A stretch of DNA of 64,000 nt from Lepidurus packardi. Taxonomy: Eukaryota > Arthropoda > Branchiopoda > Notostraca > Triopsidae. The position numbers were made by a program, and so were the translations under genes. The DNA is taken from the NCBI GenBank assembly GCA_023053545.1, contig JAKZAN010000004.1:6262001-6326000 (forward strand), read 5' to 3'. Under the pieces are notes generated by a model that was given only the letters and a program-made list of their open reading frames with translations, was not told the DNA's origin and searched no databases. Below are positions 1 to 64,000 of the stretch, one piece after another; position 1 is the first letter of the stretch, and every line of letters begins with the position of its first letter.

Positions 1-2580
1 GCTTGGAGCTAAAATCTGTAAAATTTTAAAGAAAATATCGAAAAAACGGCGTTACAATTTCGAAATCTTGTTAAAAACTTGCTTATTTCTATAGCATTAC
101 TGGATTTGTATAACAGTGTAGCATTACAAAAAACGCATAGTTTCAGAAAGCTGTCTTATTCCTGAAATCTCTGATTAATATTTATATTTTTTTCTCGTGT
201 TTCAAAAGCGGAAAGACTGCTGCCAACCTACGCGTGAACCCATTTTGCATGCCAATTATCAGCACAGACACTGCGACCGGACATGGAAAGGTGTATACAT
301 TGCCACCGTATAAGCGAGAAAAGAGATGAGCTGTCAAAAGTTGAGGTGCTATAGGGTGAGAGCCAAAAACCATCAGGCCAGGTGCAGGAGCGAGTTAATT
401 GGGTGCCATTTCTCGCCGAGCATCGAATGTCGATATAGAGCAAAATGAAACGCTCTCCGTATACTAGTGCTGGAATTGTAGTACGTCTTTAATACCGTAC
501 AACCTTTCGCCATTGACTCAAGCTACATTATTTTGCCCATTCAGGTAGTCAAGTTCACAATGAGAAACTCTTTTTGGCTCTTTGGACTTCAAATCTGTCA
601 AGCTGCTCTTTAAATAATGTTTGCAATACAAAAGGTTACCACACTAGCTTTCTAACCTAGTTTTTGTAACCCCTGTCAGCTCTAATGCTAACAACAGGGT
701 AATGAAAGCCCACAGTTGAGGATTGAAATGGTCCCATGACACATTTTAAAAGCCATCCAAAGCGCAATGGCAGACTCCGTGCTGAGTTTTGCTCGGGACA
801 AATGATTCCCTCGTGGTATACATGACAGAATGTTGCCTGGAGCAACAACATGAAACAGCGAAGAAGACCTAGGACTCATCAAACTTTTCCTATAAGCTTT
901 TCGTTGTTCTTGCGGAAATGGAGGACCATAATAATACCAGAACTTGATAACAAAAGCTCCTCAAGTTTTAGTAAAAGCAACCTAGTATATGGACCCACCG
1001 CTTATTGAAATGAAGCCTTATAGATAAATACAGAGAAAAGATCCGAAAACGAAAAACATTTCCGTTTTAAGCTGCTTGTAAAATTTCGTCTGGATGTTGA
1101 CATGACACGGACACAAGACACGACAAACGCATGGCTTAAAGTGATCAAAACGTGAGATAGGTTTAGACCCAAATTAGAAGGCGACAATCCTATATCTCGT
1201 GCTCTTTCAAGTTCGCAGCCGAGGTGTTTCTCAATCTCCTTGCGTTTCTTATCCATCAAACCCTTTTCCTTATCAACTTCTTGGTGTGTCGTATGTGTCG
1301 ACCAAAAACCTCGCCTCCTTTTGGTAAATCCAGCGTATCTCGGAGTTCCCCGAAGCTAAGTAGATCCTTTAATGTTTCCTCGCAAAAAGTGATCACTTTT
1401 CACTTCCTTGACAAAAACCTCTTACTTTTGAAGGCTCTCAAAATAACTCTTCCTTCAAATGTTCTTATAACTCTGCAGCCGACCTTTCAGACACAAACTA
1501 AACCCCGCAAATTTGGCAGCAATTCGATACCAAACGGATGCTTCCTACTACCCTACAATTCGAGACGGGTCATTCGGCAGCTTCCCTGGACATACCCTGG
1601 ACACTTCACTACTTATGAAATCCGGAAATATAATNNNNNNNNNNNNNNNNNNNNNNNNNNNNNNNNNNNNNNNNNNNNNNNNNNNNNNNNNNNNNNNNNN
1701 NNNNNNNNNNNNNNNNNNNNNNNNNNNNNNNNNNGAAATCCGGAAATATAATTATTTCAAGAAAGCCCTTCGGACATTTATGGACGGAAGCATTGTTACA
1801 CAGGTAGTGGCATGGACAGTTTCCCTTTTTATTACTCTTTCCAAGCTAACTCTTTAAGAGAGATATAATAATATGGAATATTTCTGGCTAATCCCTGCAC
1901 TGAAGTCAAAACTAGGAGTATTTTAATAACTATTGACTAAATAATGTTTTCACAGAATGCTCTCCTATCCTCCCTGTGTGAAATTGTGGACGCTCAATCC
2001 GTACTGCGCCTAGTTAACCTGGTAGGACTGTTTAGTTTCACTATTTCGGGCTACGGATCCACGTACAGCAGGAAAAGGAGCGAACATTAACTACATTCAC
2101 ATCCAACAATGAAGTTTTCATCCTAACGTGGACGCGAATATCTTATTTCCATACAAATGTGAACAAGCGCCAATAGATGGCAATTGCATTGGTTACGGGA
2201 AAGTCCACAACCAAGTTAACAACAATAACAAACAACGCAAACAGTTTGTATGGCTGAGTAAATGCAAAACTCGTCATCATAGTTAGCAGCACTTTTGTGT
2301 TTCTCCCCAGCGAAATTTTATTATGAAAAATCGACTGTGAATCTCATGAGTGACGGATGAAAGTTTCTGTAAAAAGGAGTTACCGTAATTTCTGCATCCT
2401 GGCAGTAATCTCACAATGCAATATTTTAACAACTTGCGACGTCTAAACGCTTTATGCACCTTCTTAATCTATTGGGTTCACATATTTTCACCTATCACTT
2501 GCAGAAAACACGAGATCCAACGGTAATCGCAGATTTTTAATTTATTGGTGAAAAGCCTGAGGCATTAAAAAAAGAAAAAT
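1..2580. other. Region without recognisable gene
   Basis: I see no conserved protein motif, tRNA-like cloverleaf or repeat family here on either strand. The open frames are short, overlap on both strands and are rich in codons typical of AT-rich noncoding DNA. The stretch contains the scaffold gap. It may hold upstream exons or promoter of the fucosyltransferase-like gene that follows, but nothing in it resembles a GT10 N-terminal membrane anchor. Confidence 0.5.
1635..1734. other. Assembly gap (100 N)
   Basis: Exactly 100 N, a conventional placeholder length. The 18 bases before the gap (1617-1634) and the 18 after it (1735-1752) are identical, GAAATCCGGAAATATAAT. The two contig ends therefore probably overlap and there may be no missing sequence, or the gap may hide a short tandem repeat. 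Confidence 0.97.
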
Positions 2581-2599
2581 AGACTAAGAAGCTTGTACA

Positions 2600-4030
2600 A
2601 TTGTTCAAGCAACAGGCCAGGAACCAATTGTACTTTGGTGGACACCTTTTACCGGCGAGCCAGGAGCTGTTAAGACGTGCAATCAACATTATCCATGCTA
2701 TTTCACGGAAAATCGAGAGTTTATCCGATGACTCTCCAGAAACAAGAGTGGTAATTATTATTATCAATTCATGCGAAACCTGTGTAACATCTTTCCTGGG
2801 GCAACAAGGTTGTCCTGTTCTACGGCAGTGATTTCAAGCCTGTAAATGTGCCCCCTGCCACGGAAGAATCAACTGTGGGCGCTACTACATGAAGAGTCTC
2901 CTAAAAACAATCCTATCCTCTGCCATAAACCTGCCATTAGTTTATTCAACTTCACAAGCTACATTCCGAAGGGAAAGTAGTTTCCCTTTAACGCTCTTTT
3001 CGCTGCGAAACGCAGAAGATTTGACGGATCTTACGTATTTTGTATCTACAAAACAAAAGAATTTTGTTACAAAAAGAAAAAGGATTGGCGCCAATTGTGT
3101 ATGTTCAGTCGGCCTGCGATGCTCCTTCGGAACGCGATTTGTACGTCGAGGAGCTGATGAAATATGTCCAAATTGATTCCTATGGCACTTGTTTGCATAA
3201 CAAGGACCTTCCTCTTGAGTAAAAAGCTTACTGTGTTTCTATTTCGGTGAAAAAGTTAAATCCATATCTTTTTATAGCTTACAGAATCCAATGGAAAGCA
3301 TGGCGAAACGGGAATTCTTGAATTTGACAGCTCAGTACAAGTTTACGCTGGCTTTTGAAAATGCCGTCTGTAAAGATTACGTGTCAGAAAAGCTTTGGCG
3401 ACCGTTGCAACTCGGATCCGTACCTATCTACCTGGGGTCTCCCCAAGTTAGGGTAATTTCAATTTCCACGCTTTTCCAAAATTTCACGGTAACATTTTGA
3501 GATTATAGGATTGGACGCCGAATCCCAAGTCTGTGATAGAAGTTCAGGATTTTAGTACCGTGGAAAAGCTGGCTCGGTTTTTGAAACGACTGAACAAAGA
3601 CAGTGCTTTATATGAAGAATATCTCGAGCACAAACTCGTAAAGAGAATCTCAAACCAACGACTTTTGGAAGCTTTGGAAAGCAAAACATGGAGCCAAGGA
3701 GACGACGAACGTGCGTCGTTTGTGGATCAATTTGAATGCTATGTTTGCCAAAAGGCCCATGAAATTATGAAAATGGAGCGGTTAGGATTCAAGCCAACTA
3801 GATATGTAGCTTCTGTGCAACATTATGGGTGTCCTGTTCCTGTCAACCCAATCACTAAGCGAGAAAATCCAAATAATTGGTGGGTAGACCATTGGAGAAA
3901 AACAGAGATAGAAGCTCTTGTTCTTAACGAATTCGTAAGCGCTGGGAAAAATTTCTCTGCTACTGAATTTCATGACCTTGTAATACAACGTTTATCCTAC
4001 CATTATATGCAAAAGCATTTAAGCTACTAA
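2600..4030 (+). pseudogene. GT10 fucosyltransferase, FUT10/FUT11-like, frameshifted
   Basis: FUT10/FUT11 are GT10 enzymes of the secretory pathway that transfer fucose from GDP-fucose, to peptide-linked serine or threonine in recent work. Conserved blocks appear in order: PIVLWWTPFTGEPG near 2624, VLFYGSDF near 2812, [11 protein letters not shown] near 2879, LTDLTYF near 3020, [17 protein letters not shown] near 3092, KFTLAFENAVCKDYVSEKLW at about 3340-3400 (the GDP-fucose-binding core), DWTPNPKSV near 3510 and FECYVCQKAHE near 3731. Introns with GT-AG ends fit at 2751-2808, 3219-3277 and 3453-3508, and the last exons are open to the TAA at 4030. The 5' half changes frame near 2725, 2875, 2960 and in the A-rich tract near 3075, with a TGA at 2729. 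Either the gene is a recent pseudogene or the draft has indel errors. The family call is firm; whether it is functional is open. Confidence 0.78.
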
Positions 4031-5110
4031 TAGCATAGGTTTCAGTAATAAACTCTTTAATCGACAGCTAAATGTCATCTTAGGTAAATCCTAAAATTTT
4101 GACGCCAGGTATACGACAACATATCCACTCATTCAAATGCAAGTAAAGGATTACAGGGCATACATACGCAATTAAACAGAGACTAAAACTACATTCCTAC
4201 AAAACTTGCATGCCCTTACAGGCTAGGTTAAACAATAGCCTACCATCAACCGGGGTAATTTGGGACACTTTTCTTTACTTTTTCCGTGGCAGTTCGAAAA
4301 CGCCACTGCCGATTTTTTAAAATTTTTTTTGGAATACCATTTACTTTCCCCTTCTATTTATTCGTAACAAATTTTGTCTTCGCTTTTGCCATTACGAATT
4401 AAAAAAAAAAAAAAAAAAAAAGCTGAATGTTGCCTCCTTCGGAAATGGCGCCCGGCACTTTGTGGCAGCGGCAATTCGTGGGCCATGAATAACAAACAGG
4501 TCATTCATGGCACACGTGGTTTATATGAAGGATACAATGCTTGACAGAAAAATATATCCAGGGAATCATAGGGAACGTGTAATTACCTTTCTCTTGAATG
4601 CTCAAACAAATCTGTAGGTGCCTCTGGTTAATTTGAAAACTCACTAACAAATCGTGACTTTTTCTTCGCGCCATGACGCGATGGCCTTTGCTTGCCGGTG
4701 CCGGACCGAAACACGCGCCTGAGAAACCTTTGGTCAAGTTTCGGTTTGGCCTAGCAATCGAGAACGCCATCCCTCAGCACTGGGACCGTACGGTTCAGAA
4801 TATGCGGACAACGCTTGCTGCATGGCATACACGGAGCCCGCAAGTTACGGCGCGAAGGATAAGTCAGTTTTTTTGCGATTACCCAGAGGCACTTGTAGCC
4901 TTGTTTCAGCATTAAAAAGAAAGGTACGGTCGGTATGATTCGGGATAGATTTTCGATGAGTTCATGCTAACTCTTCGGCCAGGCATCCCCCAATGTTAAA
5001 TAGGATATGAAAATTTGTCGGAAAGAGGCGGAGCCTATTTCACTCGAGAATCATACCAATACATGGAAATCGATGTGGCAGAACACTTCAATGGTACATA
5101 ACAGGTCATT
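4031..5110. other. Spacer with poly-A tract, no clear gene
   Basis: The spacer contains an A-run of about 20 bases at 4400-4420. A short open stretch on + at 4673-4915 includes KFRFGLAIENAI, faintly like the donor-binding block of GT10 enzymes, but the rest matches nothing I know. No complete gene can be supported. Confidence 0.4.
4895..5060 (+). repeat. Diverged dispersed repeat, copy 1
   Basis: About 160 bases that recur, diverged, at 7755-7905 in the same orientation. Shared landmarks are a TTTCAGCATT-like start, GATTTTCGATGAGT, CTCTTCGGCCAG, AAATAGGATA and AGCCTATTTC, in the same order and spacing. The two copies bracket the phosphatase relic. It could be a small transposon end, a promoter duplicate or a segmental duplication boundary. 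Confidence 0.7.
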
Positions 5111-5169
5111 CAATTAAAAATCATTTAGCAGCGAAGGGGACACATTGATAAAAGTAAGCATATTGATAA

Positions 5170-5343
<174 letters not shown>

Positions 5344-5375
5344 CATATTGATAAAAGTAAAGCTCCGATTGGCTT

Positions 5376-7440
5376 TTGTTGCGTTGGAAAGCGCCGTATT
5401 GCCTACCAGAGACCGGAACAGCGTATGCCTTTATAATGCAAAAGGAGAGAGACAAGCTATGGAGCCCGTGTGCGGAAACTCTGTATTTGGATACCGTTTA
5501 TAGGAACAGTCCCGACGGAGGCAAACACTCCCATGTTCATAACCAAAACCCAATGTAATAAAGTATTGTTCACATCTTGTACACCTACATTCGGGTTCGT
5601 AACGCATTTGGTGATACAGACATCCCGAATGCTACACAGAAAAGAAAGGATGTCAGTGGATCAACGCTGCCTCCTCCAGTCGAACAATCTCAAATTGAAA
5701 GCCCATCTCTAGATGAACTTAAACTATTTTGGAGAATCCCCAATTGCCCTAACTACCCGCTGTTGAAATACAGCCTGGCCCTTAAGGCTGATTCTCGACC
5801 AGCCACTAGTTTTTCCGATTGATGTTGATCACAAATGCGCAGAATTTAGCACAGGATGAAAAGACACCGACTGTGGAGCACAATTAACGATTACCTTACC
5901 CGAAGTACGAATTCCAGCTTACACCTCTTTTCGACGGAAGCCCAGGAAAAGAAAATGGAACACAAATTTCCTATCTTACAAACTTTCCGGGCAACTTACT
6001 TGATTATCGTTTCGCAGGTTCCTCCTTAATTTAGTAGTTTAAAATTAGCCAAAGGCCAATACTATGCCATGAAGAATGGGGAAGTCGGATCGCAGTGGAC
6101 GGTATTGAACTTCACCTTACATCCGCAATGTCTTCGCTACGTGGAAAGCTTACATCTCACCTTGACTGGGGACAGTTCTAGGTATCCTCTGACGTATCTA
6201 GCTGCTCATAGCAATTGTTTCCCGCAAAGTACCATGGATCGGTTGTTACTCTTAAATCTCACCTATTCACAATGTTTCCCAGACTTCCGCGCTTTCCAGT
6301 CGTGCAATGAAACTACAGTCTAAAAGTCCTTCCGACATAGGAATTAGCTTCAAGGACGTTCGGACAGCCGTCAGAAATTGAGACCTGGGAAAATAGGCTT
6401 CCTCAATCTTACTCATACTAGCACGACTTTGACTGTTAACTGGGGAAACATTACTCAGAACGCTGGTTGCCTGCAAAGCTACGAAGTTATTCTGGCAGAG
6501 GAGACTTTAGAATTCGTACCTGATAAAAAGTCAGTCGACAAGGACAAGGACAACTACAATTTTGCCAATCTAAAGCCCTGCACGTCTTAGCAAATTACTG
6601 TCCGAAGCTTAGGAGAAACGAGCAGTGGAGAAATAGCCAACACGTTTTCAACGAACGAATCACGTAGCATAAACAAAATTGACCCGTGAAGACAAAAATA
6701 AGTTCAGCAACGACAACCATAAGGGTGAAGCCTTAGCAATTCGAAACGAAAACGAGAACAAGGATCGCTAACTAAATATTCTGCCTTGTAGCTTAGAGTG
6801 TAATCTTCTAAAAAAGGAATACATAATCCAACTTGTAGATGAGCAGTCTCTTATTCGAACCCTTCCAAGCGCAAAATTGGCGGTTAAATTAACGCTTCTT
6901 ATATACATTTGTACGCAAGAATATAGCCATTCCTTCATTTCCGACAACAACTGGAACAGTACCATTAGGGATTCCAGGGACGCAAGGGTACATTGCTACG
7001 CAAGATCCCAAAGACAACACAATAGCGGATTTCTGGCGGATGATTTGGGAGCAAGACATGCGCCTAATAGTAATGTTATCCGAAATAGAACAAGGCGACA
7101 AAACTAAATGTGCCCAATAGTGGCCTGATAACAATAACCAAAGCCAGACGTACGACAGCATCCACGTATCCCTGGCGTTCTTTGTGGATACGGGAAACTA
7201 TGTTATTCGCGATCTGGAAACATGTAAAATTCGTTACATTAGTGGTGTTGATAAGATTAATACCAACTGAGTTGCTAGGCCATTCAAGGAGACTGGTAAA
7301 GCAGGTTCAATTATGTGCCTGAACCGCATTTGGTTGTCCTGAAAATCCGGATACTATGCTCTCGTTCATTGATCTAGTCCCAGGTCGAAAATCCAGCTTG
7401 CCTACCGGATCCCCGATTGTTGTTCACTGCAGGCAACTAT
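5376..7440 (+). pseudogene. Receptor-type protein tyrosine phosphatase relic
   Basis: Receptor tyrosine phosphatases are membrane proteins with extracellular fibronectin III domains and a cytosolic phosphatase domain. Fibronectin III strands show as YTYIRVRNAFGDTD near 5580, LDELKLFWRIPNC near 5710, and STTLTVNWGNI through NYNFANLKPCTS at 6420-6590, followed by QITVRSLGETSSGE. A PTP domain follows: [20 protein letters not shown] with [11 protein letters not shown] at 6983-7075, then KCAQ-stop-W where KCxQYW is expected. The P-loop start SPIVVHC lies at 7410-7430. TAG replaces tyrosine at 6588 and near 7116, and other stops and frame changes occur throughout. Homology ends right after the catalytic cysteine codon (7428-7430), so the CX5R loop and everything C-terminal are gone. 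This is a non-functional host gene relic; which RPTP class it came from cannot be told. Confidence 0.82.
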
Positions 7441-7754
7441 AAGCTTCTCTTTATGTTTTTTATGGAGTTTTAAATCTTCTTTCTTATTCTAGTTAAATCC
7501 TGTCTTTCAACTTTCTCACAGCAGTTTTCATCTCTTGCTTTCTTCGGAACGTTACAGTGTCAATATCTATTCATCTTCCAATGTTTGTCCCAGTTTTTAA
7601 AAACAAGGGTCAGGTCTGATAGTTCTTTGAAAGCAATATACGGTGAGTATACCAGTAATTATTACAAAGAACTTCTTTTAAAATGAGCTTTTCCTCTTCA
7701 CTTTAGAAACGCTTTCCTCTCACTTGCTTGAACGGAAATTAAAGCACGTAGGCT

Positions 7755-7905
7755 ATTGCCTTGCTTCAGCATTCAAGGTACGTCGGTACAATTCCGGGGA
7801 TCGATTTTCGATGAGTAAAAGGCGCTAGCTCTTCGGCCAGTCGCCTAAATAGGATAGGGAACTTTGAAATTTGGCGGTGAGCAGCCTATTTCTCTTCTTG
7901 GCGAC
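7755..7905 (+). repeat. Diverged dispersed repeat, copy 2
   Basis: Second copy of the element at 4895-5060, same strand, shorter by small deletions. It lies between the phosphatase relic and the 5' end of Helentron A. Confidence 0.7.
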
Positions 7906-8077
7906 AACTCCACTTAACAATAAGAAACTAAACCCCACCCCACCAGCTGATCCCAACAACAGCCCAGAAAGGTGGTGGGTAAAACGCGAACGGCGAACTG
8001 GTGAAAATTGAGCTCTTCTCGACGTTTTGCAATTCGGGTTTATTATTTCACCAACACCCGCTCTTGCTGTTTTATTA

Positions 8078-8195
8078 TTAGCTGTGCCAGTCTATGACTG
8101 GGACAGCTTATAGTATCGTACCGACTTTAGTCCGTGTTAGCTGTGCCAGTCTATGACTGGGACAGCTTATAGTATCGTACCGACTTTAGTCCGTG
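8078..8195 (+). repeat. Helentron A 5' terminus, two perfect 59-base units
   Basis: Units 8078-8136 and 8137-8195 are identical. Each begins TTAGCTGTGCCAGTCTATGA and folds as nested arms: AGCTGT pairs with ACAGCT, and CCAGTC pairs with GACTGG around a TAT loop. A single diverged start of the unit recurs at 8404-8427. The first 20 bases also recur at 21823-21842. A hairpin at a rolling-circle element end is a plausible Rep recognition site. Confidence 0.9.
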
Positions 8196-8436
8196 CTTGG
8201 GAGGGTGGGATGGTGAGCCTAGCTCTGTTCTCGCCATAAGGGGCTATAGAATTTTGGGGTGGTACCTGGGGGAGGGAGATAAGCGAATTTTACCGCCGGG
8301 CAAGAGAAGTAGCTCGGCGAAATCTGTCAGAAGAAAACTGGCCCACAACACTCGCTAGTTTATCTCGTCTACGTGGTGATCAAGATTCGTTGGGTATACG
8401 TTGTTAGCTGTGGCAGTCTATGACTGGTTTTTTAAA

Positions 8437-9003
8437 TTGTTACATTTACGGTATTTCATGTGCGAATTGCAATAATTGGAATTGTAGGAAGGAAGCGACT
8501 ATTATAATATTGCATACATACATCGTTGGATTGTAAGTACGTGTTTCTTGATATTTTGTGTAGAGCATTCATAACGTAGTTTACTTAATGTTGCTGTTTG
8601 TATTTTCAGTTTCGTCGTTTTCTTTTCAGAGCCTACGTCTAGTTGCACGTTTTGAAGGTATAGTTATTTGTATTTCTTGTTAAATTTTGCTATTAGTTGC
8701 ACGAAACGATATAATTTCATTGTTACGTTTACGGTACTATTTCATGTCCGAATTGCAATACTTGGAATTGTAGGAAGGAAGCGACTATTATTATAATATT
8801 GCATACATACATCGTTGGATTGCAAGTACGTGTTTTTTGATATTTTGTGTAGAGCATTCATAACGTAGTTTACTTAGGTTTTTCTAGCTGTTGCTGTTTG
8901 TATTTTCAGTTTCGTCGTTTTCTTTTCAGAGCCTACGTCTAGTTGCACGTTTGGAAGGTATAGTTATTTGTATTTCTGGTTACATTTTGCTATTAGTTGC
9001 ACG
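8437..9003 (+). repeat. Duplicated 5' leader of Helentron A, about 275 bases twice
   Basis: 8437-8703 and about 8719-9003 are near-identical direct repeats upstream of the Rep gene. Each contains an intron-like segment: 8533-8609 starts GTAAGTACG and ends TATTTTCAG, while 8822-8909 has the same acceptor but a GCAAGTACG donor. The duplication therefore copied a leader intron, and the second donor has changed from GT to GC. The segment likely holds the promoter and 5' untranslated region. Confidence 0.85.
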
Positions 9004-9030
9004 TTTCATTGGTAACTCTAACATTTAAAT

Positions 9031-12000
9031 ATGAGGCTCGTCTGCAAGGCTCGATATTCACAAGATTCGGTTGGTACGAGTGAAAGTCGTGGTGTACAAT
9101 GCACACCCATGGCTTTTGTTTCTATTGCATGGAGTTATTTTGTTTTCCCTGCCAATTGGATTGAGCATGACATGCACCAGATAATGTCAATTGGAGACGA
9201 GATTTATCGTACGTATAAGCACGCTCATGCATTCTTTAGCTTTTCAGAATTGCCTCGATTTGTTGGTTGTGGAGATTTAGGTGTATTAAAGACCTTTGTG
9301 CATGGTGAAGATGCTTTTGGGTTTATATGGCCATGTACAACACGTTATTGGCATTGGTCTTTGGAAGATGCAGTGAAGCTTGCGGAACACTGTGTAGGAG
9401 TGCTTTTTATTAGTTGCTCATTTTGTACTAGTATCATGGAGCGTAGTGGAAGATATTTTGTTTTTGACTCGCATGCGCGTGATGAGTTTGGTCAGCGTTG
9501 CACAAGCGGTACTGCCGTCCTGTTAGAGTTTACTTTTGATGAACTGCTTGAGTATTTACGGAGGATGTATGGTTTCAGTGGTAATCCACAGTATGATATT
9601 GTTCCTATTTGTTGTCATGAAATTCGGGGTGCACGACCGGATGATACGTTGACAACTGTAGATAAGTGCAGTCGGGTTGCATGTAATCATGTACGTGTCT
9701 CATCGGGTAATTGGACTGATCTGAATGCTATTAATATTAACCCACAATTAGTAGATGTTTCGACATCGAAATTTGATACCAAGAATAATTTGAATATTCT
9801 GAGAAAACGGAAATACGAAGTTGATGAGAGTTTAACAATAAAACATGCTAAAAAAAATAACTCTGAAGTTTCATTAAAGTATGTTGAAGTAATGGAAGAT
9901 TGTTCGAAAGATAGAAACGGTGTTTCTCCCTGCATTAATTTGGCCAAGGATCTCACAGAAACGTTACCACAGCCGTTTGCTCTGATCGTTGACGATTCAA
10001 AAGGTGATTCAAACATATCTGCATTTGATCATTCATTTTCAGGAGAAAAAGGACATGTAGAATTTGGACGCCACAAACCTGTCATTGAGAAAAAAGGTGA
10101 ACATGACCAGTTTGTTTGCGAAACGTGCCAACGAACTTTTCTTTCGCGCCGTGGTTTGAGCAGACATTTAGCATTATGTAAAGCTGGTAATTCTAGTAAA
10201 AGGACTGACTGTGTTTCATGTCATCAGCATTTTTCTTCTGTTTACAACTTTAACAGACATTTGCAAAGACGTAATTGCAATAAAGGAATAGTTGACAGCA
10301 AAATGCCTGTGATCAGTAATGTGCAAGAGTTTACATGTGAACACTGCAGCCAGGCGTTATTTTCTTCATTTAATTTACGCAGACATTTGTGTGTGTGTCC
10401 CGTTCTTTTCTCTAGTCCGTCTGTACAAGAGGTGATCAAAAGTTCGAATAACCGAACTACCAAGAATAATACTAAAGGCGAGCAGACAAGACAGGAGGGT
10501 TATCTAGAATTTAGTGTTGGTCAATCTAAGCTCCCGAGAACTACGAATTTAATGGTAAACAATATTGAAAGTACTTGTAATTCTTCCTCTGGTAGCCAGA
10601 CTAAAAATTTATTGTGCCAAGGTTGCGGTGTAGTCTTTGTTCGAGAACGAGTATTTCGAAAACATGTACGTAATTGTCGGTTTTTATCTTTCGGTGTCAC
10701 ACATTTAAAGTGCAACGATTGTAACGTACAGTTTGAAAGCGGAGACAATTTTACCAGACATTTGGTTTTATGCAAAGGTGTTGATTACGCGGAGAACTTC
10801 TATTCTCCTAGAAAATGTGACCAGTCTGTGCCCCTCAGCATTGTTTTCCTGCTCTTGCGTTACGCAACAGCTAGAGGCTTACATAACAATGAACTTGCGG
10901 ATATAGACATGATTGGAAATATCCGAAAAGTAGGCATAATTGTATACAACTTATTTGCTAATAACAATGTTCGGATATCTGTTGACAACTTTCCTAGTAA
11001 ATTTTGCATTCCTAACATCGGATTGTCTTACACGTATTTCTCAAAGGTATTGTGCACAACTGTTTCGCCTTCACAATTTAGTACCTATTTCAGTCTTTCG
11101 TTGCGCGAGGGTACTTATTTCGTTATACAATATAGGAGTTATTGCATTGCCGTCTGCAGAACAGAAGATAACGTTTTAAGCATATTTTGTAGTCACAATA
11201 GCACGCGTAGTTGTGGATCTTATTGCACGTCGTACGATAGGTGTGCCGTAATTAGGAACAGTACAGTAGCTGAATTTCCGAGTATAATACATGAATGTTT
11301 CATAGGATGGAACGATTCGAATGAATTTACGATATATTCACTAGTTTTAGCTGTGACTCCCTGCAGAATCGAAAACTGTTGTTTCCTAGCACTGGATTGT
11401 ATTGTTGACGCTAAAAGGGGATGCCTCAGTTGCTTTTCTAATGAAATCATATGTAGTTGTTCGCATGAAGGGCACCCTGAGGTCTTTTGTCATAGAAATC
11501 AAAGAACCATTGACCGTACTCGGAAGGATCTTGACTACCACAATACACTAAAATGTTTCGATACGGTTTCAATAGACAGTCGCGCGACAGAAACTTGCAC
11601 GACAACAGAGACTAAAACTGAATCCGTAGATAAAGTCATGCGAAAACTGAAAAATTTACTTGCTGAGGGAGCCGATTTTGTTTGTGGTTGTTGCTGTCAG
11701 CTATTTTTTAGACGCACTTTATGTACAGTAGAAATGTTGCGGAAAAACGTAGAACCGTTAACTGGCAAGGAAGGTCATCGTGCAAGAAATTTATTTGAAA
11801 AATGTTTCACTTCGGTATATAAACAATATGTTTGCAGAACTTGTTATAAGTATATAAAAAAAGGCGAAGTACCTCCAGTATCTGTATTAAACCAAGTTTC
11901 TTTCCCGGAAAGACCGGACGAGCTTACAGTTTTAAATGATATGGAAAGAAGGCTAGTGTCTCCCCGTCTCATGTTCTTAAAATTGCAGCCACAACGCCAG

Positions 12001-15000
12001 GGTGGGCAATCGAAACTGAAGGGAAATGTAATTAATATACCTCATGACATAGACGAAACTATAACCGAATTACCTCGCACGTTTCGTGACTTCGAGACAA
12101 TAAAAGTTGCTCTAAAAAGAAAACTAGAATATACTCGCCCTGAATTTGTGGAAACTGTACGTCCAAATCTAGTTCGTTACGCAGCAGAGTTGTTGGTAAG
12201 ACGCCCATTATTTATTGAACATGGTATTTCTTTGGCAGAAAACTGGCAGTTTGTAGCGGAAGAAGAATTGCCGCACATAAGTGCGGAAGAATGCGTAATT
12301 GACGGTAGATCAGTGCAACATGAAGATGATAAGAACACTACGTTATCACAAAACGAATTGTGTGACGGTAGTAGTGACCAAGAGGATTCTGAAGACATTG
12401 CTAGAGTAAACATGGATACTGTATTACTAAATGAAAACTTTCTTCACGGTGAGGGTGACGATGTAATTCATTCCATAGCACCCGGAGAAAACAAAAGACC
12501 ATTCGGTGTGCTTACTGATAAATACTGTGAAGAGCTGGGGTTTCCGCATATTTTCTGCGGATATGCCAGGCCCGTGTATGTTAAGAAAGACTCTAGACTA
12601 GCATCGTTGGATAATATTGATTGCAATATTGCATTACAAGGGCGCCGTTATCGTTGTCGACCGGTCTCCTATAGTTCTCTTTGCAAGGCCGAGTTACAGA
12701 ATGTTGACCGTCGTGTTGCTCAAGACGAGGTTAATATTTTCTTCAAACTCAAGAAGATACAGATTAAAAAGATAGCGGACACTATGCGTTTCGCAACACG
12801 TATTGTCAAAGGAAAGGATAGAAAACCGGGTACCACATTTAATGCTAAAATGTTTAAAAATCCAGAAATTTTGCACTCACTACAATTCGATGGAGGTTTT
12901 AATTTCTTAAGATGCGTCCGTGGATCACCTCCCTATTACCAGCGTATGTGTCATGATTTATTTGCCATGATACGTCAAGTTGGCCCACCGGCTTTTTTTC
13001 TCAGCTTTTCAGCCGCTGAAACTAGATGGTTAGAACTCTTACGCATATTAGGAAGAACAGTTGATGGTCGTTCTTATACGAAGGAAGAGCTTCTCTCGTT
13101 AACTTGGTTGGATAAGTGTCGTTTATTGAAAGACAGTGTTACCTGTGCTAGGTATTTTAACTACCGTGTAGATATACTATTACAATTTTTACGAAACTCT
13201 ACGGAACCAGTCGGTAAACTTAAAGATTATGCAATTCGCGTGGAATTTCAACAGCGCGGGTCTCCTCACATACATATGTTCGTGTGGTGTCATAATCAGC
13301 CGTGCCCCACTGATTTTCAAGACGAATTGTCGTACGAGGAAAGCTTAATCCGTTTTGTTGATTGCTACGTCACGTGCGAATTATCTGGCGCTTCAGCATC
13401 TATAGCAAAAGAAGTACAGAAACACAAGCATTCCTTTACATGTAAAGGAAAAGGTAAAAATAACAAATGTCGCTTTGGATTTCCGAAACCTCCACTGCCA
13501 TATACAATGATTTTAAAGCCATTGGATTCTGCAGAGCCGAAAGTTAAGTTACAGCAATACAGAGTTGCATGGAAAAAAGTAGAAGAAATCATGAAACTAC
13601 CCAGTGAAAACTTAACCACTTTCTCCGAATTTTTAAGCAAATGCGGATTTAATTTAGAAACCTATGTTGGTGCTTTACGATCACGTATTCCAAAGAAAAC
13701 ACTATTTCTGAAGCGTGCCCCCAATGAATGTATGATAAATGCTTTTAATCCATTACTTCTCCTGTTTTGGAATGCGAATATGGATATACAGTACGTTGAC
13801 GATGCTTACGCTGCTGCCTCCTATATTGCGAGCTACATGACCAAGTCTCAGAGAGGAATGAGTGAGACTCTTCGTAACGTAGTGCAAGAGGTACGCGACG
13901 GCAATTTTAGTATCAGAGAAAAATTCAGGATGTTGGGCAATAAATTTCTGAACTCATCAGAAGTAGGTGTACAAGAAGCTGTTTTCTTAATTCTACAATT
14001 ACCGCTGCGAAAGTTTAGCAGATCTGTCATCTTTGTAAATACGTGCGAACCTGAGGAAAGAGTCGTACTCACAAAACCTTTCGCAGTTATAGAGAAGATG
14101 AACGATGATAATGAAAACGTAATTAGTGAAAACTTCTTCGACAGATATTCTAGGAGACCTGAACACCTCAGTGATATTAGCTTGGCAGAATATTTAACTA
14201 AATACACACATGCATATGTAAAAAATTATTCGCCTGTGATCGGTAATGACGGTTATTGTCTAGAACAGGCTGAATTTTCAGATGATATGACAAGTGATAA
14301 TGAATTCGAAGACTATTCAAAAAATTGCGAGAAATCTGACAAAAACTCGCAATACACAGTTAGAACGAAACAACGCATCCTACGCTTTATGAATTATCGT
14401 CGTGAGGGTAACCCCGAGAAATATTACCACACGAAACTGATGTTATATTGGCCATGGCGAGACCACAAAGAACTGAAAGACCAAAAAACCTACGAAGCGA
14501 AGTATTTTCAGAATAACGTGTTCCGTCGTGTACTAAAAGAGCGCGACATCTATGAACCTTACAGTTCTACTGTTGACGATATTTTAGAGAAACCTCTCCA
14601 CGAGTTTTTTGATCGTAACTATTTCAGCCATATAGACTCGGAAGACGAAGAAGTAACGCAAGAGCAAGAAAATGCCCCTAATCAAATGTACGATCCCGAG
14701 TATAACTGTATGCCAATTCCAGATATAGGAAGAGACTTACCGACTTGCAGCGTTGATGATGCGGGACTAGGGAAGGCAGTAAGGGTAATAGAACATTACG
14801 GATTACAAGACGAAGAGTATTACAGTTTAATGCGTAGTCTTAATGTAGAACAACGATTATTTGTTTTAGATCTGTTATTTATGCATAAAACAAAAACTGG
14901 AAGCTATTGCAGATACCTAAGCGGTGGAGCGGGGACTGGAAAAAGTGTGGTTGTTCGAGCTATTAACGCGTGCTTAACACGGTACTATAATAAGGCTCCT

Positions 15001-16998
15001 AACTCGAATCCTGATACAAAGAAAGTTGTAATAGTAGCTTACACAGGCAAAGCAGCATTCAGTGTAGGCGGATCAACAATACACAGCACGTTTCATATTC
15101 CAGCTGGCAAAATGTTTGATGCTAACAATTCTTTTTTGTCCCTAAATTCACAAGTTCGCTCCCAATTAGCCATATTATTCCGTGACGTACAGCTTTTTAT
15201 AATAGACGAAGTTTCCATGGTTGGAATAAATATGCTTTATTATATTGATTTCCGTTTGAAAGAAATATTTGGCTGTTCCCGAATATTTGGAGGCAAATCA
15301 ATATTATGTGTCGGTGATCTCTTTCAGCTACCACCTACAAAGGCCCAGCCTATTTTCAAATATTCAAATACAGGGGCACGTTGCTTAGCCCAACATCTGT
15401 GGATAGACAACTTTAAAATTTATGAACTACAACAAATTATGCGACAAAAAGAAGACTTAAAGTTCGCCGAGCTACTGAACCGTCTACGTGAAGGAAAACA
15501 TACAAAGGAAGATACTTCCTTATTGCGTAGCCGAATTTCTCCGAAGCCCCCTCCACATATACAACGGATTAGTTACCGAAATAACGACGTTGACTGCTAC
15601 AACCAAAAAGAATGGGAAAATGCGCAAAATGATAAAATTTTAATAGTTAGTAATGATATGCCCATAAAAGGCTGTAAGGGTATCGATACAAATTCTTTAT
15701 TAAAGAAGTTACCTAATAAAACTACTAGTAGTAACAGTATTCGTTATTTATTCATAGCAATTGATTTGCCTTTTGAGTATAATATTAACTCTGACGTTAG
15801 TGATGGTATGGCGAATGGATCCGAATGTACAATTAGAAGATTACCACAAAATTTACCACCTCTAGGTAAAGACAATGTTGACGCGAATTTTAAGCACACG
15901 TGTCCTATATTACATTGTTCGAAACAGGCTCCCATTTGGGTAGAATTTAAAGACAGTTCTGTGGGTAAGCATTGCCGTGACAAATATCTACAATTATACC
16001 AACAAGACTGCACAGTTTCAAAACAATGGACACCTGTATTCCCTGTAACTTGTAGATACACGTTCCTTAGAACAGAATTCGAGCGACTCCAGTACCCGTT
16101 AAGACCTAATAGCTCAAAAACAATTCATCGTGCTCAAGGACAAACGATGGAGCAGGTGGTTGTTAACTTGGCTCACGCAACATGCAACATGCATTACGTA
16201 GCGATCAGCAGAGCCAAACGACTTGATGGCCTTTACATTGAAGATCTTAATGAATCCGGTATTAAAGTGTCTTCCGACATAAAAAATGAAGTGGATCGTC
16301 TCCGAAGCAATCCTCAAAAACTCACACTGGAGGACGTAAGATCTGTTGTTCTATCTGAAACAAAAATCGTGGCGTTCCTAAACGTCGTCTCATTACGAAA
16401 ACACATTCCCGACATTCTATGTGATCCTTTCATCGCAATGACCGCTATATTTGCCATGTGTGAAACTCGTTTATGCACAACTGATAGAGACAACGACTAT
16501 AACTTACCAGACTTCCAGTTACACCGTATGGATTTCGCTACAACTCACCAGGGTAATTCACCTTATGGAATCGTTATTTATTCCAAACTTACTGGAATTT
16601 TTACTCGTCTGTGTTCCAACAAATACCTTGAAGTAGCTACCTATCATGTTAAGGAATTACGATTAGCAGTATACGTATTATATAGACATCATGGGCACAA
16701 TATAGAAAAGTTGTACGACGCACTGGAGCAACTCGTACGAGACGTTGACAGCTCCTTTGAAAGAATTATACTTATGGGCGATTTTAATGTCAATATGCAT
16801 ACTCACACTACATACGCTGCCAAAATTGCCGACATACTCAAACCCCTGACTCTAAGACAGCATATTACTTCCTATACAACCGACTATTCATCAACGTTGG
16901 ATCATATTTACTCTAACTTACACAATCCTAAAACTGGTGTGTATGAAACATACTATTCAGATCACAAAATTATTCACATTCAATTACCTGATACTTAA
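9031..16998 (+). CDS. Helentron Rep-helicase-endonuclease with N-terminal deubiquitinase-like and zinc-finger modules
   Basis: A single 2655-codon open frame with an ATG start just after the leader. Modules in order: a herpesvirus-tegument-type (C76) cysteine protease-like domain at about 1-190, with Q11, C24 and D146-S-H148 in YFVFDSHARD; five C2H2-type fingers at 363-583; a second domain of the same fold pattern, about 590-790, with S599 and C720-S-H722 at the catalytic positions; DUF6570 at about 880-1010; Helitron Rep with H1413-I-H1415 and Y1598xxxY1602xxK1605; PIF1-like helicase with Walker A GGAGTGKS 1965-1972, D2059-E2060, and C-terminal RAQGQT and YVAISRAK motifs; EEP endonuclease with LNVVSLRKH, CETRL, GDFN 2583-2586 and SDH 2643-2645. 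Rep nicks and joins DNA and the helicase unwinds it. The endonuclease probably cuts target or element DNA. The role of the protease-like domains is unknown. No stop interrupts the frame. Confidence 0.95.
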   Translation: MRLVCKARYSQDSVGTSESRGVQCTPMAFVSIAWSYFVFPANWIEHDMHQIMSIGDEIYRTYKHAHAFFSFSELPRFVGCGDLGVLKTFVHGEDAFGFIWPCTTRYWHWSLEDAVKLAEHCVGVLFISCSFCTSIMERSGRYFVFDSHARDEFGQRCTSGTAVLLEFTFDELLEYLRRMYGFSGNPQYDIVPICCHEIRGARPDDTLTTVDKCSRVACNHVRVSSGNWTDLNAININPQLVDVSTSKFDTKNNLNILRKRKYEVDESLTIKHAKKNNSEVSLKYVEVMEDCSKDRNGVSPCINLAKDLTETLPQPFALIVDDSKGDSNISAFDHSFSGEKGHVEFGRHKPVIEKKGEHDQFVCETCQRTFLSRRGLSRHLALCKAGNSSKRTDCVSCHQHFSSVYNFNRHLQRRNCNKGIVDSKMPVISNVQEFTCEHCSQALFSSFNLRRHLCVCPVLFSSPSVQEVIKSSNNRTTKNNTKGEQTRQEGYLEFSVGQSKLPRTTNLMVNNIESTCNSSSGSQTKNLLCQGCGVVFVRERVFRKHVRNCRFLSFGVTHLKCNDCNVQFESGDNFTRHLVLCKGVDYAENFYSPRKCDQSVPLSIVFLLLRYATARGLHNNELADIDMIGNIRKVGIIVYNLFANNNVRISVDNFPSKFCIPNIGLSYTYFSKVLCTTVSPSQFSTYFSLSLREGTYFVIQYRSYCIAVCRTEDNVLSIFCSHNSTRSCGSYCTSYDRCAVIRNSTVAEFPSIIHECFIGWNDSNEFTIYSLVLAVTPCRIENCCFLALDCIVDAKRGCLSCFSNEIICSCSHEGHPEVFCHRNQRTIDRTRKDLDYHNTLKCFDTVSIDSRATETCTTTETKTESVDKVMRKLKNLLAEGADFVCGCCCQLFFRRTLCTVEMLRKNVEPLTGKEGHRARNLFEKCFTSVYKQYVCRTCYKYIKKGEVPPVSVLNQVSFPERPDELTVLNDMERRLVSPRLMFLKLQPQRQGGQSKLKGNVINIPHDIDETITELPRTFRDFETIKVALKRKLEYTRPEFVETVRPNLVRYAAELLVRRPLFIEHGISLAENWQFVAEEELPHISAEECVIDGRSVQHEDDKNTTLSQNELCDGSSDQEDSEDIARVNMDTVLLNENFLHGEGDDVIHSIAPGENKRPFGVLTDKYCEELGFPHIFCGYARPVYVKKDSRLASLDNIDCNIALQGRRYRCRPVSYSSLCKAELQNVDRRVAQDEVNIFFKLKKIQIKKIADTMRFATRIVKGKDRKPGTTFNAKMFKNPEILHSLQFDGGFNFLRCVRGSPPYYQRMCHDLFAMIRQVGPPAFFLSFSAAETRWLELLRILGRTVDGRSYTKEELLSLTWLDKCRLLKDSVTCARYFNYRVDILLQFLRNSTEPVGKLKDYAIRVEFQQRGSPHIHMFVWCHNQPCPTDFQDELSYEESLIRFVDCYVTCELSGASASIAKEVQKHKHSFTCKGKGKNNKCRFGFPKPPLPYTMILKPLDSAEPKVKLQQYRVAWKKVEEIMKLPSENLTTFSEFLSKCGFNLETYVGALRSRIPKKTLFLKRAPNECMINAFNPLLLLFWNANMDIQYVDDAYAAASYIASYMTKSQRGMSETLRNVVQEVRDGNFSIREKFRMLGNKFLNSSEVGVQEAVFLILQLPLRKFSRSVIFVNTCEPEERVVLTKPFAVIEKMNDDNENVISENFFDRYSRRPEHLSDISLAEYLTKYTHAYVKNYSPVIGNDGYCLEQAEFSDDMTSDNEFEDYSKNCEKSDKNSQYTVRTKQRILRFMNYRREGNPEKYYHTKLMLYWPWRDHKELKDQKTYEAKYFQNNVFRRVLKERDIYEPYSSTVDDILEKPLHEFFDRNYFSHIDSEDEEVTQEQENAPNQMYDPEYNCMPIPDIGRDLPTCSVDDAGLGKAVRVIEHYGLQDEEYYSLMRSLNVEQRLFVLDLLFMHKTKTGSYCRYLSGGAGTGKSVVVRAINACLTRYYNKAPNSNPDTKKVVIVAYTGKAAFSVGGSTIHSTFHIPAGKMFDANNSFLSLNSQVRSQLAILFRDVQLFIIDEVSMVGINMLYYIDFRLKEIFGCSRIFGGKSILCVGDLFQLPPTKAQPIFKYSNTGARCLAQHLWIDNFKIYELQQIMRQKEDLKFAELLNRLREGKHTKEDTSLLRSRISPKPPPHIQRISYRNNDVDCYNQKEWENAQNDKILIVSNDMPIKGCKGIDTNSLLKKLPNKTTSSNSIRYLFIAIDLPFEYNINSDVSDGMANGSECTIRRLPQNLPPLGKDNVDANFKHTCPILHCSKQAPIWVEFKDSSVGKHCRDKYLQLYQQDCTVSKQWTPVFPVTCRYTFLRTEFERLQYPLRPNSSKTIHRAQGQTMEQVVVNLAHATCNMHYVAISRAKRLDGLYIEDLNESGIKVSSDIKNEVDRLRSNPQKLTLEDVRSVVLSETKIVAFLNVVSLRKHIPDILCDPFIAMTAIFAMCETRLCTTDRDNDYNLPDFQLHRMDFATTHQGNSPYGIVIYSKLTGIFTRLCSNKYLEVATYHVKELRLAVYVLYRHHGHNIEKLYDALEQLVRDVDSSFERIILMGDFNVNMHTHTTYAAKIADILKPLTLRQHITSYTTDYSSTLDHIYSNLHNPKTGVYETYYSDHKIIHIQLPDT

Positions 16999-19800
16999 CC
17001 TCAAACTGCCAAGGACTTACACATGCATTATCAATCATATAAGAAGATGAAACATGGACGTACAAATTTAATTTATAAAATAATAAGTTTAAATATAAAT
17101 ATATTTTATGTAAACGAATGTTATGCAAGCACACGAAAACGTTTTAGAACAAAATAAACGATCAGCTGTATTTCATTCCCACAAATAAACAGTTGCTTAA
17201 TCACTCCTCTATATAACTCGGCGCTATAACTATACTGCCGCTTAACTTCTTTCTCCAGCACATTGACAACTCAACTCAGCTCCAACTCAACCGACTATCG
17301 CTTTCCACCTTCTCTTATTAACTCTTTCTGACTGACCCTCTCTTTTTCCAACTAACCACCACCAGAAAACAGTACAAAAAGGACCAATCCCCCCCCCCCC
17401 CAACTCGAAACTCCTCCATCGCCGTCCCCACACAAAAATATGTGACGTATCTGTACGTACACATAACACGAAATAAGAACACACGACAAGAGAACATCTC
17501 TCAAAATATCTAAATTCATAATAATATTTCTATCCAGTACAGTATTACACTTATTGACATTTAATCTGTCAAGTGAAATGCTTTTCATCGTAGTTTGCCC
17601 AAATACCATTCAATAAATGCTCCCTGTATATACCATACATAACACTTCCTGACATAGTATACAATACAAATTCGAAACACAGGAATCAATAATCCCGCAA
17701 TTACATTCAGTACATTTCGCGCCTTCCCAACAATTATAGGCTACTTATACGCTCGTACCCATTTTCCAACAATGGCATTTCGCTAAAAATTTCAAGACTT
17801 TTTAACCGGACCCTACTGCAGTTGGAAAACTGCAATAAATACAAGTAAGTATATATGACTTCTTATTCTTTCTAATTCTATTTTCTGAAGAAATTTACAA
17901 ATTGACTCATTTTCAGGAGACTATTCCTTTTCATTATCTTTCTTTCACAACAGAATGCAACAGTGCAGAGAGAACACAAACAATTTAGGACAACTGGAAT
18001 ATTTCTAGTTTATCAACATTCACCACTCCAAGTCCGCTTCTTTCTCATACGCGATGCTTATATTTCTGTCAAATATGAAAACCGTAGATAACTTGCTGAA
18101 CTGAGAAAAAAAATCACTTTCCTTCGTAATGTAAAAAGTGTGAAGAAAAGCTCCCAGCCCAGCATTGATAAACTACGGGAGAAGACTATCGACAAAAACT
18201 ATGGTAAAATCATTAAGAACTTTTCTATTGAAAAATTTTTACGAGCTCCCTGAAAATCTTAATTCTAATTAGAATCAACGTTTACTTTCTCTCTAGGACT
18301 AATTACGCACTTTCCCATTACGCAAGTTCTACAAGCATGCATCGCTAACACAAACCGTAACAACACCCAAACGTGCTATTTTATATCAACTTAACAAGAT
18401 CAACAAACGTCCAACATTATCAACATCCTCACTTGGAGCAGCTACAACTGAGACCGTCATTCTCTCTTACAAAAGAATGACTACTATATCCTGTCAATTA
18501 TCACCGATAAGTAATTTCTCTCCATAAATCCTGTTCGAACTAAAATGCATGCTAACTTTGACTCCCTTAGCGCTACATCGTAAAATCTTAACATAACTTC
18601 TTTCCAATCAAATCGCTTTCCTAAGTTTTTGTTAAGAGTATCATGCCACACTCTCCGTTAACGAACTCCAATTTTTGCATGCTCTCTCCGGCTTTTTATC
18701 CTATCAAAATCCTATCTTCTCCAAGAAAACAATTATTTAAACATAATCTTATCCATAGAAAAAAAAGGCGCAACATCTACCTACACTTTCTGTGTCGTAA
18801 AGTACTCACGCAATTCCACAAAGAAGATACAAACCATCTACTACCGCTCATCCTCTACGGAAAGCGAACGTATCTGCGAACGTATATGTATAACGGATAT
18901 CCAAACTTCCACGTTGTCGTTTCAATGCGATCGAGCGACACCTGCTCTTTTACATTTGAATCCACGCTTTTCTTGGTTGTTTTTTCTGTTATTTCCGCCA
19001 TTTTTATATAACCACACTAGGGGACCTTGATTATAGCATAGGATATTCGTTAAGAGATGCCATATTTTTTTTTTCTGTTCCAGTTGATTGGGAGTTTTGA
19101 ACGGCAGCTTCTCGTTTCCTTTTACTTCTTTTTTTTACTTTTTACGTCTTTTCTCGTCATTGGATTGTGTTATTTTCACGCAGGGTTTTTTACAGGTGGG
19201 AAAGTTTCTATATTCGTTTTATTGGGGAAAAAAATCCTATACCATCATCCGCAGAAAGTGCAAATGGATCCAAGTAAAACCAAGCATATATCTTACTCAC
19301 TTACAAAGCAAGATTATGTTTTTTCGGTGAAAATGGAAAACTCCAAGCATCGATTAAGGAAAATTGTATCCAAAATTTTTGCAAACAAAGCAACGATCGT
19401 CGACATTTAACCCAAGTGCCATTTCTTAACTACGTCATCCCCCAACATGACGCCCTTAAAAAACAAAACGAAAGAAACAACTCTAAAAGAACACTTTTAG
19501 GCCGCTAATAGTGGAAAGTGCAAGACATGGTACGCAAAAGAACGTGACCATCCTACCAAACTAATGAAATTTCAGAGCGTGCTTTGACACTCGAACTAAG
19601 GATGAAAATTTTACATGACTCTCATTAACTGGTTGTACCCTTTGGAACTTTTTTCTTTGCAAATTCACCCTTTTCGTTAACAAAGGGGGGAGAGAACGAC
19701 CTGATTATTGACTGAATCTTTTTCCCTAATGACTGACCTGAACTTTTGACCGGACCTGACTTTAGGATGAATCTATTCTTCCAGACCTCAACTCTACGAT
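16999..19800. other. Helentron A spacer between Rep gene and RPA gene
   Basis: About 2.8 kb with no recognised protein. AATAAA-type signals near 17152 and 17184 could end the Rep transcript. Open frames at 18643-19011 and 19057-19410 are rich in Phe, Leu and Ser encoded by AT-rich sequence and show no motif. I do not call them genes. Confidence 0.55.
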
Positions 19801-19810
19801 CCAATCCGAG

Positions 19811-19994
19811 TATAAAAGACCTGACAAGGAACAACCAAGAACAGTCCAGTCACAATTCGCATACAGTACCTTCGAAACAGCACCCTACTACTATAAGGCA
19901 CACTGAAAAAAGTAAGTAACCATTCACTCTAAAAAAAGTACTTTAAAAAAAAACATTTACTTTTCTTAAAAAATAATGTATCGAACTTTTATAG
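19811..19994 (+). promoter_or_regulatory. TATA box and leader intron of the RPA-like gene
   Basis: TATAAAAG at 19811-19818 is placed for initiation near 19840-19850. A leader intron fits from GTAAGT at about 19912 to TTTTATAG at 19994, ten bases before the ATG. The RPA-like gene is thus probably its own RNA polymerase II unit and not part of a Rep read-through transcript. This is inference from signals only. Confidence 0.6.
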
Positions 19995-20004
19995 AGATCA
20001 ATCC

Positions 20005-21048
20005 ATGGCTTCCAACGCAAACACGGGGTTTATCCATGACATTTCTGTGCTCCGTGACAATCAGAGTCCTTCAAAATTTGGCACCAAGTCCCAGAACTTC
20101 AGATTTTTTCTGCAAACGTCCCCAACGCAATACGAGGAATGCATTTCCTTTGTCCCAGGCTCATATAACCGAATGAAGCGTTTTTTCGCCGAAAAAATAC
20201 CCATCACCATCCGCCCATCACTGACCAGCCAAAGCGAACACCAGACACCTAAAAAGAAGACAAAATACGACGTCATCAAAATTAATCAGGCATCGCAAGT
20301 GACCGAAGCAATCCCGCGTCCACCCTTTCAGTACGCTTCTCGCCCACAACAGCGAGCAACGCTTCAAACCTGCACGCAATATCCCAACGAACGTTACCTG
20401 ATCACCGTCCAGATTCAGCAAATCACGGAGGACCACAAGACCGCAACCGGCCAAATGTACAGAGAGGTCATCATTGCTGACGAAACTTCAGAAGCCAAAT
20501 TAATCTGCTGGAAAAATCAAAACATAGACTTAGTCCTGAACCAAGTGTATGACATTACGGATGTTGTCTACAATCAGGATTATAACAACATAAGTCTAAC
20601 GCAGCAGTCTCGCATCCAAGAATCGGCGACAAATCTTTCTGTACCCACACCACCAGCAACAATGGAACCACCCAGACAACTAACCTTCAGCGGAGTCGCT
20701 CACTGCAACGTGCAGATTAACCGAACTTGCCTGGCCTGTAAGAAAAAAACAGAATGGGAGGACAACAACGAAATTCTATTCCACTGCGGAAGTTGCAAAC
20801 GGATGCAGCTCAACGCCACCACACCCCCGAACATTGAAGCCACGCTTGGGTTTCAACACGAATGCGACATCCTGGAGGCTTCAATAAACAGCGAACTCCT
20901 GCAAAATATCTTCAGCAAAGCCGAAAACCAGGAGTTGACGCCACACAACACGACCGACTTGGTTATTAAGATTCTTACAGCAACGGACATCATATACACT
21001 GTGGATGAACAAAAAAAAGAAGTAGTTAACATTACCCAAAACCCTTAA
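20005..21048 (+). CDS. RPA-like single-stranded DNA-binding protein of Helentron A
   Basis: 347 codons. The middle has an OB-fold pattern like the DNA-binding domains of replication protein A 70: RYLITVQIQQI, YREVIIADETSEAKLICW and NQVYDITDVVYNQDYNNIS, at about residues 132-200. The C-terminal third resembles RPA70 domain C, with a zinc ribbon C242xxC245...C261xxC264. Helitron-class elements of several lineages carry such genes, presumably to coat displaced single strands during rolling-circle replication. It follows the Rep gene on the same strand with its own TATA box. The C-terminal half matches the fragment at 22343-22790 in element B, which confirms that it is an element gene and not a host insertion. 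Confidence 0.85.
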   Translation: MASNANTGFIHDISVLRDNQSPSKFGTKSQNFRFFLQTSPTQYEECISFVPGSYNRMKRFFAEKIPITIRPSLTSQSEHQTPKKKTKYDVIKINQASQVTEAIPRPPFQYASRPQQRATLQTCTQYPNERYLITVQIQQITEDHKTATGQMYREVIIADETSEAKLICWKNQNIDLVLNQVYDITDVVYNQDYNNISLTQQSRIQESATNLSVPTPPATMEPPRQLTFSGVAHCNVQINRTCLACKKKTEWEDNNEILFHCGSCKRMQLNATTPPNIEATLGFQHECDILEASINSELLQNIFSKAENQELTPHNTTDLVIKILTATDIIYTVDEQKKEVVNITQNP

Positions 21049-21688
21049 AGAACCCATACTAATCCCCTCCACTATTTTGTGACATTTCTGTAATCATGTA
21101 CCTGTATCCAAGACGATTTCAATATAAATGTTCCAATTAAACTGTCGTTTATTAATTATAACACTGCAATTCTTACAGGTAAAACCGCAACAGCTCCACA
21201 AGCCGCAAAACAAAGACTATATACCAAACGTGTCTACAATAAAAAAAAGGTTATTAATATACCAATTCTTATCTTACAACAAGACGCGTTCCAAAACGAA
21301 ATGCCAAAAAAATTGTCACACAAAAAAACTAAGCAATTAAAAAACTAAAGCAATAAAAACGAATACTCAAAATAATGCAATGAAACTACATTAAACAGAC
21401 AAGTGGCAAAAACGACAACAGATACACCACCTAAGGCCAACGACGTCGTACTCAAATTTGCAAATAAATACACAAATATCGCTTAACTCTCAGCTCTCTA
21501 AACACAACACTCCTTAGTAAAGCATAACGAAACTCATTACACACTAACATTCATACCCACAAAAACAAATTACCAAAACTACGCAGAAACAAATAAAACT
21601 TACCAAACAAAACAACACAGAATAATTACCAAACAGCTAATTATACACTTTTACAACAGATCAAAACCAGTGTCGATTTTCTTAACAT

Positions 21689-21842
21689 ACAAGACGACAG
21701 GTTGGACTGCCGAATAAGCTGTGACAACGGAATGTTAGTAGTGGTGAACGTGGGTAGGTGGCTGTTCTGGGTTCGTCTGTTGGTGGTCTGTTGTGGTCGA
21801 TTTTGAAATGTGTAGAGGTTTTTAGCTGTGCCAGTCTATGAT
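21689..21842 (+). repeat. Left inverted end of Helentron B
   Basis: Starts ACAAGACGACAGG and runs through CGAATAAGCTGTG to TTAGCTGTGCCAGTCTATGA at 21823-21842. The outer 35 bases mirror the right end of B. The inner 20 bases equal the first 20 of element A's 5' end rather than B's own 5' end, so the end looks mosaic. More TTAGCTGTG copies stand at about 22171 and 22194. Confidence 0.75.
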
Positions 21843-22342
21843 TTTTATTTACTGTTGATTTTTAAAGAAACGGCTTTGTTTGATGTCATGTCATTATTAT
21901 GGCATTAATTATGGTATTCTGTAAGTCCTAAAACTATTTGATATAGAGCAGAAAACGGACTTGACTGATAGGAGAAAAGATGGTCAGTAAAAATATGAAA
22001 TGTTATCAAGTTATATGTATCAAAGCATTTATCAATAGATATTAACAATTAAGTTGTATCAAAATTTATCAGAAATGCGAATTAAAATGCGAACCAAATG
22101 CGAAACGATAACGAACTGAAATTGCATGTTTTTTTTTTTTTTTTATTGGCATGTTTTAATGGTTTGCTTTTTAGCTGTGATTTTTATTAATGTTATTAGC
22201 TGTGATTATAATATCAGAAGACATTTGCGTTATTGGTAGATATATATTTTGTAAGTTTTTCGCTAATACAGTGAATTCACTATTACATGCAATGCAAATA
22301 CAAATCTAGGTTATTTAGAATAAAAATGTTGACAAAACAATA

Positions 22343-22790
22343 TTATTTTTTCTTGGTGACGTTGACGATTTCTTTTTTTTCTAGGTCTACCGTGAAGTCG
22401 AAGTCTTTTGTCGTTAGTAATTTCACGATGACAGCATTCGCAGTGTCTGGAGTCAGTTGTAGAGTTTCTTCTTGTTTGCAGAAGTCTTTTAGTATGGTTT
22501 CTGTCATCGATGCTTCGATAATGTTATTATCGTTGAAGAAACCGACTGTGCCTTGGAAAGTTAGTGGAGTCGTTTGTCTAAGTTGAATTTTTTTGCAGTT
22601 TGTGCACGTAATGGTAGGGTCATCGTTATCTGGAATGGTCGGTTGTCGTTCTGTTTTTTTTTTGCAGGCTAGGCAGGTTTGGAAAATACCAATGTTGCAG
22701 TGGGCTATGGCTTCCAGTATGATGGGCTCCGTTGTGTCGTCTAAAATGGGTTGCTGGATGTATAGGAGTATAAGCGGCTGACTGTAGAAC
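22343..22790 (-). pseudogene. RPA-like protein fragment of Helentron B
   Basis: Read on the minus strand, this frame gives IAHCNIGIFQTCLACKKK, then CTNCKK, GFFNDNNIIEASMTE, LTPDTANAVIVKLL and FTVDLEKKEIVNVTKKK followed by TAA at 22343-22345. It aligns end to end with the last 140 or so residues of the intact RPA-like gene at 20005-21048, including the four zinc-ribbon cysteines. The N-terminal two thirds are absent. Its frame is shifted relative to the helicase frame that runs into it. Confidence 0.85.
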
Positions 22791-25700
22791 TAAGCACTCG
22801 CAGACTGAGGAAGATTTCAATATTCCTTTGTCTGCAACTGGTAAGTGTAAAGGTAGTTTCTTAATAATGCATTCTGACCCATTAGCCAAGCCATCATTAA
22901 CATCAGAGTTCATACTGTATTCGAAAGGCAAATCTATTGCTATATGTAAATAACGAATGCAATTGGTATTAGTAATTTTATCCGGCAGTGTGTTTAAAAG
23001 ACATTTTATATCAACGCCTTTACACCCTCTTACTGGAAGGTCGGTACTGATAATTATTGCTCTCTCTTGTTTTGCGTTTTCCCATTCCTTTTGGTTGTAG
23101 AAATCAATATCATTATTCCGGTAACTGATTCGTTGTACACAATTGGGAGACGTTGAAGTGATTCGGCTACGTAGGATAGAAATATCTTCAGGAGTTTGCT
23201 TGCCTTCTCGTAACCTGTTTAGGAGTTCCGCGAAGAGAAGGTCGTCTTTTTGACGCATGATCTGCTGTAGCTCAAACATTTTAAAGTTGTCTAACCAAAG
23301 ATGCTCAGATAAGCAGCGTGCTCCCGTATTCGAATATTTAAAAACAGGCTGAGCTTTCGTTGGTGGTAGTTGAAAGAGGTCTCCGACACACAATACTGAT
23401 TTACCTCCAAATATCTGCGACGAGCCAAAAATTTCTTTTAAGCGAAAGTCAATGTAATAAAGCATATTTATTCCTACCATAGAAATTTCGTCTATTATGA
23501 AAAGTTCTACATCGCGGAACAGTAAATATAATTCCGAGCGCACTTGAGATTGCAAACACAAAAAAGTATTATTAGCGTCGAACATTCTTCCTATAGGAAT
23601 ATGAAATGTGCTGTGTATCGTTGATCCGCCTACATTAAAAGCGGCTTTGCCAGTGTAAGCTACAATAACCACTTTCTTTGTATCGGGATTTGAGTTCGGA
23701 CCTTTGTTAAAATAACGGGTTACACATGCGTCAATCGCTCGAACAACTAAACTTTTGCCTGTTCCGGCTCCACCGCTAAGGAATCTACAATAATTGCCAG
23801 CTTTTGTTTTATGCATGTATAACAGATCTAAGACAAATAGTCGTTGTTCTATATTTAAACAACGCATCATAGAGAAATACTCCTCATCTCGTATACCATA
23901 CTTTTCGACTGACGAAGCTGTTTTACCTAAGCTCAGATCATTAGGGTGGGTATTTGGTAAATCTCTTCCTATGTCTGCTTCAGGCATGCAGTTGTACTCA
24001 GGGTCGAAAATTTGATTGGAATCAGTTTGCAATTCCTTCAGAGTTTCTTCGTCTTCCGATTCTGAACCGTTGAAAGTGTTATGATCCACTAACTCGTGTA
24101 AAGGTTTGCTCAGTATATCGTCTACAGCATCACTGCTGGGTTCAAAAAATTGGCGTTCTTTTTGAATACGGTTGAAAACATCACGCTGGAAAAATGTAGT
24201 CTCGTAAGTTTCTTGAGTTTTAAGATCATTGTGATCCCTCCATGGCCAGTACAACATGAGTTTACTATGGAAATATTTTTCAGGGTTTGTGTCACGACGG
24301 TAGTTCATGAACCTTAAGATTCGATGTTTTGTTCGTACATTATAGACCGAATGTTTCTTCTCTTTTTTGTCATTATCGAAAGACTCTTTATTGTCATCTT
24401 CAAGTTCTGATTCGCCAGAGTATTCGGTTTGTTCTATACAATAACCATCGTCACCAACAATATTGGAATCATTGTTATGATATTTATGCGTGTAGTTTGT
24501 GACATATTCTGCTAAGCTTGTGTTCTCTAGGTAGTTCGGTCTCTTCGAATATCTATCTAAAAAATTTTCAGATATAACATTTTCGTTTTCATCGTCCATT
24601 TTCTTAATGACTGCAAAAGGTTTCGAAAGAATTACTCTATCCTCAGGTTGACATGTGGGAACGAACACAACAGCCCTGCTGAATTTTCTTAAAGGCAACT
24701 GAAGAAGTAAAAAAACAGCTTCTTGCACACCAACCTCTGTGGAATTTAAGAATTTGTTGCCCACCATTCTAAACTTTTCTCTAAGCGTAAAATTTCCTTC
24801 ATGTACTTCTTTTACCACGTTACGAAGAGTTTCGCTCATACCCTTTTGCGATTTGGTCATGTAACTTGCAATATATGAGGCAGCTGCGTAAGCATCAAAT
24901 ACATACTGAATGTCCATATTTGCGTCCCAGAATTCTAGGAGTAATGGATTAAAAGCATTTACCATACATTCGTTAGGCGCACGTTTCAAGAACAATGTTG
25001 TTTTGGTAATACGTGTTCGCAAAGCACCAATATAAGTTTCTAAATTAAATCCACACTCGCACAAAAAGGAGTCAAAGGTGGCAAATGTTTCACAAGAAAG
25101 GTTCATTAATTCCTTAATTTTTTTCCAAGCAAGACTATATTTATTTATGTTGTCTTTTGGCTCGTTGGACTCGAAAGGTTTGAGCAACATTGTGTTCGGG
25201 ACGGGAGGTTTCGGGAAAGCGAAGCGGCATTTCTTGTTTTTCCCTTTTACTTTACAGGTAAATGTGTGTCTGTGTTTTTGTACTTCAATGGCCTTTTCTG
25301 TGTACGGACCAGATAATTGACAAGAAACGTACTTGTCTACATACCGGATTAAGGCTTCGTCGAACGACTGTTCATCTTGAAAATCAGCGCGTAAGGGTTG
25401 GTTATCACACCAAACGAACAAATGAATATGGGGGGAGCCACGTTGTTGAAATTCCACACGTATTGCATAATCTTTAACTTTGCCAAGTGGTTCGATTGGG
25501 TCTCTGAATAACTGTAGAAGTTTGTCTACGCGGTAATTAAAGTATCTTGCACAAGTGACGTTGTCTTTGAGTAAACGACATTTGTCTAACCATGCTAACG
25601 ATTTAAGTTCAACATCCGTGTACAAGCGTTTATCAACCGTTTTTCCTAATATTCGCAGGAGGTCAAGCCATCTAGTTTCTGCTGCTGAAAAGCTTAAAAA

Positions 25701-26990
25701 AAATGCAGGGGGTCCCAGTTGACGAATCATGGCAAATAAGTCATGGCATACGCGCTGGAAATAAGGAGGCGATCCACGTACAGATTTTAGGAAATTGAAA
25801 CCTCCGTCAAACTGCAATGAACGTAAGACTTCCGGGTTTTTCAGCATCCGTGCGTTAAAAGAAGTTCCTGGTCTTTTATCCTTAGCCTTTAAAATTCTCG
25901 TCCCGAAGCGCATAGTGTCAGCTATCTTCTTTATTTGTAGTTTCTTAACTTTGAAAAATATGTTAATTTCGTCTTGAGCAACACGACGATCGACATGTTG
26001 TAACTCAGCTTTGCAAAGAGAACTGTAAGAAACCGGTCGAGATCGAAAATGACCATTTGTATATTGATCGTTAGGATTGAGACAGTAAGCTGGTCTTGCA
26101 AAGCCACAAAAGATGTGAGGGAAGGCAAGTTCTTCGCAGTCCTTATCGCTAAGTATACCCAATGGTCGCTTGTTTTCTCCAGGTGCTATAATATGAATAA
26201 CGTCGTCACCTTCCCCATGTAAAAAATTTTCGTTCAATAATATAGTATCCATATTGACTCTAGCAATATCTTCAGAAATTTCTGTGTCACTACTATCACT
26301 GTGTGGCTTTGTTTTGGAAAATATAATAGAGTCCATTGATTCTGGATCTGATGCACCATCAGTGATGACGCTTTCTTCAACACACACTTCCGGAACATCT
26401 TCCTCTGGTACAAATTGCCAATTCTCTGCAAATGAGATATTATGTTCAATAAATAATGGACGTGTGACTAGCAGTTTAGCTGCGTTACGCACCAAGTTAG
26501 GACGAACAGTTTCTACAAACTCTGGTCGAGTATAAGTTAACTTTCTTTTCAAGGCCACTTTTATTGTTTCAAAATCTCTAAATTTTCGCGGTAATTCTGT
26601 AATGGTTTCATCAATATCATGTGGAATATTTACGACATTTCCTTTCAATTTTGACTGACCTCCTTGTCGCTGTGGTTGTAATCTTAAGAACATGAGACGA
26701 GGGGATATCAATCTTCGTTCCATAGGGTTTAAATCTTCAAGAACTTTAGGCAATTCTGGGAAGCCAACTTTATTTAGTTTTGACATTGGAGGAATTTTAC
26801 CCTTCTGCAGATATCTGAAACACGTTATGCACACGAATTCGGTGTGTATGGCTCGAAAACACGAAACAAATAACTGGCTTGCGCAAGATATGTCATTATC
26901 GTTAAGTTCATCGATGGCTGTTTGCAGTTTTTTGGCAGGAAACAATGAACGCTTAAAATGAACATTACCTGATACTCCTAAAAATTCCAA
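22626..26990 (-). pseudogene. Helentron B Rep-helicase, truncated at both ends
   Basis: About 1454 open codons on the minus strand, highly similar to residues from about 890 to about 2295 of the intact element A protein. It keeps part of DUF6570, the Rep HUH motif RGSPHIHLFVW near 25430, the tyrosine pair SYIASYMTK near 24860, Walker A GGAGTGKS near 23770 and IIDEISMVG near 23495. Similarity ends at about 22810, after LPLHLPVADKGI; the remaining codons read the RPA fragment out of frame. No ATG starts the frame: an in-frame stop lies at 27015-27017 and the first similar residues begin inside DUF6570, so the N-terminus is lost. There is no internal stop, so the deletion is young or the protein is still used as a truncated Rep. 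Confidence 0.88.
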
Positions 26991-27318
26991 AAGATAACCA
27001 GCCGGAATAATTATTCAGAAATTATCCACTTATCATACGGGAAAGAATCGTCTAATGACAATGCAAACAATGAGTTCAGTTCGCAAAGGCACTGCAAACA
27101 GTACAGTACATAATATAAAAGTAATCAGCTCACGAAGGTAACAGGAAGTGCTGAAACATATAAAATTGTTATTCATTGAATATTACCTGATACTCCAAAA
27201 AATTCAAGCCGGAATAATGATTCAGAAATTATCCAGTTACCATACGGGGAAGAATCGTCTAATGACAATGCAAACAATGAGTTCAGTTCGTTCAGTTCAG
27301 TACTGCAAACAGTACAAA
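26963..27318 (-). repeat. Imperfect tandem duplication at the 5' edge of the Helentron B frame
   Basis: 26963-27110 recurs at about 27181-27318. Both carry ATTACCTGATACTCC, GCCGGAATAAT, CAGAAATTATCCA, GAATCGTCTAATGACAATGC and ACTGCAAACAGTAC. The repeat spans the broken start of the Rep frame. A separate 38-base unit is repeated twice at about 27474-27551. Confidence 0.8.
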
Positions 27319-27952
27319 ACAAGAAACAAGTCTAATTAACATTGCAGTCACAAAAATTAGAGCAGGAGACTGCCGGATCGGAGAAAACAAAAAACAAGAA
27401 TTTTTCCAAATATCCAAGCAAGAAATCAATCGTCCAAACAGGAAAAATGTCTACCCGTTAGATATAAGATAAGAAGAAATCAGTCCACAAAACTAACGTA
27501 AGTGCTGACATAAGAAGAAATCAGTTCACAAAACTAACGTAAGTGCTGACATAAGAAATATCAGCATAGAAAGCTACCAATAAAAACAGAATACAATTTT
27601 AGCAATTGATCTTATTTTTACCTATGAGTCCTCAAAATTCAAACTCTGCACGATATAGTAAGCTTTTGTCACAGCTAATAACAAACGTTTACCAACGTTG
27701 ATCTGCTACCCTGTCCTATTGATCCTACAGACGTGACGTCACAAGCCCAAAAACTATCACGTGCTGGTACGTTCTAACCCGTTTTGTGATCCAATTTGCC
27801 CACTTCTGAGAATCTCATGAAAGGAGCACGAACGACCTGGCCGATGGCAATATGTCCTTATCTCCCACCCACCAAACCCACCCCAAAATAACACAGCCCT
27901 TATGGGAAAAACCCGAGCCAAGCTCAGCAACCCACCCTCCCACTGGCAAGGC

Positions 27953-28030
27953 TAAAGTCTGGACGATATATTAAGCTGTTGTCACAGCTAATAAAGTCTG
28001 GACGATATATTAAGCTGTTGTCACAGCTAA
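27953..28030 (-). repeat. Helentron B 5' terminus, two perfect 39-base units
   Basis: Units 27953-27991 and 27992-28030 are identical. Read on the minus strand, each begins TTAGCTGTGACAACAGCTTA, where AGCTGT pairs with ACAGCT around GACA, and ends CAGACTTTA. It corresponds to the 59-base unit of element A minus the inner CCAGTC-GACTGG arms. A diverged single copy lies at about 27645-27690, matching the internal copy at 8404 in A. The G-rich segment next to it (27840-27945) also mirrors 8196-8290. Confidence 0.88.
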
Positions 28031-28135
28031 TAATAACACACATCAACACACGCTTGACCACCGTCATTCAACTACACAGCCATCTACCAGAACCACAGAA
28101 CACCACGTCATCCACAACTCACACGGACTCCCTGG

Positions 28136-28170
28136 CACAGCTTATTCGACAGTTCATCCTGTCGTCTTGT
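28136..28170 (-). repeat. Right inverted end of Helentron B
   Basis: Read on the minus strand it starts ACAAGACGACAGG and ends CGAATAAGCTGTG. CGACAG and CTGTCG can pair as a small hairpin. It matches 21689-21723 in inverted orientation and lies about 170 bases upstream of the NFXL1 start codon. Confidence 0.8.
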
Positions 28171-28338
28171 TATTTCAAGGCGATGACGTTGTTTTTTTTT
28201 CTTCTTCTTGTGGTCATTGGTATTAGAAAAACTCCAGAAAGTTATTAACTGGATTATGTAAGGTAATTAGAAGTTTTTATGATTTGTAGGCGTTAATGAT
28301 GATTATTGGAAATTAGTCGGACCTTTGAAAAAGAAGGC

Positions 28339-31300
28339 ATGTCAAGTCAAAGAGGAAACGTTTGGAAGACCAGAGCAGCTACTGCAAGGGTACCGGCACA
28401 ACAGGCTGGCAGAACGGTTCAACACCAACAGCATCAAAATGGTTCACGAGGACCTTCAAGGCAAAACCCGAGCACAAATGCATCCGGTAGGAAGGATGGA
28501 AGACAGGAGCCAACCGAAAAGGAGCGGACTCGTAACTTTGATGAAGCATGTGCTGAAATCCAGGCCAACGTAAAGAAACATCTCGAAAAAGCAAATTTGC
28601 TTAATGACAGCACAACAGATAGTTCCGACGATGACAGTGTCGTAGACTCGCAGCTTGTCTGTAGGTTCTCGCGATTTCTAATGACATTTTTGCTAATGGG
28701 CCTATATATTTTAGCCACGCTATTCAAATCCTATGTTACGAAAAGTTCTGATGATGGAAAAAACACCCAGGAACTTGTTTATGAAGCACTAAAGTCTGGT
28801 ACTACCGTTTGCCTCATTTGCATAGGAACGATAAAGAAACCAGAAGCCGTAAGAACCTTATAGTTATAATTTTTAAGCTCAAATGTAACTATGATAAAAA
28901 AATAGATTTGGAGTTGCAGTGGCTGTTACTGCAGTTTACACTTGAATTGCGTTCAAAGGTGGGCCAAAGATAGCATTTTTGGCCAAGCTGAAGCTGCTCA
29001 AGAAAATCAAGTTCCAGGGCAAGTTGCTGTTCCTCACAAGGTCCCCTTCTTATGGAGCTGGTAATAAAAACACATAAAAAAAAGTGTGTTTGTTGACTTT
29101 TTACCACTTAATTTTCCTCCTCTATTTCAAGTCCGAAATGCAGAAAAGAATATTCGGCGTCCGGCATACCCACGCGCTATACTTGCTATTGTGGAAAGGT
29201 TGTTGATCCAGCTGTGGATCCTTGGCTTGTGCCCCATTCTTGTGGCCAGTCTTGCCAGAAACCATTGAAACCAGAGTGTAGTCATCATTGCTTGCTCCTT
29301 TGTCACCCTGGTAATGTAAAATTTAATGACACGTTGTTCTATTCTATTTTGTATTATTATTATTTACAGGTCCATGTCCTCCTTGTCCTCAGACTATCTC
29401 TGTAACTTGCCTTTGCGGTCAGAGTAAATCTCAGCCCCGCCGTTGTAGCTCCAAAGCTTGGACTTGTACCCAACCTTGCAAGCGCATCCTCCTTTGCAAT
29501 AAACATCAATGCGAAGCCATTTGTCATGCGGGCGACTGTCCACCCTGTCCTAGACATAGCAAGCAAACTTGCCGCTGTGGCAGGCTATCAGAAGAACGTT
29601 TGTGTACCGAAAAAGACTTCCAATGTGGCAAAGTATAAGAACTTTTAATCTTTGTCCAAGAAAACGTATACAAACAATAAGGTTTTGACTCCAGATCTGT
29701 GGGAATACTTTACAATGTGGGCACCACTCCTGCAAAGTTATATGCCACAGTGGCCTCTGTGGTCCTTGTCCCCTGTCTTTGCAACGGACATGTCCATGTG
29801 GGAAAAAAGTAGTCACATTACCCTGTACAGTGGAAGTGCCGCCCTGTGGAGATACGTGTGGGAAAATGTTGGAATGTGGCTTGCATTTCTGTGCAGAACG
29901 CTGTCATAAGGGCAGTTGTGGCACGGTATGTCCTAATTAGGTTTTTCATGCATGGGGTAACTTTTTCGATCCCAATTGGATTTCAATTTCTCTAGAGGAA
30001 CCTCACTTTATGCCCACTTTCGTAAACCTCCTTTTTTATAATTTAATATGGTAAAGTGTTAGAGTTTTCCGTGTTTATTTTAAAAAGTCTTTATTTAAAC
30101 GGCGAGTTGTAATAAGGTTAAAGTTTATGCACGGATGAAGCCATCTACAAGACTGAATATTAGGAAATTATTTCAGTGATAGGTTAAGCTTTGAAAGTGC
30201 CGTATTTTACAAATTAGACGTGCTTTTCAATTTGCAGTGTTTGCAAATGCGGGTTCAGCGATGTCGCTGTGGAGCAAAGGAGAAAGAACTACCTTGTTAT
30301 AAGCCTTTTACGTGCGAAACCAAATGCAAGCTGGTAAAAGACTGCCGCCGCCATCCGTGCAACCGCAAAGTAATTTACTAATTTGCTCAATCTTACCAAG
30401 ACAATCCTTTTGTGGAGTCGTGTAGTGCTGTCCAGGGAACTGCCCCCTTTGCGAGCAAACTTGCAACCGCCCCTTAAGCTGTAAAAACCATAAATGCGTC
30501 TCTCGGTGTCATCAGGGCCCATGCTACCCTTGTCCGCTGACTGTCGATGTCACCTGCGCTTGCGGAATGACCCAAACGACTGTTCCGTGCGGAAGGGAAA
30601 AATACACTAAACCGCCCAAGTGTTCGCAGCTTTGCAAGTAAGCTGAACTAATGAGCTTCAATTGGTCGGTCGCTAATTTCTTTTTCACACCATCAAGTTG
30701 CTTTTACTTTCCTGTTGTTGTTTATTTATTTTCCTTTTTTTTCTGTACAAGAAAAAAACGTAGCTAAAATAGCTGATCAAATTGTTACCTTATGTCATGC
30801 GTGATTCCAATTTCCAGGAAGGGACCAGATTGCCATCATCCATCCCGGGAAAAGCATGCGTGTCATTTTGGCGATTGCCCACCCTGTAAGCGAACCTGTG
30901 GGGAAACATTCGTCAGTTGCGATCATTCATGCCCCGCACCATGTCACGACGCCGTACCCGTCAAGATTCAACCACCCTCTGTCACGCCACGAGCTGGACC
31001 GTGGGAAGTTGCTCCTGCTCCTCGCATTGAGATACGCAAACTTCCTTGTCCCCCTTGTCAAGTAAAACCAGTTAAAATATGCACGCTCTTGATCTGAAAA
31101 AATAAGACAAGGGAAATGAAGAAAAGTATCTTAATGTTAGGTCCCTATGCCTGTCACGTGCTTGGGGGGTCACGAAATGTGCGACTGGCCTTGTCACATT
31201 GCCCAGCCTACATCGTGCCAAAGACCTTGTGGTCGGTTGCTGCCATGCACAAATCATTCGTGTGGCAAGCCATGCCATCTCGTCCAGGACGCACCCAATG

Positions 31301-33401
31301 AACTAAGTGTGAGTTTTTATTGCTGTATACTTCGTATGGCCCGAGAAGAGGCGACCTATATATACGTTTTATTTTCGGTCCACTCAAAATCTGTATTTTA
31401 GGCCGGGAGCAATTGCGAGCCGTGTGAGTCAGTGTGCCTGAAGAGTCGGCCGCGAGGTTGCCAGCATCCGTGCCCAAAGCCGTGCCATCATGGCAATTGT
31501 CCACCTTGTAACAAATTAGGCAAACATAATTGTCATTGTGGACTGAATCCCCAGTTTATTCGCTGCAATGACTGGACTGCAGCTGAAGAAACGGACAAAG
31601 AAAACTTACTCAGCTGCAAAGATCGATGCCCGAAACTGGTAACTTGCCTCCAATAGACATTCTCACTTGTCTTCTCCTCTTGCTCCTTTTCGGGAGTTCC
31701 TTTTTCTTTTCTTTTCCTTTTTCTAACGTCTAGTCTTTCAGTGACGTTCGGGGTTGTCTGGCTGATTTTTTAAACACGAAATTTAAAGACTTTTTAAACA
31801 CGAAATTCTATTGGTCCTTTAAAAGATTATGGATCTGGTGTCTTTCTGTCGGGCCTGGCATCTTTCTGTCGGCCCGGCATCATTGTATTGGGGCCCCGTA
31901 TGAATGTTGGGTACACGGAATCCTTTTGTCGATTCGTTCTTGTGTCGCGTTGCCAACGTGTTGAGAACCCTACCTAAGCGTAGGAGCAGGCTTCAAAGAC
32001 GCTGTGTTAGTTGTGTTTTAGACGTTTGGTTATAAAAAAATGGCGACGAACAAGAAAACAATTAATGTAAATGTAAAGAGAAGTAACGGCGCATTGAAAT
32101 TTATGACAAATTAAATTTAAACGATTTGCCATAAAGGCCTTTAAATTAGGAATTCATCAATCATGTCTGTCAAAATTGTTGAAAAATCGTTACGAAATGG
32201 TGGGTCTAGTGAATCTAGAAAAAGGAAACGTGTGAGAAAATGTCACGAAGTAGACGATGCTTTGTTTCTTTGGTTTAAACAAGCCAGTAACCGATTTTGG
32301 TTAATCTCCGCTCAATATTCACTACATTCACCTGACAAACGTGATTACAGTAAGTGACATCTACTGTAGTTTCTTTCTTTATTTTGTCGCTTCCAAACTA
32401 GGGAATGTCCGTCGCAAATAGCAGTTTTTTGTTCTCTGCGAGACAAACTTTTATTGTGTCGTATTGAGCAAAGAAAAAATAAGTTTACCACAATTGACAG
32501 CTGCAAAACTTTCCCAGCTTTCCATCTTCTGATTGGGAGCTTCTCGGAAAGGATGCGACGTGAAAGATGAACAGTAGTATTGATAGCATCTTTTTATATT
32601 AAGTTACATCGATTTATGGCGGGATTCTCCGCTTGAGAAAAAGCAAAAGACATTTTTTTTCTTTGACGACGCTAAAAGCATTTGTCGAATAGCAGGGGCC
32701 TCTTGTAACATGTGTTCTTTTACTACAGACTGCGTATTATCTGTGTGTATTTGTTCTCCTTTTTTTATAACCTAATATCTTTGTGTACATAGCTGGCGTG
32801 CGGTCATCGCTGCCCCAAGCTGTGTCACTCAGGGGCATGTCCGGAGCTTAATATCTGTGAAGAGGCTGTTATCCTCCGTTGTCCATGTAAACGCATCAAA
32901 ATGAGCCAGAAGTGTCACCTCCAAACCCCGCCTCCCATTTGCGATTCCGTTTGCCAAGTCAAGCTAAGCCAGGAACAAAGGGTAAATAGTTTTCACCGCC
33001 TTTTTTTAATTTTAACAACAAGAAAGTTTCCTTCAGGACTCTGGTCCCGCATTCGGGATTGTCAAAAAGACTTTTGGTAGAAATCTCTCCAAAAGAAAAG
33101 AAAAACAAATTTGTTGGTCGATCTTGTAGCTTTTAGCTCATTGCCTAATGATCCTTGCACGGTGATTTTTCGCTAGGCCCAAGCTGAGAAGGAGCTGCTA
33201 AAGAAAGCAGAAGAGAAAGAAAGGGCCCAAGAAGAATACGAGCAATTTGTGAGGAAATTTGGACCGCGGAAAAAAGAACGGCGTCGAGAGCAGCATGTCC
33301 AAGATAACCCATCCCAGGGTATTACTACCATTAGTCTGGTAGTACTGTCCAGCCTGGTACTGGCTTCAGCTGGGCTCCTAACCTATGTGTACGGCTTTTA
33401 A
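28339..33401 (+). CDS. NFXL1: NFXL1, NF-X1-type zinc finger membrane protein
   Basis: Thirteen exons: 28339-28660, 28715-28848, 28906-29060, 29132-29310, 29370-29632, 29695-29925, 30238-30369, 30426-30637, 30818-31061, 31141-31308, 31402-31638, 32793-32981, 33177-33401. They sum to 2691 bases, 896 residues, close to the vertebrate length (about 911). An N-terminal low-complexity region is followed by a RING-like block [10 protein letters not shown]...[19 protein letters not shown], then a long series of NFX1 fingers such as [21 protein letters not shown] and [18 protein letters not shown], KKCxLxCG-type repeats and [11 protein letters not shown] match NFXL1. A charged coiled stretch rich in [12 protein letters not shown] and a C-terminal hydrophobic segment [20 protein letters not shown] suggest a tail-anchored membrane protein. 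NFX1-type proteins are linked to ubiquitin ligase and transcriptional roles; the exact job of NFXL1 is poorly known. Helentron B ends just upstream. Confidence 0.95.
31957..32366 (+). mobile_element. Tigger/pogo-type DNA transposon fragment in NFXL1 intron 11
   Basis: The 1154-base intron 31639-32792, the largest in the gene, holds about 410 bases similar to 35604-35956. Coding remains show the CENP-B/Tigger N-terminal DNA-binding region: a MATNKK start near 32040, then [30 protein letters not shown] and LWFKQA at about 32170-32285. The 3' end CATCTACTG at 32358-32366, followed by TA, fits a Tigger inverted end with TA target. The 5' inverted end and the whole DDE transposase core are missing. 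Confidence 0.8.
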
Positions 33402-33841
33402 GCTTCGCCGAGAGGATTTCCTCAAGGATTTAGGTAAGAGCGAAAGAAATTATCAGGAGATCTAGAAGCTATTGTGCAAAGCTACGCTGAAGTGTTTTAA
33501 GCTCCACCCACTTTGCATTTTCAAGTGACGTTGTTTACAAATTTGCAGCTTTTTGTTCCATTTCTTTTGAGAAGTTTCTTGATAGTTCAGGGTTGGGATA
33601 AGAGTTTCCTGCATTAATATTTTTCTTTGGCTGGTTAAAGTGGATCCAAAATAAATTCTCATGGCTAATGGATCTTGTCAAATCGGGAAACCAAAAATTA
33701 GGATTGCCTTGGTTAGGCGTCATTGCTTCCTTGTGAGCCGTAACGCCATGTTTTTATGGCTCGTGTGTGCTCGTTTCTCTTTGCTCCAACTTTTGGTGGG
33801 GTTTTGTATGTGGCGAGGATAGCGGAAAGTTTCTCATCCAT

Positions 33842-33869
33842 CCCCCCCCCCCCCCCCCCCCCCCCCCCC
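33842..33869. repeat. C homopolymer of 28 bases
   Basis: An uninterrupted run of C, about 440 bases downstream of the NFXL1 stop codon. Its length is likely unreliable in a draft assembly. Confidence 0.97.
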
Positions 33870-35235
33870 TTGACGCCGTGAACTTAGGGAGAGGGAGAAT
33901 TTTTATTGCGAGTGAATATGTTATAGAGACCTTCCATCTGTCTTTAAGGGCGGTATTTTATGATGTTAGCATGTGACAACTCTCCCCATTCTTGTTATAA
34001 TTCATGTAATTCATTATAGTACGTATTTTTCTGTTGCAGGGACGTCAAACGGGATGTCTGAAGCACAAGAAGCGGACGTGTTTTTAATAGGTATTTAGTA
34101 GCGGTTGGTTGGGGGTACGTTATATACACGAGGGAACGGGGGGACGAGCTAGCAATAAAAGTACAGCAAACGGAAAATCACTATCGGTATTGATCATCGT
34201 TATTGGGATGTCATGAATCGGAAGACGGCTGAAAACCCAATGGAGCGGGAAAGCGGAGGGATGGGAGGGTAAACGAAAACCATGTGCTTGCTTTTCTCTG
34301 GAGGAGTATCATGCATCTCGAAAGTAGGCAATCTGTTACCCTAAGCGTAGCCCTCTGCACAGGTTTAGGAGGGAAAATCCTTAGAAAAAATGATGCATGG
34401 AGGGAGGAAAGGAGTTATTGGCCTATGCTGCTTTGCGCTAACGTTTCCAGTCACAACGGCGCAAGAAATATTAACCTCTTTGGTGACATGTTGTTAAAAT
34501 CTGTGTAGCGGAAGAGTCTTCGTTTGAGTCGGGGTGAAGGGGAGTGTAACAGAAACCAAAAAGCAATCCCAGCTCAGTAACGAGCGTTTTTTCAAGTTTT
34601 AACTCGGTAGCGGAATTGGCTGGCAGGTAATGGGAATACATATGTTGTGCTGAATGCCTCGTGGCTGGCATAGCTAAGTACAGGAAAAGTATTGTCCGTA
34701 ATACGATGCTCGTTATACAACGCACGTCAGGCGAAGCAACATTGACCACGCCCCTTTCTCTGGATAGATCGATTCAACATCCCCCACCAACAACTCACCC
34801 CCGACCGTTCCAGTGGGCGGGTTTCCTCGTGTACTGTCATAATTTGTCCTCAGCCGAGTTTTCGTTCTACTGACCTTGCACGTAAAGGTTATATGACCCT
34901 TGGTTTGTACTCTGGAAAACCCCAATCTTATATCCAAAATAACATGCCAAGCTATCACCAGTGTAGTTACACTAATGTGTACAGGTTTTAAATACACCAG
35001 CATGTTCGCACCCTCGCATTACAATCCATGTCGACCCAAGCTCATCAAAGGATTACTGTAACTTACAGAACGTATTACTACGGTGGTTTGTCATTTTACA
35101 TTTAGTAGTACTGTTCCAGCCAAAGAAAAAGCTTATCGAGAAAATTAAGGTCAAGCCGGCCGTAATGCTACAACTCCGGTCTGGTGCATCCGTTTGCTCA
35201 TCCGCTTTGGTCGTCATATATGACTTATTTACTTG

Positions 35236-35956
35236 CAGTAGATGCCGCTTATCGTGATCACTGGTTATTAGAATCAGACGCTCTCTGGAATCAAATTTTA
35301 AAGGACCGATAAAAAGGATAAAATTCATAGCATTTTAATTGGTTATTAGAATCACACTTTCGGATATTATAATCAATTTCAAAAGAATCTTTACATGTAC
35401 AGTAACGGAGCTACAGTAATGATTGCTACATGGACTTTGACCAACGACATTGCTTTTACGTCGTTTTGATCAGTTCTGCCATTTACAGCCTATTACTAGG
35501 CTTAGGGAAAAATCAATTCAAAACTTCCCAGTCAATGAAATGAGTAGGGTTTTCAATTGAATTGCCAGTTCCTTGAATTGACTGCGAAAATTAGAAGGGA
35601 TATCGTGTTGGGAACCCTAAGCGTAGAAGCAGGCTTCAAAGGCGCTGTGTTTATCAATTGTGTTTTAGAAGCGTGGTTATAAAAAAAAATGGCGACGAAC
35701 AAGAAAATAATTAATGTAAATATAAAAGAGAAGTTGCGGATCATTGAAACTTATGACAAGTTAAATTTAAAAGATTTGCCACAAAGGGAAGCGGCCGTTA
35801 ATTAGAAATTCCTTAATCACCTCTATAACATTGTTGAAAAATCGTTACGAAATAAACAATACTGGGTTTAGTGAATCTAGAAAAGGGAAGCGTGTTTTAA
35901 AGTGTCAAAAAGTAGACGATGCTTTGTTTCTTTGGTCAAATAAGCGGCATCTACTG
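35236..35956 (+). mobile_element. Tigger/pogo-type element with both inverted ends, internally deleted
   Basis: Ends are perfect 17-base inverted repeats, CAGTAGATGCCGCTTAT at 35236-35252 and its complement at 35940-35956; TA follows the 3' end. Inside, 35690-35960 encodes remains of the CENP-B-type helix-turn-helix: MATNKKIINVNIKEKLRIIE, TYDKLNLKDLPQREAAV, a stop, IVEKSLRNK and KVDDALFLW. The DDE catalytic domain is absent, so this is a non-autonomous deletion copy. It is the sister of the fragment in NFXL1 intron 11. GGTTATTAGAATCA occurs twice in its 5' part (about 35262 and 35340). Confidence 0.85.
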
Positions 35957-36840
35957 TATTTGCGTTATTGTACCTTTTAAGAAGGTAGGTTAAAGTGACG
36001 CTAGAAGTCCCGAATTGGATCTTACGGGACAAGGTCCGTAGCTTTGATATTTGATCTGGGGCAGTACTGTACTTTCCGCATGATTGGCTGCTGCGAGGGA
36101 AGATTTACGTGTGTTCTTGTGCTTGTAATGCAAGGTTGCTGACCAGCCAACGACGACAAAACCTTGCAAAGTATGAAGTAGCAAATCCGTGAAGCTGGTT
36201 CAGTAATAAGACGTTACTATTTTATGTGCGCTAAAACCTGTCGTTTGGGCACATATTAGAAGTTTCTTGAACCAAATTAATAGACATTCAGCGCTTGCAT
36301 GACTATTTTTCTAAGCCGAAGGATACGCGGTTTACTTCCAAGAGAGCTGCGGTCTCTTGGACATAATAACTTACCGTTAATCTCGCAAATATACGAACAA
36401 AGTAAAAGCTTGTTCTCTCCCCTTGGTAGGAAAAAAAATCGAAGTTCGTAAGAAAGACAGATGCTACATTTTCTAGAGTCCACGAATTGAACCGTGAGAG
36501 AAGTGGGCAGCCCTGCCGAAAATAGTTTCCCTGACCGTGAAGAGACCGCTTTTTCGACGAAACGAAACCCCCGTACGATGATGCACAACCACTCGAGACT
36601 TGCTCTCGTGGCTATAACTACTTTTTTCCCATGCCTCCTCTTGTTGTAAAAATAGGTGGGTCTTTTTCCCAACATTCAATCGTAATTTTCCCTTTTGTCT
36701 ATTCCGGGGCTTTCAGTGCAAGACTTTTTTCCATCTCTAAGCACTCGAGTATAAATGCTATGAAACTGTAAGTGAATCGAATAAAAATACTCTGAGGTCT
36801 TGGGAGTCCTGCTTTTTTTTGGTTTTAGCAGTAGCAAATT

Positions 36841-36877
36841 TCTAGCGAATTATTTTTTCTCAAAATAATTCGCTAGA
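36841..36877. repeat. Perfect 16-base hairpin
   Basis: TCTAGCGAATTATTTT at 36841-36856, five-base loop, then its exact complement at 36862-36877. A smaller stem, CTTGCAA with TTGCAAG, lies just downstream at about 36929-36946. No gene is adjacent. It may be a decayed palindromic transposon end. Confidence 0.85.
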
Positions 36878-39800
36878 TTTTTTTGCGGGAAATTTGCGAG
36901 AAGTTTAGTCTTGCGAACTAATTTTTCTTGCAATTATTTGCAAGTTATTTTAAGAATTTTAACCATTTTCCTTTTGGCATAGAGTGGGTTATTTTTTCTC
37001 CCGTATCTCTTTCTCGCATTAATATTAATATTATTTTTATTATCATTATTAAAGCGTGAAAAGGAAGGGGCTAAGAATTGAATGTTATGGATGGATAGTC
37101 GTATTCCATAGAATAGTGATGGAGACCCCCTCCAAGACATCAGATTCCTGGCTTTCATCCTGGATTTTCTCCTCGAGCTAGTAGCCGGTCGAAAATGAGC
37201 TAGTCGCAAGCACGGCGCAAGTTCAGAGTATACACACTCTCTCCCTCGCTCGCCGTATTACCTCGAACGGGGCGTTCCTTTTCGGTCTCCTCGTTTTCGT
37301 TCGTCGGGGACGTCCTCCGTTTCATCGTCGCGGTTGTCGGGCAAGTGAAAAAGAGCTACTGCTCGGAGGTTTCCTAGTCTGGGACGATCCGTCGTAGCGA
37401 ACCAAACTTAGGTGGACAAGGTTCAGGGCCATCGGCAATCAACATCGTTAGAAAAGTGCTCTTTTCTAAGTTTGTTATTTCTGCTAAAGAAAAACGTAGT
37501 TTCCTATTCAGCGAAGGAATCGTTGTGACCGGAACTATTCGTTTGTGGTCAATTTGTCTTCCACTGTAGTTGCATTCCCCTTCAGTGCGACTTGTAAATG
37601 AAGCAAATAATGGTCGTGAGATCAGAGTGGCGACCAAGAATGTGAGCAGCCGAAAAGGGTTGAATCTTTTCTGGCTAGCGATCCTGAGCTGTCTGTACAC
37701 AAAATCTTCACTGAAAGAGTGCTTGGAATGTTCCAAGTTCGAGCACTTTACATGTGCTAACTATTTTAGGCAAAATCTGCCAATGATGGGACGAGGTCGA
37801 AAGTTATGGGCATTCTGAATAGCAATTAATGTGTATCCCACCGGAAGCGTGAAGGACTGTTGAAAAAATATGCCTGATAACTGAGGTAGGTTTTTTAGGT
37901 TTTTTTTTTATTTATTTGTTAATTTTTATCTTACATTTTTCGGGAGCTTATGGGATGTGTGGTCATTTGGGGTATGAATTCGTCCGAAGTACGAGGTTAT
38001 TATCTGCTTTGCCAAGGCAAACATTGCGAAGACGCTTTGCATAGTCAGGGAATCCGAGGTGGGAAGAAAAAGGTTTTATGGACCAGCTGGCTCTTTTAAA
38101 TTCGGCAATCGACAGCGATTGCGAGGACTATACACCTCTTGAAGCAAACAAGCGATTTCACTAGTTCTGGCTATTTACTTCCCAAAGGCAGACTTCCTGC
38201 ATTTGCATGAGAAAACCATATTACTGTAAAGCGTGCGTACGTGTGTGCAAGCTACAGATTATACTGATAGACGCCAACACGCAAGGCTGTCAAAGCTAAC
38301 TCCAAACGCGTCACACGTTTTGTATTTTATGGCATAGAAATGACCGTTTTCAGGTTTCAAAGTCATATTTGAATCGTGTCATCCCTAAATAAAGTGGATT
38401 TTTGTTCCGTGACAAGTCACGACGTGGTTAGAAAGGGAACTTAGTACCATTACCCCAATGTTGAAGGATTTTGAAGGACCCTTAATAAGCAAAAATTTGA
38501 ATTATGTATAGCCCACACAATCTTCTTTCATTGTCTTTTTCAGAGTATTTCGAGATCTTAGTAATTCTGTGTAGGAAAGATCGTTTACAATTTGTAACTG
38601 GCCCTATCTTGCTTTGTCCAGCCGACACAGCTGGTCTGCACACGTACATCGCACAGTACCAGCAAAGTACGCCGGGCAGCATTGGTTACAGGCATGCAGC
38701 AAGTAGTAATAGCGACTCCTTCGCGGAGTGACTTGGGCTCCGGGTTTGTTGACAAGTTGTGGTCCACTTTCAACGCGTTTGCTGTTCAGAGTTCGAGGAA
38801 AGATTTATGGGACGGTTTTGCTGATTAAGAAAGTCTCGGGGAAAGTTTACTTTATAGTTCTCGCTTTTCGCTAATTATACCCAAGCTGAGAGCTAATGAT
38901 GTGAATTGTTGACAATTGGTACGGGAGCTTTTGTTAATCTTAACTCGCAAAGCACAGGAGCTATTTTGGTTTTATTTCTTTTGTTTTTGTTTACTTGTAT
39001 ATTTTCCACCCACCGTAGGCTCATTACTACTCCATCAAGGACCCACCTTCGTTACTATCATTACGTTTTTATTGGGAAGCTCTTTCTCTCCCTTCCCGTT
39101 ATTTAAGGTTTAGAGCTGGTTTAGCTATGCTTGTGAACCTCCCTTAAGGTTGAAAACGTTGGAAAAGGCCTGGAAGCGTTTATTGATTTATTTGGGAAGT
39201 TAATTTTTTGGGGGGTGGAGAGGGGCATGGAGGTAGGGAGCTTAAACGCTTTAGGTTGAGAGGCCAAGTCCGGCGATTCTTTTGCGCTCAGCAAATGATT
39301 CATTACTGTGCCCAGCTTCTATTTGTTCTGGCTTTGTTTCCCTGATTTGCCTGTAATTTGGTATCGGTGAAGGAGAAAATATAGTCCAAGCGTAGGTGTT
39401 ACTTGCAGCGGTTCTCGTGGGGCTGTCCAAATTGGGATGGAAACATGATGAATTACTGGCAGAGAGCGTTAAGAGACCCCCTCAGTAGCCAACTGAGCCA
39501 AGACGTAGGGAAACCTAGTGCCAAAAGAGCAAAAAGCTTGGGCTTTTTTAACATTTATTTTTGTCAGGGAAAAACTTCACAGTCCGTCGGGTTGTCATTC
39601 TGCTTGCCTCTTTTTTTCACTTGTCTAGTCACTCCCGAACCACACTTGGCTTCACAAAAATAGCTCATCGCATATCCAAGACAAATCTTCCCAAGATAAA
39701 TCCTGCACCGAACAGAGCAACGCTCCTTTAGGTCCCAACCACCCAAAACCGCGTTTCGGCATAGCATTTAAAAAAGTAAGATTCGTTTAGCTCTCGTGAA

Positions 39801-41886
39801 AGCACGAACCTTGATTGGCGCTCACAATCCTTATAGTCGGTACTTCCTTATGCCTACATTGTTGGTGCTATACAGGCAATCTAGTCTCGAAACCTTTCCA
39901 CAACATCCCTTTTTGCCATTCTTACTTTACGGGAAAATGGGTGAAAAAAGGCTATTTAATGGCAGCCATGGGCGGCGGCGTGAACTATTGGAAGCTGCCA
40001 AGCATTTCTTTGGCCCTTGTCTAATAGTTTGACCGACTCGGTGAATGCATAATAGTCCATTCATACTTAGAAAGGCGTTTATTAAATATTTTTCTTTTCT
40101 TCTGCTGGGACAGCATGGTATATTCACGAGACGACGGAAGAAGGGCTTCAAGAAATGAGGGAGACGAACTAGGGCAGAGCCCCAGAGAAGACTTGAAACC
40201 CCTATTGTAAAATCAATATTTGTGCCTGAGAATGTGAATAGCCTTTCTGGGTGTGCATAGGAGTTTTGCTTTTGAGAATTCCGGGAAATTGGAAACCCTG
40301 AAACTGAAAAACAGAAGGACTATCTTCTTTGAAAATTAACCTCGTTCCTTTAAGCCGACTTTTAAGAAGGTATTATGCGGTGGTCTGAATATACACTGGG
40401 AGATGAGGAATGGGACATCTCCATCCTGACGCGCGACTCGTATTGGTACCCAACTATCGAGTGATAAGGCACGTACCCCGAAACCCTTATATTTGGCTAT
40501 ACACGCGAAGCTTTTTTGGGTGCGATAATGAAATGGGAAGAACCGAGGGTAATATTAAGGAGATGGTATTCTTTTTAGAGCCAACGAAATTGCTGTTCTT
40601 TTTGTGTGAGGCGTGTTATAGATGTTTACGCGAGAAAGCTCTAAGACCTAATGCCCGTTTTTTTCCTTTTTTGGTATATGGGTTTTATTGACTTGACATG
40701 TTTCGGGAAGGAGCTTGCTACAGTATATTTGGTATCGGCAAAGGTAACAGTGTTTGATATTGGCACAGAATGAGTCTCGCAAATCCTGCGAAGCCAAATT
40801 GAAGAGGCGCTTTTTTCGGGTTTCTGCTTGGCTAGTCACTCTTACTCCATTTTTTCTTTTTTAAGAGAAATAAGAAAAGCAAAGTCTACTCCGGTTACTA
40901 TTGTCCCATGGTGCCTCTTATTGCTTTTTCTTTTTTCTTCTATTCTCTATTCTTCTTCACATGCTTCTAAATCTGTGTTGTTTCTGCGAGATAGAAGAAC
41001 AGACATTTTTGTTGGCTTGCTCGTTTTTCCCCCCTATGTTGCCAATGGTATATATATCAGGTCTTCTAAGTGAAGAGAAAAAAGGGCCCGGGGAGGACAC
41101 GGTCATTTCCTGGATTAATTTGTGTAATCATGCGCTTCGAGTCTAGATAGGCTACAGCTACGGATTCTTTGACTCCTATTTGGATTACACGACTTTGATA
41201 TGGTGATGCAGTCCAAAAAACCAAGCTTGTTGTCTCAGAATATAATCAATGGAAACCAATCCACCTCCTCATTCTTTCTTTTTATTTTTCTTTATTCCAG
41301 GCCGGTAATTCGTCTTCCGTCGTGATCCAACTTCGATCTGAAATCTGGACGCGAACAGAAATAAGAGTGGAACAATAAATCAAGCAGTGAACTAAAAGGC
41401 AAATGTGGCCAAGTTTCACTCATACGCCACCTCCTAGCTTCCAGCAAGAGCTCTTACAGGGAATCTCAAGTCGCAAGCCACTCCTCCTCACACAGAAATC
41501 AATGGAAACGACATCCTCCATCGTACATTGCCTCCGCTTGCCTGAACTGCGTATATGCAACCAGAATGAGCCTCTAATTTCTTCCGCTAGATAGCGATGG
41601 AAATTACTCGCGTACGTATAAAATATATCTTTTAAATTTTAACCTAGAAAAATGTGTTGTTTTTTGTGTAAATTTTTTTCCTTGCATTCAGAATCTAATT
41701 GTGTTTTTTTTAACCATTATCTTTTTTTTTCATGATTGGAACGACTCAAGATATTGAACAACGCCCCCCTTGGTAATTTTAATGGCGGCAGCTAAATGAG
41801 CGTAGTGAGGATAAGAGATATATCACGGGCGTGCATACGAAAGCTGCAAAGTTATTAAAACCCGAGTCGGCAACAAAAACGAGAAA

Positions 41887-44800
41887 ATGAATTTAATGTA
41901 CTTTAAAAATTTGCGGGGCGAGCGCGAGGGAGGCATAGCCCCCACTACGACTCGTCACGTGCGCTCAGGAGGGATAGACGGAACGAGTAGCAGCATGCAG
42001 GGCGTCGGCGCTCTTGGCAGTTTTGGCCAGGCCAGTCGACAGTGGTTCACAGGTGGCGCCGGACTCCCCTTAGCAGTGTCCTCCAGTGGTCTGTCAGGCA
42101 TTCCCGGTCCCAGACCTGTCACGACCCTTATCATTCCTGGAGGTTCCTTCCATTCTCCTCCGTCATCATCCACCGCCACAACGACAGCAACTATAGCACC
42201 CAATATTAACCCTGCTATGAACGATAGTCAGCACAACATGAATCCACATCAGCACCACTCGTCCAACCTCCGGACTCACCTTCTTATGGATTTACACACA
42301 GGAAGTGCAGGTGGTGCGGGCGGTGGTGGTGGTACTAGTGCAGGCGGAGGCGGAGGAGGACCGCGTAATCAGCACCTCGATTACGACGATCAGCACGAGC
42401 GGGGCTCGGGTACTGGCTCGCTGACCAGAGGCATTTCTTCCGGAACCGCTCGGAAGTTGGAGAGTACAAGCAACAGTGCCGGGACGGCCCGGAATAACAA
42501 AGTGCGAAATGATTTGTTTGGTGTGGCGGAAGCCGCCTTGGCCAGCGGAACACGTTCCGTACGCAGCGGGCTCTACGACACTGAGGTGTGTTTAAGCGTA
42601 TCGGGATTAGGCAACATTCGGGGTACGTTGGTGACGGGGAGCGGCGGACGTACCGGTAAACAAGTCAGTTTTGGACGCCGCAGTCCGAATGGCCACGGGA
42701 GCGACCGGGAGGACCAGCAGCAACGCAGTACCACCAGCGGAGGCAAACCCGATAATGCCAACAACACGGGATCGTTGACGAGAAGTGCATCACGGCCTTC
42801 GCGAGATCGGAGTTTATCCAACAAGGAGAATGACAGTTGTCGGCTGCCCGTACCGCGTTCGTCTTCCTTAGTGAGCAAACGCACGAGTCCCGACCGAGGG
42901 CGAAGTACGGAATCTCGAAGCAGTGGGGGCGGCAGTCGGAATCGAAATAATACCAGTTCCGTCACCGAAGACGATGACTTTGACACTCAGCACACGTACC
43001 CGCCTCTGACCAGTAAACACCATCGCAGCAAACGCGACTCCTCGCTCTGCAACCGACTCGGCGACTCGGACTTGTCTTCCGTCGAACCGGAAGATGTCAA
43101 TCTAAACCATGTGAGTCGGGATTGCTTCATTATTCCCGTATACAACGTTCATCGTTTCCTTCCTGAAGGCGTTTCCGTAAGTAACCTTCCCTCTATAAAC
43201 TTTTTCTTCTAAAGCCTAAGCAAACAGGACAAAAAAAGAGCGTTTCCATTCTGCTACGGAAACGAGGCTTTTTGTTCATTTTCTCTAACGTTGAAGCTGA
43301 ACTGACAAGAGACGTGGGTGACCTATTGCACTTTTTGTGGTTTGTTTTCTTGGTTCCTAGGTTTTTCTTTACTTTTTGGCACACAAAGCGTCTTGTTCTA
43401 CACCGTTTGAGCCTTTAAGAGGGAAGCTGTTGCTTGTCCAACCTTCACCCGTACAGAGTAGTGTACTGAGTCGTGCTTAAAGAGTTATTCAAATGTTAAG
43501 TTGGGGTGCACGGCTTCGCTAACGAGCTTTTACCGTAAAGTGTTGCCCGCGAACTTTACGTCCTATATAAATTGAAAAAAGAGCAGCTTCCTATGCAGGA
43601 AAAGTTTTAATGCCGTGTCAGTTACTCTAAATCCTTTCGGATCTTGAGTCTATTTTTCTTCTCGTGCTTTATAATGCTGCTTAATTGCTTTAATATTTAT
43701 TACGAGGGAAAGGGCTATAGTAGAGTTTATGCTTCTGCTCGCAATTAAAACCTGGTGCACCAAGGCGTGCCCTACAAAGTACCGGATATTGTCGTTCCAA
43801 GATCCTTTTTATGGTAGATTCTGGCTCTATTAACTGACGACAAACTGCAGAAAGCTCGTAGTATATGTATATTGCTAGTAGCGAAACGGTTGCTTTCATC
43901 TTCCCTTGGTAGTTTTATAGAAGACCTCGGGAATCTGTGGAGCTTTCATGGGGTGGGGGTGGAGCGCTCGATTCCGCTCTCGTTCTCTTTGTTCGTGGAA
44001 CTTTGGACCCAGAGATGGAGAGAAAAAAGAAAAGAAAGTCCGTATATATTAACTAGCCTGGAAAAGGTCACCGGTATACATGACATGGGTTAAAAGTATA
44101 TACGGGTTAATATATCGATATGGGGTGCGCGGCGAGTTCCTTTGACGTCATAGGACATGGAAATATTACCAGAACTCCAAATTGGAGGCCCAATTTTTTA
44201 GATACACATAGCAGTACAAAAGCGCAAGGGGAAACAGGTCCCCGAGGAGCTTTCTCAAAACTAAGTTTTGTTTCGTTTTCAAATGGAAGAGGTTCGGGGA
44301 AAGAAGACCAGAACATAGAACTTTTGCTTGCAGATATAGCGAAAAAAAGGAAGGCCCAACTTACTAGTGCTTATAGTTTAATGAGCCCTGACAATGTATT
44401 GCTACAGCAGTTTCCTGTATGCCTCAGTGAGCGAGAATAACGCAACCCCCTAAAAAAAACTTATTGATCTCTCGTCTGTTTATAGTGTACTGGGAATATA
44501 GTTGCTTCTACAAGCGGAGCTTCCCCATTTCCCAGTACTTCATGATGAAGGAAAAAACGCTACAATAGTAGACTCGCTTGCTCCTAGACGCTTCGGTGTG
44601 CATACCACACGAAGCTCACGCTACACGAATAAGTCATAGACTCGATACCACAATGGCTGTCGTGGTGGAGTACCTTGCAAAGATATTTTTTTAATGGATT
44701 TATAGAGTTACTTTCGGTCTTTACACAAACATTTATGTCCCCTTAAGTTGGGCTTATTTTGCTTCGAGAGAGTTTGGAAGGGAATTGTACACTGTTAGAT

Positions 44801-47240
44801 TTTTACGAAAACTATTAATGTATCACTTTCATCAGCAATTTTTTCTTTTTTAATTTCTATACGTTGGATTTTAAAGTTGCCACTATGTTTTGGCTACAAA
44901 ACAAAGAAAGATATCTGGCAAGTGGAATCAGCCTAAATCTACCTTTTATGCTGGGAGTTGAGCTTCTATTTATAATAAAGAATTCTAACCACGTGATGCA
45001 GTCGTTTGAGCCTTGCTCGTGCTAAAGTTCATTGCCTGCCAAAATAACTTTGCTGTACTTGATGAGCTCGATGCAGCTCTATTCTGTGGAACAAGTTACC
45101 ATAGGGGCGGAATTTTGGGAATTCAACTTGTCTTGAAATGGTTAAAAAGCTTCACTGGGAACAAATTTTTATTTGGGACAAGGCGGATAATAAATGTATT
45201 GTATTTTTTTTTTGTTTTTCTTAAATGTAGCTGCCCCAAGACTCGGGACGGAGTGAGATGAACGTAATGGAAGTCGCCGATCCGCAGCTGGTGGTTTTAT
45301 TGCATCTCATGTCTCCACTCATGTCAATCCAACCCATTTTCGAGTCGCCGTTGGCCCGTCCACCCGTCTTACAACGCAATTTGGCTGTGGGATTGCTGGC
45401 TGACGTCTTGCGAGATAGACCCGGGGCCCATGGCATGCTTTTAGCCAGCATTGAACAAGACGGTAATTATACTATATACCGTTGGCTTTCCCTTTCCTTC
45501 CCTCCATATTACCCTCCTCTGTAATAACTCGGATTTTACAATTAAAACCCAAGAAGGACAACTTGCCTAGCAACAACTTGGCCCGTCTCTTTTTTCTCGT
45601 TTCCTTACAATGTCCACCATTCTGACCGCTTACGTACGTAGCAGAAAACCACTTACGTAGTAGAAAACAGCTACTTGCGACCAACATCTTTTTTTATGGA
45701 GGAGGGATAGAATTTTGGTACAAAGTTTGTCTTGGTATATACTGCTAAGTGTCGTCAACTAATTTCTTCTATATACGTTGTGGAAAGCTAACTTGATCTT
45801 TATAGTGAGTCTAAATAAAGCGACATGGTGTTGGCAGGTACGAAAGCGTACGGTAAAATAACCATAGATTCTTGAGTAAGCGCCAGTTCTTTCCTCTATA
45901 TCGAGAACGTGAACTCCCCAGTCATACTGCTTTCATTAAGTATACATACATCTTTGGGTGAGCTGCTGGCATGGTAACTGGTCTTTTTTCTAGTGGCAAG
46001 TACGTTTTTTTTCGAAATCTCTATTTTCGTTTCTCTTTTCCAATTCTCCCAAGGCTAAAAATGTAGAGTTCTGTAGCCTCGGACGCGTCGATCTGTACCA
46101 TCTATAATCCCTGTCTCTTTTGTCTCTTTTCATACGTGCGTTATACAGCGGAGTACCCCTTCATCAATTATGGCGTAGTGCAGCGACAAGGTACTAACGC
46201 CGAAGAACTTCAGCAGACTGCCAGGTTAGCCTCCTTGGAGCGCTTCGATCCACAGAATATTCGCTATTTCAGTGAACATTTGGTGGACACGTACGAAGAG
46301 GCGGCCACCATTGCCCGACCTCCGCTGCAGCCTGCTTGCCGGAAACCTTTGTCCATGACAACTGGGTATATCATTTGCGTGTATAAAGTCTTTGAAGGGG
46401 ACGACGGTGAGCGATTCGAGAGAAACTGGCTCTACTGGACAGGTAAAAGCCAAAATTGAGTTGGTATAATTGATGGGGTTGAGCTTGGCAAATTACTAAA
46501 TTCAAGTTCACTATTCACGTCTTCCTATTCTGCGATACCGCTCCTTGTGTGAAGCCTTTTTATTTCTCACAAACTATAAAATCTATTTTACCCTGAGCTG
46601 CAATATTCTAAGGATATTTGGGATTCAGAAATTCTAAGAGCCCACACTGGACGCTGGCTTACTAACTTTACTTTTTCAACTTTTTTCCTTTTCGAGATGG
46701 GGAAGTAGGGAATCGTTTTTATGTTGCATACAAATTTGATTATACTTAAGCTCTGTTCTACGCGTAGCTCGTTGCTATGCTTGCACGATTTTCGTTCTAG
46801 CTTTCACATGCATATTTCATTCCCCCCCCCTTTATTATACAAAAGTTGGCCGCAGCTAGGCACAGGGCGTGGTTTAGACTCGCTCAGTGTATATTAATGT
46901 AATATGGTGTAACCGCTTTTTGTGCCAGGATCTAAGAAAGGGAAATCCTTTTTGTTTCTAGTCATCTTTACTCGTGGCTTGTCTAATTAACTGGGTTTTT
47001 TTCTGTGTGCGATTTCTGCCGGTAGGGGCGCGGATGTTGTACCAATGTTTACCCAAGTCGGTGGGCCTTCGACGCATTACCTTGCACAAATCTTTATCCA
47101 TGGGCGACAAATTGTACACATTGCTGTGCGAGTGCTCAAGTTTCATGGAACACTTACAAGATGCGGCCTATTTAGTGCCCGCCTTACGGGCCCGTCTGTG
47201 CGGTTATTGCTCCATTTATCGAGTGGCAAACATCTACTGA
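41887..47240 (+). CDS. Unrecognised four-exon gene, Ser/Gly-rich N-terminus
   Basis: Exons 41887-43176, 45231-45462, 46149-46442 and 47026-47240 have strong splice sites (for example TTTCC-GTAAGT, ACAG-GTAAAA), agreeing phases and a total of 2031 bases, 676 residues. The first 400 residues are low-complexity, rich in Ser, Gly, Arg and Thr with a polyglycine block near 140-158, as in disordered regulatory regions. The C-terminal 250 residues look folded and mostly helical: VVLLHLMSPLMSIQPIF, QRNLAVGLLADVLRDRPGA, NWLYWTGARMLYQCLPKSVG and MEHLQDAAYLVPALRARLCG. No signal peptide or membrane segment is seen. I do not recognise the family. The N-terminal exon could in principle belong to a different transcript, but phase and strand fit one gene. 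Confidence 0.7.
44120..44440 (+). CDS. Possible small N-myristoylated protein inside an intron
   Basis: 106 codons from ATG, beginning MGCAASSFD. Gly2, Cys3 and Ser6 fit the signal for N-myristoylation plus palmitoylation, which would place the product at a membrane. The rest is polar, with EDQNIELLLADIAKKRKAQL predicted as a helix. It lies on the same strand inside the 2054-base first intron of the unrecognised gene. It could be an independent gene, an alternative first exon or chance. A typical promoter is not visible; the sequence just upstream is AT-rich. Confidence 0.35.
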   Translation: MGCAASSFDVIGHGNITRTPNWRPNFLDTHSSTKAQGETGPRGAFSKLSFVSFSNGRGSGKEDQNIELLLADIAKKRKAQLTSAYSLMSPDNVLLQQFPVCLSERE

Positions 47241-48645
47241 TTTCTCCGTTTTTAAATGCACTACACTATGGACTTGAATGTTCTATGACTTGTTGTCGGA
47301 TTAGCCAGATGATAACGGATTAAGGAAGAGCAAAGTGTCAGCAAGCCGTAGCTTTTGCTCAGTGAGTTACATCAGGTTTTACGTGATTATTCGTTTTGCA
47401 AAGAGACAACAACGGATGTTGGCGAGATGGAACGTTGCACTTTATTTCTATTTTCCTTTATAAATTAGAGCTTTTTTCTGGCATTTCAAAGCGAGGGAAA
47501 ACAACCATAAAGCTACCTTTTTTAAGCATTGCCTGCAGCTCGTTCGTTCATTTGTAGCTTATTCCAAGAACATTGTTAACCCTCCCCAGTCGTTAAGGAT
47601 ATTGGAGGGGTTAAATCAACCTTTAGCAATAATTGGGAATGCTTTGGTGGCATGGAAACCTGTGTTGTTATATCGCTGGCGGTTTTAAGCGTCGGAAAAA
47701 GCGCACATAATTCACTTTTTCAGATTCGGTGTAGGCGGGCAAGGTTGCAATAGGTGACACTCTTGTTGTTTCCCGTAACCCCTTGCTCTGCGGCAAATTA
47801 AGTCTTTCCTTTGTATCCCTGGCACTATCTAAAAAAAAGCCTTTCTAATAATTTTTGTCTGCGGTGGAGAAAATCCTACAATCAAAGTGAACAAAAAGTA
47901 AGCAACAAAAGAGTGAAAAACAAAAACAACAACAAAAATGAGTCAGAAATAAAAGCAATATTACTTCATTGCACTACTGTTTAAGTTGGTTACAGTCCTC
48001 GGTGGAGTGTGTTCGTATGCATAACGCATGACGGCACGGACGCAGCAACAAGGGGATGTCTGCTGCCTTATTCTGAGTATATGCTGTGTTGTGTACTCAT
48101 GGAGCTCTTAGAGCTCATTCTGCAAGCGTTATCATGCTTTTTTTTTTGGTGTACAGAAAAACAGCATCTCTTTTCCTTTCGCATTACATCCCCCAGTAGA
48201 GCCAGAAGCCTTGAATAAAGTTTTTTTTTTTCAGGCGAAGCTACAAGGCTGTGCTAGGATAAAGTAGGGGGGAGGAGGTAAATTGTGTGGTGTAGAGAAG
48301 CTCTCCGCATGCGATCGATACAAGCGGTATTGCGCTGGCGCCGCCCCTTCTGCGTCTATCTGTCGTACGTCCGAAGAAATTGTGCCCCCAACCTTTAGCA
48401 GAAGCTACGGAACACAGACCTATAGGTTCTGGGGAAAAATTTGAGTTGGAGCTAGCTCATTTCATCTCTTCGGACAAACGTGATTTGAAGATCCGGCACC
48501 TGTGATGGGTTAATCTGTGGAGCCATGAAAGTAATTGCATAACTTAAAAAGAAACCGTAGAGTTCTTTTTCCGTTTTGAAACACAAAAAGAAGAGTTTTG
48601 TCTATTACCGTTTCTATTCCTTGTGGTATAAGTAAGAAGCTTACG
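47241..48645. other. Spacer, no gene seen
   Basis: About 1.4 kb, AT-rich, with T and A runs. No motif-bearing open frame was found. It should contain the 3' end of the unrecognised gene and the promoter of the GT49 gene. Confidence 0.5.
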
Positions 48646-50183
48646 ATGGGTTTGTTTTCGGGACAGAGAAGCAAGTATCAACCTTGGTGGGTTAGCGTGC
48701 TCTGTGTGCTGGTCCTTACTTCAGCCAATATCTTTCTGCTTATCAAATTGCTGCATTGCTCCACTGCATCTTCCGGGGCATCAGCCAAGAGTTATAGCCG
48801 AACCAGCCTGTCAACAATAACTAAAGCGTCACCACTACAGTCGTTTAGCAATCGCAGCAGTCTTTTTCCAGCTCAGGAAGCTGCTCTGGATCAGAATCAG
48901 GAGCCTGCTCTGGAGCAGAGTCAGTTGCGATTGACACTGGGTCGTTGGGACGCATCTCGGAAATACCATATTCATGAATTTGCATGGATTGCTCCTGAAT
49001 TTGGCGAGTCGGTGAAGCAACAGGGATTGTGTTTAGCTACACAATCTTCGCTAGATCGCTTAGCTTGGCTCCCTTTGGTCGCAGCACAATGGGGCGGGGC
49101 AGTTTCGGTCGCAGTGTATGTGCAACATGGTCAACTGCCTCTTTTGCAGCGGTTATTGCAATTTATCCAACAATGCGATCGAGACGTTTTCCAACGTGTC
49201 GCAGTCCACGTCATGATTTCACGTGACGGACAACTAATCACTAATCTCGTGACCGAAGCTGAGCTGGCTCAGGCTCTAAGCGGACTTTCCTGTAAAACGC
49301 CCGGGGCTACGGCAGCCGTGCTGCAGAAGTTTTTTGCTAAAGGGTTTACCAAGCGTAAACTAGCTCCCCCTTATCCGCAAAACCATTTGCGTAATGTGGC
49401 CCGGAAGACGTGTCCAGCTGAACACATTTTCCTGGTGGATATTGACATTGTACCCAGCCCTAACTTGGCAGCACAGTTAGCCACCTTTCTCAAGTCGGCT
49501 GCTGCAGCGGCCTGCGTCAAATGCGCTTTCGTCATTCCCACCTTTGAAGTGAACGAATCAGTCCAAGCTGTTCCCCACAATAGATCCAGTTTGCTATTGT
49601 TGGAAGCAGAAAACCACGCCCGACCCTTCCACCAAGAAGTCTTTCTTCACAATCAATTTGCAACCAATTTCTCCCAGTAAGTTTTTATTATTTTTATTTT
49701 TAGGGAAAACGTTTAAAATCTTTGCTTCTTAAATGGTTTTAGGTGGCGACTAAGTGGAGACACGGCAGTAACGCAGATTAGTCACTACGTGACCAACTTC
49801 GAGTTCTTTTATGAGCCTTTTTATATCTCCAAAGACGATGTGCCTCCGCACGACGAGCGATTCATTGGCTACGGGTTTACTCGCAACACTCAAGTAAAAT
49901 TTCCCGTCATTTTTTTTTCCTAAAGTGCTGAAAAGGGAAAAAACTTTCTAACTGCGGCTGTCTAAAGGTATATGAGATGCATTTGGCGGGCTGGAAATTT
50001 GCGGTTCTCACGCCGGCATTTTCCTGGCAATGGGGTTTTCAAACCCGCGCACAACGTCCAACATGGCGCGAAAACCAGAATGCAGCCAATCGCCGGCTAT
50101 TCCAACAAGTTAAGAAAGAGTTGTTCATCAAGTACAAGAGAGACGTCATTGCAAGTGCCAAAGCGAAGAAAAAATCAACGTAG
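48646..50183 (+). CDS. B4GAT1: B4GAT1-like glucuronyltransferase (GT49)
   Basis: Exons 48646-49676, 49743-49893 and 49968-50183 total 1398 bases, 465 residues. It is a type II Golgi protein: a short cytosolic tail, then a hydrophobic anchor WWVSVLCVLVLTSANIFLLI at about residues 22-41, a Ser-rich stem and a lumenal catalytic domain. The GT49 signature includes VDIDIVPS with D265-I-D267 as the metal/UDP-binding DxD, then NFEFFYEPFYISKDDVPP, DERFIGYGFTRN and AFSWQWGFQ near the C-terminus. B4GAT1 adds glucuronate to the xylose primer on alpha-dystroglycan, on which LARGE then builds matriglycan. A single catalytic domain argues for B4GAT1 rather than two-domain LARGE. A TTG 48 bases upstream is in frame, but ATG at 48646 is preferred. 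It converges on the THSD1-like gene, with 132 bases between stops. Confidence 0.9.
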
Positions 50184-50315
50184 TAATGTGAGCTTTGTTT
50201 TAAGTAGTAGTTGATATTCTGATGTCGTGTGTTTTGTAAATTTTTATATTTTGTAGTTTTTTTCTTAGTATTTGTTATTTTTTTACAAGGTTCTTATAGC
50301 CAGACTGCCTGATAG

Positions 50316-53300
50316 TTATTCCGTGTCTTCATCGTCGGCAAATTGGATGTCATCCATTTGCGTTGGCGTTGTCGCAGCGGTGGAGGGAACCTGTGTACAG
50401 AAAAAAGGACCAAGAAAAAACATTGTGAAAAAACTTGTAGTTTCTGATTTAAAGCATGATTTTTTTCAAAGCAGGCCCACTTACGTGAGACTCTTTGCTG
50501 GTCAAGGCCGAAGTCCATGCCATGAGAAGCGGGTCAGCGTGAAAAAATGATCCCGGAGCGTCTCTGGTGTTGTCCACATTTAAATCGTAGTAATCGAGTT
50601 CCATGTCTTGGTCTGTGCCGCACTCGGACAACGTTTTTGAGCTAACATTATCGCTCGGCGATTGAATAGATTCCCAACGGGCCTTGTCTTTCTCGTTTTC
50701 ACTTGGAGTGGACTTCATGGGTCGTAACTCGATAGCGCCCATGTCAACCGACGAAGAATATATGCCCATTTTCAGGGACGGGTAGGATGAGCAGGTGTTT
50801 TTGTTCGCGAGAGGGATGTTGAGGATCTTGTGTTCTGGAATGTTCCTGAGTGAGCGGCGCATGAGCGGATTCGTTAGCGGAAACCGTTTTCGAGTGGCAA
50901 AGGGCGAATTAGGCAGCGAACCTTGCTGATCTTGGGCTACGCAGGACGTTTCATGCATAGTGGAATTGTTGGTCGTTGGAAGGTCGGAAGCGTCGGTTTC
51001 CTCTTCTGTTTCTTGCTGGCATTCAGTAAGCTGTTCTCGGTCTTCGTCCACAGCTTTAAGACGCTTCTTGAGGCCAGAAAGACGTCTGCAGCGTCGAGTG
51101 CTAGGTTTTTCAGGGGGACTCAAGTCCCCGACAGCCGACAAAGAAGTCACCGAAGTGGACGAAACAAGCTGGTAATCGCTATTGGAGCTCACAGAAGAAA
51201 GCGTGGGCAGAAGCTGCGCTGATCCATGTCGACACTGTAAGCCAGCTCGACTATAAATGGCTACGAGTAGGGCAATTCCAGTCAGGAGGCATATAAGCAC
51301 GAGAAATATGGCGTAAGTAGCTAGCTTGGCTCGGTTGGAAAGATACTGCGTGCCCTGAGCTTCCAAAGAGCTTACGTTAGTCGTGGAAGGAGTCAAAGGT
51401 TTGCCTAGGAACAACAGGGTACTTCCTATATAAACGTATATTGTTTTATTGGAGATGGAAATTACTTGACGCTGAGACGTGGAGTACGACTCCAGCGATG
51501 CAGATTGAATTATTGGCATGGAGAGTGGCGGAGAGTTGCATATGGACCACTGAACCCGATGTCATAAGACGGATCGGGGCATTTTGGTCCAGGTAAGCCA
51601 ATACGGTCGATACCGGGGAAAAGCCGTCACGAATTATTAACACTGGCTGGTAGTCGCAGTCGAGGCGAAGGTACTCGATTACAACACCTACAACAAAGCT
51701 CTCTGGAACCTACAAATAAAGAAAAGGTACTTATACACATCTGGCAGCTTATAGAAAAGGCCTGGTGGGAATAATATAATACATATATTGTTCCCCAGAA
51801 AAGTCGCCTACTCGAACAATATTGACGCTGCCTCGAGGACATCTGGCGCTGGAAACGACCCACGTCAAGCTTTGATTGACTTGTAACGTCCAGTGGCAGT
51901 CACATTGGCAGATTTCTTGCTTGAAATGTAAACGCGAAGTGTCCAATGGCGATAACGTCGTCATGTGCTTTTGACATGCATCTAATTGACACGTTTCCAT
52001 TTGCAAAGGGCTTCCCTGTTCCAATGAAATAAGAATCAAAGTATATTAGCAAATGTCACTTTATCCATAAGACTATGTAAATTCTTACCCGACAAAAAGG
52101 GCCCACGGTGGAAGGCCGAGGATCATCGCAAATGCGAAATCTATGACGAAAACCTTGATTGCAAAGTCCCAAGCATGAAGACCAATTCGACCAAGAACCC
52201 CATCTTCCCTCTCGGAACGCTATTAAAAAAAAAAAAAAAAGCCGTCGATGTCATTAAAGTTGGTGGTTGTGAACGAAGTTGAAATTTTCCCCTAAAGGGC
52301 AAGCCACGAAGATTTTGTGCTGAGCAAGTTCAAACTTTTGCTGACAAAGACGCGACCACGCGACGTCGATCTGGTTGGGAGCAATGAAGCGAGGAAGTAA
52401 GTAAGGAAGCCTGTTTCATGAGACCCTAGAGATGCGTATAACATTTCCCTTTCTTTTCTTTCTTTTTTTAGGTAATTTGTCCACGAGGGTTAGGTCGATT
52501 TACTTGGTTTTCACCTGACAACTACGTTCTTCGTTGACCTGCAAGTTTATCGTTAATCAATACTGCGAGCGTGGTGAATCGGGGCATGAACCTATACAGG
52601 ACAATGGAGCAAGGCAATGGGAAACATCGCAGGTGTTTTTTGGTTCCTTGTCTATCTAGTATACCTTGCTTTTCAGTAAATTGAAAAGTCTGGGTTTTGG
52701 TAGGCGTTCCCGGCATTTACCTGAATGGTTTGAAGCTGGAAGGCAAGCTTCGGCGACGTCGGAGACAGCACCGTTGGGTGCGGTATTCACGTATCGAAAG
52801 CAAAAATATTCATAAATGCTATGGAAGTTTTGACACGGAAAAGACATGGCACGCCGTCCCCGAACCACCCTTTTCTCAAACAAGTAATCCATCGGGGAGA
52901 CAGGGAATCCCACGCTCACATTGTTAGGCAAGCGACCAAATATTCGAACCTTGTCTTGGTCTGAAACACAAGGTGGGTGCTGGTATACCACTACCAAATC
53001 TTTCGTGCAAGGCGTCACTGTTTTAGCGCGTATTTGGATATCGAAAAGGTCACTGAGCGTAACCTGGATTTCCTCACTAACCGCAACAACTACGTGTCTG
53101 CCATGTGAGGTGTTGGCTCGCAAAAACACTCGGTAATGTCCGGAATGACTAATATTCGTGCAAGGAAACGTGGCCTCCAATGGGTCTGTTTTTAAAAATT
53201 GCGTCAGCTCTACTTGGGCATGAATTTGGTTTTCATTATCAATCGTACACGGCGAATTCCAGCCACAATGCACCAACTCCGCCCAGGCTACAAATGGGGT

Positions 53301-53909
53301 ACGTAAAGGGTAACAAGCTACTTGGCTCAAGTACATCCGCACTGTAAATGGAGTACGGTACGTTTCCAGAGCTGAAGGCACTTCCATACGCAGTACTGGC
53401 CATCGCACATCCAGCGATTCACTTTGTGCTAAAATTTCTTCACCGAATAACAACTGGACAATGTAGAACCCGCCATGCGTAACGTCTCCACAGGAAAAGT
53501 TTACCCGCGCTTCCCACACCTGGGGGCTGATATTGGCGAAAATGGACCATGCCACTTGCTGTAACGCGAGAATAGAACTTTCTTGATCTTTGCGTAATAC
53601 CAAGGACAGGTTCCGGTACGTTTCTAAGGCAGTAGCGTTAATTAAGAAACCGTGATTGATCGTCCTTAGGGTCGAGTCGTGTTGAACACGCACAGTCAAT
53701 TCGCCCGACAAAGCCACGTATTCTGTCGGCATGAGTATCCGGAAATCGCGCAAACCGAAACCTATCCGGCGTTTCGAACAACACCCCAATATTAGCTTGT
53801 GAATGAGTATAACCATGCGTGCATTGAAGGGCAACTTACCATGGACAAGGGCGAAAAGCGGGATGAGTGTGAAGACCCAGGACCCCCTCCAACAGCTGAA
53901 GCAGCACAT
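50316..53909 (-). CDS. THSD1: THSD1-like transmembrane protein with thrombospondin type 1 repeat
   Basis: Seven exons in gene order: 53840-53909, 52721-53761, 52089-52219, 51812-52015, 51466-51709, 50485-51425, 50316-50390. They total 2706 bases, 901 residues (human THSD1 about 852). A signal peptide (residues 1-24, WVFTLIPLFALVHG) leads to an extracellular region like THSD1 (EYVALSGELTV, SLDVRWPVLRMEV). Next comes a TSP1 repeat with W377, W380, W383, CNQGFRHR and CRGSPLQMETCQLDAC. A CUB-like stretch (IEYLRLDCDYQPVLIIRDG) follows, then a membrane span at about 599-621 and a Ser-rich cytosolic tail of 280 residues. THSD1 in vertebrates acts at endothelial focal adhesions; the role in this animal is not known. 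The gene symbol is tentative. Confidence 0.8.
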
Positions 53910-54906
53910 GGTCGCAGCGCGCTCCTTTTTCCCATAGACCCCCTTCTAACACTACTTCAACAACTGCACAGTCAAGTTGTTGGGTTCAAAGTGAGCGCGA
54001 GAGGAACTTACCTGGCGAAATTCGGAAAGGGAGCAAGCAGTGGTGATATATACCTGGCTGACAACGGCGTCGTTGGCGTCGGCGTCGTAGCGTGTTGGCT
54101 GTTAGCTTCCCCTTTCTATTGCTCTTGCCTTTCCCTTTGACCAACAATCATCGCAAGAGGGCCATAAGCCGCCAAAGACTCCGGAAAGGGAAGAAAACGC
54201 ACGCACTGGTGCTCTACATGGATCTCTCTTCGTTTTATGAAGATGGATCGATACTTGTAAATTGGAGTGGGAAGACCTAGAAGAGATGGCCCCCTTAAAC
54301 CGCCTTTCATTTCACGCCTTACCGAGATGAAACTGCAAATTGGGCCTCGCCTGCAAGACTCGACAACGACTTGCTCGGCTTTCCACAGGCTTAAAGCAAG
54401 TAACGAGCGAGTCTTTTGAAGGACAGGGCGACAGATGGAACTAGGCGCTAATTTGAATAGGACACTATTATTCGTTAATTGTTCGTTATGCTTTTGGCTC
54501 TTAGAGACTAGCCCTTACGGTACTGTATAGTAGATTACCCTTTGCTGGGCAATGTCTGTATGTGTTTTTGTGTGTAATAAACTTGCAAATGCAAATCCGT
54601 CAGTGACAAATCCGTCAGTGACATCGACACCGAGCTTTTACAAGGTAAGTCACGTGAGCTGTACTACATACACTATACACACGGTTGGATTTACGTTTTA
54701 TGGCAGGGAAACGGGAAATTACAAGGGGGAGGAACGGGGTTATAGAGCCTCAGAGCTTGGATCAAGGTGAATATTTGAAGGCTTCGCATGCGAGACTTTT
54801 CTATAATGAATAGTTACGGGCGGGGAAACCAGAATGATCCGGAGGGGAACAAGGGTTAGCAAGCTGAAATTGAACGTAACAGTATAGGGCTTCACTACTT
54901 GCAAGT
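53910..54906. other. Spacer between two minus-strand genes
   Basis: About 1 kb. No coding motif. It should contain the promoter of the THSD1-like gene and the 3' end of the FASTKD gene. TCCGTCAGTGACA is duplicated in tandem near 54597-54620. Confidence 0.5.
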
Positions 54907-57196
54907 TCACTTCTGTTTTGGGTCAATCGATATGGGATCAAAAGGCGGTCGCTTTATATTTTGTAAGGCATTTCGTAATTTGCCTTGAAGATAAGACTGT
55001 TTGCTTGTCAGGGAATTGTGGCGCTTATATTCAGTCCAAGGTACCTGAAAAATCCAAACACGTCAACACTAGATTGGTGTCTTAAATTTGGAATCGCAAT
55101 CATTTAGAAACTATTCAGATACAAACTTTACTTAATTTACGAAGTTTATTTGCTAAGATCTAAAGCTGCGTTTAAAACTTTAGATCTTAGCAAATAAACT
55201 TTAAAACGTTTAAAGCCGCACCAGCAAGAGTTGGCGTAACAGTAATAATACTGCGTTACTTATAACATGTCAGTAGACAATTTATTTAATGTACTTTTAG
55301 TAGGTGAAGGTTACTTACTGTGATGACTTGGTATCCTAAGCGACGGAGTTGACGAATTTTCAGACTTAAGTTGCCGGATGGTTGGGGTGTATTGTGAAGG
55401 TACATAGCTCGCGTGCCCACTACTATGCAAATGCGATGAAACGGACTGGTAGTGAAATCCACGCAGTCAGAAGGGGGAGGCTGCACTTTGCCCTCAGAGT
55501 CCATTAGCACGACGAAATCTGTGCATACGTTCAATATGAAAATAAAATAATTAGATTTTAAATAATTAAATTTTTTATTTTACCTGGGATATCGAAATAG
55601 GGAAGCACTTGAAGCTGTCGCGTTTGATTCTGCGTTATACTATCCAACGAAGAATGCAAGTCTGATAGAAAACTATTCGTTAGAGTTGGTTTTTCATCTC
55701 TGCTTGGTAAGCTTAATGCTTTTTGCTAAAACAGTACATATTAATCCATGGATTTATTGTTACACTGAAATGGTTTACTCGCAAGATCTCGTTTCTAAGT
55801 TGAGGATCCAACTTTGAGACATCTAAATGTGGTCGCTCGATCTGGCACGATTGGTCAATAATGACCAAGCTTCTTAGCATATCTCGGTACATTTTATCTA
55901 GATTCAGTAATATGTAAAAACATAACTTTTTGTTATGGTTATGTTACCCTTGTTAGATTCCATGAAAGAGCTGTCGAGTACACGCTTAAGCAATGGCTCG
56001 GGAAACCTGTTGCTTATGATGAGGTAGACCACGGCGGAAACAAGCGACCCGGGGTAGGCGTCAATTTCAGCTTGTCGTTCCGGTCGCAATAATTCTCGTT
56101 CTAGGACATCCCAAAACTTGTCGCTGGAGGGTAAATCCCATTGCGTGAAAGACAAGGTAAAGCCAAGTCGTTCGAGCTCTTTGAGTCGGACAGAATCAGC
56201 GCTCTGGATAAATTTTTGCGTCACGGTTTCTAGCAACGTGTGATTGAAAAGGTTCATCCCGCTGCCTACCAACGCTAAATGCAGACAGTTCATGTAATTG
56301 AGGCGAGGCACTTGGCCGAGAAGAACGCCTTGCAGCCGTTTAATGGACATAAAGAGATCATTGTCAAACTTTACACTTAAGCGAATGGCTTTTAACAAAG
56401 CAGCCAAACTTATGTCACTGACCGAGTCTGAATGCGAAATGACTTTACGTACTAGACTTTGCACTAACTTAAAGTTCCTTATAGGTTTTTGGCATTTGAA
56501 AAACGCCATGACCACCACACTCAGGTCCTCGATATCATAGGCGTGCAAATGTTGCACGAATACTTGTTCAAGATCGTGTGCATTGAGCTTGGCGTGGAAA
56601 TTGCGACTCAGGTTCAGGTAGAACATATATTTTAGAAATTGGGTGTGCGTAAATGTTCTAACATCACTTGCAAAGTGACCAACTAGAGCTGAGTTGAAAG
56701 CAGAAGAACGGCTGTAGTGCAGATGATAAAGCACTTCAGCCGCTTGTAAAGCTTGACTGATTGTCCAATGTGGAAGTCTTTTGCAACTTTCAAAATCAAG
56801 TGCTCGTGCCAAAGGCTTCCGATCTAAAGTGCTCGCGCTGCTGGTGTCCTTTTCTTTTTGTCGAACGAGGAAAGAAACCAAATCCAAATAATCTTCGTTG
56901 GACATTTTGCTAAGGTGGGAAGCTAGGTCGATTTCAGCTGCTGGTTCTTTGACCACTTCAATCATATGTAAAACCTCTTTGCAAGCCGGATGAGGTACCC
57001 TAAACCGATTTCTTGCCGAGTTTAAAGAATACCTACTAACTATGCTATACGCATGTTTATTTTCCGAGTCGTAAAATAACGTACTGTACGATCGGATACG
57101 AGATACATACCTTTTTGTAATATGTATCCTACTAAGAGATGCAGTGATTAAACAGCTATTACTAATCCTTACTAATTTCGCCAGTTTAAAAGGCAT
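54907..57196 (-). CDS. FASTK-domain mitochondrial RNA-binding protein with C-terminal RAP domain
   Basis: Exons in gene order: 55948-57196, 55779-55897, 55584-55725, 55319-55518, 54907-55044. They total 1848 bases, 615 residues. The N-terminus MPFKLAKLVRISNS...KRYVSRIRSYSTL is basic and hydroxylated with no acid, a mitochondrial presequence. The middle is leucine-rich helical repeats (ISQALQAAEVLYHLHY, DIEDLSVVVMAFFK, LAALLKAIR, NCLHLALVGSGM), as in FASTK_1/FASTK_2 regions. The RAP domain starts near residue 504: DFVVLMDSEGKVQPP, then LKIRQLRRLGYQVITV, and in the last exon PWTEYKRHNSLTSKQSYLQ. FASTKD proteins control mitochondrial mRNA processing and translation. Which member (FASTKD1, 2, 3 or 5) cannot be settled here. 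Reading through the exon 4 donor would give a short false C-terminus. Confidence 0.88.
55142..55201. repeat. Perfect 24-base inverted repeat in a FASTKD intron
   Basis: The arm at 55142-55165 (starting AAGTTTATTTGCTAAG) and its exact complement at 55178-55201 enclose a 12-base loop. It lies in the intron 55045-55318 between the last two exons. A transcript from either strand would fold into a stable hairpin. Confidence 0.92.
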
Positions 57197-58064
57197 GCTT
57201 AAAGCTTTTTGTGTTCTGTTTTTATTGCACACGTGCTGGTTGAATAACCTAAATGATACCCTGTTTCAGAGATGGCGCTACAGTTTGCAAGCGCATAACT
57301 ACACTGAGAAGCGCGAAAGGCGAAAAATGTGAAACGCTTTCTTATTAGTTGTTTTTAATTTGCTGATTTCGCATTTTAATAAGGAGAGAATGCATTACTT
57401 TACCGAAAACGTTTCGCGGATTGTTTAAGTTACTTTTTTATCAACGATGTAGGAACTTATATTTTTTCTTTGCATTCAGCATATTCGTTTGGAAGCCGTC
57501 AAAAATCTTAGAATATATTGCCCGATATTACTGTCACCTTGGTCTGAAGCGTTCAATTCGGACGATTTTTAAATTCAAACGTTTTATAAAGTTGCGAAAT
57601 AAATAAAGAATAGATACGACAGCGAAATGTTCCAGTTATGCAGTAAGTATTCCAAAAGCTAAATGCCAGAATTGCGATAAAATCCGGCTCAAATACAAAT
57701 GACATACATATGGAGCCGCATTATACTTAGTCTAGCTGATTACTCTATTGGTACTTAAACCTCAAAATTACAAGAGATATATCGGTTCAACCAAAAATTT
57801 TAAAAGACAAATTCAACTGTTTCAGTGGAATGTCACTTGACAAGAACAAAATTTAATTGCGAATATTTTACATAAGGTAATATAAGTAACACTAAATGAC
57901 TCAGTGTTAAGAATTATGACTGGCAGAACTGCACCAGCTTCTTTTCAAGATCCGTATTTTTTTCACACTCAATCCTCGAACATGACTGCTAGTAGACTTA
58001 ATGTAAGTCTGACACAATAAGAATCAAGAATACAACTTGACTAGCACCGATTGCACTAAGAAAG
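57197..58064. other. Spacer, no gene seen
   Basis: AT-rich spacer between the start of FASTKD and the end of the TRPC gene, both on the minus strand. No conserved frame. It should hold the FASTKD promoter and the TRPC polyadenylation site. Confidence 0.5.
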
Positions 58065-61000
58065 TTACAACCACCCTCCCATGGATCGTCCTAACGGTTG
58101 GATGCCAGGAATATTTTTGGAATTCTCACTTGATCTCGGTACTGTACCATTGTACGGCTTTACATCATATCCGTAATCGCGGATTTCATGTGCTTCACTG
58201 GAAGCTGAACTTCTGCGGCTACCCTTGAGTGACGAGCTCCCAGCAGGATCAGTCAGCAGACGACATCGGACTGTAGTTTGCGCCACATGACTTCCTCTAC
58301 CGCTCGCATACTCCGGAGGATAGTCCAAACTACTTCTCGAATCCACGTCAGCCATTCCCAGAACTCCTGTTCTTCTCAAGGCGTCTACTTCTGTGTCGGA
58401 AACTGGCTCGCTAGTAGCCCTACGAAAACACTTGACTAGCTGCTCAGATCCTTCGTTGTCCACTCGACTAGTACCAACTTCCAGCAGCGTCATTATGACA
58501 TTCACCCCTGCCACACAGGAAGTAGGTTCTTCACTAACTTCTGGTAGCTCGGGTTCCGTTACGGTGAGCGTCGTGCAGCATTGACGCGTTTGGGCGTACT
58601 TTTCTCTGCGCTTCGATCCGCTTAAGGACGGACTGAGCTTAGTAGCCGGTACATTCCCAGTGGAAGCTCGTTTGGTCGCACTCTGACTGCGGGAGCTACA
58701 GTCACTTGAAACCGAATCACTGCGAGTACGACCTAATAACTTGCTCACGCTTTTAGCCGACCGAGCAGCTTCGATTAAGTTACCCCATTTTCGCTTGGAT
58801 TCCACGTGCTTGGCTCCCGCCAAACGAGCCAAACGCGCTAAGCGGGTGATGGGGGACCGTTTAATGATGCTACTCGTTGCACTTTTGGCTCCTGACGACA
58901 TTTCGCCTAGCTCTTCCAGCGCTTGAAAACTGCCTCGGATGAAAGAACTGCTAAGTGAGCCCGGCCCTAGACCCGTCAAGGAATTCTGACTTGAATGAAC
59001 AGCCAAGCCAGTGGGGCCTGGTGTGGCCAAGTTGAAGCCCTTCATAAGCCGGCGTTCTTTTTGTCGATTCTTTTTGCCTCCTGAACCTACTCACGTACGA
59101 AAAGAACAAGTATTAACACAACCATTCTTAAATATATAAATATCTTTGCATTAAATAGTGCTACTTTTGCGCCAAGAAGCCGAACCGACATAAAAACAAG
59201 GAATAATTAAAAAGGAATGGGAGGAGTTAAATTTGGCAACTTTTAACGTTTCAAGGATGGTTTTAGATACTTTTTTTTTACCGCGAAGCACTCTTAAATT
59301 TTCTGCACGTACGATTAATAGCTATCCAAATGTTTTATGTGACGAAAATTGAGATAACTTTGATTACAAAGAAATCCGCTTGCGTTTTAAGAGCGAGTTC
59401 ATTGCAAGCCTTCTAATAAGCGAAAAGCCCTAGAGCGAAAGTTGCCAATCTTTTACCCCTTCCTCGATGAATACCTTGGCCCAAGCTTGTGGCAGTGGAG
59501 GTGTTCATGCCAGAATTCTTGAGCACTTCCAGGAGCTCGCACCGGAATGCAGAAATGTCTTGTTTAATTTCATTGACGTCATCTTCCGTAACGCCTTGGT
59601 TTTCAGATTTACGCTGCTCCACGGTAACGTAGCGTCGCACCAAGTTGCGCATGATAGTCTGTCAAGTAAAAAAATCCAAGAAATAGTTAAGTAAGCCTCC
59701 TTTTTTACTCATATATGAACAACAACAAAGGCGACGTCAATAGCAAGATGCAAGGAAGGTCAATGCCGTTGTCAGGATGGCGGAGATTAAAATGGCTTCC
59801 CAAAAGATCTTTTTAAATAACCGAGAACAGATGTAGGGTAAGAAAGCGTGGCTGGCAACACGTTTTTTTTTTTTTTTCAGTGAAAGAAAAAAAGAAAACA
59901 ATTCGGGCCATCCTTTAGCATCTAAACTCACCTGATGACGACCATCCCTCAAACTGGCTTGCTGGGCTTTCCGCTGTAGAATTAGTATACAGGCGGAAAC
60001 CGAACAACATATGATAAGAAAACACCCAGTGATAATGAAAAGAAGGTAAAGGCCAATAAAAAAACATGAAAAGGAAAAGACCCGTGTGAATACACTAAGT
60101 TAGATAATAAGGAATTACAGAAAAAAAGCTGCCTTACTCGTATTGTACGCATGTGTTCTTTCTTTGCTGCTCGAGTTCTACCGCAGCACTTCCGATACAG
60201 CCAACGGATCACGTACCAGATGCTTTTTGGTGTCGGGATAATGTTAAACGGCGGAGGAGAAGTCCCGCCTTCTTCGAAATAGCTGATCCATAGCTTGGAC
60301 CTAGCGAACTTCCATTCGGTGTCTGCTCTTTCCTATAAAACCATCCCGATAGCAAGATACAGGGCTAAGAAAATGCTTCGAAGAGCGTGAGTGGACAAGC
60401 AATGAAGTTACTGAATTGACGAATTGAACAACGAAACTGGACAAGACAACGTAAAGACAACATGAAAACTGGTAAGACGCCGAAAACGACACCCTAAAGT
60501 CTCTAGAAAACTGGACGCTGAAAGTTAACGCCACTTGGGACTTGCTTGCTATGTCATGGACAACTAGAGAACTTGACGGACAAATGACTTTCTGCACACG
60601 TCACAAAGTCAGACGATGCGGTTTAGAGAGCAAAAAAGATTGACGAGAGAGAGAGAGAAATACGAGACTTACGGCATTGGTGCCAGCGCTTAACTTACAG
60701 AACTTACGGAAATGAGTTGATAGGAATGATTCATCATAGCAATGAGAAGATTCAATAAAACCACGATGTTAATAACGGAGTAGCAACCGAACATAAGAAG
60801 GCCCCAAAACCGGGTGAAGCCCTTGATGCCCACCAATTCAAAACTATCAAGGTCTACCAGACCGAAGGCTGCCCAAAACAAGGTTTGGGCCGTTTCAAAC
60901 AAACTAGATAAAGGTAACCTTTATATTCTCTTTTTGTAAATCCAATGCATTGAAATACTGATCTCACTTGGCAAAACGTCTCCATACAAGACAAGCGTTC

Positions 61001-63753
61001 AAGTCAACTGCCCTTTCTGGATTGGGCTTGGGGTCGTAACATTCTTGTTTCTCCAAGTCAGCGTAGTACCACAGCAATTGATTCATGCCTATACCATTAA
61101 AAATAAAATAAAAAAATCAATACCTGTTTTCTATTACGGGGAACGTGGGCAACTTACCACAGGAAAAGGCGAACAAAACCAGGACATACAAGAAGAAAAA
61201 CTTCATAATGTCCATCACCATTCTCGAAAGCGAAACCTGCAACGGGCCCAAGTATGGATTCACGGAGAAAATGTACACCAGCTTCAAGGAACTACGGGGC
61301 AAAAATCGATTGTAAGCTAAATCTGTCTAAGACTCATAAGCCGAAGCTCTGATTTCCATGCCTGAAAATGTTGGCCGCCGAAAAGAGTCCTTCGGAAATT
61401 AACATAGGATCCCACGTGTCCCACTTTTCTCTGGGTAATACAACAGTGTCTGCATTTAGAGCTGTCTCCTTTTGAACCTATAGAAGGAAGAAAATATTCT
61501 TAATAAGGTAACAGATTGTAGACAAATTGTCAAGGGGGCACACGGATTTTTGTCAGGGTTAATTGAAGAGAACGTCAAGGGTGATAGTTTCTCCAATGTG
61601 AAAGGTCTCGATTGAAGGTATAAAGAGGGAAGTAACTGTATGGTAGGCCATTCCGGCTTTGGACAGCAACATAAAAATAAAGCTTTGGAAAGAAGACCAT
61701 CCGTGACAATAATACTAATGCTAATAATGTCAATAATGAAATAATAATAAAAAATAATTCGAACATGTTTACAAGAATCCTCAATCTTCAGCGTGAACAA
61801 CAAAACGTACTTGGTAATAGGCAACGACCCGTAAAGCAATGGTAGCCACGTACAAGGCATTGGTCGTGAAATCGATAACATTCCACATATCACTAACATA
61901 TTCTTGCAAACCCATATCCCATAACTGCTTGATCTCGCTCCAAACCAAACCTAAGGTACCATTAAAAAGTTTTTTAAGTTCCTAATGCAATGTTTTTTTT
62001 GTTTCCCAGTCAGGCTTTTCTTTACCAAACACCCACGCTAGGATCATCCACTCTATCACACTTGGTGAGGCACCCCGTTTGGTAGTGACGTCGTCAGATA
62101 CCCATTGCATAATTCCCTCACGGCCAAACCAAGTAATTAACACTGTTTCGATGCGCTGTGATGCCAAGATCAACAAGACTAAAGAGTACACAGAACGTAA
62201 TATGATCCTATATTAGATAAAATACGGCCTGGGACGTGAGAAGAGAGCGGAGGAAACTGACATGCTGGAAAACTTACACAAGAAGGTGAAATAGGAGGCT
62301 GAATGGCAAATAAACTTAATAAAGGGCTTTCGCATTGTACGCCCTGCACGAGAATACGGCGCTAAGACGTACGCGATGGAGAATAGAGGAAACAATAAGC
62401 CAATACGTATCACTTCCAAGGATTGCAGAAACATATTCTTGCGTCGAAACCCAGGCAAACCTTCATACCTGCAGAAGATAGCACCACCCAAAAAGCGATG
62501 TATTGTGTATGTTATTTTCATTCTCTATATATTCCGTCCAAAATAAAAAGCTACCGACGGTTCTCATAAGGTCCGAAGTGTTACTTCTGCCTTCCTACTT
62601 ACAGAATGGTTGAATGAAGCAAATAACATATAATTTGAGTAACCCAATGAATGATCCTTTTCACCGGACTTGGTAGCTTTTTCTTTTGAACGGAATAGCG
62701 CGCAGAGTAAAGCAGATGCTAATTTTAGCCCAACTTAAGCTTTACCCTTTCCCAAAGCCTTTGCTTTATGACAAAGTTATAAACAAAGCAAAGACTTAGC
62801 ATTTTACTTGGTTTGTAAGAAACCACTTTCTAATTGCATTCTATTTTTCTCTTTTTTTTTTTGGGGGGGGGGGGGGGAAGTCTAGCATCATTATGTTATT
62901 ACCAAATGGAAGCGAGGAGTTGCTGGACATTGGGATGGGCCACGAACTGCTCAGCGTGTGATGGAGTACGCCAAAATGAAACCCCCATGATGACATCCAA
63001 GTTCCCAGGAAGAAAGAGAAAAGGACACCCCCCGAAAAGAAAACAAGACAGGAGATAAGGTAGAAAAACAGAACCTTATATTTTTGGTACCTTATAAATC
63101 CTACCTTTTTCTGGCGATAGCGAATTGCTAGTTTCAGACGATTGAGACTCATCCGTTCACCATGCTCAAACATGGGACCCTTGGGATCGTGATTAAGTAT
63201 GACTTCCAATTCGTACGAACTCCTTGTGTGATCCAAGAGCGCCGTCGAAAATTCCATGCATTGCTTTCTCAGTTCCTATGTGCAAAACGCGCATTTTATG
63301 AGTGTGAAAAAACAGTAAAATTCGCACATGGAACTTCTCATCAATGACAAGTTTTTGATTAAGGGAACTTTTAATAGTTTGGAAGCAACGATTAACAGCA
63401 TGCTTCTCAGTAATATTCTCCAGGAATTTTGTAAAAAGGTTAGTTATAGCTTGCTTATTTTTTGCAAAGGAAAGGACAAGTACCACCATATCTTGCCATG
63501 ATGACCGACCTTTGCACAGCTCTTGTTACTTGCTTTATTGGGTGAACTTACGAGGTACTCGCTTTTGAACTCCTGCTCCATGAAACTTAGGCGTCGCAGT
63601 TCCCAGCTTAATTCGAAGGCTGTCAAGATGGGGTCCTTTGAGGACAGGGAGATAAGAGAGGGAGACGCTAAGGCTCGATACGCGTTAATTCGCGAACGAC
63701 TATGTCGTAAACTGTCCTCTTGACGAGACGTCACGCACTCGACGCAACCGCAC
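58065..63753 (-). CDS. TRPC-type cation channel, C-terminal 14 exons (5' part beyond window)
   Basis: Exons in gene order: 63552-63753, 63105-63275, 62903-62949, 62280-62468, 62026-62207, 61811-61950, 61362-61477, 61158-61291, 60968-61088, 60708-60903, 60138-60332, 59932-59973, 59475-59658, 58065-59080. Phases agree throughout. The first exon has [20 protein letters not shown] with a CGCVECV cysteine pair, the TRPC linker after the ankyrin repeats. Then come [20 protein letters not shown], membrane segments, [13 protein letters not shown], the pore region [15 protein letters not shown]6 [20 protein letters not shown] and the TRP box [12 protein letters not shown] with [15 protein letters not shown] coiled coil ([20 protein letters not shown]) and a Ser-rich tail of about 320 residues follow. 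TRPC channels admit Ca2+ and Na+ downstream of phospholipase C. Ankyrin exons lie off the right edge. The intron 61292-61361 uses a GC donor. Confidence 0.93.
62863..62877. repeat. G homopolymer of 15 bases in a TRPC intron
   Basis: A T-run is followed by 15 G within the intron 62469-62902, about 26 bases from the donor of the 47-base exon on the minus strand (a C-run in the transcript). Confidence 0.95.
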
Positions 63754-64000
63754 CTGCAAATACCATCAAATTTATCGTTTATCCAATATCAAAACCAACG
63801 AAACCCAAAGGGCATAGCAAATAGTCTTGCTTAGAACAACACTTGAGATATTTTTCATCCTGGCGATCCTTCTAAATGTAAAACTGTCTTTTCCTTTTAT
63901 TTACACTGTGCGTGTGAAATGAACTCATTTCACGAAGAAAGAGAATTCACGAAGTTGTTTTCCTTTTTTCAGACTAGGGTATTCAGTTCATAATTCTAAT

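Follow-up and report, generated by a model that had tools for sequence, protein, structure and literature searches.

Viral tegument-like deubiquitinases (VTDs) were described as a family by Erven et al. in 2022 (PMC9741609). According to the parts of that paper drawn on here and below, most non-viral VTDs reside in Helentron-type Helitrons, and both deubiquitinase activity and a crystal structure have been demonstrated. The structure (PDB: 8ADD) is that of DrT1-VTD2, a ubiquitin-cleaving domain from a zebrafish Helitron in which Cys322, Asp451 and His453 are essential; mutation of Glu377, which is believed to contact the C-terminus of ubiquitin, weakens the domain, and Asp376 is also important (PMC9741609). 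The zebrafish Helitron VTDs react with a ubiquitin probe and prefer K48- and K63-linked di-ubiquitin, and an Asp-x-His motif, with the aspartate preceding the histidine, is the arrangement given for VTDs (PMC9741609). On the role of ubiquitin removal in transposition, the same parts of the paper offer suggestions only. The host elements take the name Helentron from their C-terminal AP endonuclease (PMC4067079, in the excerpts used throughout; see also PMC9741609).

Here we analyse a 64,000-nucleotide stretch of the Lepidurus packardi genome (hereafter, the window), of which a preliminary description had proposed that the Rep gene of a Helentron begins with a herpesvirus-tegument-like deubiquitinase domain. 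This reading proves largely right, yet the combination of a VTD with a Helentron had already been published in 2022 (PMC9741609). We consider it highly probable that residues 1-198 of the encoded protein form a VTD whose catalytic residues are intact and which is fused N-terminally to the Rep-helicase-endonuclease of a recently moved Helentron, a reading drawn from sequence comparison.

The host protein and its element

The protein is encoded by a single open frame of 2655 codons at 9031-16998 on the forward strand. We refer to the window element and its close copies as family A, and to three related families in the same genome as B, C and D. The main features of the element and its protein are as follows.

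8078-8195, + strand: 5′ element end, a T followed by TAGCTGTGCCAG (subterminal repeat), with a 59-nt unit doubled in the window copy
8079-21689, + strand: body of the family A Helentron, ends set by other copies with different flanks
10708-10764, + strand: best C2H2 zinc finger match (PF00096, E 1.7e-4, 22.3 bits, below the cut-off of 25.2)
11860-12198, + strand: DUF6570 domain, residues 944-1056 (PF20209, E 3.5e-12)
12916-13281, + strand: Helitron_like_N (Rep) domain, residues 1296-1417 (PF14214, E 3.8e-22)
14839-15513, + strand: PIF1-like helicase domain, residues 1937-2161 (PF05970, E 1.4e-23)
16525-16965, + strand: C-terminal endonuclease/exonuclease/phosphatase-type (AP-type) endonuclease, residues 2499-2645 (PF03372, E 1.1e-5, 25.8 bits, cut-off 24.5)
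20005-21048, + strand: second open frame of the element, 347 aa, possibly RPA/SSB-like (a 48% identical frame occurs in a family B copy)
21690-28029, - strand: nested family B Helentron, internally deleted and without a VTD, which splits the family A element
28030-28169, + strand: 3′ tip of the family A Helentron, ending in GTCTTG before a T (from copy comparison)

Because a Rep domain, a PIF1-like helicase domain and a C-terminal AP-type endonuclease occur in one protein, the frame at 9031-16998 encodes a Helentron Rep-helicase-endonuclease protein. The motifs SPHIHMFVW and YIASYMTK can be read in the frame downstream of Helitron_like_N, and a stretch rich in cysteine and histidine, judged by eye to span approximately residues 361-600, surrounds the zinc finger match.

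The ends of the element were located by comparison among copies. T-TAGCTGTGCCAG follows differing flanks in all eight copies compared (L001-L008, L004 being the window), and GTCTTG before a T ends the window copy and three others (L032, L033 and L034). Near the 3′ end, CTGGCACAGCTTA (28132-28144) is a subterminal inverted repeat that mirrors the 5′ repeat and is followed by a 6-bp hairpin (28147-28164), which is weak against shuffled sequences (z -1.53; 16 of 200 shuffles fold as well). The element therefore carries the marks of Helentron ends, namely subterminal inverted repeats, a 3′ palindrome (albeit of weak hairpin energy) and insertion next to a T. Three of the four other family A copies fetched beyond 21 kb (L032, L033, L034) run continuously across the site of the nested family B element; the match of the fourth, L031, ends at 21645.

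Some further observations concern the same element. The family A 5′ motif TTAGCTGTGCCAG recurs inside the nested family B element, at 21822. Just 5′ of the start of the large frame, at 8436-9003, lies a direct repeat of ~270-285 nt whose copies are ~91% identical, and this repeat is found in all nine family A loci compared for the 5′ part (L001-L008, including the window, and L015). With a two-sequence profile, the second open frame (20005-21048) weakly matched an SSB (E 0.72); when it was searched alone, PDB matches did not improve on E 0.24, and its only Pfam match, PF20452, was below cut-off (E 0.019). Its size is near that of the RPA frame of mite Helentrons, which is 358 aa (PMC4067079). 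An Rfam search of the window returned no match at gathering score. A search for the nematode SL1 RNA had no match in the source genome or in any of 14 control genomes, and so carries no information on the host.

An N-terminal domain of predicted VTD type

For the alignment on which the residue assignments rest, 12 regions of the genome were fetched, of which three were aligned with the window protein (family A), one for each related family: L009 (B, 59% identical), L012 (C, 40%) and L010 (D, 52%). L011 and L013 were left out as near-twins of L010 and L012 with the same catalytic residues, as were L014, L017 and L018, which have family B-like starts, L015, whose frame is broken within the domain, L016, in which the domain is in two pieces, and L019 and L020, which contain stops. 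The features of the domain are the following.

9031-9624, + strand: VTD-type (tegument-like) cysteine protease domain, residues 1-198 (phmmer, four-family alignment, profile search, Pfam)
9061-9063, + strand: Gln11, putative oxyanion residue (invariant in all four family representatives; opposite a Gln of 8ADD)
9100-9102, + strand: Cys24, predicted catalytic cysteine (invariant in all four; aligned with the 8ADD Cys that is essential for activity)
9247-9249, + strand: Glu73, counterpart of DrT1-VTD2 Glu377 (E73-L-P invariant in all four; correspondence counted by hand from the phmmer alignment)
9466-9474, + strand: Asp146-Ser-His148, predicted catalytic Asp-x-His (invariant in all four; aligned with 8ADD)

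Six of the columns invariant among the window protein and the single representatives of families B, C and D are Q11, C24, E73, D146, S147 and H148, and the window counterparts of Cys322, Asp451 and His453 of DrT1-VTD2 are C24, D146 and H148. Q11, C24 and D146-S-H148 are indeed found at the positions that the preliminary description had given them. Its start of the domain also stands, whereas the end, which it had put at base 9600, lies slightly further on, at about residue 198 (base 9624). An oxyanion role would fall to Gln11, and the preliminary description likened the window Gln and Cys to Gln10 and Cys23 of the cytomegalovirus protein M48.

A motif of this kind could by itself arise by chance; the homology of the domain is not attributable to chance, because a phmmer search of residues 1-220 against all PDB sequences returned 8ADD as the best match at E 2.7e-9 (residues 15-198), with the runner-up at 0.51. 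With the four-family profile, the PDB match to 8ADD reached E 7.7e-18; in this alignment, profile position 11 faces a Gln of 8ADD, and both the Cys and the Asp-Ser-His line up. Second in this profile search came large tegument protein entries, 6w2d and others, at E 0.086, which is not significant alone, and unrelated proteins appeared from E 0.42 onward. We presume 6w2d to be the large tegument protein of Epstein-Barr virus.

When the domain was scanned alone against Pfam, Herpes_teg_N (PF04843) was the top family for all four representatives. Against a cut-off of 25 bits, family C (L012) scored 25.6, D 20.4, B 17.6 and the window (A) 13.3-13.4, such that the window domain falls below the cut-off, with a match confined to residues 112-176; the family was absent from a Pfam scan of the whole 2655-aa frame at E up to 1. 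Placement of the window domain thus comes from 8ADD and from its relatives, its own Pfam score being under the cut-off. Searching the genome with Herpes_teg_N yielded a single place, in L029, where a family C copy scores exactly the 25-bit cut-off. Membership in the tegument-type deubiquitinase family, as proposed in the preliminary description, is thereby upheld, with 8ADD as the nearest solved structure and Herpes_teg_N as the leading Pfam family throughout. Profile scans for relatives outside the source genome gave 27 pattern matches in viral contigs and 9 in genome contigs, none of which was confirmed.

Copies and constraint in the genome

Residues 1-220 were searched against the whole genome (108.6 Mb), and the counts that follow are lower bounds. 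There were at least 51 matches, six of which contain stop codons. In at least 13, residues 1-219 or more are matched at 100% identity (rounded), and at least eight of these, the window included, lie in a frame of 2658 codons. At least 19 full-span matches are 59% identical (family B), with a frame of 2722 codons in at least 11 cases. Over their longest matches, the fetched pieces of family A copies are 99.7-99.98% identical to the window; because these copies are near-identical, family A appears to have moved recently.

Between families A and B, non-synonymous and synonymous differences per site are 0.249 and 0.526 in the domain, 0.474 and 0.637 in the linker, and 0.144 and 0.714 in Rep. Constraint on the domain is therefore seen between families and is weaker than that on Rep, by a rough measure with synonymous sites near saturation. 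The twin pairs tell a different story: L012 and L013 (family C) differ by five non-synonymous and six synonymous changes over 2195 codons, L010 and L011 (family D) by three and none over 1326 codons, and three of the eight amino-acid changes fall inside the VTD domain. These pairs show no constraint, which is expected of freshly moved copies, yet they lend no support either.

Synonymous differences are lowest in the VTD segment (window 9031-9630) in all three family pairs, at 0.526, 0.601 and 0.565 versus 0.637-0.740 in the other segments compared, which could reflect base composition, recombination or gene conversion. In family C (L012, L013), the VTD is present and is separated by ~180 residues from the next segment shared with family A, versus ~670 in A itself.

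Family B Helentrons also contain a telomere-like tract of (TTAGG)n interspersed with TTACG, which lies downstream of the VTD, ~9.0-9.1 kb from where the domain begins. Such tracts occur at L017:9606-9675, at L030:1198-1212 and 1481-1550, and at further places in the genome. Among 18 distinct exact 30-base TTAGG sites, grouped by hand, 14 lie at ~9.0-9.1 kb from a VTD match, 11 of them in family B and three degenerate; contig C3 ends in (TTAGG)n. A passage of PMC7998251 describes this repeat as the telomeric repeat universal to arthropods, in keeping with an arthropod source.

A tentative second VTD-like region

Further along the same protein, behind the zinc finger match, lies a region that we tentatively regard as a degenerate second VTD.

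10774-11430, + strand: second VTD-like region, residues 582-800 (tentative degenerate VTD; Ser for Cys, Asp absent, His kept)

It reads Q-S-V where the N-terminal domain has Q-C-T, and its S-H lacks the preceding Asp; the Glu is replaced by Asn or Lys. Despite having neither the catalytic Cys nor the catalytic Asp, nor the Glu that would bind ubiquitin, the region persists in families A, B and D (B 48% and D 37% identical to A). A genome search with it gave 40 matches; counting the window, 14 of these are 100% identical (rounded). Its bounds were chosen by eye before testing.

The statistical case for a relation to the first domain is weak. In an hmmsearch of a six-protein database, the first-VTD profile made second matches in A, B and D at i-E 0.1, 0.018 and 0.086, and none in family C. 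Alignment of the two regions by hhalign scored 21.4 over 124 columns (E 0.024). Sliding controls lying wholly before the region scored up to 19.9 (25 columns), and windows touching it but aligned outside it scored 20.3 and 20.6 (26 columns). Seven of 500 column shuffles reached 21.4, with a maximum of 26.2, and none of the shuffles scoring 19.4 or more spans 100 columns or more; the reversed alignment scored 11.9. Pfam returned no VTD for the second region of the window, its sole match being DUF4458 at E 0.0077, below cut-off, nor for that of B, which had no match at all, nor for that of D, which matched an EGF model at E 0.3. A PDB profile search with the region likewise returned no VTD, only designed proteins at E 0.37.

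We envision, as a possibility to which we give rather less than even weight, that two VTDs divide their roles in this protein, with an active N-terminal domain and, behind the zinc fingers, a pseudo-deubiquitinase that would bind a partner or regulate the active domain; the inactive VTD repeats in the testis proteins of insects could have arisen from such a pseudo-deubiquitinase.

Places resembling the second region also occur at G000:C5 near 11246025, 11339307 and 12328042. They are 25-34% identical, carry one stop each in the first piece, and lie away from the VTD matches on C5.

Proposed function and alternative readings

By analogy with the zebrafish relatives, Cys24 with Asp146/His148 would cleave ubiquitin chains, most likely those linked through K48 and K63, and Glu73 would bind the ubiquitin C-terminus. 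The preliminary description had pointed to ubiquitin on Rep or on host repair proteins as the possible target. Since the domain is tethered to Rep, its nearest substrates would be Rep itself or neighbours at the DNA site. More speculatively, the tethered VTD may strip ubiquitin off the transposition complex or off proteins at that site, and the complex or these proteins might thereby be spared proteasomal degradation.

The assignment of residues 1 to ~198 has to be weighed against the proteases usually named for Helentrons. OTU proteases have been reported in these elements (PMC4067079), and 121 VTD-containing Helitrons also possess an OTU (PMC9741609), such that an OTU or a ULP/adenain cysteine protease would have been the conventional expectation. 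However, Pfam assigned neither OTU nor ULP to any part of the whole frame at E up to 1, nor to the domain alone at E up to 10; the PDB match is a VTD, and the Asp-x-His order is that of VTDs (PMC9741609). The comparisons support a tegument-type (VTD) cysteine protease domain, as predicted from sequence, and leave an OTU or ULP identity with a negligible chance.

Given a VTD fold, the question becomes whether it still acts on ubiquitin. The fold might have ceased to cleave ubiquitin and persist for binding or structure alone, which is the probable state of the inactive insect VTDs: those found outside transposons lack one or more active-site residues (PMC9741609), the position of zebrafish Asp376 is, by count, a Ser in the window protein, and the close copies of families C and D reveal no constraint. 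Unlike the insect VTDs, however, all four family representatives retain every catalytic residue together with Glu73, and we hold such a loss of activity to be improbable. A preference for another ubiquitin-like modifier, for example NEDD8, is unlikely as well, if marginally easier to imagine: two of three zebrafish VTDs also react with NEDD8, but reaction with ubiquitin is common to all three, and NEDD8-AMC is barely cleaved by one of them (PMC9741609). We therefore retain a ubiquitin-directed VTD as the working interpretation of the domain.

Comparison with described systems

The published finding of a herpesvirus-type deubiquitinase on rolling-circle transposons thus gains support from another genome, in near-identical and apparently recent copies. 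Recent copies with intact domains offer a good setting in which to study the role of ubiquitin removal in transposition.

The window element is a further example of the VTD-carrying Helentrons already published (PMC9741609), and its closest counterparts are the zebrafish domains DrT1-VTD1, DrT1-VTD2 and DrT2-VTD, which it resembles in the domain, in the catalytic residues and in the kind of Helitron, with a C-terminal AP endonuclease. It differs in its genome and in the position of the domain, which occupies residues 300-520 of its protein in 8ADD and the very N-terminus in the window. Both DrT1 VTDs are active, whereas the possible second VTD of the window is degenerate, and DrT2 has an OTU (PMC9741609), whereas Pfam found none in the window frame.

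In the large tegument proteins of herpesviruses (M48, UL36, BPLF1; PF04843), the Gln, the Cys and the Asp-x-His follow one another as they do in the window protein. The similarity to the Herpes_teg_N profile is weak and extends along much of the domain in the three relatives, whereas in the window it is under the cut-off and limited to the short segment given above.

With the mite and Drosophila Helentrons of PMC4067079, the window element shares a Rep/helicase/endonuclease frame, subterminal inverted repeats, a palindrome near the 3′ end, a T-rich target and a separate frame of approximately RPA size. Both 3′ features sit closer to the 3′ end in the window element than in the mite elements (PMC4067079): the repeat is 25 nt from it, against 38-60 nt in mites, and the palindrome 5 nt, against 8-35 nt. 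The excerpts of that paper mention OTU proteases and no tegument-type domain; the window element, in contrast, carries a domain of predicted tegument type at the head of its Rep-helicase-endonuclease protein.
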